Positions 1 to 64,000 are shown, numbered from the stretch's first letter. The stretch is 64,000 bases of DNA from Polytrichum commune (GCA_950295325.1 OX485809.1:25482001-25546000), one strand, 5' to 3'. Numbers and translations are program-made. The notes: generated from the letters alone by a model not told the origin.

Positions 1-989
1 CATTATTATTTGGTGTGCGAATCAGACACTGAAGTCCAAAATTTTGGCACGGTGCTCTGTGTCAGCGAGCGAGCTGTGGACCCAGCATGGGCAAAAAGCT
101 TACATGAAGTGGCCAAACCAAACCGACCACTGCTGTTTGAGTAAACGTCTTCCTACTTTTTTGTGTCAAGTCCACACTAGATCTTTTGGGCAAGGCGTGA
201 TGTGTCAGATGTCCTTTCACCATGTTGAATGCGTGCCAGAGAGCATCCACTTTACCGTGCAGCAGAAATGAGTCGTGTGGCCATGGCAACTTATTAAGCA
301 AATTAGTCGACGTTGCCCAACTCATCAGAATTTGTTAGTCCCAGCCTGTAATCATAAGTCCTTCACTTAGTTGAGCGTCTCTCATTGACATGTGATTATA
401 GTAAAATGTGGACATCGAATATATTGGTAATTAATGGGGTCAATTTCTGAAACTTACAATTGTCTCAAAGTGATTTGCAGGGAAATACCGTGGCAGCATG
501 GTGGCAACACCTTGCAGTATAATTTCCGTGTGCATTATATAAGCTGAGTCATGGTCCCCATCATGGAGTGCAGCACCAGCTAGCTGGCGTCCATTTCATC
601 AGTTTCAAGTTCATGTCAGTGCACACTAAGGGCAGACATCGAGTGCCTGTCTGTAACGGTTGTTAGGCTTGCAATTATCGATCGTAATTCACCGACTCCT
701 CCAGCACTCGTAGACTACACTAAAACTACAATATAACTTCCTCAAGTTCACACTTTAATGCTCACAGTCCTAAGCAGTACAGTAGAATTATTGTATTTGA
801 AAAAACTTGTTGAACCTCTAAATGTTCTTAGCAGTTACATACTAATTGTAAATCTTTCTCAATTACACTAGATGATATGAAATCTTCATCAAATTCTTTT
901 CAAGTTACTTTTTGCGGAAGCCAAGAAGCGTAACCTTCCAACATAACAAGCTATCACTATCTACCCAAAAGTCACGTCACATTGTATGG
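1..989. other. Intergenic sequence, no gene recognised
   Basis: Unique-looking, moderately AT-rich DNA. The short open frames here have no recognisable domain, no splice context and heavy overlap between strands. Nothing further can be supported. Confidence 0.6.
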
Positions 990-997
990 GATGCAAT

Positions 998-1874
998 CAG
1001 GGTTGTCTATCGCGACGTCATGACGGGGTCGTGCCGTCATGACGCGTCGTGTCGGGTCGGACCCCTCCGTCACGACACAATAGGCTCCTCGTAGGGTCAA
1101 ACTAGGGTCAACCTAGTAGGGTGGGTAAAATACTTACCTTCTTGCCAAGGTGGCGTCCTATGTGGCAAAAAATGCCGACGTGGATGTGCATATTTCCCTT
1201 GGCATGTAAACCATTTTGCCATTGTGTTTACCATTTTGTTAAAATCAAAGTAATAAAATATTACTAAGGAGGGTGTAGGTCGGACGGGGGGAACGGGTGG
1301 GGAGCGCGGGGGAACATGGGGTCGGATGGGGGTGAGGGTCGGGCGGGGGGAAGGGTTGGACGGGGTGGGGAGGGGTCGGACGGGGGGGGGGATGGGTCGG
1401 ACGGGGGGGAGGACGGGGAGGGAACGCGGGGAGCGTGTGGGAATGTGGGGAGCGGGGGATGGGAGCGGGTTTAGGAGGTTTGGATAGGACGGGATGGATG
1501 GGAACGGGATTAGGGGAACGGGAGGGAGGACGGGGGGTCGGACGGGAGGGAACGTAGGGAACGGGTTAGGGAACATGTTAATGGGCTAAGGGAGCGGGGT
1601 TAAGGTACGGGGAACGGGGGCGGACGGGAGGGCGGACGGGCGCTAGTAATTTTATTCCCCACTTTACCTCTACTTTGCTGACATGTCATCACACGTGGAC
1701 ATCGTAACTCCTACGTGTCCGCAATGGGGTAATGTAAATACACAAAAAATTCGGTAAAATTCAAGTCCGGCAGGATAAAGACATCATCCGTCATAATGTC
1801 GTGACGGATACGTGTCGTGACGGCACGACATTATGTCGGGATTACCCTCCGTCACGACACAATAGACAACCCTG
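998..1874. mobile_element. Non-autonomous hAT element with G-rich core, copy 1
   Basis: An 877-bp element bounded by 13-bp inverted repeats CAGGGTTGTCTAT and flanked by a perfect 8-bp target-site duplication GATGCAAT (990-997 and 1875-1882). An 8-bp duplication and CAGGG termini are hallmarks of the hAT superfamily. Several CCGTCACGACA motifs lie near both ends, as expected of subterminal transposase-binding repeats. There is no transposase frame, so it needs an enzyme in trans. The interior is a strongly strand-asymmetric G-rich array (about 1263-1650). A second copy with the same ends lies at 9756-11059. This copy inserted inside the left terminal repeat of another element (1877-2472). Confidence 0.93.
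1263..1650 (+). repeat. G-rich minisatellite core of hAT copy 1
   Basis: Irregular tandem array of short GGACGGGG, GGGGAGCG and GGGAACGGG-like units, with nearly all G on the plus strand. Runs of three or more G separated by short loops recur throughout, a pattern compatible with G-quadruplex formation. The open frame on the minus strand across it is only low-complexity Pro/Arg and is not a gene. Confidence 0.9.
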
Positions 1875-1876
1875 GA

Positions 1877-2472
1877 TGCAATCATGGTAAAGTGGACAGC
1901 TCCTAATCCTTGCCTAATGTTAAGTGAAAGTGATTCAAAACTAGATAAATTTTTTGAATTTTGAGATGAAAAAAACTATAGACATTTAAAAACACATTGA
2001 TCTACAAAGCCAAGCAATTCATGATGACAAAAACAAATACAAGAAAAGTCTACATATTTTAGAAGACAATGCAAGTGGTGTGTAAGGAGGTGATATTGAA
2101 CAAGCAATTGCCTATAATTTGTTTAAAACTACATTAAATTGATGATTTTCTACACATTTTTGTGATGATGCCCTCAAGTGGATAATGAATTAATGGAATA
2201 TAAAAAAAAATTCCAACCTCAAATTATTTAAGGTCATGACAACTACATCCAAAACTAGATTCAATCATTTGCTTTTGAGCACCATTTCAATGATAAGTTT
2301 TGAAGATCTCAACTTGATATTCTACATTTGAGTATTTTACACAACAATAGAGGTCATTATGAAAAAAAATCAATTTAAACAACACTTTGCTAATACTTTT
2401 AGGCCTTTGACCCCAAAAAATATGGTTTTAATATACCAAAACACTATTTTGGTCCACTTTACCATGCTTGCA
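1877..2472. mobile_element. TIR element A, copy 1, split at its left end by the hAT insertion
   Basis: The left terminus 1877-1896 and right terminus 2453-2472 form an inverted repeat (TGCAAGCATGGTAAAGTGGA, one mismatch). The first bases of the left end also lie before the hAT element, because the hAT target-site duplication GATGCAAT falls in this terminus. Copies at 43564-44885 and 45273-45851 share the interior. It carries no recognisable transposase. Superfamily unknown; copy 2 shows a 5-bp target-site duplication. Confidence 0.8.
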
Positions 2473-2839
2473 CCCTATATCTAGTTGTATAATTTCAAAA
2501 TATATTATAAATGAGAGGTCCAAATTCAAAACTATACAAGATAAAGACACCATGATGTGAAATTAGATATATAGACTTAATACTTGTTGTCTTGGGAAGT
2601 CTTGCTTCTCAGACACTCATGAAAAGAAAAATGGAATTTTTTTTTATGAAGATTTTATATTGTCTAGTGTAATCAAGAGAGAATTTACATATTGTTTGAA
2701 ACATCTAGAGCAATAAACCTGGCTTAACTTAAAGGAAGGCTGATACATAAGTTTCTTGAAATGATTTGTAGACGAGGAATTTTCTGTATCATCTCTCAGC
2801 CACTAAACTAATGTAGTTCAGGGGTCTAGATTTTCTCCA
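2473..2839. other. AT-rich intergenic sequence
   Basis: No gene, terminal repeat or tandem structure is recognisable between element A and the next MITE. Confidence 0.5.
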
Positions 2840-3371
2840 CACCGTTTATGGCATTTGATGTCACATACACTATTTGCAAAGGCCCGCCTAAAGCACATGC
2901 CTATAGGTCTCAAACTGTCATGTCCACTAATTGCCAACATGATGTTGTTTGTCAACATAAGTAATTTTTTTAACTGAACCATTATTTACATCATGACATT
3001 GAGTGTAGCACATTGAGATACTGGAGAAGATGGTTTTCCGGTTTTAGTATGCGAAGGGAAGATATTATTGAGCATAATGATGGCGAGTGTCATGTGTTTA
3101 CATTTTAGTAAGTGAGAGGATAATACTCTTGAGCATACTAAGGCCAAGTGTCACTATTGTACACTTTGGTCAGCTTGCACACCATTGTGTAACATAGGCA
3201 TACACCTCATAACATTATTTAAACATACTCATGCCAAAACATTAGTAAGTGCATTCGAACACCAAGTGTCATGAGGTAACATTAATGATGGAGTTGTTGA
3301 TCATTAGTGTAACCTAGCATATGCCTCAAAATAAGGTAAGTGTCAATGCAACCCTAAAACCATAAACGGTG
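2840..3371. mobile_element. MITE family F, copy 1
   Basis: Ends are the inverted repeat CACCGTTTATGG; the right end is followed by TA. Internally a ~70-bp unit (GAAGATATTATTGAGCATA followed by AAGTGTCA) recurs. The same interior occurs in inverse orientation at 33438-34268. Other members sit at 51189-51404 and 56271-56505. The TA flanks of the clearest members suggest a Tc1/mariner (Stowaway-like) relationship. Confidence 0.78.
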
Positions 3372-3503
3372 TAGAGTGGGAAGTAGGCTTCCCATTCAGT
3401 TTCTAGGACCATCTTGGCCAAAGCCTACTTGTCTTTGTCTTCGATAACATGGATAGACCATACCCTAAAGAAAAAAGAGTGAAACCCCACGATCCAAGAA
3501 TAT

Positions 3504-4397
3504 CCTACATTATAGCCCGCAACTAATTAAGCTCCTAATTCCGGTAAATCTAAAGGAGCTAACGGTGTTGTGGAAAGAGCCTTCCTTCCTTCCCCACCTG
3601 AACTCCCATTCAAGGTGTTGAGGTGACATGGCCTAACTAGAAGTGAGGAATTAGCAAATTGTAGTGTAACGGTAACTTTATTCTACATTATAGCCCAAGA
3701 CTAATTCAGCTCCTGCTTCCGGTAAATCAAAAGAAGCTAATGGTGTTGTGGAAGGAGCCTTCCTTCTTTCCTCACTTGAACTCCCATTCAAGGTGTTGAG
3801 GTGACGTGACCCGACTAGAAGTGAGGAATTAGCAAATTGCAGTGTACTGACAACTTTGTTCTACATTATAGCCCGTGGCTAATTCAGCTTCTGGTAAATC
3901 AACATGAGCTAACAATGTAGTGGAGGAGACTAGCCTTCCTTCCTTCCTTCCTCACCTGAACTACCATTCAAGTTGGTGAGGTGACATGAGCTAACTAGAA
4001 GTGAGGAAATAGCAAATGGCAGTGTAACGGCAACTTTATTCTACATTATAGCCCGCGACTAATTCAGCTTCTGGTAAATCAACAAGAGCTAACAGTGTAG
4101 TGGAGGAGACTAGCCTTCCTTGCTTCCTTTCTTCCTCACCTGAATTGCCATTCAAGCTGGTGAGGTGACGTGAGTTGAATAGAAGTGAGGAATTAGCAAA
4201 TGGTAGTGTAACGGCAACTTTATTCTACATTATAACCTGCGACTAATTCAACTTCTAGTAAATCAACAGGAGCTAACAGTGTAGTGGCGGAGACTAGCCT
4301 TCCTTCCTTCCTCACCTGAACTGGCATTCAAGGTGGTGAGGTGACGTGAGGTGAATAGAAGTGAGGAATTAGCAAATGGCAGTGTAACGGCAACTTG
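3504..4397. repeat. Five-copy tandem repeat, unit about 180 bp
   Basis: Units begin with CTACATTATAGCCC at about 3504, 3683, 3861, 4041 and 4224, each 178-183 bp long. Each carries a CCTTCCTTCC stretch, a TTCAAGNTGGTGAGGTGA block and GAAGTGAGGAATTAGCAAAT. The last unit stops at CGGCAACTT near 4397. Units differ by substitutions and small indels. This is satellite-like in length, but the array here is short. Confidence 0.93.
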
Positions 4398-5060
4398 GGG
4401 CCAATTCCTTGAGAGAGCACGGGCACGCAACCTGGACCTCAACCAGGTAGCTAGCTGGCTAGCTGCTGACTGGGGGGCGGCAAAGGCTGAAAGCAAAGCA
4501 TAGTAGCCGCCTGCAGTAGCAGTAGCAGCAGCAGCAGCAGCGGTTTTGGGAGGCTGCACTAGTACTCATGCTGTGGTGTCCGTTCTCCACCACCCCCGAC
4601 CCTTTGGACGCGAGCGAGTGAGTGAGCGAGCGAGCCTGCCTCTGGCGTCTGTGCTCCAGCTTGGTCCACCTTACACAGGGGACACCTGCAGTAAAAAGTA
4701 GCACTTGGAAGCAGCAGCAGCAGCAGCAGCATTGGAACAAGCAGCTGTATAGTTAGTCTGAGTGCAGGTGTTGCCGTTCTTCACATGGACAACAACGGTC
4801 TTTTGGGCTGCCACATCGGACTGAGGACCACTTTAGAGTAGAGGCGGGTGGGCATCTGTTCTCCCGACCGATCGAGACCCCATCGGCACTCTCGAGGGTA
4901 CCGGAATTCCGGTCACGTTGGGACTGAGTTTCGATTAGGTTGGGATCAATAGTGCCATCATGACACATGTCCTGGTTTTGAATGCTACAGGGTGGAGGAA
5001 GGAGCGAGTATGGCAAACTCTAGACATTCGACGTGATAGGTTCAGGCTGACTTTTGGCTT
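4398..5060. other. GC-richer unique segment with GCA trinucleotide tracts
   Basis: GC content is clearly above the surroundings. Two (GCA)n tracts lie at about 4518-4540 and 4710-4731, with a GCGAGCGAGTGAGTGAGCGAG stretch near 4613. This composition resembles a promoter/5'-leader region, and no repeat-family match elsewhere in the window was seen. The frames across the tracts give poly-Ala, poly-Cys or poly-Gln and overlap on both strands. No convincing exon could be delimited. Confidence 0.4.
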
Positions 5061-5391
5061 TGGAAATTTACAAACTTTTTTATTTAAGGAATAAAGATAC
5101 TGAAGTTTTTTTGCGGTCCTCGTGATTTCTATCTTCCGACACAGGAGAAGTTTGCACTGCCTTATACTTCTCTAAATATAGCACAAAATCATTTAAGTGA
5201 TTGGTTATGGGTGCCTCTACTCTATCCTTGGGGCCAGATAGATGGGCGACCCAAACTCTAAAAACTTGGTCCAGTGGGATCGCTCAGTTTCACCAATTCT
5301 GACCCAAGGGCTTTATACTAGGGTTGGGCCCAAACACTCACACATCCTATGTGGTAATCACCCCCACAACCACACCTTACCCTATCAACAC

Positions 5392-5450
5392 ACAAACACA
5401 CACACACACACACACCAATCTTTGGTGGGGGGGGGGGGGAGGGGGGGGGG
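5392..5450 (+). repeat. (CA)n microsatellite followed by poly-G tract
   Basis: An (AC)n run is followed within about 15 bases by two G runs of 10 or more separated by a single A (about 5427-5449). It lies just outside the MITE at 5475-5894. Confidence 0.9.
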
Positions 5451-5474
5451 TGCAAGGGGTGTTCATGCTCATGT

Positions 5475-5894
5475 CACGGGGAGGTAACTCCATTGTCAAG
5501 TTGAACACCACGTGCGAACAAAGTTTGCTACCCCTATATTACATGCCATAGATAATTTTAAAATTTATGATATTTTCTCTACATATACATGACCATTGAT
5601 AGAATCTTTTGTATATATTTTTAGAAATTTTTAGTCATCTTCATTTTTTTAGTAATTTTTTAGTTCAATTCTACGTCATTCTAGTTAGAAACAATATTTT
5701 TATTTTAAAAAATCATCAAATTTAGTTACTATTTTTTACGATGTAAAAGGGACCGTGTATATCTACTCATGAAAAATAAAGTTTATAAAAGTTTGACCCA
5801 TTTTGGTGATGCTTTATGCAAAAAGTAGGATTTTTTACATGTAAAGTGTTCGCACGTGGTTGTTCAACTTTACAATGGAGTGGCCTCCATGTGG
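5475..5894. mobile_element. MITE family J, copy 1
   Basis: A long terminal inverted repeat (about 50 bp, with mismatches) built on CCACTCCATTGTAAAGTTGA and CCACGTGCGAAC bounds an AT-rich interior. A related, shorter copy is at 39976-40168. It has no coding capacity; the target-site duplication was not resolved. Confidence 0.8.
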
Positions 5895-6410
5895 CTCATG
5901 TGTCATCATCAACGATTTAAAGGACCGACCCACAACCACAACCACAACCACCAGGATCCGCACACAACAAATGTGAATGAAACAAAACGTAGGTGTGGTT
6001 GATTATTGTGGTTAACCACAACCACCTCTGTATTGTAAACAAACCTTCAGCTCCATCTAACCACAACCCTTGCACCCGGCCATTCCATTGCGCTTCTGTT
6101 GTAGCCATGGCTGCTGCTGAATGAGGCCCTTCGAGCATGTTGGCTTTCAGTCAATCAATCACTACACTCCACCCGAGTTGGTTTTCAACCAAAGCTCAAG
6201 ACAGTAGACTGTTCAAGTATTGTAATAACATTATGCATTCTCCAAGATCCAATTCCCAATTTCCTTGAATTAGGGTGCACATGAACGAGTGGTTTGAGCT
6301 GCCGTTTAATCAGACTCTCCTAATCCAACCAATCCGTTCACATGTTTTGCCGAAAAAACTACAGTAGTTGTTGAGAAGAATTTCAGAACTGGCTTGAATT
6401 CACAGCTTCA
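5895..6410. other. Intergenic sequence with ACCACA repeats
   Basis: Clustered CCACAA units occur at 5931-5953 and again at 6020-6070. No gene is recognised. The sequence downstream of the minus-strand exon candidate at 6468-6574 lies here and could hold its later exons. Confidence 0.4.
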
Positions 6411-6467
6411 TTAGAATCTTTCTCCTGACTGCCAGTGACTGCATTGAGATGACATGGATTACGTTAC

Positions 6468-6574
6468 CTTAGCGCAGGTCCAACGACAATCTGAGACTCG
6501 GACCACTGGAACACAACTTTGAAAGGATCAGGCCAGCAAGTGTGAACAAACTCAGGACCTTCGTACACCTGTAC
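6468..6574 (-). CDS. Orphan internal exon candidate, function unknown
   Basis: On the minus strand a 107-bp segment is flanked by an acceptor (CATCTGTAG, just above 6574) and a donor (AAG then GTAACG, just below 6468). It is open in phase 0 for 35 codons with amino-acid use typical of real protein: VQVYEGPEFVHTC near the start and FQWSESQIVVGPAL at the end. I do not recognise the domain. An acceptor (CAATGCAG) lies only 29 bases downstream, too short for a normal intron; a later acceptor at about 6393 (CAAGCCAG) keeps the frame open in the needed phase. No upstream exon was found. It may be part of a dispersed gene or a captured fragment. Confidence 0.35.
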
Positions 6575-6601
6575 CTACAGATGCAATTGGTGCACACGCT
6601 T

Positions 6602-6978
6602 TTACATATTATACCTAGTATGAATGCAGTTTAGTGCAGCGTACCGAAAGCAATTCTTGGATGCCTTTATAATAGTACACCACACTTTACTTGTCAAGTA
6701 GTGTGGATAACCAATTACCGTAGGCATCTTTTGCTCAATAATTAATTGGGTTTTGAGAAAAAGTCGGAGGCAGGCTAGGCCTTGGAAAAATTTATGAAAA
6801 AGTAGCAAATATTCATATGTATATTTAGTTGTTTAGGTACATAGCACATCCTACATACAAGTTCACGTATTATAACTCATTTTTCATTCATTCATGACGT
6901 TAAGTATGCGATGTTATTCTTGAGGGTTTACTAGGTTATTAAGTTGTCTTATAATTGTGCTAATTAGGGTTGTGAACC
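6602..6978. other. Intergenic sequence
   Basis: AT-rich, with no repeat family, promoter or gene recognised. Confidence 0.5.
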
Positions 6979-7036
6979 ATGTTTTGTGTCGCTTTGTGCT
7001 CATGTTTGGTAGAGGTTGTTGTTCGAGGATTTGCAA

Positions 7037-9110
7037 ACATGGCTAAGAGCCAGAGGCAAATAAGTCATATGTTTCATCTCATTGACAAGGATGAGAGATT
7101 ATTGAGCGTTGCAAATGATATTGAAGTTTTGAATGCCAAGTTAAAAGGAACCGCCTTGAAAAGATTGGAGAACCATCGGAAACGAGTGTGGGGCGTCCAA
7201 GGAAAGTTGTGGAGGCCACCCTTCTCAAGGTTGGAGAAGAAACGCCAACTAAGAAGTTAAAGGTTCGCGGTTCTTATCGGTTTACTCCTTTGCCTTGGGT
7301 TCCTATCGATGGTGCAGTTACGAGACATAGTAATCTTACTAATGCCTTGCATAATTTACAAGTAGCTTACAAGAAGCTAGAAAAACGTGATTCAATATAT
7401 GACGATTTATCATGAGGGACATTGTACTATTGGTCTACTCCAAGAGGAATTCTTAGAGAGAAGTACAAGGCATGTGTAAAAGAAAACACTTACTTCTCAA
7501 AGTGTCATTAACACTGTCATATTCTTACCAACTATCCTACGAGTCAAGAAGAGATCGTTACGGTATCTTCCTTATGGGCTCAACGTACTGTTGGTCAACC
7601 TTTATATGGCACAACCATGCAACCATTGATCCAAAGCATTGTGCAAAAGAGGATTCCCGAATTGCTTGGCCCGAGTTCAAAATTTGGTTTTGGGGTTTCT
7701 ATTCAATGGACAAGGAGTTTCATCAAAGACCCTTTGAATTGGAGTTAGGGTTTCTACAACAGTTGCAAGAAAGTACCCTGAGGATTGGAAGGATCAAGGG
7801 CTTATATATGGTGATTTAACGTGTAGGATACTTGCTGAAACTCCACAACATTCATCCTTCCATTCTGATTAATACATATCAAACAAGCATTCGTTTGGTG
7901 CCTACAGGAGATTCGCAAACTTGGAAGTTGAAGGGATCTAAACATATTTCAGTACATAAAATGGAAGATGAACGACAAATCCTAGTGGTAGTGTTTTTCT
8001 CTTCTATTGATGAGCTCTTACCTTTTCAAGTTGTCTTCACTGGAAGTACTGCATGATTTTTACCCCCCTTGAATATAGATCAAAGATTATGTGAATTTAA
8101 TGGTTGGCACCTTACAACAAATGCCACCCACCCATTGGTCCACTCTTCATACACGTAAGGATTTTGTTCAAAAATCCCGTCAACCCTACTGGGATTCACA
8201 CTTTTCAAGTTTAAACTTGCCCCAAGATCAAAAACTTTGTTTGGCTCATCGATTGTTGGAGCATACATAAGTTAGAGGAGTTTTTGAATTGGAATAAGGT
8301 AAATCATCCCGAGGTTTGTTTTATTTTTATTCCAGTGAGCTGCACCACCGTATTACAATAAATGGACATCATCATACAACGACCACTCAAACATGTATTC
8401 CTCTCGGGGGGTTCACTCCCTCTTATATTTTGCATACACGTGCGTTCGGGACCTATTTATTGGGGGGGGGGGGTTATTTACCTTGCAGAAAAGATTATAA
8501 GGTGATGGTATTTTACATGTAAAAAGCCTGAAAATATTATATGTGATGGTATTTGACATGTAAACATGTTTCATTATTTAAAAATCTCCTATTTTACATG
8601 TACATTTTTTCCAAAATTTATCTACAATGAATATATTGGACCCTATTTTTTATCGCACGTTGTTCTACGATTTTCGCCAATGAACCCCCCGAGGTATTCC
8701 TGCTACAATTTAATTCATGGAAAATGAATTCTATCTTAAATCAGATGGATGAGGGACAAACCATTAAGATGGATTTCAAAATATCAACAATCAAGCCTTT
8801 ATTGTGTGGGTGGTTGAATATAGCATGGCAACATGTGGCAAACAATCAAGATATGATCAAGAAAGGATGGGATAAGTAGGATTTTTACGTGCATTTGACT
8901 CTACATTTCATATTTAAGCAATGGAAGATAACATGAAGCCACCTCTATTTATGACAAGTTCAAATGAGCTTGAGAAAAATGAATGAAAGATTTAGAAGAA
9001 CATGATGACCCACACAAGTCAGTGATAGAGGTTATGGAGCAAATTTTAAACAATGTTGCATATATTCCATTCAAGCATTTGCACGCCAAAAACATAAAGA
9101 GCATTTGCTG
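7037..9110 (+). pseudogene. Decayed DDE-type transposase (pogo/DDE_1-like), MITE-disrupted
   Basis: The remains of one transposase can be followed in several frames. About 7037-7415 holds an N-terminal region with a GRPRK AT-hook-like motif. About 7415-7760 holds a helical region including RTVGQPLYGTT. About 7850-8060 matches the start of a DDE_1 core (LVPTGDSQTWKLKGS, then LLPFQVVFTG), but the first catalytic Asp appears replaced in NTYQTSIRLVP. About 8230-8350 keeps the second Asp in LIDCWSIHKLEEFLNW, followed by PVSCTTVLQ, a stop and MDIIIQRPLK. A MITE (8403-8693) interrupts the frame; the transposase resumes with LLQFNSW and runs on to about 9110. At least three frameshifts and several stops make it non-functional. 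The host element's terminal repeats were not found. Confidence 0.82.
8403..8693. mobile_element. MITE K inserted in the transposase pseudogene
   Basis: A 291-bp element with inverted termini CTCGGGGGGTTCA and flanking 8-bp duplication GTATTCCT (8395-8402 and 8694-8701). A 12-base G run lies at 8462-8473. Removing the element and one duplication rejoins the transposase frame exactly, which confirms the boundaries. An 8-bp duplication fits hAT-like elements, but the termini lack the usual CA start, so the superfamily is left open. Confidence 0.9.
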
Positions 9111-9115
9111 ACAAG

Positions 9116-9385
9116 AGAAGGTAGAATTTTGGCTAATAGATGAACTCATCCATCATCCATGACAACGTGTGTTCACTTATTCATAAGAGGTGTCATCCAA
9201 AAAGTTACCATAGTGACATTAAATACCATATGACATTAAATATCATCTTTAGTGTACTGAATTCACATTTGTTGATAAAATAAGAAATATATAGTAAATA
9301 GATATAGCATTACGTGATTTCAAATAGTAGGTCACACCAAATATCATATTTAGTGTAGTTAGTAAGATTACCACTAGGGATTTCA
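9116..9385. mobile_element. MITE family E remnant
   Basis: The block 9116-9240 matches 26240-26370 of the family E member in the HMA gene 2 intron (both contain GTTACCATAGTGACAT). The terminal palindrome AAATATCATATTTAGTGTAG lies near 9335-9360. The left terminus is missing and the right side is rearranged. Confidence 0.7.
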
Positions 9386-9747
9386 AGGTTTCAAGATTTC
9401 GAGGATTTCGAGGTTTCATAATAGTCTACTTCCATCTATAGTGCATAATAGTCTAGTTACGTGCCCATCAAGAGGATTGAGATATAGGAGCATTGAAGAG
9501 GCTTTTTGAAGCCTATGTGTGCTTCTGGTTTTTTTTTTTTGTAATAAAGTAGCCATCTCCTTTGGAGATATGACGTGGTTTTTTATGTGCACTCCTTTTT
9601 GGTGCGCTATGTTGTCACCCCCCCTTAATAATTGAAACTCCAATTAATATACACCCAATTGGACTTAGTAAATGGTGTTCTAACTTCATGTCATCAAACT
9701 TTAGCTATGTTTTTCAATTGTCTAAAGCTAATAAAATAAAAAAAGCT
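9386..9747. other. Intergenic sequence
   Basis: Near 9375-9415 short units (TTTCAAGG, TTTCGAGG) repeat several times. No gene recognised. Confidence 0.5.
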
Positions 9748-9755
9748 ATGTTCCA

Positions 9756-11059
9756 CAGGGTTGTCTATCGCGACGTCATGACGGTGTCGTGTCGTGACGG
9801 ACCCCTCCGTCACGACACAATAGGGTCCACGTAGGGTCAACATAGGGGGAACGGACTAGGGTGGGTAAAATACTTACCTTCTTGCCAAGGTGGCGTCCTA
9901 TGTGGCAGAAAACGCCGACGTGGTCGTGGATATGCCTAGCGCCAGGTAAATCATTTTGCCATTTTGTTTACCATTTTGTTAAAATCAAAGTAGTAAAAAA
10001 CGACTAAGGAGGGTGTGGGGCGGACGGGGGACGAGAGTGGGGCGGACGGGGGTGGGGGGGGGGGGGGAATGGAGCGGACGGGGTCGGGAACGGGGGCGGG
10101 AACGGAGCGGACGGGGGGGGGGAACAGAGCGGACGGAGTCGGGAACGGGAGCGGACGGGGGGGGGGGGGGGGAAGAAAAAAAAAAACTGGGGCGGACGGG
10201 GGAGCGGACGGAGGGGCGGACGGGGGGGAACGGGGCGCGGACGGGGGGGAACGGGGCACGGACGGGGGGGAACGGGGCGCGGACGGGGGGGAACGGGGCG
10301 GACGGGGTTGGGAACGGGGCGGACGGGGGGGAACGGGAGCGGACGGAGGGGGGGGAATTTTTTTTTTAAAAAAATGGGGCGGACGGGGAAGGGAAAAAAA
10401 AAAAAAAAAAAAAACTGGGGCGGACGGGGGGGAACGGGGGGGAACGGGGCGGAACGGGGCGGAACGGGGCGGAACGGGGCGGAACGGGGCGGACGGAGGG
10501 GGGGGAATTTTTTTTTAAAAAAAATGGGGCGGATGGGGGAGCAGACGGAGGGGCGGACGGGGGAGCGGACGGAGGGGCGGACGGGGGGGAACGGGGCGCG
10601 GACGGGGGGGAACGGGGCGGACGGGGTTGGGAACGGGGCGGACGGGGTCGGGAACGGGGGCGGACGGGGGGGAACGGGGGGGAACGGGAGCGGACGGAGG
10701 GGGGAGCGGACGGGGGAGCGGACGGGGGAGCGGACGGAGGGGCGGACGGGGGGGAACGGGGCGCGGACGGGGGGGGGAACGGAGCGGACGGGGTTGGGAA
10801 CAGGGGCGGACGGGGGGGCGGACGGGCTCTAGTAAATTTTTCCCCACTTTACCTTTACTTTGCTGACATGTTATCACACGTGGACATTGTAAATCCTACG
10901 TGTCTGAATTGGGTTAATGTAATTACACAAAAAAATCGGTAAAATTCAAGTCCGTCAGGATAAAGACAGCATCCGGCATAATGTCGTGACGGATACGTGT
11001 CGTGACGGCACGACATTATGCCGGGATTACCCTCCGTCACGACACAATAGACAACCCTG
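9756..11059. mobile_element. Non-autonomous hAT element with G-rich core, copy 2
   Basis: Same 13-bp termini CAGGGTTGTCTAT as the 998-1874 copy, flanked by a perfect 8-bp duplication ATGTTCCA (9748-9755 and 11060-11067). The outer blocks (9756-10008 and 10838-11059) align closely with copy 1, but the G-rich core is about twice as long, giving 1304 bp in total. No transposase is present. The shared termini, shared subterminal CCGTCACGACA motifs and different duplications prove two independent transpositions. Confidence 0.95.
10008..10830 (+). repeat. Expanded G-rich minisatellite core of hAT copy 2
   Basis: About 820 bp made of GGCGGACGGGG, GGGGGGAACGGGGC and GGAGCGGACGGAG variants, interspersed with A-runs (about 10167-10180 and 10394-10414). 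A higher-order unit ending in a T-run/A-run then ATGGGGCGGA occurs twice (about 10345-10392 and 10490-10540). G dominates the plus strand almost completely. Several long overlapping open frames of Gly/Arg/Asp repeats are by-products of this composition. Confidence 0.93.
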
Positions 11060-11067
11060 ATGTTCCA

Positions 11068-13093
11068 TGAAGTGCATAATATTTTATATAATTTACTTGC
11101 AAATTTATGCATCCTTGATAGAACTATATAACACGATGGAACTTTAAATGGTAATTTGTACTAATTGAAAGCAAAGGACTAGTCACTACAAACATATGAG
11201 TCCTTGGCAATTGTCATGTGTCACTAGAAGAACTATGCCAATCTATCTTTGTGATAGATCTCCAAATTTCTCAATGGCATAGGAATTTTTTCCTAGGCAT
11301 GCAAATCAATTACCCATGACACATGTGCTTGTGATGAGTGTTTGTCATAACAATATTTCTCCATTTGAGATATTTCTAAAATTGATATGGGTTGTTATCT
11401 CACACACCAAAAGACTAGTGCACAAAATTGTTGACTCCTTAAAATCTTGCAAACATACATGGCTTTTCACTATCATAAACAAAATATCTATGAGCAATTG
11501 TTACAAGATATCACTATCTCTAAAATTGCACGTGCATTATGTCAAGATGTACATGGTTAGCAAGGCTTAGGCAAGATGTCATGTTGATGATCAACACCCC
11601 AACAAATAGACAAATGCCTATAATATACCCTTAGTGAAAATATCCGTCCAATTTAATGAATCCCTCGTTTTGTAATGATAGATATCATGAAAATGCTATA
11701 GAGAACATTTACAACTCTCTACAAACATGAGTTTCAACTTTCACCAATGCAATCAAAGCTTGAGGGTCCTCTTTTGTTATTGTGGAAACTTAAGAAAGGT
11801 ATCCATAAGGTTCTTATTGAATACCCAGAAATACCTCATTTCAAATTGAATAGAATTGGATAAAGTATCAAGCCCTAATCGACCCTCTATAGGAGTCTTT
11901 CCCATGTTGCCCTTTTGTGTGCCTTTTAGATCCATTGAGTGCTAGAACCCTCCTTGGTAGAGTCTACTTTCCTTATGTTGAACCATGGGAAACATACCCG
12001 AAACACAAAACAAACGTACTTTAATTCATGTCAAAGGTTTACACAAATGCTCTTTGTCTTTTTCTCCCCATATACACCACATGCTTCACAAAACACATTA
12101 TATTGATTTGAATACATCAGAGTGGGCCCAAAGTGTGCAAATTTTTTTGTTGTTAAAGTGTTGGAAGCAAGAAGAGCCAAAAACAAGACACAAAAGCAAT
12201 TAGTCAAGCATGAGATCTTGGTGGCTTCTTGCGTGCTAGTGTTGGTCTAGCTATTGTTGTTTATTTGTGTACAAGTGGATCCATGTTGTGGACGCTCACT
12301 TGAAAGACACTTAGAAAAGGAAGTAAAAGGCGTGATGTTTTAGTTTGATGTGCATCACTTAGGAGGTCACCATGGCATCTGTGGCCCTACAATAACCATC
12401 CAACTCACTCTACCCAAAATATCTTTGGCAGCGTATCTTTGACACGGATTCATCAAAACATACATAAATATTACTTTGGGTCTTGAATTTTCAAGACATT
12501 TTCATGAGTTAACACATTCAACTAAGTATGAAACAAAATGATGAGAAAATTTTAAACCTAGATGATGTCCAAACCTAATGCAAATCCAAAGTGGGGGGGG
12601 GGGAGGAGCGAGGACGGGTAAACTGATGTTCCACTAGAAAACATGGTGTGATCGCCAATAATAGATAGGATCCCATTTGATGTTTCAAAGTCAATTTATT
12701 TATTAAAATATCAGACAAATTAGAACACTGAAAATACATTCTGATAATAAAATAAACATACATAAAAAAACATTCATTAAATTATGCAAAATATCCCATG
12801 AATCTGAAAATCATGTTATAATCACCTTGAAATTACCCCATTACCACATGTGATTCATACCTCAACAACTGGAGAGTTACACCGGGCCGTGTGCAAACCT
12901 AATGCGAATCTGTCAAGAATTCATTCACAGATGATGAGGAGGATTCAGGACGAACTAAGACTGTCCTTTGAATAAATGAATGCCTTGAATGCACAGAAAG
13001 GCTGCTGAAATGTGTAACTGCACTCATCTTTGTACGTGGAAACAATTAACATTCATATGGCCTTCACTCACTGACTTGAAACCTTTATGTATT

Positions 13094-13126
<33 letters not shown>

Positions 13127-14050
13127 CTTCTTCTTCTTCTTTTCCTGGGCTGACACAACTTCCACCAAGCACACACAAAAAATCTTCCTGGTGGACCTAA
13201 AATGTATGGCGTGTCACATGTTTCGGTTGTGCATGCAACCAAGTGTGATGGATCATCTGCCGTTGCTTTTGCTCATGTTTTATGCGGACGGAGCTTCCCT
13301 TGAGTCCAAAATGCCCTCACCCGCTTCTTCAAAGAAAGAAGACGTTGCACTCTCACCCACGATTGCTCTCCCCTTTCACCAACAATCACATCAAAAAAGC
13401 ACCTGGCTGCAGTTGTGTGATCGTGCCACTTGGCACACTCTCACTGGTACTCGACAAATTCCAAGACTGAAAAATCTACTTTTCACATAGTACCCAAAGC
13501 TCTCCACTGTGCACCTCATTACAACTCACTATAAACCCCAAAATATGTGTGTGTGTGTGTATATATATGTATATAATTTGCAAACATTGACTCATGTGAA
13601 ATCTTCAGTTAAAATTTGTCACTTTCACCCAAGCCTAGGTCCATGAAACTACAGTATAAAAAATGATGTTTCAAAATTCAAGGTAGTTTATTTTCTGAAC
13701 GATATTGAGGTCCCAAACAGTGGGCACCTCATAGCTGGTGTTTGCAGTTGGGGCATGGCCTAGGATGTTCTACGAACATACACTCTATTCACTCTAGCTT
13801 CCTTTGGAGACCGGAGTTCTTCTCTCTCTCTGGTGTTTGCAGCCACAAGGTATCATGAAAGCAATCATACAAAATCATTGGGCGCTCACAAGTCCAATCC
13901 TATCGCATGAGAGATTAAGTTAACCTTCCCAATTAAAGATCCCTTAGGATGAGGTTTGTATTCTTATTATAGGTATCTAAACAAAGTCCTTTATGTTCTC
14001 ATCAAGAAATCGTAATAGAACTTAGCACATACATCCATGATTGAGCTCTT
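11068..14050. other. Intergenic sequence with simple repeats
   Basis: AT-rich DNA with a G run at 12593-12603, (TA)n at about 13097-13125, (TTC)n at about 13127-13141 and (GT)n/(TA)n at about 13546-13575. The stretch 13190-13490 is GC-richer and open on the plus strand but has no recognisable domain or splice support. Confidence 0.5.
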
Positions 14051-14057
14051 CTTTGTA

Positions 14058-14550
14058 GGGCCACTTCACACATGAGCCAAGAGCCGTGGACAATGAAACT
14101 GTGAGAGCCCAAAAGAAAGTGTCCAAACGCTGTCCCTAGACACGTCCAAAATCATGTAGTGTGGTCACGGATCCTAGTGTGAAGTCATATGTGACCGGAC
14201 CTTGAACCAAATGCTATTTCAATGAATTTCTATACATGCAAGTCCTCACACATGATAAAATAGAATAAATCAACGGTTGTGAACATTCGAAGTGTCATGG
14301 TCTCCCAATTTTGAGTTAGGCCTACCTCCAAGAGGAGGTTTTTGAAAATAGTCCAAGTGATCAAGAAACATGATCCATTTGATGCCATGTAGGAATCCAT
14401 GTAGACTTTACATCCATCTTGCATTCACATACTCCGTTGGTCCCTCAAGCGTAGTGTAAAGTGAACTTAGACCGGCTCCGCCTTTTCCACCAATGAGAGT
14501 GCTTCAAGTGTAATGGTCACGGGCTCCCACTCTCGTGTGTGAAGTGGCTC
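14058..14550. mobile_element. Harbinger-like MITE (GGGCCACTTCACAC family)
   Basis: Left end GGGCCACTTCACACATGAG and right end, read on the other strand, GAGCCACTTCACACACGAG form the terminal repeat. Flanks are GTA and TTT/TTA. The GGGnnnnTTYACAC terminus is shared with the elements at 20308, 21583, 34465, 58551 and 62558. No coding capacity. Confidence 0.75.
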
Positions 14551-15435
14551 TTTAGCTTCAGTGGGTGGACTAGAAAATAACAATATCTGTGTACTCTATG
14601 CGCAAAAATCTAGTTGTAAAGTGTAATCTAGATGAGAAGTACCTAAGTACAACCTAGTATATTCTAAGGAACACTTAAGTTCATTGAAAAATTCAAATTT
14701 TTAACCTTGACATCTTATCAAGTAAAACTATAATATTGTCTCCTCATACTTTGGTGGAACCGATTTCATATTAGGTTGACGGAACCGCTTATAATATGTC
14801 ACATTGGGGACTAAGTTGCATCATGTCCGATGAATACGATATGTTATGTGATCGGGTATTGAATGTGAAATTCCTTGTGTGTCATGAATGATAGGGAGAA
14901 AAATCTTGGGCATCATTCCGAATGGAGTGAAACATGTGGTTGTAACTTTCACAAAAATATCCTAAGAAAAAGAAGAAAAACAAATCATATATATTTCTAA
15001 ACCGAAAAAACTCACTCTTGCAATTAGTGTGTATCATGATATCCCCCTTTCCCTCCCCTTATGCAATGTAGCTAGTTTCACAAAATGGATAGTAAATCGC
15101 TACACTATGTTCAAGTCGGGTTCAAGCCTCCCATCCCTTTTGGGGGATTCTATGTATGCACCTATGACATTTGGCACGAAGTGATTGGATTTAAAGGTAT
15201 CGCCACGTGTCATGCTCACATTGATTAGACCCTTTAGAGTTGATTTCTATAAGTCGACTTCAATTAAAGGCTAAATTGTTTTGATGTGAATTTGCGTAGT
15301 GCTAATCTCAATGCTCATGAGCCATGACCATTTACGCTCACCTTGTTGCTTTCTCTTTTGAATAATACCCAATGGCCCGACTTCCAAGGCCCGAAATGAT
15401 TGCTATTGCTATGGTCACTTTTTGAGGCTCTCCAT
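14551..15435. other. Intergenic sequence
   Basis: No gene, terminal repeat or tandem structure recognised. Confidence 0.5.
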
Positions 15436-15916
15436 ATCACGTACAATCTAACGTGAGTGAAAAAGGGCTATCATTTGGGACATGATATATAAGGAAGGGG
15501 GGGGGGGGTAATTGTTGTTCTCTAGTGCGTACAACAAAAAGGCTCTCAAGAATGTTAAAGTAGATGTAGATGTACGAAAGGGGTTTCTAAATGTTCATAG
15601 AAAAAAACCCAGGGAGGGTGGACTCTTTACACCATGTACGAACTAACATGAGTGTAAGCAAGGGTATCAGTTGAGGCATTAGAGTACATAATATACGTAT
15701 GGGAGAGTTAACATTTTTCTTTCAAGTGTGTATATTTAAAAAGGTTCTGAAGATTTTGGAGTAAAGGTGGATTTACAAGGGGGCCCTAGGATTTAGAGAA
15801 AGTTTTGAACATAAGCATGTTAGTTTCATCTTATTCACGTTTTCATTCATTGTTGTTGTTGTTGATAATAGTCCTCAATGACAACCATGTTCATTCTTGT
15901 TAGGGTTTACATTTGA

Positions 15917-16322
15917 GTACCACACTGAATATCGTATTTAAATGTCCTATGGTATTTTACGTCACTATGGTAACTTTTCTAATGACACTTCTCAGGAATA
16001 AGTTTACAAGTAATTTCATCCCAATTTACTTTTAGTTCATCCAAATGCCAATTATTGAGAAATATTTTGGTACATTTTGCATCCTAACATTCTTGTAATG
16101 AAATATTGTCATGGATGATTGAAATTTGAGTGAAAATTTGCTTAGTAAGTGACAGTTGTTGCAATATTGTAAATCTATTATGCCCAAAATGTTATACAAT
16201 GAATGACATTTAGGGTTAGATTTACAATCAGTGTTGGTGAGACTACACATGCCGTTTACAATTAGTACCGAGCAAGACAAATAGAATTGGTGACACTAAA
16301 TACAATATTTATTGTAGACTTT
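15917..16322 (-). mobile_element. MITE family E, inserted in repeat C/D
   Basis: This is the reverse orientation of the 26010-26395 member: it shares CACTATGGTAACTTTT and the terminal CTGAATATCGTATTTAA / AATACAATATTTATTGTAG palindromes. The surrounding repeat reads continuously when it is removed: TTAGGGTTTACATTTG before it and the CTTGGAGTTTC block after it are nearly adjacent in the copy at 61010-61060. Confidence 0.75.
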
Positions 16323-16462
16323 TTTACAAACAATTGAAGGTTCTTGGAGTTTCGCTCTCCGGATTGTGGCTAATTTATTGTGCTCTTGTCTTTTTTTGTT
16401 AGATGTGTTGGGTTACATGCTATGTTTGAAAAATGTTCAACGATTTTTATATTGGAAAGTGG

Positions 16463-16488
16463 AAGTAGATTTCATATGAAATCTACTT
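16463..16488. repeat. Perfect 26-bp palindrome
   Basis: AAGTAGATTTCAT is followed immediately by its reverse complement. It lies inside the C/D repeat and has no counterpart at the matching place in the 61-kb copy, where the sequence is simply GACTTTCTCATTATAAAG-like. It may be a local rearrangement. Confidence 0.85.
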
Positions 16489-18000
16489 TCACTTTATAGT
16501 TAGCCTACTGAAGTTATGATTTGTAGTTAGCATAAATGCATGAGTCCATTTTCTAGCCTACTAATAGTCCCGGGGTGCACCTTTCATAACACTTCTGAAT
16601 ACATGTGAGTGCATAGGAGGGGTATTAATTTGAACTGTGTCATATTGTGTCTTTATAGGCTACACAAATTGTAGCTCGTAGTTATGTACATGTATGAAGG
16701 ACCTCTAGAAAATCTACAACATTTGTACTTATATGGTAGTGTTAGTAGATTCTGTAGGATAAATACTTGATATTGGATGAAACTAGGTTGAATAATTTCA
16801 TTTCCTTATCTCATCCATGCATGTATGAAAGAGTCAAGGTTTAGGGTTTTGGAAGGGGTCGTTGAGTTGAGAACAAGGCCACACTTCTTTGTGGAGGTTG
16901 ATCAAAGGGGATGCAGATTGTTATGCGGGTGGTTGATGCAAGTTGTGATTGTAGGTAGTTATTGTAGGTAGTTATTGCACGCATTAGGTGACTTAGAGGT
17001 CAGGTCTTGTCACAAAGGCAACAAAAAAGTTCATTGAAATTGTGAAGGTGCTCAAAACTTCTCCTTTCCTCATTAGTTTTGTGTGTTTTGCATTTCCCCT
17101 ACCTCTTTTAGGAGCTCAACACATTAGTGGTTTTTTGTATTGGATTGTGGGGGCAACAATAGGTGTTCATAGATGAAATTCTTCCATCAATTGAATTCTT
17201 GGTTTTGAGTAGAGAGAAAAATGCTTGTCTTGTCTCCAACTTGAGTTGTGGGTATTATTAAAGCATGCATGGTAGAGACCAATTTAAAAGTGGAATAAAA
17301 TGGGTCAAGTAGGTTTTTTTAGTTCAAGATACTCTAAGTTTTTATTACTATAAGATGCATGCAAGGAAAGTCAAGACAAGAACACCCCTGAAGCTGGAAT
17401 TGTCAAAATGTGGTAGACCAAATCAAAACAACTCCAATCAACATTTGGTTTGTTGGGAGGGTTATGTGTAGAAAATTTGGTAATTGTTGGGTAGAGTATA
17501 AGAATCCAATTGACTTAATGGACCATCCATCAAACATGGACAGTGGCTTATGTTGGTATCAAAAAGGCCTCCATCAAGTGAACTTGCGATCTTACTAATC
17601 TTTTAAAACAATAAATGCACGAGCTTCTATGACATATATTGTAGACTTAGATGCTTATAAGTTACATCTAGGGGATGAAAAAATCTTCAATGACTTTATG
17701 ATGAATGCTAGGGTTCTGCATTTTACATATGATAGTAGGGGTTGATTATTATTCAAAAGTATATTTGTGTACTTATGTTAATGACTATATATGAATGTAC
17801 TTTTTGTTTATGTATGTATATTTTCACTTGTATTTTTATCATTGGCATTGTATGTGTCTTGCTTGATTTTACATAAAAACAAATCTTGTATATAGGAGGT
17901 TTTTAGAGCATGTTTTGAACGCACATGATTCTTGATTCTTAATGAAAGATGCACTCCTTGAGCTGTTAGTACGTGTACACATGTTTTTCTCTATAAATCT

Positions 18001-18930
18001 CTTGTACATATCGATGGTTTTATTTCATACTCACCCATGCTAATGAAGAGTCCATCTCCTAGGTTTTGAGGCCACACTTCACTATTGCAATTTAATGTAA
18101 GGTGCTGGAAGGATTGAAAGTTAGTTGTGGTGGACATTTGAGAGTCTTTTTAAACAAAGGAGGTGTTTTGGGATCTTATTTGAATTCAAAAGAGAAATTT
18201 ATGATGCATTTGAATATCATAGGCATTGACTTCATATCATCCTAAAGCAAGATGTGGGTCTTGTGGTATGTGGCACAGTCCGGGGAGTTCTATACAAAAA
18301 TCGGTACATTTCCTACCTTTTATAAAGAGGTTCGGTTTTTTCTTTTCTTTTCACTTGGAAGCTACCAAACCCCCCCCCCCCTTTTGTGGGGGTTAAATTC
18401 CAAGATATATCTTTATCATTCAGTAATTTTTCTAGTTTCTAAATTTGAATTTGGTATGTTCCAAATTTATGTATAGTAAGTTGGATTTTTTTTTTAATTT
18501 TATTGAATAAAAAAAATGGTGTTATGCTTTTAAGGGGGTGAATTTGTGTTAAAAGATATCCCAACTATTCCTAGAAGGAGCTGAACCTTGCCAAGCCCCC
18601 ATCATCTTGGGGCCAAGGATGTAGCCTTTGAAAATTTTATGGATCCAAAGAGGGTGCATACATTTTTTTAGAGGTTGGTTAATATAACAATACATGCAAC
18701 CTTTAAACTAATCGACATCCCTAGAATTGGGAAACCCAACTGAAGTTATTGAACAAGAAGCATCACTTGTAAAAGACATATAACATGAAGGGTTAGCATA
18801 TAGGAACCAATGCTTAGCTTCATTTTTTCACAAAGGAATTGCCTCTTCAATGATATTATCAAAGTTCTCATCTAGCCCCCCCAAAGCAATTCTAAGCATA
18901 GCTTCCAAAATTTTGCCTCCAACCCATTGG
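18001..18930. other. Intergenic sequence
   Basis: Contains a 12-base C run at 18370-18381 and an AT-rich stretch near 18485-18520. No gene recognised. Confidence 0.5.
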
Positions 18931-18934
18931 GCCT

Positions 18935-19310
18935 TGAAACACTTACAACCGAGACCCAAATTTGATCCCCTAAATCACTAGAGCACCCACAACTTATAAT
19001 CAACTCACCCCATTGAAGATCCAACATAAATGTTCCTCAAACCTTCATGCATCTGTGAACAGCTGCATTTGGCATGTAATTGATTTGCCTCCATAATCGA
19101 ATCTAATGGCATTGTAATGACGTGAGGTTCACCGATTCATATCAAACCCACCAGGCCTTGAATCACTCACAACTGACACCCCAAACCACCAAAAGCACTC
19201 ACAACATACAATCAACCTAGCAACATGAAAATACAACATAAATGTTCTTCGAACCTCCATGCATCTACGAACAACAACACTTGATCTGCAATTGATTGAT
19301 TGTCCGGAGG
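18935..19310. repeat. Diverged tandem duplication, unit about 210 bp
   Basis: 18935-19095 and 19150-19310 align along their length. Both start with GGCCTTGAA, carry CAACATAAATGTTC and then CATGCATCTRYGAACA, and end near AATTGATT. The divergence suggests an old duplication. Confidence 0.75.
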
Positions 19311-19384
19311 CCACAATCACCATAACTACTACTACCCACAATTGCAAAACCAAAAGGGAAGATGAAGAGAAAACCAACATTTAG

Positions 19385-19800
19385 AACTACACTCATTATC
19401 CCAATTACTGAGGGAGGGCTTATAGTAGGCGTGGGAAATTAGTGAAGGTGATACTAAATCTATGTACGCTACGACATTAGTGCCACCAAAAGATCTAGGA
19501 GCATTGTTCATCTCGGCGTTATTCACTGAAAACATTATTCATAGTAGCACCATTCATTAATAAAACCATTACTATCCATCCTAGCACTACTCAATTTTGC
19601 ATATAATTTGTCTCATCACTCTACAAACACTTTAGAGCAAGCACTAATTTTCTTGAAATGTATGATAAGTGAGCATGTATTCATGAATTAATACCACTAA
19701 GTAAAATTTTAGGCCTCACTAATTTTGAGACTTGGAAAAATAATGAGTGTGTCAGGAATTAGTACCACACACACTAATTGGAACAATCAATGTGATAGCA
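19385..19800. repeat. Dispersed repeat O, copy 1
   Basis: Aligns collinearly with 61970-62400. The shared ends resemble a terminal repeat, ATTATCCCAATTACT on the left and AATTAGTACCACACACAC on the right, whose reverse complement approximates ATTATCTTAATTAGTGTG in copy 2. Probably a MITE; no coding frame. Confidence 0.65.
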
Positions 19801-19830
19801 ACATTGAACAAAGTTATATAGAATAATCAA

Positions 19831-19897
19831 CTTATGTTGAATTAGAAAGCATGGTGCACACACACTTATATAACCATGCTTTCTAATTCAACATAAG
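19831..19897. repeat. Perfect 25-bp inverted repeat with 17-base loop
   Basis: Arms 19831-19855 and 19873-19897 are exact reverse complements (arm starts CTTATGTTGAATTAGAAAGC). Pairing extends six more bases with one mismatch. Transcribed, this gives a stem of about 31 bp. It could be a foldback-element remnant or a small-RNA precursor; nothing in the sequence decides. Confidence 0.9.
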
Positions 19898-19899
19898 AT

Positions 19900-20304
19900 G
19901 ATTAATTTTTACATAAGTTTATGAAGAAAACAATGTTTAGGGGATGTTTGGGGGCTGAATTATTCATGCGGATAAATGGATTATGTGCATGTATCAACTC
20001 CAAATTAATACCCATGCATATAAATACAAATATAGAGAATCCATATAGTCTTATACATATGTGTTATTCCAAAACATATGCACTCACTCATACTACATGA
20101 ACTTAATTTTGCATTTGCAATCTAGATGGTGGACCTTGATTGTTATTCTACAAATTAGGAACACCACATATAAATCCAAAGTATATGTATAGACTTTATC
20201 CTTGACAATATCCGTCATGTGTGCACAATATACAAAACATGTTCAACTAATACCCCTTTTGTGCACCCATGTGGGTGGCTACTACAATGTAGAGTACACC
20301 CTCC
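19900..20304. other. Intergenic sequence
   Basis: AT-rich, with no recognised gene or element. Confidence 0.5.
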
Positions 20305-20307
20305 TAA

Positions 20308-20866
20308 AGGGCTAGTTTACACCATGGACCAAAGATGGCCATTTTCCATTGTCTGACTTGATGGCCCAACTTCCATGATCCGATTTCATAAAAATCAATT
20401 TACAAAGCCTTAGGCCCCTCATTAGGCCTAAACCGAATGTGGACTACGAAAAATGACCATGCACCAAAAAGTGAATGTGTTGCTTTTTCTTAATACATGC
20501 CCAAAAATGGCAGTTTTGAAGAAAAGTAATTAAAGTTTGACCATTCCCTTGTCTTCTCTTGTCTCCATCTTCTCTTCCCCCAAAAAAAAGTTCATCAAAA
20601 AATAATCATAACAACATTTCTCTTCCATGGGCCCTGCCTTTTCCTACCAGATCACCTCATTTGCCTCTCCCACTGCAAAACCCGTTGAACCATGTCTATG
20701 GGTATTGTAGGCCTTACAATATGTCTTTTGGGGACCTCGAACTCACAGTCACTCCGACATTTTCTTCTTGGTGTAAACCGAACCAGTCCGAGGACGTGTT
20801 CAACGACCAATAGCAGATTTTACAGGGTCTTGGGATGACTTCATGGTCCATGGTGTAAACAACCCC
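20308..20866. mobile_element. Harbinger-like MITE N, copy 1
   Basis: Terminal repeats AGGGCTAGTTTACACCATGG and, reversed, GGGGTTGTTTACACCATGG, with TAA duplicated on both sides (20305-20307 and 20867-20869). A 3-bp TNA duplication is typical of PIF/Harbinger. Copies at 62558-63111 (same orientation) and 58551-59775 (opposite orientation) share the interior. The two open frames inside are short and unconserved. Confidence 0.88.
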
Positions 20867-20869
20867 TAA

Positions 20870-21582
20870 ATAGTGCCATGTGTGACAACGACAAGATTAA
20901 TATTTAAGTTGTCTTTGTCACTTGAAGATCCCACCACCGATTCAAAATAACACTAACCATTGACAAATGTTCTCTAGCATGTCATGCTTTTGCTTTGACA
21001 TTTTTAATATTCATCATTCTTTGTCATATGTCGGATTGTGGATCCATGTGTGGAGCTTTAGATATGGGTTAAGTTAGATATCAAACGTGTGAGACAAATG
21101 GTCATTGCCAAGTGGGGGACATTTGATGGCAGAAAATTCTATGACAACCATGTGGAATGTGAACCGCGAATGATTTTAAGATAACATGTGTTGAAATGTG
21201 GTAGTATCATGGGTCTTCATTATTGACACGAGACACCGGCCTCAACGAAATGGAGCAACCCTATTGACAAAGCTCCAAAAATCAAGCACAATGAACACTT
21301 TAGATATATGCATGTAATTTTAAGCTGCGTTTGAGCCCGAAAGACAAGGAATTAGTTGTCCTCGACGATCATGGGTTCGGAAAATGACGTCAACAAAGAC
21401 TCGAGCAAAAGGAACGCCACTAGGTCCTAGGGCATTGGACCTCCGACATTCTTCCCGCAACCCAAGAGAGATTGTGATATGATGAAATTTTCCGTAGCTT
21501 ACAAAACCGAAGAAGGTCTTCAAAAGTAAGGGATGGGCACGGTCTATGTTTATCGGGAGCGCAAGTTGAGGTCTTGAGCTTA
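20870..21582. other. Intergenic sequence
   Basis: No gene or repeat family recognised. Confidence 0.5.
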
Positions 21583-22704
21583 GGGCTGCTTCACACTACA
21601 GTCCAACCTCGATAATATCACACCATCCGTTTCACCATAAAGTGTGATATAAACAAGGTGTGACATATTTGATAATGTCACATTTTGAAGATTTGTGCAT
21701 AATGTGATATTATCAAAAAAATAGGTAGAAAATCAAAATAAAACTCCAATGTAAAAAGAAAATAACAACTACAAGACTTGATTGTTTTTAATAGTATAAT
21801 CCAATCCAAAATTGTGAATGAAAACAAGAGCACGTCATCATGTGTCATTGAGATCAGGTAAAGAACTCTCACTAGAGACAAAGAAGCTTCTAATGTCACA
21901 TTGTTTTAGTGATGTTAAATGTCCAACACCAATTCCAATGAGTTTGACATGGGATTTTCCCATTCCTAACAACTCATGACCCTTTTGGCTCATACAATCT
22001 GTCCATGCAACCATCACGCACAATCCATCCATATTTGATATTATCACATTTACACTACGCATTTTTGAAAAACATAGTGACATTATCAAGGGTGATAGGG
22101 ACAATAACGAGGGAGTTTTACACCAAGAAAATCGGTTCCAAACTTTTAGGTGACAATATCAAGGTGTTCTATTAAGAAGGGTGACATTATCAAGGTTAGA
22201 TTGTATGGCTGTCCAAGTCGAGAGGCCGTGGGATTGAATGGTCAAACTTTGCTGAGAGTCCAAAGAAATGGGTTGAAAAAAACCAATAGAATGTAGGAGT
22301 TGGAGCCTTCGGCCGGGCACAATGTGAAGTCTCCAAAGGTCAAGCCCAATGTCCAAACCCATATCATTTGTTCGGAGCATCCCACTTTATTCCTTGCCCA
22401 AAACAACCCCTCCAATCCAACGGACGACATCTTATCAATTTTTTATTTTATTTTATTTTATTTATGAAAAAAATCGACGGCCTCTCGATTATAGTTTGGG
22501 TTTCTAGTCCTGTCTGACCCAAACTTCTTTTGAGAGTCCATTGCCTTGGTCAAAAAGTATTGCCATGTAGGCATTTTGGAGAGCGACGGACTTTGGACTT
22601 TGGCCTCTAGTGTGAAGGATCGAGAGGCCGAATTCTTGGTTTCTTGCAATTTGATTGGTGGAAATTGACAACCTCTCGACCTTCGACCATAGTGTGAAGT
22701 GACC
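21583..22704. mobile_element. Harbinger-like MITE interrupted by a pogo MITE
   Basis: Left end GGGCTGCTTCACACTA, then (after the inserted pogo element) TGGCTGTCCAAGTCGAGAGG. The right end, reversed, reads GGTCACTTCACACTATGG and continues TCGAAGGTCGAGAGG. The match only becomes continuous when 21599-22203 and one TA are removed. Without the insert the element is about 515 bp. Flanks are TTA and TTT. Confidence 0.88.
21599..22203. mobile_element. Pogo-like MITE H, copy 1
   Basis: Terminal repeats CAGTCCAACCTCGATAATAT and, reversed, CAATCTAACCTTGATAATGT, flanked by TA on both sides. CAGTnnAACCTC termini and TA duplication match plant pogo/Lemi/Emigrant elements (Tc1/mariner superfamily). Further internal copies of the GACATTATCAAGG motif occur near the right end. 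It has no transposase here; the related 38494-39511 copy has a fragment. Confidence 0.93.
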
Positions 22705-22706
22705 TT

Positions 22707-23827
22707 TAGGTCCGAAGTAAAGGCTTGCATAGACAAGGACAAGGTGACAATAAGTTGGGACTAATACCAAAGGATTGACATCCTAGTCCAATCATCATTA
22801 TCATCTAATCCTATCAAAAGGTACTATATTGGAAAATGTTACTAAAGCTCAACAAATTATGTCAAAGAATATAAGTGTACAAACACATGATATATATCTA
22901 TCTATATAATATATAAATTAAAAGTGTTTGTTATCTAGTTTTTACCCAAGGTAATGCGCATGATAAAAAAGAGATAACCTATTTTTGAAGGTAACTTAAT
23001 TGCACATTTCATGGTGGGTTACACTAGTAATGTTCAAGACCAAAGAAGTTTTAAAATTGAGCAATTCTAATGGTTGAGAGTCAAAGTTTGGACCCAAGGA
23101 GTTCACACTAGGGTATGGGTTTAAGGTGAAATAACGAAGTAGTAATAAATGCTAATATGGTATCACGTTTTTGCCAAGTCTCAATGGTTCCAACTCAAGA
23201 AGGATTTCATCCTAGTTTGAGGAATTGATCTTTGAGTTTGGGTCCACTCTTAAGCCCAAAAGTAAGGCCCATTAATGGGGAGTTTTGTGACCAGAACCTA
23301 CTATAAACCCACCCCGAGTGTAATATAGGAGTGAGGCTACTTCATCACTAGAGTGACGAAATATTTATTGATTTGGACAAAAGCACTCCATAAAAGCGTA
23401 CTTAAAAAAGTTTACAATTGATTCATGAAAAGGTATTAAAAACATGAATAGGTCATGTTAAAAAAACGGAGATGGCATGTTTTTCATATAGATTGTTTGC
23501 TTCTAGGTCAAGGTTTATTTTTCCAGAAATTCATCGGCATGACTCCAAGATTTTGCATGTTTTCATCCCATTTTCAAATATTTTTGTTTTTTTAATTTCA
23601 AATATTTTTTTACGAACGAGGGTCACTGCTAGGGATACTAGTTTCATTGGGTGCATGAGCATGCGAGAAAAAAACATTACAGATTGGAGGGCAATTTGAA
23701 GTGGGCTGGTGGAGATGATGTCCCACCCTGATCCCTGGACGCTATAGCTTTCACAGTAGCGAGTCTAATACAGGGTGCCGGTGGGTGTGGGAGCAAGCTC
23801 AATCTGGGTCACTGAAGGCATGAAACG
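22707..23827. other. Intergenic sequence, probable 5' region of HMA gene 2
   Basis: (TATC)n-like sequence occurs near 22890. A TATA-box-like CTATAAACCCACC lies at about 23300, roughly 525 bases upstream of the candidate start codon at 23828. The interval 23700-23830 is GC-richer than the flanks. Confidence 0.4.
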
Positions 23828-23892
23828 ATGGCATCGTCTCCGACATCCTTCGGAGCGTCGGAGACATGTCGGAGGAGAAGTCATCAATTAAG
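23828..23892 (+). CDS. Candidate first coding exon of HMA gene 2
   Basis: ATG at 23828 has A at -3 and G at +4, a good plant start context. It opens a frame beginning MASSPTSFGASETCRRRS and ending at a donor, AAG then GTAGGT, at 23893, in phase 2. The Ser-rich MASS start and GC-rich codons look genuine. It cannot be spliced directly to the next recognised exon (25290), because that join gives a stop, so at least one connecting exon is missing or this exon belongs elsewhere. I assign it to gene 2 only by position and strand. Confidence 0.35.
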
Positions 23893-25289
23893 GTAGGTCT
23901 TACAATGTTGGTAGCAATCAAAGGGATTGCATGTGGAGGAGTAAGATGAACTCACTTGAGTTCTCGTGGTCCTCAAATCCATGCGCCTCTGCTGTAGGCG
24001 GCCTGGAGGAGGGAGCACTTGCCGTGTGGGACCATAGGAATCAAATCCGCCATTGGTTCCTGCAATACCAGTTTATGAATCTGGACCAGAGCATTGGATT
24101 TGGAATAAACTTTGGTGGAGAATGGAATCTGCATTTTTTGATGGAAGTCGCAGAAATGAAGGAAGTTTGTGCTAAGTTGCTTGGAGACTTCCGTGACTCT
24201 TGGCCATGGTAACTCTAACGCATGGCATTCAAGAGTAGTTGGCGGTACACACCGCATTGCCAACATCTTCAAGTAATGGACGCGTTGAGAATTTGGTTTC
24301 ATAGTTTTCAGTCCCTCTGGCTGCCAGGTTGCAATTCTCAGCTCATGCAATTTGGGCAAACAAGTCGGAACTCTAGGTATTCGCATTGGTGCCTGTTCTG
24401 TGATCCTTGGAGCAAGAAGTGTACAAGTTGAACGGGAAAAAACTTCGGAGATCCGATCATCATCATTATGGCAAGCATGACAGAGGTGAGAAACTTCTCT
24501 TCCCTTAATTACATGTGAGTATCTCAATGTGCAGTTTCCTACAATGCTACTTTTTTAAGATCACCATCTCCCTTTGTTACCCCTATGGCCCTAAACCTTA
24601 CTCACAGAATGTGTCTTGGAATATCAGTTGGCAATTTGCAAATTGCGAACTGCACTTGCATTTGCATAGTTTCTAAAGGACTACCTGTCTGAGGTAGTCT
24701 GTTGGCCTAATTGCATTTCATTGGTCAAAGATGGCCCCGTGTCCTATGTCTTTGTCGAATCCTATAACCCTGTCTTCATTCCTTGTCAAATCATCGGCAT
24801 AATGTTTTAGGTCACAATGGTTTTTCTTCACTCTCTTCAAATATCTCCGCAAATCTGGTGCAATGTCATTAACGGTGCTTCTGACCTAGTCTCATTCTGT
24901 CGGTTACCAAGTATCCACCAAGACTTGTACGCAAGCTACATGATAGCTTTTTTGGAGAATTCATTGGATTTAAAAAATCTTTGAAACAACTCCGACTGAA
25001 ATCCAAATATAACGGAGAATTAACTCACTGCTGGTGTTTCTTGCAGCTGACCATCCCCCCACGGGAAGTAGTCCTGTTGTTCTAACGTGTTTTTATCAGC
25101 TTTTGCATCTGAATCCTAATACTTGAACACTTTTGCAACATACTCATACACTTCTAATTTGTTAAATGCACAAATGTAAAGTCGAAACAGCCTGTTCAGT
25201 ACAATCTCTTTCTTCACATTTAACTTACATTTTGCAATTCCTGTCAGTGTTGGAGTTCTTGACGAAATTGGCATTGTTACATGTTGCAG
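23893..25289. other. Probable intron sequence or unresolved exons of HMA gene 2
   Basis: Open frames exist on both strands at 23931-24527, including an unbroken 184-codon minus-strand frame without an ATG at its head. A plus-strand segment near 24415-24486 reads SLEQEVYKLNGKKLRRS and ends at a GAG/GTGAGA donor. None can be joined in phase to 25290 with confidence. Confidence 0.3.
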
Positions 25290-27581
25290 TTGATATATGA
25301 AGACGGGGCGACGGCGTGGACATCATGGACATACAGCGCCTTTTACGATCCCACTGACCACAATGACCATCAGGAAGTGGATCCCCAGTATACACAAGCA
25401 GCAATAACGCGCTATATGAGCCGTGTAAGTAACAGTTTTCTTGTTCACATTCTTAACACTGAAAAGCTTTGAGGATTATGGGAATTCTGAACCTTTTCTG
25501 ACTTATAGACGCAAGTCAAATTATCCAGTGCATCTTGTCCCAGGAACAATTGTAATCAGATGTTAAGCACAAAACTCAAATGACTGAAGTTCTTGTGTGA
25601 GAGTCCAGAATCTATTCCCCTGAATGCCACTGTGCCAAGGTCATCTATAAGTTTCTGTCATTATCTCCATTGAGCACAGGAACCTTGGTTTGGCTCGATT
25701 ACTTAGCAGTTATACATCAGGACAATATTCAACATGAAGGCCCCCCTATCTACATCCATCTAGTTTCTTGCATTGGGTGTTCATGGGATACAGGACTTGG
25801 AGATCAGATGCTGCAAAAAGTGTGAGCATAAGTTGAGGGCCACTTTGGCCAATGTTCAAGGTCAGTATAATTTGTTACTTCTTCCTTCTTTCTTGTTGCA
25901 GTGAAAGGGGCTTTGATTTATGTCCACAAACAAAAAAGAGAATTAAGCATTAAGCCAGTAGCTTGAGTTGTTGGGAGTCATCTCCACCTTGCAAGTGGTC
26001 TAAGTAGCCATAGTACACTAAATATGATATTTAGTGTCACCAATTCTAATTGTCTTGCTCAATACTAATTGTAAACCGCAGTATACTGTCACCAACACTA
26101 AACGTTAACTGAACATTATTTGTCATTCCTTGTAAATTTTTTGGGGGTTATAGATTTACAGTGTTGCCATTACCGTCACTTACCGAGTGATTTTCATCCA
26201 AATTTCAATCATCCGTGACAATATTTCATCACAAGTTGCTGATGGTAGGGTTTTGGCCAATGGATGAACTCATCCATCGTCCATGACAATATTTTGTTCA
26301 CTTATTCATAAGAAGCGTCATCCGAAAAGTTACCATAGTGACATAAAATACCATATGACACTAAATATCATATTTCTTGTAGTTGTTGCCCAGCATGGTA
26401 GGGGTAACCATATTAACTGGTCATCTTAAAAGTTGTGGGTACCAGTAGGGGAGGAACAATGGGAGATTGATTTGCCCCGGTTATGAGGCAGTAACTTGCA
26501 GGCTTAAGAGACTCTTTAATTCATGCTAGTGTTGGCAAACATCGAACTAAATTATTTTTCCCACAAACAATCTACACTAAATAGGATATCTAGTGTTTGA
26601 TTATATTTAGTGTTGTTACCACCCTGCCTTGCTCAACACTAATTTTCAACTCCCCTATGTGTCGCTACCTTCCCTACTGCCACCTCCCTTATTATATCAC
26701 TTTTTTCATATCCTTACTAACACTAAATTCAAACATGTAACTTTCACATGTTACCATAGTTGATATTTGGTGTTTGAGTTCACATTTAATGTTACTTACT
26801 TTCATAGGGTTATTGATATTTAGTGTATGCGTTAGTATTCAGTGTATCAAACACTAAATATACTATAATTTAGTGTAGTGTTACCTACTATGGTCCTCCC
26901 AATCATTGTGGGGTCACTGGGTCAGCCAGTCATCTTTAAAAGTTGTAGGTTTTGAGGGGCTTGGTGTGCTTAGTAGGGGAGGGACATTTGGCAATCAAGT
27001 TACCCAGGTTATGGCCGTCAAAAAGAGTCCACCTCTTAATTGAGGTTAGCATAAAAGGCGAAGAGACTCTATAGCTCATGCTAGTGTTGGCAAACACAGG
27101 TGTTATCCCTTTTCCTCTTCATTTTTTTTTCTTTCCACAAAGAATGAGCAACAAGAAGGCTAAAAGTGAGACATGGTGTGTATGTAAATCTATGGCAGGT
27201 GTTGACAGAGTCTTGGGTACACATAACAACAAGAAGTTGGTAGTCTCTGGGAGTGCAGACTATGACACCATCCACAACGCTTTGAAGCATGTCCAAAAGC
27301 ATCACCACCATTTTACGCCTGGACAGAGGTTCCATAACCCGTTCAGAGGATTGATACATAACCACTTGCGAAGCCGATACACCCCGTCCTGGAACCAACA
27401 ACAAGCACATACTAGTACTAACAACAGCAATAGTACTCCTTTTGAGAGTGATGGAAAGTATGGGCCTGACTATGGGCAAGCACCCCAACACCATTATCGA
27501 CCCGGTTCTTTGCGTCACTTACTCTTTGACTCTTGGCGGAGTTCGGATCACAGCAACTCGGGATACACATATTATAACTGA
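25290..27581 (+). CDS. HMA-domain (HPP-type) metal-binding protein, gene 2, 5' end missing
   Basis: Three exons are supported. 25290-25424 lies between acceptor TGTTGCAG and donor GTAAGT: 45 codons, Tyr/Trp/Asp-rich, phase 0 to 0. 25794-25860 lies between acceptor ATACAG and donor GTCAGT: 22 codons plus one base, reading LEIRCCKKCEHKL. 27199-27581 lies after acceptor ATGGCAG and runs to TGA. Joining exons 2 and 3 gives NVQGVDRVLGTHNNKKLVVS, completing a beta-alpha-beta-beta-alpha-beta HMA domain. It keeps the Cys-x-x-Cys metal pair, but Met of the usual MxCxxC is Arg. A His-rich stretch follows (KHVQKHHHHF), then a low-complexity Asn/Ser/Tyr tail of about 75 residues. There is no CaaX box, so it is not isoprenylated like HIPPs. 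HMA proteins bind or ferry Cu, Zn or other metals; the ligand here is unknown. MITEs fill the 1.3-kb intron. Confidence 0.75.
26010..26395. mobile_element. MITE family E in the HMA gene 2 intron
   Basis: Each end carries a near-palindrome: CACTAAATATGATATTTAGTG at the left and GACACTAAATATCATATTT at the right. The interior matches 15917-16322 (reversed) and 9116-9385. It lies between the donor at 25861 and the acceptor before 27199. Confidence 0.8.
26568..26886. mobile_element. MITE family E2 in the HMA gene 2 intron
   Basis: Ends ACACTAAATAGGATATCTAG and, reversed, ACACTAAATTATAGTATATT form terminal repeats. The left part matches 59198-59272 in reverse (both contain CCTTGCTCAACACTAA). E and E2 share the CACTAAATAT palindromic terminus but have different interiors. 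Confidence 0.75.
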
Positions 27582-29770
27582 TATTATAACCCAATCATCA
27601 TGCAATGGTGTTGTGCAAAGGGCTCAATTTGAGCGTTTTTCGTTCACTGGAGATTCAATCTGTACATCTGTATGGAAATTCATGTAGGGCTTTCTATTAA
27701 AGCTTCGAATGGCCATCAAGTGAGAAAAACAAACCCATGATTGATGGGCTGCAGTCTTGAAGTGCAACAAGTTTAGAAGTCTGGCTGCAACTCCAGATAT
27801 CAATGTTCGACGTGAGCTATTCACATTCTCTTCAAAAGATAGAAACAATTGGAATGTGATTGAAGACGTATAGAGCTACATAATTATATCTTCAAGAGGT
27901 TGCTCTGTAAAGATTGAACTTAGTGCATTATGTTATGAATATTATCATCATTGGGGGACCGACATGGATTATTGATGTAAATGTCTTTTGGCCAAATGTG
28001 CAAGTGAGTATCATGTAGCTATAGAGTATATAGTGCAAATTTCGCGGTCTTCCTCTTCTGCAACTCACCATATATTACTTGAAGCTCTTTGTTGAAATAA
28101 TGTCTGTTTGCTGAAAGTACTAGGTACTCTATCCCTCATTTCCTCAGTATCTGTTTTCTTCAATGTACACTCAATTACATAAACATGCCAAACCGGTCAA
28201 ATTGAAGACCCAGTAACTTACCTAGTGAAGGATAGTTCTTGCTTACTAAAACAAAACCAGCACACACAGCAAATTTGGTGCACAATGGGGCATGCTTCCA
28301 GTGATGTCTGGAACTTTATAATATGGACTACTAATATGCATAAATCAGGAAGAACTTTAATACAACGGAGTTTTTTTTTCATGACTTTTGCATTTCAGAA
28401 GGCAGTTTCTGGACAATGTATTAATTTGCATGATCTAAAATCAATATCACCTGTACTTTCAGTAGTTCATCGCACTGTAGACCTACATACTTGAGACTCC
28501 TTTTGATTTCCATCAATGCTCACCAATAATTTCAATAGATTTGAGAGAGTAAAGTCAGAAAAATTTGACGAACAAGGACATTGTAGAAAGTGAAACTATG
28601 GAGAAAATAAAATAAATTATTTGAGGATAAATTATTTGTTCTGTCAAAATGTCTTCTAAGATATGAACACTGAAGTCATGAAAGATACTGAAACCATTCA
28701 TGAATTTTTCTGATTAAGCTTTTAGGGACGATAAACAATTTCAGCAGCTATAACATGTGAAAAAACTAATCATTACTCACTAGTTACATGTTTTTGAAGA
28801 AAAAAATATCCATTTGAATTTAAGAGTTCCATTTTGAAACGTTTATAAGGTCTTCAAGGGTTATGTGAGACTCTCTAGTTGCCACCCAACAATTGCAAGA
28901 CAATCAATATGAGTCAATGCTGATCAGTGTGGTTGGGCCTCATGAAATCATATGATTAGAGTATCACATCATTTATGATATTTAGTGTCACATGCATAAT
29001 AATGTCACATGTGTAATAGTGTCACTTACCCTATCTTGAGACATATGCTAGGATACACTAATGGTCAACAACTTCATCATTTTTGTCACCTCATGACCCT
29101 TGACCTTCAAGTATGCTTACTAATATCTTGGCATGAATATGTTCAATAAGAAGCAGAAACAAAAACACACAGGCAGTAGCAGGACCTGAATGTGGGAGGA
29201 TGGGAGTAGAAAGGAGAAGCATAGGGCACCGCGGCATTGCCGCCTCAAGGATGAGCACATACAAACACGAACAAACACCAAGCACAACAACTCCTGTGCT
29301 GCACAAGACCATTGCATCGCACAAACCACAAAAAGGCGAAATGCTCACCAAACCCACCTTCAACATGAGGAAGCTGCACCAACTACCTCAACAGATCCAC
29401 AGCTGTGCAAATGGAAAAACAAAAACAAGATCTGCAAGGGATAGCAAGGGAGCAAGATGTGCACTCGGGGAGGTGACTATCGGAATTTTAGAAAACCACG
29501 TGAGATATAAACTAGGGTCATATAATTCGTTTAGGGCAAAATTTATAATCTCGTTAGATCTACCATAGCATTGGAAATGTGTCCCCTACATGATTATATG
29601 TAAAATAGGGTGGTGGATAATTCCTCCATTTGAGTAATTAGTAGAGAATATATAGGGTCAGAGATATAGGATCCCCTTAAAAGTGTGTAGTAGGATTAGT
29701 AGAATAATTATGGGTTTGACTACTTGGATGAAGAAGTGTGTAGTTTATGTCCAAATTTGAGTCAAGCGTG
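27582..29770. other. 3' region of HMA gene 2 and intergenic sequence
   Basis: The first few hundred bases are a probable 3' untranslated region. A family F-like terminus (TATTTAGTGTCACATG) lies near 28975. Overlapping frames near 29090-29570 on both strands have no recognisable domain. No further gene was delimited. Confidence 0.4.
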
Positions 29771-30174
29771 TTAGTATGAAGGAAAATATTGTGAGATTTT
29801 TTTTGGGGAAGGAATGTGCTTAGGGTTTGGGCAAGCACAATAACTTTTGGCGCAAAGGTGGTGAAGCGTGGAGTTCGGGTAGGAGGTCTTGCGTTGCTCT
29901 AGTAGGTAAGACACATTTTCAATTTTTGAGTTTTCTTCTTTACTCCATTGCTTATGTAAAACTTGTAAGCATACATAGGGTGTTTTATGGGCTCTAAAGG
30001 CGAACATCTTTTCTATTGCAGAGATCTCCAACACAAAGTTAAAGTAATTGCACTTGATGGCCATCACATCCGATGGCATGCACGACTGCGTTGATAGCAC
30101 AATATTGACCAAGTTTGACAAATTAGTCTGAAAGTAATTGGACAAATTAGTGATCTTGGCTAGCTTGCCCAGCG

Positions 30175-30764
30175 CCCGGGTACGCAACTCCCGTATTATA
30201 TGGTCCTGATTATAATCACTTATAATGCGTTTTAGTCCAATATTGAGTGATACAATTTGTTTTAATGTAGGAAACCCTTGTAGCCCTTCTAACAAGGAAT
30301 CCAAAAATGTAATTATATATAGGAAATGAATATATTTTGAAGCATATAATTGCATTAAAAACCTAATTATATGATTTTTTTTAATACATGTACCATAGGT
30401 CAAACTACCCAACTTTTTGGACTTTTTAATAAAAATTTAACATTGTGAATGAATTATACTTTTAATGGGAGGCAACTATTCGTGGCTTATAATTTTAATG
30501 GGAGGCTTAATAAATATGCAAGCCAACTTTTTTTTCATCTCATTTATTTAATTTGGTCTTCACCCAACTTTTTTTTCATCTCATTTTATTTAATTTGGTA
30601 TTTACCCAACTTTTTTTTCATCTCATTTTATTTAATTTGGTCTTCACCCAACTTTTTGATCATTTTAATTTGATATAATTTGATATAATTTTTATAAAAG
30701 CCGTCCTCTAAGCCGTTTTAAGTACGATGCCCCATGCGTATAATATGGGAGTTGCGTACCTGGG
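30175..30764. mobile_element. TIR element Q with 8-bp duplication
   Basis: Inverted ends CCCGGGTACGCAACTCCC and CCCAGGTACGCAACTCCC (continuing as RTATTATA) are flanked by the exact duplication GCCCAGCG (30167-30174 and 30765-30772). The length is 590 bp. An 8-9 bp duplication suits hAT or Mutator-like elements. The interior includes the 42-bp tandem repeat at 30522-30660. A 213-codon minus-strand open frame (29771-30412) crosses the left boundary, so at least its upstream half is element DNA. Confidence 0.88.
30522..30660. repeat. 42-bp tandem repeat, 3.3 units
   Basis: Units starting CCCAACTTTTTTTTCATCTC at 30522, 30563, 30605 and 30647, each followed by TTTAATTTGGTCTTCA with one or two changes. 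The array lies inside element Q. Confidence 0.93.
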
Positions 30765-30844
30765 GCCCAGCGGCATTATTCAATTGTGGCACACTCATTG
30801 ACTGATTTGATTAGCATGATGGACATGTGCAGGGCGCCCCCTTC

Positions 30845-31255
30845 ACAAATCACGGTTTGTGCTTGTCTCTGGAGGTGAGGTTTCCGGTTTTTTGTTATGT
30901 TGTGGAATGTTTTAGGACAAGGGGTTGTTACATTTGCATGCAATGCATCAAGTTTTGGTGTAGTCACATTAGCTGTGACCACATTCTCGTATTTGACTTC
31001 GGCGATTTCATAGATTTTGAAGGTTTTTCATCCGAGGCAAGATCTTGACGATAATTGTGAACTTCTAAATTTCTTGTCAATAATTGTAGCCCTTGTTTGT
31101 TTCTAGAGGTTAGGTTTTGGTGTTTGGTACTGTTTTGTAGTGTTTTGGGGCAAGTGTTTGGTGCTTGTCGACATTTGAGGATGCTCAATTTTTGGTGAAA
31201 TTACTACAATTGTCACCATGTTTCATATTTGACCTCAACATTTGCACCTCATTGT
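30845..31255. repeat. Diverged tandem duplication, about 245-bp spacing
   Basis: 30845-31010 and 31087-31250 align: CTTGTYTSTRGAGGTKAGGTTT, then TTTTRGGRCAAG, then TTTTTGGTG and CATATTTGACCTC-like blocks in the same order. No coding frame is conserved between the two. Confidence 0.6.
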
Positions 31256-31939
31256 TGGTCATCAGTACGGAATGATTGTGGCGTTGGATTTGCAAATTAT
31301 TATTCTCTCTCACCTTGTGGTGGATCCTCATGCTCCAACTCTTCCTTGCCTGGTACGCCATGGACCGTGTGGACAAATAATACTTATACCTTGCCAGGTG
31401 CAATTTCACATCCCTGCTCTTTGCTTTTTATTTTTATTTTGTAGTCACAACTGATTGTATTTCTTGTTTTGTTCTATCCATGTTTACAACTTGTCTATTT
31501 CACCTTGTACATTTTGTTATCTCCACGTTTATTGATATCCCTTTAACTTGTATTCAAGTGTTATGGGTTGTGTTTTGAATGGTACTTTGAATGGTTTAGG
31601 ATTGGTATTACTAATTGAAACCAAATGAATGACAATTTGAATGGTATGGAGTGTTTGTTGCTCACATAGGCGGTTTTGCAATGCTATAGTATTCCGTTCA
31701 TTATTTGATACTTGTACGATTTATTTAAAAATAATAATGCCAAAAATTAGCCTCTCTAAACAATTACAAATAAATACAGGGTGCTAAAAATTACGTCAAA
31801 GTAGTTTTTTATTTTTTATTTTTTATTTTTTAAATCTACAAATAGGAAGGAAACAAATATTAAGAGGTGCATAAATATCCCCACATTAAATACCCCATTA
31901 TTGCACGTGGGTACGAAACATAAGGAGTTGTGACCGCCT

Positions 31940-33350
31940 TGAGGATGTGCATAAATGGCGCTGGAATGCCTTCCTTCTTCACATAACCCTACTGTTCTCT
32001 ACGACAAAGTGTGCCTCCACACTCCACAAAGTACATCCCTCACAATGTATTCTAGATCAAATTTCACACTACCCCACGGATATCCTACAATCCCTATCTT
32101 CAACGCCTATCACAACTACACTACCATGTAAACACCCACAAAGGCAGTCAACCCCAACATCCTCCAAGCCGCCCACCCAGATCCATGCACTACCGCCCTC
32201 CCCGATCCTTGCAACGCCGATCCTCCTAATGATTTTGTGTGGATCGAAAAGGTAGACACATTAGCCAATGAAGGAACCTATAAGGACAAAATCACCCCCA
32301 CACCTCACATACACATCGCCCATAGCACTTCCTACTCACTAGCAAGTTGCTCAACAACTACACATGATGGAGCCATACGTAACCTCCACACATTTATCAA
32401 CAAAGAACACCAACAACTCGAAAGCACCTCCACTAAACACAAATTCCCCTATGTAGACAAATGGCTATCAAACAACCAAATAAATTACCAATGATCAAAT
32501 TATTTGTGGGAATCCCCACACATCATCAATGCCCAAATCACACATACTCTGAAATTTTGATACGCCCAATACATGGGCAATCACAAAAACAATATCTTTT
32601 GGCCCCTTACCCACCCCAATCCAAATTGCACCCTATGCCCCCATAAATGACAAAGATATGTGGCCCTGCCTCCTATCCACATGCATACATCCTTACTCGA
32701 AAGGCCTAAGAACAACCATGCATAATAATGCCGTACACTTTATAGCCCAACCACTACAAGCTATCAAATCCACCTGGTTTTTCACATTAATTAATCCAGG
32801 GAACATCCACAACTAACCTCCCGACTTAACAATTCCAAATTGGATATTGAGATGTATATCTTAATATCCACCCACCATGTTAGTGCCTAGCAAAACTAAG
32901 ACTAGACATCCTATGCAAAATAGAAGCACCCAACACTAGCCAAACACCAATAACCCCCTCCCACTCACACACACTCTAATTTATAGAATTCACATATTGC
33001 CATGACAGATACCTAGAGCAAGCCCTCAAACAAAAACACACTAAATATGATCCGTTAATAAATACTCTAAGAAACAACAGATGGAAAGTAAACCCCCTCA
33101 CAACTGTCACTACTAGAGTAAGAGGTATCATACGCAAACTCCAATAAAAAAAACTCAATGATCTCACCATCCCAAACCCACCATTAAAGCTCTCATGAGA
33201 AAAATATACCAAAATGCCACCAAACACCTCACATACCTCATATTCAACAAAAGAAAACCATACATTAGACAAACACCCATCCCCCCCCCCCCCTATAAAT
33301 GTACAAAGAGCCCACCTTCCCAAAGGAAGGCAAAACACCTTAAACTGCGT
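31940..33350 (+). pseudogene. LINE remnant L1: RNase H end and C-terminal region
   Basis: At about 32245 the frame reads KVDTLANEGT, the end of a non-LTR RNase H domain (final catalytic Asp). HDGAIRNLHTF and KWLSN follow, then a degraded CTLCP zinc-knuckle region near 32630. The order matches LINE remnant L3 (48690-51186) over more than 900 bp and continues past L3's end to about 33350. Base use is extremely A/C-rich on the coding strand, as in L3. Multiple frameshifts and stops make it dead. The upstream 31940-32230 part is open but not clearly alignable. Confidence 0.75.
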
Positions 33351-33437
33351 CATGGATAACCATGATCAGTTCATGGTCAACGGGCTCAAATTCATGCCGG
33401 TACATAAGACCAATGTTCTTTTTCTTTTTCTTTTCTT

Positions 33438-33616
33438 GAGGTGTATGCCTATGTTACATGATGGTCTACAAGTTGAGTAAAGTGTACAAAATGACACTTG
33501 GCATCATTATGCTCAAGAGTATCTTCCCTTGCATACCAAAATGCAAACACATAACACTTGCCATTGGTATGCTCAATAATATCTTCTCCTCGTATATTAA
33601 AATCTAAACATACAAC

Positions 33617-33651
<35 letters not shown>

Positions 33652-34268
33652 AACTCCGGTCCCTTTTTAGCAAGGGGCCGGCGTGAATAAAGTGTCCGTT
33701 CGTAATGTCAATGACCCGATGCCCACTGGACAAGGGGAAATTGGGGCAATACTACTCTCCCATTTCGAGGATGGGCACTATAGTGACACACTATACTAGT
33801 TCCTAGCTAGCCACTTGTGCCTTGAAGATACCGGACATGGTATCCTCCCAAAGGGCTTTGAGGTACCCATACAACAAGGTCCAAGAACCCCCCACCATAG
33901 TTGGGTGGACTAAGGTGGTGAGCACCACGCCGGCATGGGGAATAAAACCCACAACCTCCTCATTGGGGGCCATGAGCCTTAACCACCAAGCCAAGGCCCG
34001 TGGTGCCTTAAACATACAACACTTGCCATTTGTATGCTCAATAATATCTTCTCCTCGCACACCGAAATACAAAACTATCATTCAAATATCCCAATGTTCT
34101 ATGCTAAATGTTATCATGATGTAAATAGTTATTCACTTCAAAAAAATTACTTATGCTAACAAATAGAATCACATTGGCAATTGCTAGGCGTGACACTTTG
34201 AAACCTCTAGGCATCTAGTTCAGGCCCTTTACGAATAGTGTACGTCACACTAAATACCATAAATGGTG
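33438..34268 (-). mobile_element. MITE family F, copy 2, carrying a SINE
   Basis: Aligns in reverse with 2840-3371. The right end is CCATAAATGGTG followed by TA. The alignment is continuous once 33617-34008 and one target duplication are removed. The far terminus near 33438 is incomplete. Confidence 0.8.
33617..34008 (-). mobile_element. tRNA-derived SINE with GATA/TATC tail
   Basis: On the minus strand a Pol III A box, TGGCTTGGTGGTTAAGG (33993-33977), is followed about 45 bases later by a B box, GGGTTTTATTCC (33950-33939), the normal tRNA-gene spacing. The body is about 350 bp, with a 3' tail of (CTAT)n at 33617-33652. A perfect 12-bp target-site duplication, TAAACATACAAC, flanks it (33605-33616 and 34009-34020). 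It has no coding capacity; LINE machinery would have moved it. A second copy lies at 38127-38462. The insertion lies inside the MITE at 33438-34268. Confidence 0.94.
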
Positions 34269-34464
34269 TAGTCGGATTTCAAAAGTCACCTTGCTCTCTT
34301 TTTACTGAATGCTTGAAGGACCCATACAAAAGCGCGTTGCCATTCTTGCTTGGAACCAAGGCATAAGCTCCACAAAATAGGGCAAGTTTCCGTGACGTTG
34401 CCTGCAAATTTATGGGAAAGCCGGGAATCAAGCTGCTCCCAGGTGGCAGACACTACAGTATTTA

Positions 34465-34817
34465 GGGCCGGTTCACATGGGGTCCCAAGTCCCACTCATG
34501 TTAGCAAGTCCCACCATGGAGGCAAAGTCCCAACTTTTGACCCTCAAAAAACTATCAAAATATGGTTAATTATCATTCAAGGCGGATTTTGATTATTTTA
34601 TGACAAAATTTTCACGGGACTTGTGTTGAGTGTTGGGTCTAGCTTTTTGCTCGACCCAACTCTGAACACGTCCCAAGCCTCATCTCCAAACAATGTTATC
34701 ATGTGGGCATTTATGTCATATTTGGGACATAGGACCCCCTGTGAAGTGGTAAGTCCCAACTTCCATGCTCTCAACGGCTAAGATTGTACAGATTGACCAC
34801 CCCGTGTGAATTGGACC
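34465..34817. mobile_element. Harbinger-like MITE M
   Basis: Left end GGGCCGGTTCACATGGGG and, reversed, right end GGTCCAATTCACACGGGG. Flanks are TTA and TTT, a degraded 3-bp duplication. Internal GTCCCAACTT motifs occur near both ends. Confidence 0.78.
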
Positions 34818-34837
34818 TTTTTTTATTAAATATTATG

Positions 34838-34867
34838 TATACACACACACACACACACACACACACA
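34838..34867. repeat. (CA)n microsatellite
   Basis: About 13 uninterrupted CA units just downstream of MITE M. Confidence 0.95.
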
Positions 34868-35109
34868 AGGCATGTGGGTGTTACTTGATTAGTTTTTCAT
34901 GTTCTCCAACTTTCATTGATTGGATTTTGTAGCAAAGTTTGTGTTGCATTACCAAATCTACGACGAACCATCGGCAAATTCGGATTGAAAATCAGACCTC
35001 CCTTGATTTGGTTATGATTATCGGAAGTACTTGTGTGTTAATTCTTTAACTAAATATCTAGGTCTCTCCAACTCTGCTAACCACTGAATCTAGCACATCT
35101 AATAGATTT

Positions 35110-35500
35110 TGAGCACATAAGGTCGAGGCATCCATAGTTGACCAGGTCCATTTGACTGCTCACTAGGGTCATGTAATGCTAACATGAATGAGATCTATAT
35201 TTTTTAGGCGAACGGGGCTAAAGTTTATGTAGTGGCGGCTTGTGATTGATTACCCTCGTAAGAGTTTTGACAATTGTTGTAGCCAATTTGAGCTAACCAA
35301 CTCTAAGAACTTAGATGAGCGGTTATGGGTCAACCTCCTAATCAACTATGTGTTACCCTAACCTTACCGCTTCAAAATTTATAGCAATTTCCACATTCGT
35401 GAAAAAAACTTCATTCCTTTGCGCATTCTCTTTAGAATTTGTTTCTCTTCGCAAGAAAAATAATTCCCTGCTATCACTTCTCCTAATCGGATGCAAAACC
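35110..35500. repeat. Dispersed repeat R, copy 1
   Basis: Aligns in reverse with 63290-63660; shared blocks include GGGTCATGTAATGCTRACATG and GAGTTTTGACAA. Its termini and nature are unknown. Confidence 0.75.
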
Positions 35501-35659
35501 CTCTTATTCTATGGGTTATAGATGCCTCAACCTTAGTCCAATCTCTTGTCAACCACATGCCTTATTGGGTGTCCCTACTTAGATCCGCGTAACCATACAC
35601 CAATCAAATATAGGTGTCCGATTGAGATATACAAATGCTACATGAGGTCCACGTACCTT

Positions 35660-35813
35660 CATAACATTATTCAGATCCATAAGAATGTTCTCTAAGACTG
35701 ACACTATTCTACAATAATCCTAGATATTCTCACATTCAGACTGAATGTGGGGAATATTCTATGGAATACTGTCAGTCCCACAGAACATTGTCATGGATCT
35801 GAATAATGTTATG
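35660..35813. mobile_element. Foldback MITE S, copy 1
   Basis: A near-complete palindrome of 154 bp: ATAACATTATTCAGATCCAT at 35661-35680 pairs with 35793-35812, and pairing continues inward past TGTTCTNTRRGACTGACA to a short centre at CATTCAGACTGAATG. A half copy lies at about 37538-37625. Confidence 0.85.
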
Positions 35814-38126
35814 TTTAAAAGAGCTTCAATGTAGAGAGAGAAAAAAATGAAAGAAAATAAAAGAACTTGTGTGGAGTGCATAGAAGTGAGCCTAGGATAA
35901 GTTATCTTTCATCTCTCGGAATAGCCTCCACGAAGGTGAAGCATGGTGTTGCCAATGTGGTGCCCAAAGAGTCGGGAGAAGCAAGCCAACCACTAAGTGT
36001 TCAACATTAGAAGGTTGACCCTCACGGCCTGGTGGGTTCCACTAACCGACCATTACAAATCCGTTTCACACAAGGCAAAGCCGCCGAGGAACCTTAGAGC
36101 ACGGGACTACACTCTTTCCTCCTTCTATCTAGTGTGGCCTTCGGTATTTCAAAGTTTCGTCACTAAATTAGGGTTTATGATTTCATGCGGTACACACTAT
36201 GGTTGAACACCACGTTATTGTTTTAAACTAGAGAGGTTTGTGTTGTTTGCAAGGTTTAGATTCTCAAGCACACACTTGACCACAAAAAAATAATTCCTAA
36301 AACGCACTACCGATTTCAAGTGTGGCAATATCAAGGCACCACGACAGTCGTCTTGAGAGTTTTAGAGCGATTTTTGGCTTTGAGACTAGTGGTGACCAAG
36401 TGCAAAGAGTGGTGGTCAGACAATGGTGGTAGAAGCTCACGCAACGACGCATGTGGATGACAATTGTTTTAATGAGCCACTTTATTTCACAATTTTATTA
36501 TTATTATTATTATTATTAAGCCGGGCCACTCTGATATGATGGCACATTGTTTAAGTACCCGCATTGGGTAGAGGAAAGAGTGCAGTGCTTGTTAGTAGAA
36601 GTTGAGTTGGAACTTTCCTTAGTGTTGGTAGACTATGTGCTTCTCTTATAACCATGCTTTGTAAAACCCAACTCGGGTTTTCCATATGAGTTTAGGACTA
36701 TGAGCAAGTTGGTTGAATTGTCTCTCATTCACACATTATCTTTTTTCTCCTTCTCTTTCAGTAGACTAGAATAAGCATCTTATTTAGTTCGGCCCACATT
36801 ATTCATCATTGATCCACATTCATTGTGTTGAAATTGTTGGGTGGCAACCAGAGAAGGTGTCACATGGTGCTTAGTGCTACAAGACAATTCACAAAGACCA
36901 TTCTAATTAACTTGCCATTGCCCACATAATATTTAATGCCACAATAAATCTTTTTTTTTTATTGTACTGGGGTCTTGTATTGATTTGAGCATTTAGACTA
37001 TGCAAAATTGTAAATGTTGGAGAGCTACTCACTTCACTATTATAGTTGTCGGACCAAGTGATTTTCCTAACATGTGTAATCAAGATTGGGTATGAATCGT
37101 GTTGTCACCCATGATTGATGACATTGCCATGGGTTGACCACTGTGTCAAGTAATGGATACATGTAACCCTACCATTGGTTGTAGTAAGCATCCATCACCT
37201 CCCTCATCCTTATCAAGTCTTTGTATGTTGGGCACCTAGTAACTACAAATCATGACATATGCCATGGCTCCTTGCATCCATTACCTAGTTTAAATGCAAC
37301 CAATTGCTAAAGTAGCAAGATAACAACTCACTATCACAACCACCTTGATTCACAAACATTTCATTACGAACTTTAGTATGAGGCCTCCTAACTTCTATAA
37401 GTCATATCGCGCTTCATGGTGAATTTTCTACACATGGAACTAGATTGTACAATTTACCACATGTTTTCCTAGTAGGTACTAAATTGTTCTAATCTCCTTG
37501 TATGGCATCGTACTCTTCTGACAATCTACTCAAGTCACATAACATTATTCAAATCCATAACAATGTTATGTGGGATTGACAATACTCCATAGAATAATCC
37601 CGGATATTTCCCACATTTAGATTGAAGCGAAAAGTTGGCCTGAACATATCACCAATGTCTAGAGTCTAACATAACCACTCATTTAAATTGTTCATTCCTC
37701 CTTACTTTAGCACTCAAAAACCAAGACATGTATCATGGCACTATTGGTTACGGCTTGATCAAAATTCAATCCCAACATGATGAGAATTAGTCCTAGCTTA
37801 ATTGAAATTCCAATGGGTAGTTTGAAGTCACCTTATAGATTGCCAATGGGGTCCTAATCGGGAATAAACGCCTTTACTATACATTCTAGTGGAAACATAG
37901 ATTCCACGAGAATCTGGTGAGCGAGAGACCTAGTACATGAAAACCATCCCTTAGGAACCGTGAAACCTCATTCTAACCACCCACAAACAAAATTACTGAA
38001 ATCAATCCCAACCTGATTGAAATCATGCCACCCTATAGATTCCCGATGGGGCCCTAATCGGGACTTCTAGGTGGCTCTATCAAGGATACATGAATCAATC
38101 TCCAATTCTCAATTCCTTCAATATAT
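35814..38126. other. Intergenic sequence
   Basis: Contains a (TTA)n tract at about 36496-36519 and the half copy of MITE S at about 37538-37625. No gene recognised. Confidence 0.5.
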
Positions 38127-38462
38127 GTTAGGGCTCATGGCTCCCAATGAGGAGGTTGTGGGTTCTATTCCCCATGCCGACGTGTTGCTCACCACCTAGT
38201 CCACCCAACTATGGTGGGGGGTCCTTGGACCTTGTTGTATGGGTACCTCAAAGTCCTTTGGGGGGATTCCATGTCCGGTATCCTCAAGGCACTAGTGGCT
38301 AGCTAGGAACTAGTATAGTGTGTCACTATAGTGCCCACCCCGAGAGGGGTTAGTAGTCCTGCACCACTGGTATTATGCCCTGAGGGTTTAATGCCAAGGG
38401 TGGGTCGAACGGACATTCCAATCACGCTGATCACATGGTCAACGTTTCTTCTTCTTCTTCTT
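38127..38462 (+). mobile_element. tRNA-derived SINE, 5'-truncated second copy
   Basis: Matches the 33617-34008 SINE on the opposite strand, starting within the A box (GTTAGGGCTCATGG). It keeps the B box GGGTTCTATTCC at about 38160-38171 and the body blocks GGACCTTGTTGTATGGGTAC and GCTAGCTAGGAACTAGTATA. The 3' tail is (TTC)n instead of (CTAT)n. The target duplication was not resolved. The missing 5' half of the A box makes it a truncated copy. Confidence 0.87.
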
Positions 38463-38493
38463 GGGGCTTGGAACGCAGTGATCCTGCAAGGTA

Positions 38494-39511
38494 CACCCTA
38501 ACCTTGATAATGTCACACCCTCCGTTTCACCAAAAAGTGTGATATAAACAAGGTGTGACATACTTGATAATGTCACATTTTGTGCATAATGTGATATTAT
38601 CAAAAAAAATCAAAATATAATTACAATTTTTTTTTAAATTAACAAATACGAGACTTCAATGTTTTTGAATGTAAAATCTAATTCAAAATTGTGAATAACA
38701 ACAAGACCTTGCACAATATATGGTGGATCAACATAAATTCAAGCTTGTGGATCGGACCACTATTTCCAAGATTCTTCGTTCAAAAGAGAAGTGGATGAAC
38801 ATGGATACATGTGTGCGTGAAGGCAATGTACGACGCGCTCGAGTTGGAAAATGGCCTCAGCTTGAAAAAGCTTTGGTTTTATGGTTTGGACAGGTCAGAG
38901 CACGGAGGGGAGTAGTAACTGATGATGTCATTATGCAAAAGGCTAAGGAATTGAGGGATTCATTTGGCATATTTGATACCGAGTTCAAGCTTTCTCATGG
39001 GTGGTTGCAAAATTTCAAAACTCGACATGGAATAAAGTGTTATTATCTGCATGGAGAAAGTGGAGATGCAGATGGAGTTGGAGTTGCATTGGCCATGGCA
39101 AAGATCCGTGTGTTTGTGAACTTCCACCTTTGGCCTCAACTTACAGAAAACTGCGAGTATGTAGAATTGAGCATTTGGACTCCGAAACACATACCAAATT
39201 TGAAATTACACAAGGCATCCCACTATGCCGAAAGCATTGAATGAGAGCACATTCAATGACCCCCAATATGCTTTGCTTAAGCCCATCCTCACCCATGAAC
39301 AATAATATCGAACCCATGCCCACCCATACAATCCATCCATACTTGATATTATCACATTTACACTACGGATTTTGAAAAAAAATAGTGACATTATCAAGGG
39401 TGATAGGGATAATAACGAGGGAGTTTTACACTATGAAAATCGGTTTCAAACTTTTAGGTGACAATATCAAGGTGTTCTATTAACAAGGGTGACATTATCA
39501 AGGTTAGACTG
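38494..39511. mobile_element. Pogo-like element H, copy 2, with transposase fragment
   Basis: Ends CACCCTAACCTTGATAATGT and, reversed, CAGTCTAACCTTGATAATGT, flanked by TA. The terminal 150 bp on each side match the MITE at 21599-22203. It is longer because it keeps part of a transposase gene (38720-39250). The catalytic part is missing, so it is an internally deleted derivative. Confidence 0.92.
38720..39244 (+). pseudogene. Pogo/Tigger transposase N-terminal fragment (CENP-B-type HTH)
   Basis: The frame begins MVDQHKFKLVDRTTISKILRS, the helix-turn-helix that reads terminal DNA in pogo/Tigger transposases. It continues into the second (CENP-B-like) helix-turn-helix: KALVLWFGQVRARRG, KAKELRDSFG and GWLQNFKTRHGIK, about residues 45-125. 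After about residue 130 the similarity ends, and the frame runs out at residue 174 without any DDE catalytic core. Typical family members exceed 400 residues. The fragment might still bind the element ends; the shared TIRs with the MITE at 21599 indicate one family. Confidence 0.87.
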
Positions 39512-39513
39512 TA

Positions 39514-39975
39514 TGTTTTTAATGCAGTGCTTTACCCCATTCATGTCAACCTAGTGTTTACGTTTAATTTAAAGCCGGTGTTTGAAGCAACAGTGACTGT
39601 CTGTAAAATGTCTGTAGGATCATGCCTTGTAGGCTGGATGCTTTTATACTTGTCGGTAAGTCGTACTCTAGACGGCGAGGTGTTTCTTCATGAGGACAAA
39701 TGTACATCTTGCCTTCTTTAACTCAAGAATCTATTTGACGTCACTTTGGTCTGCTACTACTGTAGAACTCCGTGTTTTCTCTCCACTCACCGACTCCTTT
39801 AACTGGGAATATACTTACTGCAAGCCTCACCATTTCTCGGAAGGCCGACTTTGTGTGTATCGAATAAGAGTTGTCTGTATTTCTAAATTTGGTTGACATC
39901 GGATTGTTTTTAGAAACTTCCACTGTCAGCTCATCACAGAACCTTGCAACACAACAGCTCCTGTGCACACCTGTG
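39514..39975. other. Intergenic sequence
   Basis: No gene recognised; short frames overlap on both strands. Confidence 0.45.
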
Positions 39976-40168
39976 CACAGGGAGGTCACTCCATTGTAAA
40001 GTTAAACAACCACGTGGGGGGTCACTCCATACAAAAGATACTATCAATGGTTATGTATATGCTGAAAAAATATCATAAATTTTCAAATTATCTATGGCAT
40101 GTAATATAGGGGTAACAAACTTTATTCACACGTGGTGTTCAACTCGACAATGGAGTGACCTCCCTGTG
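39976..40168. mobile_element. MITE family J, copy 2
   Basis: Terminal repeats CACAGGGAGGTCACTCCATTG on both sides (reversed on the right) continue into GAACACCACGTG-like sequence. The interior matches the centre of 5475-5894 (GGCATGTAATATAGGGGTA). It is shorter than copy 1. Confidence 0.85.
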
Positions 40169-41515
40169 CTCATGTGACAGTAGTAGAAAGTGGTAGCTAA
40201 ACAACATACTTTGGCAATATATCTGTGGGGGGTCAAGTTTCAGCGTCTCAACATTTACAAGCATGTTGTGAGATATGGCTTACATGTATTGTTATTTGGA
40301 AAAGTTAGTGTAGTGTTAGTGTAGGGAGATAAGGGTTGGAGGCTTGGAATGACACCGTCGACGTGAGAATGGTGCATAAAATCCAAAAATCTAGGTTTTG
40401 GGAATATATCTAGATTTACTTAAATGCGTGTTGTTAGGACAAGGTTTCATTGAAATCAAAAGCTTTAGACCCCCTTTAAACCTATTAAAAGGTTCAGCAC
40501 TTGGTTGAACCCTTTATCGACCCAAGAGATCCATGGGCTCTCGCTCAAAAAGAGAATCCACCATGAAGCCACATCATGTCTTCGTCTAGGCTCCCCTACT
40601 CGGCATGGATATCCTCTAATATTTCAAGAATAGATAGGTGCAAGTCTCATTTAACTTTGTTTTTGATTTGAAGATGATTGATTCCCGAAGGTTTTTTTAT
40701 CGATTGTAGAAGGTCGCTAAGACTTGAAGGAGAAAGCAAATTCTCATGGTCAAGGTCAAAGATCAGTGTGGGCAACACCCTAAACCAAAATTGTCTCATA
40801 ATTGACATAGAAGTTCATTATGAAAGACACTCACCATCCAGTTAACAAACTTTGACCACTTCTAGAATAAACCTACGAACTTCAACTTTGTAAACTAAAA
40901 TCTTGATATATTTGTGTATAATATATATGACCATTGTCCATTTATATTGTTATTGAACTTCCTCATCCATCATGTTATCCAAATTTAGAAAATCAAACTA
41001 TTTGTCTTAACTTGGAAACTTCAACTTTGCGACTGCCAGGTTTTTAGAAAACTTGTTGAAATGGAAAGATATTTCTTCCTACATCTTCATAATGAATTTG
41101 ATTTCAGCATACAAAGAATCGATTACAAATAATATTGTTGCCAATGGGTTGGATTGCTCTCGACATTAAGGGTGATACGAAAGTTCCAAGCTCATGAAAA
41201 TTCACATGGGAGCAAGAAACGGTTCAGAAGATTTGGGTAGTGTGATCTTATTTGTTGTGCATTATTTTGGGTGGCTACTATCTATAGCTCTTGCAGGGTT
41301 CAATGTCTTTACAACATAGTTTGGAGCTGCTAGTTAATTGTTTAAAACAAGCATTAAGTTGGAGTTGCTTTCGCATTATGATCATTTTGAAGACTTGAAA
41401 CTCTAGGATATCCTTTAGAAAAAAAAATGTTAAATTAAATTCTTGAGGCTTGACATGGTGATCCTTGTTGTTATTTCCATTAAGAAAAACCTTTAATTAG
41501 CTTTAAAAGTGATAG
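40169..41515. other. Intergenic sequence
   Basis: AT-rich; no gene, terminal repeat or tandem array recognised. Confidence 0.5.
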
Positions 41516-41519
41516 TACA

Positions 41520-42340
41520 CACCTTTTTAATCCTAAGGGGTGCATTGTACCAAACATGTACAATTACACGTGAGTTCACAAAAGGGGTTTTTATTTGAAC
41601 TTTGTTATACTACATATACACATGCTACATAAACTATATCTCGTAGTAATCGAATACATGTATGGAGGATCATACACAATATTTTAACTTGTATGGTGGT
41701 CATGCCACTATGTTAATCTTGGTTGTGTTTGTGAAGTAACATGGTATATGTGAAAACATTACATGGTACGTAAAAGTATCACATATGCCGCTTTCTGAAA
41801 TACAAGGAAGACCAACTTGAATTGGTCTTTGGAGGCAGTTGTTGCGAACTACACGAGTTTTTGCCAGCTAATTTTCTTTTTGTGAAGTTCAAGTGCACTC
41901 CACTAGACTAGAAATTGAGTCGGCCCTGAATGTGACATTTTCACGAATACTCTGTTAAGTGTATCATTCATCACACTTTAAGCTAAAATTGTAAAAAAAT
42001 GAAGTAGACCAAAAAACAACAGCTCCAAATAAGGTTTGATTTGTTGGGAGGCTTTAATGATGTGTAGAAAGTTTGCTAATTGTTGGGTCATTGGAGTATA
42101 AGGATTCAATTGACTTGATGGATTGTCCATCAAACATAGAGATTGGCTTTTGTTGATATTAAAAGGAACCAACACCAAGTGAGCATACAACCATACTAGT
42201 CACTTGAAGATATAATTAGAAACAATATTTGCATTAGCTATTTTGACATATACTGCAAACTTAGAGGATTATGAGTCAAATATGGGGCATGAAAAAGTCT
42301 TCGACAACTTTTTCGTGGGGGTGCAATGCACTAAAAACGT
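41520..42340. repeat. Dispersed repeat C/D, partial copy
   Basis: Aligns with 16570-17750 (GGTGCA start, TGTATGGAGGATC, GGATTGTCCATCAAACAT and CATACTGCAAACTTAGA-like blocks), with internal deletions. Confidence 0.7.
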
Positions 42341-42344
42341 ATGA

Positions 42345-43040
42345 CTATATTGTTCTCCCTCTTTAGTATGACATGTTTGGGAAACACAAAAAAAATCGTC
42401 TTCTCATTAATGTGACAAATGAAGTAAAGTTGTTGTATTATTGAGGGAATATGAAAACATAAGTAATATGAGCTTAAACACATATACAACGAGTTTAAGC
42501 TATATAGATGGTATGAGTTAATAACTTATAACTCCAAACAAAAACAAATATTCTCAAGAACTCTTGAAATAGGAGTCCAAAGATCTATGGTGTTGCCTAC
42601 CCAAGTTAGCGACTTCCATCTTATCTAAATTCCCTACTAACTTTTGAAAACTAATAATTTCATTAACACCCAAATATAAAGAATTCTCTAATAAGAAACT
42701 AGACAATAATGATGCATGACGTTTAGCATCAAGATACTGGTAATATTATATCACCCATGTACAAGGCAACATTCTAGGCAAGAGGCCACTTTAACCCTAA
42801 CCATGCCCATTTTCCCTATTAAGTTCCCGAGTTAGTTCCCAAGTGAAAATGGATGTAGTTTAGATGTAAGGATTTTTAGCATTAACGACCTCTTTAATAT
42901 GACAAAATGAAGATTCTAAATGTTGCATTATTGAGTGTGGTAGTTGTATAAAAGAGGGAGTTTTGAACTACAAAGTTTGGTCACGCAAAAATGTGTTGTA
43001 ATATCGAGGGTGTCGTATAAATGAGTGTTGTATTAATGAG
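42345..43040. mobile_element. Possible diverged pogo-like element
   Basis: The right end, reversed, reads TTCAATCTAACCTCATTAATA, resembling the TCTAACCTTGATAATG termini of family H. The left end, TTCTCCCTCTTTAGTATGACA, is a weak match to it. It lies between two partial C/D copies. GTTGTATTATTGAGGG and GTTGCATTATTGAG motifs recur inside. Boundaries are approximate. Confidence 0.45.
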
Positions 43041-45240
43041 GTTAGATTGAACCTGAGTGCACAAAAATGGTTAATTTGAACTCTGCCATACTACATATAC
43101 ATATGCTGCACAAATTATAACTTGTAGTTATGTACCTATATGAAGGACCTTTAAACAATGTACAACGTATGTACTTGTATTGTAGTGACACTGTACTTTA
43201 TAAATGTGTAAACATTTGGTAATCTTTGGGTGGACTGACTTGATGGACCATCCATCAAACATGGAGATTGCTAGCTTATAATACTGGTATAAAAAAAGAA
43301 TCAATAACAAGTGGACATATGATCTTATTGATCATTTGATGGTAGACTTAGAAACAATAATTGCACTAACTTTTATGATATATATTGTAGACTAGATGCT
43401 TATGAGTAGCATCTTGGGAATGAAATAGTCTTTTATCACTTTATTGATGAATGCTAGGATTTTGCATTATACTTATGGTAGGGATTGATTGTTATTCAAA
43501 AGTATATTTGTATACTTATGTTTGTGATTATATAATATGAATGTTATTTTCTTTAAGTATACAGGTGCAAGCGTGGTAAAGTGGATAGCTCTTGATCCTT
43601 GCACAAGTTTAAGCGAAAGTGATTCCAAACAATATGCTAACTTTGAACTTTGTAAAAAGAAAGATCATTAACATTTTAAAAACACATTGATCTACAAAAC
43701 CAAGAAGTTTATGTTGATAAAAAACTCTCAAAAGAGTCTACATAGTTTAGAAGACAGTCCCAGTGGGTGTGCAAGTCCTGGGGGCTGGAATCTTCATTGG
43801 AAACCTAAATGACGCGCGTGGGTGACTATGAAATTACACCCATAATATACGAGAAGTTTATAGAGAAAACAAATGTAGTACACATACTCATGACATCCTA
43901 GGAAATGGACTCATGTATTTATACTAAAGGCTTTTCAATTCAATGTGATAATTGCCTTCACTACATACATAATTTTAATATCATAAATTAAATAAGCCTT
44001 CATTATACATGAAAATATTTCCTAATAGTATGAAAAAATCATTTCTTCTATAGCATGTAATTTAATAGTTGTATCAAACAAACAAAGACAAAAGCAAATT
44101 ACTTAGCCACAAACTGGACAACATAACTCAAGGAAGCTCATAAACGCTTCAAGAGCCTCTAGTTTGTAAAGACCTAGAACCCAAATGCAAGCCCTAACAA
44201 GAACATACATGGTAGTCATTGAGGACTTTGACCATATGACAATAATGGATGAAAATGTGAATTGGACGAAACTAGCATATCTATTGTCAAAATTTTCTCT
44301 AAATCTCAAGGCCTTTTTTTGTACATCTACCTTTTACTTCAAAACTTTAATAGCTTTTTTAGATGTCCGCACTAGAGAAAGTAATACCTCTCCTTATGTA
44401 TACTATGGATGATAATGCCTCATATTATATCCCTTACACTCATGTTCGTTCGTATGTGGTATGAAGGGTCCACCCTTGGGGTTGCAAGTGGTGATATTGA
44501 ACAAGTAATTATCGATTTTTTTAAAATGATAAAATTACATTTAGTTGATGATTTTCTTGAAAATAATTTGATGATGACCTCAAGTATATAATGGATTCAA
44601 AGAATATGGACAAAAAAATAAAGCTTAAAATAGTTACGGTTAGGAAATTTATGTCCAAAACCAGATCTAGCCATTTGGATTTGAGCTTTACTTTTAATGA
44701 TAAGATTTTGAAGATCCCATATTGGTATTTTGTATTGGAGTACTAAACACATTAATAGAGGTCACCTTGAAAAGATATTCAATTTCAATAACATTTTGCT
44801 ACTACTTTTAGGTGTTTGACCATAAATACTATGATTTTAAGATACTCGAGCATTTTTTTTGGTTTACTTTACCATGTTTGCACCCATACATATTTTCAAT
44901 TATATTTTTATCATTGAAAAATGTACATGTATGTTTTATTCTATACAAAAAGAATCATGTACATAGGGGGATTTTAAAGTATGTTTTGAACGCATGTGAT
45001 ATTTGGTTTTAATGAGAGGTCCACCCCCTAGGTGACTTTCTTGATGGAGTTTTGCATTGTACTTATGATAGGGGTTCACCTATTGTTAAAATTTGTAGAT
45101 TCACCAAAGGGGGCTCTAAAATCTAGAGGAAAATTTGACAAAAGATGTGCTATTTTCATTTAATTTACATTTTCATTATTGTTGTCATATGGTGATAGTT
45201 CCCAATGGATTTTATGTTTAAAAGAGGCCTATTTATTTCA
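43040..45240. repeat. Dispersed repeat C/D, split by element A copy 2
   Basis: 43040-43563 and 44886-45240 are the two sides of one repeat copy; the order matches 16600-17990. The join across the insertion is shown by the intact sequence near 17790-17850. Confidence 0.72.
43564..44885. mobile_element. TIR element A, copy 2
   Basis: Ends GGTGCAAGCGTGGTAAAGTG and, reversed, GGGTGCAAACATGGTAAAGT, flanked by a perfect 5-bp duplication ATACA (43559-43563 and 44886-44890). Outer parts match 1877-2472 and 45273-45851. A central 700 bp (about 43775-44480) is absent from the other copies and is probably a further insertion; it includes frames of 75 and 68 codons with no known domain. Confidence 0.87.
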
Positions 45241-45272
45241 TGATTTTTTATATTTGTGTATGTAGTGGAGGT

Positions 45273-45851
45273 GGGTGCAAGTATGGTAAGTGGACAACTC
45301 TTGATGCCTAATGTTAAGTGAAAGTGATTCAAAACTATACAATAAATTTGAATTTTATGAAGAAAAAGATTATAAACATTTAATTTACAAAGCCAAGTAA
45401 TTTATGATGATAGAAACAATTCCAAGAAAAGTTTACACATTTTAGAAGACGGTGCAATTGGTGTGCAAATAGGTGATATTGAACAAACAACTGTCTATAA
45501 TTTGGTTAACATACGATAAAATTACATCAAATTGATGGTTTTGTCATGATGCCCTCAAGTGGATAATGAATACAAGGAATATAAAAAAATTCCAACTTCA
45601 AAATAATTTAAGGTCGTGAAATCTACATCCAAAACCAAATCCAACCATTTGCTTTTGAGCATCACTTTTAATGATAGTTTTGAAGATCTCAATTTGACAT
45701 TCTACATTTGAGTATTTAGCACAACTATAAAGGTCATCATGAAAAAAATCCAATTTAAATAACACTTTGCTACTACTTTTAGGCCTTTAACATAAAAGGA
45801 AAAAGGAAAAAGGTTTTAGTTTACTAGAGCACTATTTTGGTCCACTTTACC
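45273..45851. mobile_element. TIR element A, copy 3, right end truncated
   Basis: Left end GGGTGCAAGTATGGTAAGTGG. The interior matches copy 1 closely. The right end keeps TGGTCCACTTTACC and then switches abruptly into LINE-derived sequence at about 45851. Confidence 0.83.
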
Positions 45852-46925
45852 AAATGCCTAGGTGTGTATATGGTTCATTTTGTGTGAGGGTTGGGAAGGT
45901 TTTGGTCTTGTATGTCATGTTTTGTGATTGGATGTATGCTTTGAAGGGGTTGGGTTTGAGTTTCGATTTATTGGGGCATCCTGTGATGGCACATTTTGAG
46001 AGGTTGAGGTTCAAATTAGATATTAGATACCTGGAGGTTGCACATGTGATTAAAACTAGGAATCATGTGTGTTCGCATCTGTTACTAACCCTATCCCCAA
46101 CTAGCCTCAAACAAAAAATTAAAATTCTAAACGCAGTCATAAAACCCCGCATCGCCTACGCATACTACGCGTTACCATTCTCCAAACCTGATATTATGAA
46201 ATTAGACAAATTAGTCAATAAACTAACCAAAGAAATTTGCAACATACCCAAAAGTATCGCTAACATCCTCACACACCTTCCCCATGAAGTTTTCAACATA
46301 AGCATAACCTCCCTCCTACCAGACTACATACACTGCATAGGCCAACGGCTACTACAAGCCCCCAACGACCCAAGATAACTAGGTAATTTATACCAAGGCC
46401 TACCCAAATACATATCCACTAAATATGGGGGCTAACTACACCTCCCTAAAACTCAAACAACAAGCATGCACAAGGTCACCCATAGCCAAAACTCTCTTCT
46501 TGCTAAAAAGAGAATATGAGAACCACGTCCCCACCGCAAACCGCACATTCCCCCTCAAAAAAACCCCACTAGAACAAGCGTGGATATCCAACCCAACATA
46601 CACCAACCTCATCAACAACTCCAAAACAAAATCCCAAGAATACCTAAACAAACTATACACACACAGAATCACAACACTAACGCAAATTCAAAATAAAGAC
46701 ACTATGGCCATACTTACCCTTGAGGAATTTCATACCATCTACAAACACACATTCAAAACCATCAAAGAAGCTCTACAACAAGCTACAACAATATTTTCTA
46801 TCACACCAACACCCACACTCCATATGAACCACCCCCAACCATCAACACAACCACCCACAAACACTATACATGCCCCTAATTCCCCCACAACCCACCATAG
46901 GGCGAGCAATCCACATAATAATCAA
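45851..46925 (+). pseudogene. LINE remnant L2: reverse-transcriptase end with inverted 5' piece
   Basis: From about 46075 the plus strand encodes the thumb region that follows the reverse-transcriptase palm: QKIKILNAVIKPRIAYAYYA, then KLDKLVNKLTKEICNIPKS. A linker follows to about 46925. The preceding 45856-46070 is coding on the minus strand instead: NLNLSKCAITGCP and NEPYTHLG, the part of the reverse transcriptase normally just upstream of the thumb. Inversion of the 5' portion of a LINE is the signature of twin priming during insertion. The palm active site itself is absent. Stops and frameshifts mark it as inactive. Confidence 0.8.
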
Positions 46926-48690
46926 TGAAAAATCCACTTCTTGGAAAAACAAATGGGGTGTGTAAGCTCGATTTTTTGGCAATCGCCTGGCTTCGAAGCC
47001 CAACCCACTAATTTAGTGACTATTAGCAGCAATAGTCGCTTAAGGGCAATTAGCCAGTGTGAACAGTGGGCAATAGTCATTTTGAAGACAGTTACAACTA
47101 ACTTCACCTCCCCCGCTGATGAGGAGGAGGCTGGCCATTGCCGAAGTGGGCTATTTTTCATTGTAGTATCAGACATAGTCTCAAAGTAGAAGCAATTAGG
47201 CTGTTAGGAGCGTTCAAGCACTCAGAGATTGAGGCTTAACGATTAGCAATAGGCAATGCCGAGCGAGAGGCCGGCAGTAATGGACAGTGTGGAGAGCTGA
47301 GTGATTCAGACTCTCATGAAACTTTGATTTTGAACAGTTTGAGTAAAGTATCTTGGAAGTGCAATAGTCTTTGAAGTGGAAGTTGTTGTTGTATGGAAGT
47401 TGTCGATGAATAAAGAAGTGTTTGTCTTATTGTGGCAATAGTCTTGAGTCTGCAATTGGTTATCAACGCCATGAAGGCGAAGAGATGTAGGAGAAAGTCG
47501 TGACAGTATATGGCAATAGTCTGAATGTGGCCATGGTCAAGAAAGTGGGTCCTTCAAGTCCAAAGTGAGGACAAAGGGCTATAGACATTGAGCGTAAGTA
47601 TCTGGGCAATAGCCGTAGGAAGCTACAGGGAGCATTGGCAATTAGGCGAGTGAAAGGTAGAGTCTGGGAAGAGACCAGCAGGGTAGAGACATGATAAAGG
47701 CCATAGCCAGCATAGAGAGAGAGAGAGGGAAAGAAGACGGAAGGTCAGAGAAGGTAAGGAGTTCAAGAAAGACCATCGCCTGTGTTATATGGCTATCGCC
47801 TACATGGATCCAGAGAGGCCATGAAGAAGAGGAGGTAAGCGATAGTCTTTAGAGCCGTTGAGTGAGACGTAGTGGGAAGAGGAAAAGGCAGACTAGGACG
47901 TAGCCTCACAGACGTCAAGTCAGAGAGAACAAGGCTCTTGAGAGGTGCATGTCCTGGAGAAAAAGTCTGAGTGTGGCTACTAGACATTACCTGGCGTAAG
48001 GCCGATGTAGGACTGTAAGGATAAAGACATACCTAGTAGCAGGCTATGAGCTGCAAAAAGACATTACCCTCTCATGAGAGAGAAGTTGTTACTTAGTGAA
48101 AGACATTACCGAAGGTGCATCCTTTTAAGCTTAAAATGAACTTAAGTATTAATCAAAGAATATCGCCTGAATTGTTGATGCATTGATTATGTATGATCTT
48201 GTGTTGTTTGTGGCGATGAGTTGCCAGATAAGTGGGAGATGAAGAGGATGGTTACAGTTTTGAGAAGAATGGCCGAAAGATTGTAAGTTAAACTAAAAAG
48301 GATTAATTTGAGATTATTGCAAAAGTTCAATTCTTGTTGTGAAAGACGATGTGGTTACAAAAAGACATTACCCCGGACTTCGGTCCTGACGAATTGCCAA
48401 GGACTACTTGCCAAGCTTTTGAGCTTCACGACGGACATATGTCGAAACCATAGAATGATAGAAAATTACCTTTTGATAGGACGGAGTCACTCACTACTGA
48501 GGAAGCACAAAAGAACCTTAAGAGTGGGAAAATAAATGGAATTAAGAAGTAATGAAGGAAGAAAGACCCTAATATGTTATTAAAATCCTTAATCCAATGT
48601 GACATTAACCCTTATAGACACTATCTCAGTCTTCCTGGAGACTTTGTTCCCTGGGTTTTGTTGTTTTAAAGTCATAGCAAAAACTTACTA
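46926..48690. other. Unidentified 1.8-kb segment between LINE remnants
   Basis: Purine-rich on the plus strand and unlike the flanking A/C-rich LINE DNA. GGCAATAGTC/GGCAATAGCC motifs recur through 47025-47600 and GACATTACC through 47980-48375. It may be an insertion splitting one LINE, because L2 and L3 are collinear around it. No terminal repeats or target duplication were found, and no domain is recognised. Confidence 0.4.
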
Positions 48691-51186
48691 TAGGGTGCAC
48701 AAGCCATCAAAACTACATACCTATGCCAATGGCAAACCACGCAAAGAAACAATACTAATGGCGCACAAAAGAGGACCTCCTAAACCCGGATAACATCCTA
48801 CTAGACCACAACCTCCTACTCATAACACAATACCAAAACATAACAAGGGAACAAAAAGCCACTCAAGCATATGCCAACTATCTCAACTACACCCAAACAA
48901 AAGACAAAAAATACATACACCCCCCGCTCAACATTACCAATCTCAAGACCTACACACAAGAATGTAACCTGGACAAAGATATTCTTACCAACAAACCAAC
49001 CATACAAATACAAGTCTCCAACATATATGATCAAAACGGAAAGTACATAACCACCATCACTAAAGAAAGATTACAATGGTTATGGAAACGTTTCTCCCAT
49101 AACAACCCCCTACACCTAACCAACTTCCTACAACTGACCCCACAAGACTTTGAGACCGAAATACTATGACTCATACGAAGATACATAACCATACCCCCCA
49201 AGAAAAAACCAAAATACATGCAATCAAACAACCGACACCACAAACTACACTCGGAAATTATCAGAATATTAATAGACTCATTTAAAATTACACACTCATA
49301 CTATTCATCCCCCCTCACCTGCCCCATCCAACTTACACAATAAAACTTGCCACATACCTGAGACACACTATTTGGATCTCTAGGACACGTACAATCCCTC
49401 AAATGGAATGGAATAGGCCTAGCTTTCCCCACGGACCACAATACGACCCTAGAAGCCATCCACTGTGCTAGAATGGCCACCAAATTAAAGAAGATGCACA
49501 AACAAGCACCGTACTAATCAATCACATCGACTAGACACCACAAAAGCTTCCACTCACTGCAAATGCAGACATACACACAATAGCAACTATCCCACCACAC
49601 ACTATACATTACAACCCCACGCTAGAGTGGTCAAAATACTACCAATACATAGAACCATCACTCACATCCATCATATACATACACAACCAAATAAACCCAA
49701 CAACGAACCCCACACGAATTACAAAGAGTCCTAAAAAGAATAACGAACACACACATAGACACCTATCCCATCAAACCCACCCCCACACATTACAATGCTA
49801 AATTCTCCAAGGCATGGAAAAACAACCCCAAAATAAACACCCCCCCCCCCCCTCCCAACAACATCATTACAACAACTCTACCCCCCACATACAACCATAT
49901 CCACCCCCTTAAATACCATCCACAACAATGCATATACATGGACGTGTCATTTATCCCACCCTCCAAAAACCCTGAAGGACTAATAAAGGGCAACACTGTA
50001 GGCTCATGGGTATACAACCCCAACAACAACACCCAAATGTCAGAATTATTACTTGGATACCAAATTATCCTAAGAGCAGAGCTCAATGCAATACACATCG
50101 CTATCAAAACAATACAAACCACCCAACGAGATACACACATATTTATAGATAGCCTTAGCAACATATACTTAATCAACAACCACATACAACACCCAACATC
50201 CCAACATCATCACCCAAATAAATTACTCATCGCAACCATCGTACATCAAATACACTAGACCCCACATGTGATCCACATACACAAAGTGCAAGCACACACA
50301 AGCTTTAGTGGAAATGAAATAGTGGACACATTAGCCAATGAGGGGACACTAAAAGAAAAACCAAACAATATGCTGCATATACACATAGCCCACCCTACCC
50401 CCTATAGGCTAGCAAGTTGCCCAACAACCACACATGATGGAGCCATCTGCAACCTCCACACATTCATAACAATAGAACAGGAAAACCATGAAACGAACTC
50501 AACCAAAATAAAATTCCCATATGTAGGCAAATGGCTATCAAACAAACAAATCAACTAGAAGCTCTCTAACCACTTCTGGAAAGACAACAAAGTGTCGGAT
50601 GTGCAAATTACCCAAACTCTAAAATTTAGATATGCCCAATACATGGGTAAACCATAGGAAAAATATCTTCTGGCCCCTTAAGTACCAAAACCCCAATGTA
50701 CACTATGTCATAACAACGACAAAGACACATGGCCCCACTTATTATCAACATGCGAACATCCATACTTAAAGGGACTATGAATTGCAAGGCACAACAAAGC
50801 AATCCACCTCATCACTCAGACACTACAAGCCAATAAAAACACCCGGTTCTTCACTTTGACCAATGCAAGCAACCTAATCAACCAAACAATCCCATAATGG
50901 CTTCTTAAATGCACATGCCAACAAAGAATATGTCAATGCCATGCCAAACTAAGACCAGACATACTGTGCATCATTGGAGCCCCAAAGCGAACACAAACAC
51001 CTATATCACCTTCCCCCAAACATACAATTCAATTCATCAATTTCACATACTGCCATGACAAATTCCTTGAACAAGCCCTCATGCACAAACACACCAAAAA
51101 ATACGACCCACTAATCAATATCACACAAAATAATGATTGGAAAACCAACCCCCTCATTACCATCATCGCCAGAGTAAGAGGAGCTA
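48690..51186 (+). pseudogene. LINE remnant L3: linker, RNase H and zinc-knuckle region
   Basis: After a linker (including WKRFSHNNPLHLTNF near 49085 and SLKWNGIGLAFPTDHN near 49400) an RNase H domain runs from about 49938 to 50350. It shows the four acidic positions: MDVSFIPP, LRAELNAIHI, THIFIDSLSN and GNEIVDTLANEG. The C-terminal region follows with CTLCHNND, then HLLSTCEHPYLKGL and RHNKAIHLI, a CCHC-like knuckle and RHN motif seen in RNase H-bearing LINEs. Many in-frame stops and shifts are present. The sequence stops at the MITE at 51189. The coding strand is extremely A/C-rich. The same 3' part occurs in L1 (31940-33350). Confidence 0.83.
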
Positions 51187-51188
51187 TA

Positions 51189-51404
51189 CACGATTATGGT
51201 ATTTAGTGTCACTTATTATTTGAAGTTACATTGTGCGATAACTTTTTACTATGGATCTCATTTCGTACCAACAAAGGTCAAATTGGTTGTTTGGAAACTA
51301 TATAACATTAAAATCTTTACTTGATATAAATTACATCAACAATATAATGTTGTAGCACATGCATAACTTCAATTAGTAAGTGACACTAAATACCATAAAT
51401 GGTG
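51189..51404. mobile_element. MITE family F, copy 3
   Basis: A 216-bp element with TIRs CACGATTATGGTATTTAGTG and, reversed, CACCATTTATGGTATTTAGTG, extending into GTCACTTAYTA. TA flanks both sides. It lies exactly at the end of the recognisable LINE sequence. Confidence 0.9.
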
Positions 51405-51406
51405 TA

Positions 51407-52262
51407 AATTGCAACACAAGAATAGTCTTTCCCGAAGATTGTGTAGGATTCAGAGGTAACTTAGTACATGGAAAAATAAACTTTAATCTGAAGAATGGCA
51501 CTTGATACTTCTGGGAAAACATGGCCAGCCACCAAAGACATGAGCATCAGGGCTTTGTAATCAATAGAAATGAAAGCCCAGATGATAACATTGGCAGTAT
51601 TCTTTAGCAACGTTTTCTAATCCGTGCTGACTTGTGGACGATAAGTGCTTCACATGGCATACAACATTACGAAACAAAAAACAAGAAAACAAGAAAATTT
51701 AATTTAGAAAAATATTGATGCATCATTCCAATTGGCATGCACAACAGAAGAACGGAAGCATTAATTTCCTATCCAGTGCCAAGAGTGAGGTAAATTTGAG
51801 TTACTTTCACAAAAGTGTTATCCTGAACAGCAGGATTGAACAAGATATTCACCACAAAGGCCAGCCCAGAATTTACAAAATGTACAGAAGATATATTATA
51901 GTGCCGCTCCTATGGGAGTGTATACATAGAGGTCACTCTACTTTACAAGATGCGTCACGAATATATCCTTGTCATTTTTTTCAACTGAAAGCATCAGCAC
52001 CTGAACCCCGTATACGCCTAAGTCCTGAGACAGAGTAGGGGACGAGAGCTATATATGTGTAACTACAAAAGGGAGGGAAATTCCAATGAATGGACCTAAC
52101 GTGTCAAATCTTTATTGCACTTCATCTTCAGTGAGTAACTGAGAGATTTCTGTGCCATTTATAGAGTTTCTGAATAAATAAATCTAATGCCTAATGAAAA
52201 ATGGGTTTCACTACAATTCAGAAATGTCAGGCTTCAATGGTGGACGTTATAAACGTTGAAAC
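51407..52262. other. Probable 3' region of HMA gene 1
   Basis: Unique sequence downstream (minus strand) of the gene 1 stop codon. No further exon is needed or seen; plus-strand frames here have no recognisable domain. Confidence 0.4.
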
Positions 52263-53720
52263 TTAATATTCTCGATGACGAGCCGACCAATATTCTGCTC
52301 CAGGTTTGTCTCGTTGTACACTACTTAACACAAACTCGGGTCTCACATTTCCCACGACAAGCACCTTCTTCGTCCATTGGTCTGTTGTTATGCTCTCAAC
52401 TCCTGCATATCACACGTAATCAACATCCACTTTAGAATCCAATTTAGATCGATGGGGTAACTTCCAGCTGCATCATACTGAACATCCTCCTCAAATTAAA
52501 AAACCATACTTCCAAATACTACAATGCACAAAAATTTTACTCGCATCTATCAATTAATTATGCTGCCAAGTCAATCATGTGACTCGCTTGTCAGATTCAT
52601 CATGTGTTTGAAACCCACCTTCTATAACTCCCAAGTGTTTCCTGACTTTACGCTCACACTTATCACAGCACATTGGAACCCACAACTCCACCACCTGCAA
52701 CACCAAGTCAACTTGCCTAGTGAGTTAAAAGCATCAACACTTCACCTGCAAAGCACACGAAACATTCATAATCAACCAGATTGATATAAGGTGGATGTGC
52801 CTAATTCAGATAATTTTCTCTCTGCACCCACTTCTAGTAAGGTATGAAACACACAATTTAAAATGCAAGATGATTAGTAAATCCATATCGTGTGTGTAGC
52901 CATTTGCCTCATAATTTGGGGAGCTCATATCAATATCTTATTCATTATCAAAGTGAACTTGCACGTGCAACTTATTAAGTGGTTATGTAGGTTCCTAGGT
53001 TTGTTGACTACTGGATTGTTGTTGTGTTCTTAGACCCACACCTAACCACATACCACTCAATTATAGATGCCCAAATTTCTTGCTATGTTGTATAATTAGG
53101 CACGTCGACCTCAGTGAGATCGATTTAAGGTCGACCATCAAAATCCAAACGAGAAGACATTGGAGATTACTTCATCACCTTTCTTCTATGATGCTTGTTA
53201 TGGCTGTCATCATGGTCCGCATCTCGCAGGTAGCCTCTGTGTGGGTATTCCCTGTTTAGCCACCACGGCGCTTCCTGTCTACCATAAACCTGCATTCCAG
53301 AATTTCAAACATTCTTCAACAGTCAGGAATCGATCAAAAACTTTGCAGCCACGACTTAACACTGATTTCATGCCATTTACATAACTAATATAATTATTTC
53401 CGGAGGAATGAGTGAACTTGAACGGTGGAGTGAGGAAATGCAGGATTTATTACCTCTTCCATGGGGACGATGCCGCCGCGGCCGCGGCCATCGTAGGAGC
53501 TGGTGCGGCCATAGTAAGGGCGGTAATCAGTGAAAGGCTCCTGGAAGGAATAGCCACGCCCCGCATCTCGACGCATGTCGTACAACAGACGACCATCCCG
53601 ATCATTGTAGGCACCGTAGTAATAAGGTGGCCGCGAGTCATTGTATCCCGCCATCGAGTACGTTCGCGGTGGCGCATAGCCCGATGCGGAGTATCCCGGG
53701 TAATAATCGTGGCTCTCGTA
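52263..53720 (-). CDS. HMA-domain (HPP-type) metal-binding protein, gene 1, 5' end missing
   Basis: Four minus-strand exons agree in phase. 53720-53454 (89 codons, after GGGGCAG, before GTAATA) is rich in Tyr, Gly and Arg, for example YYPGYSASGYAPPRTY and YDGRGRGG. 53289-53179 (37 codons, after AATGCAG, before GTGATG) reads VYGRQEAPWWLNREYPHRGY and ends KHHRRK. 52694-52619 (25 codons plus one base, after GTTGCAG) reads VVELWVPMCCDKCERKVRKH. 52402-52263 (after TATGCAG, to TAA) reads GVESITTDQWTKKVLVVGNV and ends YWSARHREY. Exons 3 and 4 make a full HMA domain with the MxCxxC metal motif (MCCDKC). There is no CaaX box. HMA proteins bind soft metals such as Cu or Zn; the disordered RGG/Tyr-rich N-terminal part is unusual for them. 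The start codon and any earlier exon are not found. Confidence 0.85.
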
Positions 53721-54138
53721 CTGCCCCAGCCTTCCTTCCTTCTTATCCCAAATTTGGCAATGAAGAAGAATCCGATCCGGCTTATTTACAACTCCAATCA
53801 AACCCCCCACTTGTATACCTGCTAGTAACAACAATGATCTATGGACAACTGGAATGTGCAGCGGTACTAGGTCCAATAACTAACTAAATTATAATTACGA
53901 CAAGCTAAGGACTTCACTGGTCACAAGGTTCTACAACTTGTGTAGTTTAAGCATTAGTACTCTGCAGGCACAGTTTGATCTATTCCCAGGTGACAGGAAA
54001 CTTATAATGACCTTCGGAAGCAAGTACTCCTAGTAGTACTACTGCAATGATCAGGCTGTAAGAACTCACAGATCCTTGTGTACAAGTGAACTACAGCTCT
54101 TCGAAGAAAAATACCCAAGGTATAAAGGTCTTCACTCA
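53721..54138 (-). other. Probable 5' intron or leader of HMA gene 1
   Basis: The exon frame at 53720 stays open on the minus strand up to about 53876 without an ATG, so the coding start must lie in an unidentified upstream exon or at a different acceptor (a second possible acceptor, GGGATAAG, keeps the same frame). Confidence 0.35.
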
Positions 54139-54165
54139 CACAACTAGACGAAGGTTTTCTCTCTA

Positions 54166-54206
<41 letters not shown>

Positions 54207-54300
54207 AATGCAAACTTGGATGATGATTTCAGAGGAAATTTGGAAGTTGGCTGCGGAGTGAAGTAAGAGGGTGAGTATAAGTAGAGATTCGGGCTGTCTG
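54139..54300 (-). promoter_or_regulatory. Probable promoter and 5' leader of HMA gene 1, with (GA)n tract
   Basis: On the minus strand a TATA-like CTTATACTCACC (near 54280) precedes a 34-base (GA)n tract (54204-54171), then a donor GTGAGTGAAG at about 54138. Purine GA tracts in 5' leaders and an intron in the leader are common in plant genes. The assignment is by position upstream of the gene; the transcription start is not known. Confidence 0.4.
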
Positions 54301-56268
54301 CTACCATATACCTACATACCTATGCCTCGAACTCGGTGCCTTTGAGAGCAAGCTTCGGGGACGTCTCGTCGTCCAAGTGTGCGGGGAGATTTCTGGGAAA
54401 AATCGGTCAAAATCTTAGTGTTACCAACTCCAACCGGTTGCATGTCGCGATCTTCCGGTTATTCTTTAAGGATTCGAGGTATATTCCACCAATACCTCTA
54501 AAATGATGGGTGCATTTTCCTGAAGTCTTGAACTTCAACCGGTCATTTCTCAAACTCAACCGGTTCATATGTAACTCCCCGTTCATTGTCGTCGTCCCGA
54601 TTGTCCTGCAGCTAATTGCGGTCCGCGGTAAGTAAGCTTTAATTGTTCAGCCTCCTAAGTATTCTTGAGGATCACGGTTCTCGATGATGATCAACAGTCG
54701 AGGCTTCCTTAAAATTAAGAACTGATGGATTCACGGAACGCTGGATCGACGAATGACGAGTCGACTAGTTTGTCGGCAACCGTCTACGTCACCATCATTC
54801 TCTCCTCACCATGGAGCTTTTTCATTCTATAATTATAGGTACATAAGTCTTTCGCCTGGATTGCGTTGGCAAGGTGTCGGCCCCACCCAGCATCATCTAC
54901 GAGCGAACTCGGGCCTCCATCTGCCGCCTTTGGAGCGATTTTCGGTGGATGGATCCTCCGGAGTCATCTTCTAACGTAAGGAATCCTTGCCAGCCTCATG
55001 CGCAAGCAGCATCCTTGTCTGTGCTGATACCGCCATTTGTTGATTTGACTCCCTTTGTTTTCTGAGCCAAAACTCTGCTCCTCGTCTCATCAGTCTCTTG
55101 ATCTCTTCATGTTCCTCATTACATAACAGTGGAACATGCGAGTGCAATGGAAACTGCCACTTGCTCCGAAAGAAAGAAAAACGAAGGCTCTACATTGCAA
55201 AGTTTGAAGCTTTAAACCCCATCAAGGATGCAGGGGCTTAATGTACAACATATATAGGTAATCGTTAAATCAACCACATAGATGTGTCATGTGGTCACAA
55301 GACTTGTGAAAATTTTGTGTTTTCACGGCACATGTGAAGAAGAGCAAGGTATCAGTTCTGTATTAGAATCAATAAACTTGACTCATTCGAATGACATTTT
55401 AGAGCCTAGTCAACGCCTTACATATTGATGGTGCTCATTGTAACCAGTGTGTGGTCGATTTAACAGTTCCTTATATATAACCCATTCTCCATATGTACAA
55501 GATTTTTGCAAGTTTCAAATAAGGCTTAATATCCAGAATGTTGAGGGTTTGCAATTCTATTAATTGCATTTGAATCTTATGTGAAGGGTAAAACAGAAAC
55601 ATATTCATACGTTATGATAATGATGACCAAAGTACAAAGTTTGTAACTTTAATATCTAAAGGCACTCGGGCTGTGTGTTTGAACCTACATCTTCAATTAA
55701 AATTACTTGATATTTAACCGATTTGAAAAGACTCACATTTTAAGAATAAGTTAAGTTTAGATGGGGTCACTTTTAACACAATTTAGTCAAAATGGAAATA
55801 TGTTTCTCAATATCAAATAACACATGTAAATTTTGTGTCGCACAATGGAGAGGCCTATTATGGGCTTCTTGAACATTAAGACATATTGCAGGCCTTATGT
55901 GGTCAATCTTCTTGTTTATACACATTTCGATTTGTATATGGCAAGGATTGTTGTTAAGTACATACTCTACAAAAACATGTGTTACAATGAGATTTAAGAA
56001 AGAAAATCTCAATATATGTTGATTGTTCTAGGTTCAATAATGAACAATGTGGTTTTCTGAAATTGAGAGAATTTTTACATTGGACTTTAAAGTTTTACAT
56101 CTCAACTTTCATTCTAAATCTTGAAATGACTTGAGTCTTTGTGGTTTGCAATTGCTATTCGGATGAGACAATTTCCAAACTGATCAAACAACTAGAAATG
56201 TATTTGAAAGCGGAATGTGCCCACAATCATAAGTCCACATAAAGCGACCAAGTTAACTCACACCAAAC
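54301..56268. other. GC-richer segment then intergenic sequence
   Basis: Up to about 55070 the composition stays gene-like. A plus-strand frame at 54753 begins MTSRLVCRQPSTSPSFSPHH and meets a possible donor (ATAG/GTACAT). Another at 54874 reads PPSIIYERTRASICRLW and ends at a good donor (AAC/GTAAGG). They are not joined in phase, so a divergent plus-strand gene is possible but unproven. CAACCGGT motifs recur at 54431-54570. From 55070 on it is AT-rich with nothing recognised. Confidence 0.35.
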
Positions 56269-56270
56269 TA

Positions 56271-56505
56271 CATCGTTTACGGTATTCGGTGTTCACACTT
56301 ACTATTCAAAATCACATAATGTTATAACTTTTAACGCTGATTATGTACTAAGCTTTTACGAAGCAAAGCTGTTGGTGTTCTAGGATGTCCAAACAACCAA
56401 TTTGACCTTGTTGGTAATAAATGAAATCTATAGTGGATAGTTATTATCTATTATTAGCACCACACGTTTCCAAATAGTGAGTGACACTAATGACTGTAAA
56501 CGGTG
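56271..56505. mobile_element. MITE family F, copy 4
   Basis: TIRs CATCGTTTACGGTATTCGGTG and, reversed, CACCGTTTACAGTCATTAGTG, flanked by TA on both sides. The length is 235 bp and the interior is unlike copy 3. Confidence 0.85.
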
Positions 56506-56507
56506 TA

Positions 56508-56837
56508 GCTTCATCCAGTAGCGAGTGGAACACCTTTCAAAGGTCGGTGGCATGCAATTTCTTGATGCCCTGGAATCTAATTCAATGCAAGCCAGCTGCA
56601 GTCACTGTGACTCAAGAATTCACTAAGGTTCTACTGACTTCAACTTCTCAACCAAACTACGTACCTTGGGTTAATAATTTCTTACTTGACCACCACATAA
56701 ATGCCAAATAGTAGTTCTTGCTGTTTCAGGCTAAGAGTGTGTAGTGGGTGTGATGTGGTACCTTCTCTTATTACTCCTAATCTGCTTCCCGGACTTTAAA
56801 AGCAATTCAGTTTCATTTCACTTCAATGTAACCGTTT
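56508..56837. other. Intergenic sequence
   Basis: One plus-strand frame (56481-56711) overlaps the MITE end and has no domain. Nothing else recognised. Confidence 0.45.
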
Positions 56838-56845
56838 CCCACAAA

Positions 56846-57536
56846 CAGGGCTGATTTCTCACAAAGTTTTTGCCCGTCCACGTCTAAAAACCTTGAATTG
56901 AAAGGCAAAAAAAATTGCAACCCGTCCCAAAACCGGTAATTTCTAAACCAACCCGTCCATGGAAAGGTTAAAGAAAAAACAACCTGTTCTAAAACCGGTT
57001 TGAAAATGAAAATACCCGTCCCACAAACGGGTATAAATAAGTCTCTTACAATGTTAATAAAAAATTAGAAGAAGAAAAAAAACGAAAAACGAAAAACGAA
57101 AGATGTCAACATGTGATTGGTTGCACTTGGAAACAATAGGATCTAGACAAATTATGCCTTCAATGTTCGTCAGTAATCTGTCTTTTGTTGTCGATTCTCA
57201 TCTTTCCACTACACCCCATTCTAAATTTTGTGGTTGATGAATTAATGTATGCAGGTGAATCAAGCACTTCAAGATTGATATTTTGATTGGGTATTAGTGG
57301 TTTGATTGCATTATGCTTATATTCACATGTCCTATATGACATGCTGTAACTGATATTTGTATCATTTATTTATTTATTTTTAAATTATCAAACAAATTTT
57401 TATTTTTAGAACCCGTCCAAAGTGAATTTGACACGTCCAAAAATTGGTTCATTTTCTAAGAACCCGTCCACTGGAAATTTTTTTTTTATGAACATGTCCC
57501 TGGACATGTTAGGGACCTTGTGAAAAATCACCACTG
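56846..57536. mobile_element. Non-autonomous hAT element, second family
   Basis: Ends CAGGGCTGATTTCTCACAAA and, reversed, CAGTGGTGATTTTTCACAAG, flanked by a perfect 8-bp duplication CCCACAAA (56838-56845 and 57537-57544). AACCCGTCC motifs are repeated near both ends (about eight copies in either orientation), like hAT subterminal binding repeats. No transposase is present. The length is 691 bp. Confidence 0.92.
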
Positions 57537-57544
57537 CCCACAAA

Positions 57545-58225
57545 TGACAACTATATATCCATGTCTGAAATGAACAACGATGGCCTGACACGTGAGATCC
57601 AAGTGTCGGTTTGGACACACCTATAATCCTCACTTTGGAATTTTATCATTTATTCATATAGTGTCCAAAAACTACATGCTTTAGCTAATGAAATGTGTTG
57701 CAATCCCCTTTCAATTACCAACAAGATCCCTGAATAGGTTTTGAGATCATCTATAATAATATTTGTGTTCTTAACATACTTAAAAGGGTAATTCTAAATG
57801 CATTTAACATCCCATAAAATATTTGAGTGATGAAGTCATTGTAGTGTACCTTGCACATTTGATTTAGTGTGACATTGAAGTGGATGTGAAATGTTAATTT
57901 GATTGGTTTTTGAGGATTGTGATGTAACCCCAAGTGTCATGTGACAATGAATATGATCTGGTTCGGTGGGCCTCACTGCAATTCAATTTTTTTTATCAAG
58001 TTGTTTCAATTTACAGCACAAATTGCATTTAAACAATGATGTTCAGACTTGCTATCTTTCTTTTACAGTTTCCCTAAGATAACTTGTGAGATAACCAGTG
58101 GCTTACCACTTGACATTGTACTATTATAGCACAGAAGAATAATATTCAATCTACCAGATTTTCAGTGAATATGAATAAACTCCACGGACAAGAGTCACGC
58201 AAGCGAAAATTACCTTCTAGCTCAA
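57545..58225. other. Intergenic sequence
   Basis: AT-rich, with no gene or repeat recognised. Confidence 0.5.
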
Positions 58226-58228
58226 TAT

Positions 58229-58451
58229 CACTAGTAGAAAACATTGCGAAAAAGAACCGCAGTCGTTTTCCCATTGCGGTTCTTTTGACCACCCTGATCT
58301 ACAGTCGCTAAATGATTGCAAATTTTGAAATCACACTCGCAAATCAAAAAAGAAAAGTATGCAGTCGTTTAGCGACTGAAGATCATGGTGGTCAAAAGAA
58401 CCGCGATGGGAAAACAACTGCGGTTCTTTTTCGCAATGCTTCCTACTAATG
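58229..58451. mobile_element. CACTA-type MITE
   Basis: Ends CACTAGTAGAAAACATTGCG and, reversed, CATTAGTAGGAAGCATTGCG, with a 3-bp duplication TAT on both sides. CACTAGTAGAAAA is a standard terminus of plant CACTA (En/Spm) elements. The element is a near-complete palindrome of 223 bp built on AAAAAGAACCGCAGT and TGACCACCCTGATCTACAGTC. A fragment is at about 59116-59170. Confidence 0.93.
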
Positions 58452-58550
58452 TATCCAGCGTCCATGACCAAGTTCCAACAATTATACATGAAAATTTGTG
58501 AACGCCTGATGCTAGTTGTGCACAGTTTAAGCATTTTGTGGTTGTATTGA

Positions 58551-59775
58551 GGGGCGGTTTACACTATGGACAATGAAATTGGACCAAGGCTCTGCAAGGC
58601 AGTTGATTGGCTCTTGAAGTTGTCCCAGGACAACTTCGGTTTACACTAAGGAAAAAATGGCAGAGGGACCATGGAGGTTGAGGTCCCCAAAATATAATTT
58701 TTAAGGCCTAATAAATGCACTGACATGGTCCAACGGGTTTTGCAGTGAGAGAGGCAAGAGAGGTGGTCTAGTAGGAAAAGGCAAGGGCCCATGTCAGAGA
58801 CATGCCATTTCAAGAATGTTTTAATGAATCTACCTTTTATGTGCCTTAATTATATTATAGCCCACAAAACATACCAGCACTACCTTGCCCTACCCCTTAA
58901 ACGGGCTTTCACGTGTTTCATCAAACAACGCGGGACATCTAGAACTCAAGAATTCAAGTGCAGATTTGTTTTTTTGGTCTACCAGCTGCAATGTTTGGAA
59001 TTTGGGGGTGTGTAATATACCGTTGGAAAGGTCTTGAAAATACCTTTCCAACGGTATATTACACGCTCCAAAATGTTTAAAAACTACAGTTTTCAAAACA
59101 AAAAACAAAAATACGTAGTCGTTTAGTGACTGTAGATCAGGGTGGTCAAAAGAAGCGCAATGGGAAATCTTCTAACATTAATTATCAAAGAATTGAAATT
59201 TAGTGTTGAGCAAGGTTGGGTGGTAACAACATTAGATATAATCAAACACTAAATATCCTATTTAGTGTAGTGACAACACAAGGTACATGTCACATGTAAA
59301 TTACATTGAACATGTACAAATTGAATCGCTCATTTTTTTTTGTAAAAATTGTTGTGAGAAGATTTGCAAGCCACATCTTTGACACATTTAACAAGAAGTG
59401 AAGACAGTTGAAGCCCAAGAGATGACAAGAGAATGATCAAACTTTAAGGCGAAAAGAAGAAAAAACTAAGTGACAAGATAAGTGAAGGCATGTGTAGGCA
59501 AGTGAAGGCAAATTGAAGTCAACAAAATGGTCAAACTTCATTTTTTCCCCAAAACTGCCCTTTTTGGGCTTATATTAAAAAAATCAGCACATTCACTTCT
59601 TGTCGCATGGTCATTCCTCTTGGTCCACATTCTGTTTACACCTAGTGAGGGGCCCAAGGGCTTTGTAAATCAAATTTTTAAGAACTCGGACCATGAAATG
59701 TAGACCATGAACTCGTACCGCGAAATAAGGCATCTTCCGTGGGACGAGTTCATGGTCTATGGTGTAAACCGCCCC
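58551..59775 (-). mobile_element. Harbinger-like MITE N, copy 2, with nested insertions
   Basis: Ends GGGGCGGTTTACACTATGG and, reversed, GGGGCGGTTTACACCATAG, with 3-bp duplication TGA (58548-58550 and 59776-59778). The interior aligns in reverse with 62558-63111. The extra length holds a perfect hairpin (59010-59064), a fragment of the CACTA-type MITE (about 59116-59170) and a fragment of MITE E2 (59198-59272). Confidence 0.87.
59010..59064. repeat. Perfect 23-bp inverted repeat with 9-base loop
   Basis: Arms 59010-59032 and 59042-59064 are exact reverse complements (arm core TAATATACCGTTGGAAAGGT). Imperfect pairing extends outward for about 20 more bases. It lies within MITE N copy 2. Confidence 0.92.
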
Positions 59776-59912
59776 TGAGTCAGCTGCAAACTTTGAGGCA
59801 CCGCACAAAAAAAGGAAAAATCAGGCAATTTTTTTCCCTGAATTATTCACAGTATCAATGCACCACATCTCAAATCGCAGCTCTAGTCCTTCCTAATAAA
59901 GTATATGTATTA

Positions 59913-59975
59913 GGTAATCGTTTTATTGAAAAAGGTTGTTCTGCACTGATGACCGGTTCCAATAAAACGATTACC
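59913..59975. repeat. Perfect 16-bp inverted repeat
   Basis: GGTAATCGTTTTATTG (59913-59928) pairs with 59960-59975; the loop is 31 bases. Confidence 0.9.
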
Positions 59976-59980
59976 AGATG

Positions 59981-60168
59981 TAACCGGTTGGCCGCTTTGT
60001 TGAGCCGCGCAGGTGACCTAAATAGTGGATCACCTGTCGTCTTCTTCAACATATCCGATTTAGATGATCATAACCGGCTGGGATGTCGAGGTTATCGTCT
60101 GCAAACCTGATGTGCTCAGAGCCAATCGTGTAGTGCCACCTCGGCGAAACAAAGCGGCCAACCGGTTA
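59981..60168. repeat. Perfect 21-bp inverted repeat, 146-base loop
   Basis: TAACCGGTTGGCCGCTTTGTT (59981-60001) is the exact reverse complement of 60148-60168. The enclosed sequence is GC-richer than its surroundings and open on the plus strand across 59739-60110, without a known domain. This may be a small TIR element; no target duplication was resolved. Confidence 0.85.
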
Positions 60169-60710
60169 CGTCATGTGGCTCAACGTCAAGGCATTGATGC
60201 CTGGCCGGCCAACTACGAAAGCTCATAAGTTAAGTTTTAACTACTATCGTAAAGTGTCAAAAGCTTGATGTCAAAGACTTGAACCTCAGAGTGATTGATT
60301 TCTAGCTACCAGCATGTGATCCATCAGACGCTTCTTGTGGTGAAAATAATGGAAACTGGAAGGTAAGGAGCTTTACCACCTAACACCACATTCTTTGTAT
60401 CGGCTATGTGGTGGCTCGTGGTTTTGTATGTCATTGCATGAACCGCTATCAAAAAAAGGAGCTTAAGTTACACGTCTCTTTCACATTTATAGTAGGGCGT
60501 CGTCATGAGAAACTTGTGTAGTAAAGTAAAGAGAAGATAATATAGGTCTTCTCGACGTGAACATGAGCCCCTTCACTCATATATGATCCTCGGTTTGGCT
60601 GTTGACATTAGAAGAAAATATGTCTGTTACAACCGTCGCTTGTGACTTGGTCATTGCAACTCATAGGGGGGGGGGGGGGAATGCATAAATAAATCATTTC
60701 GGTTGTCGAC
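60169..60710. other. Intergenic sequence
   Basis: Contains a 14-base G run at 60666-60679. No gene recognised. Confidence 0.5.
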
Positions 60711-60714
60711 CAGC

Positions 60715-61340
60715 CCTGGGGGTGGACTCTTCATAGAACATAGGAACTAATGTGAGTGTAAGAAGGGGTATTATTTGAGGTATGTATGTACATAGTATAC
60801 ATAAGGGAGAGGTGTTTTTTTTTTTTTTCCCTTCCTAGTGAGTAGGCTACTAAGAATTTTGAAGTAAAGGTAAGTGTACAAAAAGAGGCCCTAAGGTTTA
60901 GAGAATTTTTTTGACAATAGGTGTGTTAGTTTCATCCAATTCACATTTTCATTCATTGTTGTCACATGATAATAGTCCTTAATGACTACCTTGTCAATTC
61001 TTGTTAGGGTTTGCATTTGGGTTTTAGGTTTTACAAACTAGAGACTCTTGGAGTGCTCATGAGCTCCCTTGAGTTTCATTTTTTGGATTGTGGCTAAGGT
61101 TTTGTGCTCTTGTCTTTGTTTGTTTGATGCATTCATTGAGTTACATGCTATGGATGAAAGAAAGAAAGAAAAAGCTCAATGACTTTCTCATTATAAAGTG
61201 AAAGTGAAACTTATAAGTAATAAAGGCCTAACTAATTCATGATATTTATTTTGTAAATGTAATGGAAGCATTTAGCACATTATATTTAAAAAGCTTAGTA
61301 TAAATACATGAGTCTAGTTTTTAACCTGCCGATAGTACGT
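60715..61340. repeat. Dispersed repeat C/D, partial copy
   Basis: Aligns with 15610-16560 but lacks the family E MITE found there at 15917-16322, so it gives the pre-insertion sequence. Shared blocks include TGTGAGTGTAAG and GGATTGTGGCTAA. Confidence 0.75.
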
Positions 61341-61344
61341 ATAC

Positions 61345-61965
61345 ATTTATTTTTCTTCATAAACTCCTCGTACAAAGGGGATTTAATTGCATAGTGCCCA
61401 CACATGTCATTGAGGTTTCCAATAAAAGGTCCACCCCCCGGGTCAACCAGAGGGTTTGGGTTGCTAATTATTTGAAAATTGCACCCAAAAACTTTTGATT
61501 GACAACCCAAATGATTTACTTATACATTTTAACGTCACAAATCGCAATGACCAAGTGGCAATAGATGGTTGTGATGGTTAGGTTTTCTTCTAATGTGAGA
61601 CAAACACATGTCTATTGCCTACATTAGTAAGTGGGTCCATCTAGACTTATTAACATTGCATGCAAGAAGCAAAAGCAAGTCTTCAAATAACTTCAGCCAA
61701 GTATCATCCGATTGACACACCAAAGGCAACAAAATTTGGGTGCCATGGTAATAATCATGTCAAATATTCTAGCTCACAATGCACTAATTAATATGGTATT
61801 TAGCATCACTTACTAGTTAAATTACACAATGCAAAAAACAAAAAAAAAAGTTATAAATTTCAACTTTACCAAAAATTTAAAAAATGTCAAATATGTTTTC
61901 CAATATTAATAGTATCGAATGCAACCAATTTCACTCGATAAAAGCTTAAATTCTAGTAATATCTC
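61345..61965. other. Intergenic sequence
   Basis: A single family F-like terminus (ATATGGTATTTAGCATCACT) lies near 61792 without a partner. No gene recognised. Confidence 0.5.
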
Positions 61966-61969
61966 AACT

Positions 61970-62400
61970 GGTTCATATGTAATTACATTGATTATCCTAA
62001 TTAGTAAGGGAGGGCTAATAGCGCATGGGGGGAATTAGTGAAGGTGATATTAAATTTCTTTACCTTATGAAATTAGTGTCACCAATAGATCTAGGGAGCA
62101 TTGTTTATCTTGGCATTATTTATTGAAAATAGTATTTATAATAGCACTACTCACTAAAAGTACCAACACTATTCATCCTAGCACCATTCACTTTTGCATA
62201 TTATTTTTTAATCACTCTACAAGCACCTTAGAGCACGCACTAATTTCTTTGAAATGTATGGTAATTGAGCGAGTAGCCATGAATTGAGTATCACTTAGTG
62301 AAAATTTCAGCCCTCACTAATTTGAGACTTGACAAAATAGTGCATGTTTTGGGAATTAGTACCACACACACTAATTAAGATAATTAATGTAGCAATTGAT
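61970..62400. repeat. Dispersed repeat O, copy 2
   Basis: Collinear with 19385-19800. Ends ATTATCCTAATTAGTAAGG and, reversed, ATTATCTTAATTAGTGTGTG form a clearer terminal repeat than in copy 1. Confidence 0.7.
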
Positions 62401-62557
62401 TCTCCCCATCCATTATTATGTGTAGGCTATGTTGAGAAGGAGTCCAGCCACCAATGTCATGATTGTAGGAGTTAGTATCTGCTTAATGTAAGTCTCCCGG
62501 GAGTTTGCTAGGAGTTTGCCTCGGCCCATCCCCAAATTACGCCTTCAAAACAATTTA

Positions 62558-63111
62558 GGGCCACTTTACACCGTGAACCATAGAAGATGGTTTTTTTCCA
62601 TGGTCCAACTTCCATGGTCTAATTTCTTAAAAAATCAATTCACAAAGCATTTGGGCCCCTCACCATGTGTAAACCGATTGTGGACCAAGAGGAATGACCA
62701 TGTACAAAAAAAGTGAATGTGCTGATTTTTTTAATATATGACCAAAAAGGGAAATTTTGAAAGAAAGAAAAAATCAATTTTGAAAATTCTCTTGTTTTCT
62801 CTTATCTTATCTTCACTTCTCTTCACTTCTCAAAAAACTATTCATCAATATTTTATTATAATAGCATTACTCTACCATGGGCCCTACTACCAGAGCACCT
62901 CTTTTGCCTCTCCCACCGCAAAACCCGTTAGACCATGTCAGTGGATAATGTACACCTTAGAATACATCTTTTGAGGACCTTGAACGTCATGGTCACTCTA
63001 ATATTTTTTTCCCTTGGTGTAAACCAAAGTGATCCCGGACGAGTTGAATAGCCCATCATAGATTTTATAGGGCCTTGGGATGACTTCATGGTCCATGGTG
63101 TAAACAACCCC
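62558..63111. mobile_element. Harbinger-like MITE N, copy 3
   Basis: Ends GGGCCACTTTACACCGTGAAC and, reversed, GGGGTTGTTTACACCATGG, flanked by TTA and TTT. Collinear with 20308-20866 along its whole length. Confidence 0.86.
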
Positions 63112-63289
63112 TTTCCAAAACAAGGATATTGAGGAGTTGAGTTATGAACATTATGTGATATGTATTGCCAAGGACCCATTACAAAGATTCTAATTCTTTT
63201 AAATGTGTGTTCCAAAATTGACCATTTTGAAAAGTTCAAGATGCGTCATGATCCTTGTGTGAAATAAGGTTGAGGCACCTACCGATAAA

Positions 63290-63660
63290 ATAAGAGAGTT
63301 TGTAAGTGTTTAAGATGAGTAATAGCGGGGAACTGCTTCTCTTGTAAAGAGAAAAATATTCTAAGGAGAATGCAATTTTTTATACAAAGTTATGAATAAA
63401 TAAATTGCTACAAATTCCAAAGCAACAAAGTTTAGGGTGACACATAGTCAATCTATAGTTCACCCATAACCACTCATCTAAATGCTAATACAAGTTGGCT
63501 ACACCAGTTGTCAAAACTCTGAGGAGGGTAAATCACAAGTTGCCACCACATAAACTTTACCTCAATTGGCTTAAAACATATAGATCTCATTCATGTCAGC
63601 ATTACATGACCCTAGGTAGCGGGACTTGGTCGACTATGGATGCCTCAACCTTAAGCCATG
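63290..63660 (-). repeat. Dispersed repeat R, copy 2
   Basis: Reverse-orientation match to 35110-35500. Extent beyond 63660 was not detectable. Confidence 0.75.
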
Positions 63661-64000
63661 TCAAAAAGAACTTTTTTCCTTACTACACCTCAATCTTTGT
63701 TGTGGTTCACCATAACTTGCTTGTTTGAATTTTGGCTGTAATGGTCATGTGTCTTGTGAGCCACAAAAATATGAGTTCAGTGTTGAATGCATGGTCATTT
63801 GTTCCTTTTGGACATGCCTCATGATCTCCAACTACCTCTACAAGCATATGAGTCCTAAGCAATTGACCTACGCCATTGGAAACTTGTCCTATGTGATTGG
63901 AAGCTTTGCAAATCTAGCATAGTGGTAGATTTGCATTGCTTTTTTCATCAACGTGGGACAATTGCGTAGGACTCGCATCCTAGTAGTATACCTTACAAAT
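63661..64000. other. Intergenic sequence to the window end
   Basis: Two short plus-strand frames follow one another (63495-63728 and 63725-63922) but have no recognisable domain. The second is Cys- and Tyr-rich with hydrophobic stretches. Nothing firmer can be said. Confidence 0.4.

Follow-up and report, generated by a model that had tools for sequence, protein, structure and literature searches.

Two short elements in a 64,000-nucleotide stretch of Polytrichum commune DNA (GCA_950295325.1 OX485809.1:25482001-25546000, hereafter the window) raise the question of how hAT transposons come to carry long G-rich cores. The reading favored here, with a probability of roughly 0.86, is that both arose by internal deletion from giant three-gene hAT elements, a young family present in about 100 copies. 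Their parts, in window coordinates, are the following:

990-997, no strand: TSD GATGCAAT left of copy 1 (from sequence)
998-1252, plus strand: left arm of copy 1 (subfamily A), with 13-bp TIR, subterminal repeats and a palindrome; 255 bp, aligned across A copies
1253-1653, plus strand: G-rich core of copy 1, the giant-A left and right arrays fused (alignment to giant-A ends)
1654-1874, plus strand: right arm of copy 1 with TIR; 221 bp, 99-100% identical in many copies
1875-1882, no strand: TSD GATGCAAT right of copy 1 (from sequence)
9748-9755, no strand: TSD ATGTTCCA left of copy 2 (from sequence)
9756-9992, plus strand: left arm of copy 2 (subfamily B) with TIR; 237 bp, matching the left end of the C5 giant
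9993-10838, plus strand: G-rich core of copy 2 with interspersed A/T tracts, the giant-B left and right arrays fused, plus ~190 bp matching both less well (alignment)
10839-11059, plus strand: right arm of copy 2 with TIR; 221 bp
11060-11067, no strand: TSD ATGTTCCA right of copy 2 (from sequence)

Copy 1 (998-1874, 877 bp) and copy 2 (9756-11059, 1304 bp) share a perfect 13-bp TIR (CAGGGTTGTCTAT/ATAGACAACCCTG), and both ends of each show subterminal GTCGTGACGG-like motifs together with the block CCCTCCGTCACGACACAATAG. Their flanking 8-bp duplications are perfect and differ from one another (GATGCAAT at 990-997 and 1875-1882 for copy 1, ATGTTCCA at 9748-9755 and 11060-11067 for copy 2), so that the initial annotation, which had described two non-autonomous hAT copies with common termini and with perfect, distinct duplications, is borne out in these respects. 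By their arms, copy 1 belongs to subfamily A and copy 2 to subfamily B. Being non-coding and having both ends in common with a coding element, the small elements are classed as MITEs or deletion derivatives. Between the two copies, and outside both, a tandem repeat with units of 178-184 bp, present five times, occupies positions 3501-4396; elsewhere in the window, two 174-aa open frames (38720-39244 and 45854-46378) resemble by eye a helix-turn-helix of pogo/Tigger type and the terminal part of a LINE reverse transcriptase. Scanning the window for tRNAs and Rfam families gave no matches.

The cores contain 60% G and 10-14% C over ~369 bp in copy 1 and ~819 bp in copy 2, with G runs in the window reaching 16. 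They hold 10 and 13 non-overlapping G4 motifs, respectively, on the plus strand and none on the minus strand, with G4Hunter scores of 1.8-1.9, a predicted quadruplex propensity. Base-shuffled controls gave 4.6 and 10.4 motifs, indicating that most of this signal follows from base composition and that the real counts are only moderately above those of the shuffles. The array units (GGGCGGACGGGG) are degenerate and form no clean minisatellite, TRF returning several competing periods, mostly with 60-82% matches. The former description of the cores as nearly pure plus-strand G arrays stands as to strand and G-richness. The array of copy 2 is interrupted by long A and T/A tracts (AATTTTTTTTTTAAAAAAA) at 10173-10186, 10356-10375, 10394-10414 and 10506-10524; that of copy 1 shows none.

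The 408-Mb genome has seven large chromosomes and about ten loci for LOB-domain genes, a family that marks it as a land plant and whose small number here suggests a non-seed one. Searching it retrieved 445 exact copies of the right terminus (22-mer), or 592 when up to three mismatches were allowed, and 305 exact copies of the left terminus (20-mer), while reversed-pattern controls gave 0 matches; these counts are far beyond chance. Among 39 complete small copies that were read, a sample obtained by similarity searches with the arms of copy 1 and hence biased to young subfamily-A copies, 33 have an exact 8-bp TSD and four more have one with a single mismatch. The core is G-rich on the same element strand in all 38 small copies in which it could be delimited, as expected from the previous proposal of hAT elements with a G-rich core, and no delimitable core without G-richness appeared. 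The 26 A copies with standard arms diverge from the arm consensus by 0.79% on average, a value so low that it points to a recent burst of this subfamily.

The same termini also bound elements of 12-18 kb, in about 100 copies. Exact pairing of left and right termini on chromosome 1 yielded a bimodal size distribution, in which 24 elements measure 0.74-2.7 kb and 17 measure 11.6-18.4 kb, with no element between 3 and 9 kb, the 11.6-kb pair and some of the long spans sharing a terminus with another pair; four longer spans are probably nested. The analysis covered the sequence of 93 loci, further copies being placed by coordinates; a single giant, on C5, was read nearly whole (~770 bp missing), the others being known through their end sequences and hit coordinates. 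An exact 8-bp TSD is found in three giants: C5:38735302-38747546 (12,245 bp, family termini, ATTGTTGT on both sides, or ACAACAAT in element orientation), C3:513184-526974 (family ends, ATGGGAAT, subfamily A) and C7:11309222-11345538 (family ends, CCTCCACG). Outside the window, at C1:21.835-21.972 Mb (G000), an apparent tandem segmental triplication comprises three near-identical giants of 15.6-15.8 kb, each having a TGA in its transposase frame and a 0.82-kb family element of its own, convergently oriented at a distance of 2.4 kb.

Giants code for a transposase, and these coding 12-18 kb elements with the same ends are candidates for the autonomous relative whose search had been recommended. 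In the C5 giant this protein has 1084 aa, carries DUF659 (2.9e-35) and Dimer_Tnp_hAT (1.1e-10) domains, both over the Pfam cut-off, and is encoded inward from the right end. The gene lies within terminus pairs and, in most giants having it, at a distance of 0.8-1.5 kb from the right terminus; its 54 full-length copies are 95-98% identical to the C5 protein, most of them with a full open frame. It is a lower-scoring DUF659-type hAT, located via terminus pairing; the 30 loci with the best hAT dimerization domains were discarded as its source because none carries the family ends. On the left side of the C5 giant, a 734-aa frame directed inward encodes a kinase-like protein, with HNDLNPNN and DWD motifs by reading and a Pkinase match (1.2e-5) of 25.3 bits against a Pfam cut-off of 31.7. 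The third gene, also rightward, encodes a coiled-coil protein with a RING-like end, interrupted in C5 by a stop in the RING part, with frames of up to 788 aa in other copies; its zf-RING_2 match (3.5e-5, 24.4 bits against a cut-off of 27.3) was obtained with one broken copy read through, with X at the stop. An open frame of 256 aa beside the transposase (L091 2-775), considered as an extra giant gene, was rejected because its position is beyond the right terminus and TSD; the insertion point of the C5 giant is ~230 bp downstream of this frame, which has no Pfam match and probably belongs to another mobile or repeated gene.

According to joins made from hit coordinates, kinase-like, RING-like and transposase genes all occur within 16 kb at 73 of the 104 transposase loci. 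Kinase-like and RING-like genes run rightward and the transposase leftward at 37 of them, the kinase-like gene is instead leftward at 27, and at nine the order is RING-like (rightward), transposase (leftward) and kinase-like (leftward), the subfamily-A order also present at C3:513184-526974. A typical hAT has one gene and measures about 3-5 kb. Judged on sequence features, the family is hAT by its 8-bp TSD, its short 13-bp TIR and a transposase with DUF659 and Dimer_Tnp_hAT between the same ends, and atypical by its size (12-18 kb) and its three genes. A giant hAT with several genes is the principal novelty here: members of a superfamily usually seen as small one-gene transposons, having recently amplified at such a size and with a conserved set of three genes, would widen the scope of hAT elements.

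The arrays of the giants account for the cores of the small copies. Each gene of the giants read has, immediately on its upstream side, a G/C-skewed array that ends at or near a TATA box. In C5, the left array, G-rich and then C-rich, precedes the kinase-like gene and occupies ~250-1070 bp counted from the left end; the middle one precedes the RING-like gene; and the right one, which precedes the transposase, occupies ~235-640 bp counted from the right end. The left array ends exactly at TATATAAG in four subfamily-A giants. The arrays adjoining the two arms have the same orientation, and their joining consequently gives an all-G core. Positions 1-538 of copy 1 align to positions 1-562 of the left end of giant A, reaching the start of the TATA box, and 375-877 to the giant-A right end; positions 1-584 and 771-1304 of copy 2 align to giant-B left and right ends, respectively, and the ~190 bp in the middle of its core match neither end closely. 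The junction GGGAGGACGGGG/GGTCGGACGG, at which the final bases of the left array ahead of the TATA box run into the right array, recurs in 17 of 35 small A copies, suggesting one founder deletion or a preferred junction. All 15 matches to a 24-bp array motif on chromosome 1 fall inside family elements: for 14 of them an exact terminus is no more than 0.6 kb away, and the remaining one adjoins the RING-like gene in a giant with an inexact left terminus. Since the cores are two fused arrays from the ends of a giant, the idea that the element was built around a minisatellite is not supported; the G-rich DNA corresponds to the subterminal arrays on the promoter side of a three-gene hAT of 12-18 kb.

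By analogy with the origin of Ds from Ac (PMC3260210), the coding interior, roughly 10-12 kb, would have been lost by pairing between repeat units, with interrupted gap repair after excision, replication slippage and single-strand annealing as candidate routes. Such a deletion would join the two end arrays, and the resulting small copies would then amplify, presumably moved in trans by the transposase of the giants through recognition of the shared ends. In the giants themselves, the arrays may act as promoter-side and possibly transposase-binding DNA, and their length would change afterwards, as in other G-rich minisatellites. The opposite direction, in which a small element gained genes, appears less likely given that a single fusion point is common to half of the A cores that were read. 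A high-copy, MITE-like family that scatters hypervariable G-rich arrays would thus arise by a simple route, deletion between end arrays facing the same way.

A different origin was implied by the initial annotation, in which an unrelated G-rich repeat was taken up by a MITE, expanded there and aids its spread through quadruplexes. The G-rich core of every measurable copy, the confinement of G4 motifs to one strand and the hypervariable core length would all agree with it; nevertheless, the arrays are already upstream of each gene in coding giants, the small cores consist of both end arrays, and the excess of G4 motifs over shuffles is only moderate, leaving this origin very improbable. The core-length variability to which it appeals, and which had been noticed from the two window copies, holds on tabulation: in the assembly, cores of subfamily-A copies measure 131-609 bp (sd 105 bp), with 25 of 26 distinct, and six pairs of A copies whose arms differ at no more than 2 of 476 sites all differ in core length, by a median of 64 bp. 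Pairwise comparison of A copies gave a difference of 1.5% in the arms; in the cores it was 6.7% over aligned columns, with 7.5 indel events per pair in addition. Were these differences mostly assembly or sequencing errors in G runs, the arrays would truly be far more uniform; runs of up to 16 G, as in the window, are error-prone on most platforms, and part of the short-run variation may arise in assembly. Lengths differing by whole units, even between copies with nearly identical arms, are nonetheless more than run-length error alone could produce, which makes a mainly artefactual origin very unlikely; array-length variation is real in the assembly.

Under the preferred reading of deletion from coding giants, the question arises of why a transposon needs kinase-like and RING-like proteins. 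They may be passengers, captured once from the host (pack-type) and forming no working part of the transposon, which would suit their weak domain scores, the many gene copies that are broken or have stops, and a kinase gene whose position and strand vary between subfamilies. Such neutrality is harder to reconcile with the presence of an identical set of three genes in two subfamilies whose proteins differ by ~10% (transposase), ~24% (kinase-like) and ~37% (RING-like), with the long open frames persisting in many copies, and with dN/dS values of 0.46-0.61 in the A-B comparison of the accessory genes, modest evidence for purifying selection on them. The passenger explanation has a fair but less than even probability. 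Less probable still, and offered as a tentative idea, is that the lineage fixed a kinase-like plus RING/E3-like module controlling its own transposition or countering host silencing; in it, the G arrays would drive all three genes as promoters and would form ends able to bind the transposase and to adopt quadruplexes, with array length tuning activity.

Maize Ac is an autonomous hAT of 4.6 kb with one gene, and its internal-deletion, non-autonomous derivatives (Ds-del/Ds2) keep both ends, deletion derivatives sharing ~200 bp of each (PMC3260210). The moss elements resemble this system in their 8-bp TSD, short TIRs, repeated subterminal motifs and deletion derivatives retaining both ends (PMC3260210), and differ from it in the 12-18 kb and three genes of the giants and in derivatives that keep long G-rich arrays of copy-specific length. 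Tandem repeats inside DNA transposons, varying in number by copy, are shared with class II elements such as the (GTCY)n MITEs of Lepidoptera, the miDNA4 MITE of Xenopus and Atenspm ENSAT1, derived from an En/Spm-like 5' UTR (PMC9659126), and with Tetris of Drosophila virilis (PMC4079207); these belong to other superfamilies and carry other repeats, whereas the present array is strongly G-rich and originates at the promoter-side ends of a hAT with protein-coding genes. Sizes far above the usual and genes beyond the transposase are found as well in Starships, Teratorn and ToxhAT (PMC11623301, PMC10175614, PMC12506042). However, Starships use tyrosine recombinases and Teratorn a piggyBac-type transposase, unlike the hAT transposase of the present elements, and ToxhAT (14 kb), reassigned away from hAT, was rejected as a giant-hAT precedent because its TSD is the 2-bp TA (PMC12506042) and not 8 bp. 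Within the open literature searched, whose coverage is incomplete, no description of a giant multi-gene hAT of this kind was found, nor any paper joining hAT with minisatellites or MITEs, hAT with a protein kinase domain, or Spm with GC-rich control regions, and searches for hAT capture of a kinase gene returned only unrelated papers.

As regards the arrays, the reports on CEB1 describe a G-rich minisatellite rendered unstable through G4 in yeast (PMC2673046, PMC5491262). The present arrays are alike in being G-rich, tandem, quadruplex-prone in sequence and unstable in length, and unlike in that CEB1 stays at one human locus, its behavior having been studied in yeast, while they travel in a transposon and their quadruplexes are predicted from sequence; a comparable G4-driven instability may operate in them. 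Hundreds of near-identical insertions offer material for measuring array instability. Other insertions have also entered these arrays: a subfamily-B giant end is inserted inside an A small-element array (L003), and other short inserts sit within the G arrays of further small elements (L010/L062 and L015).
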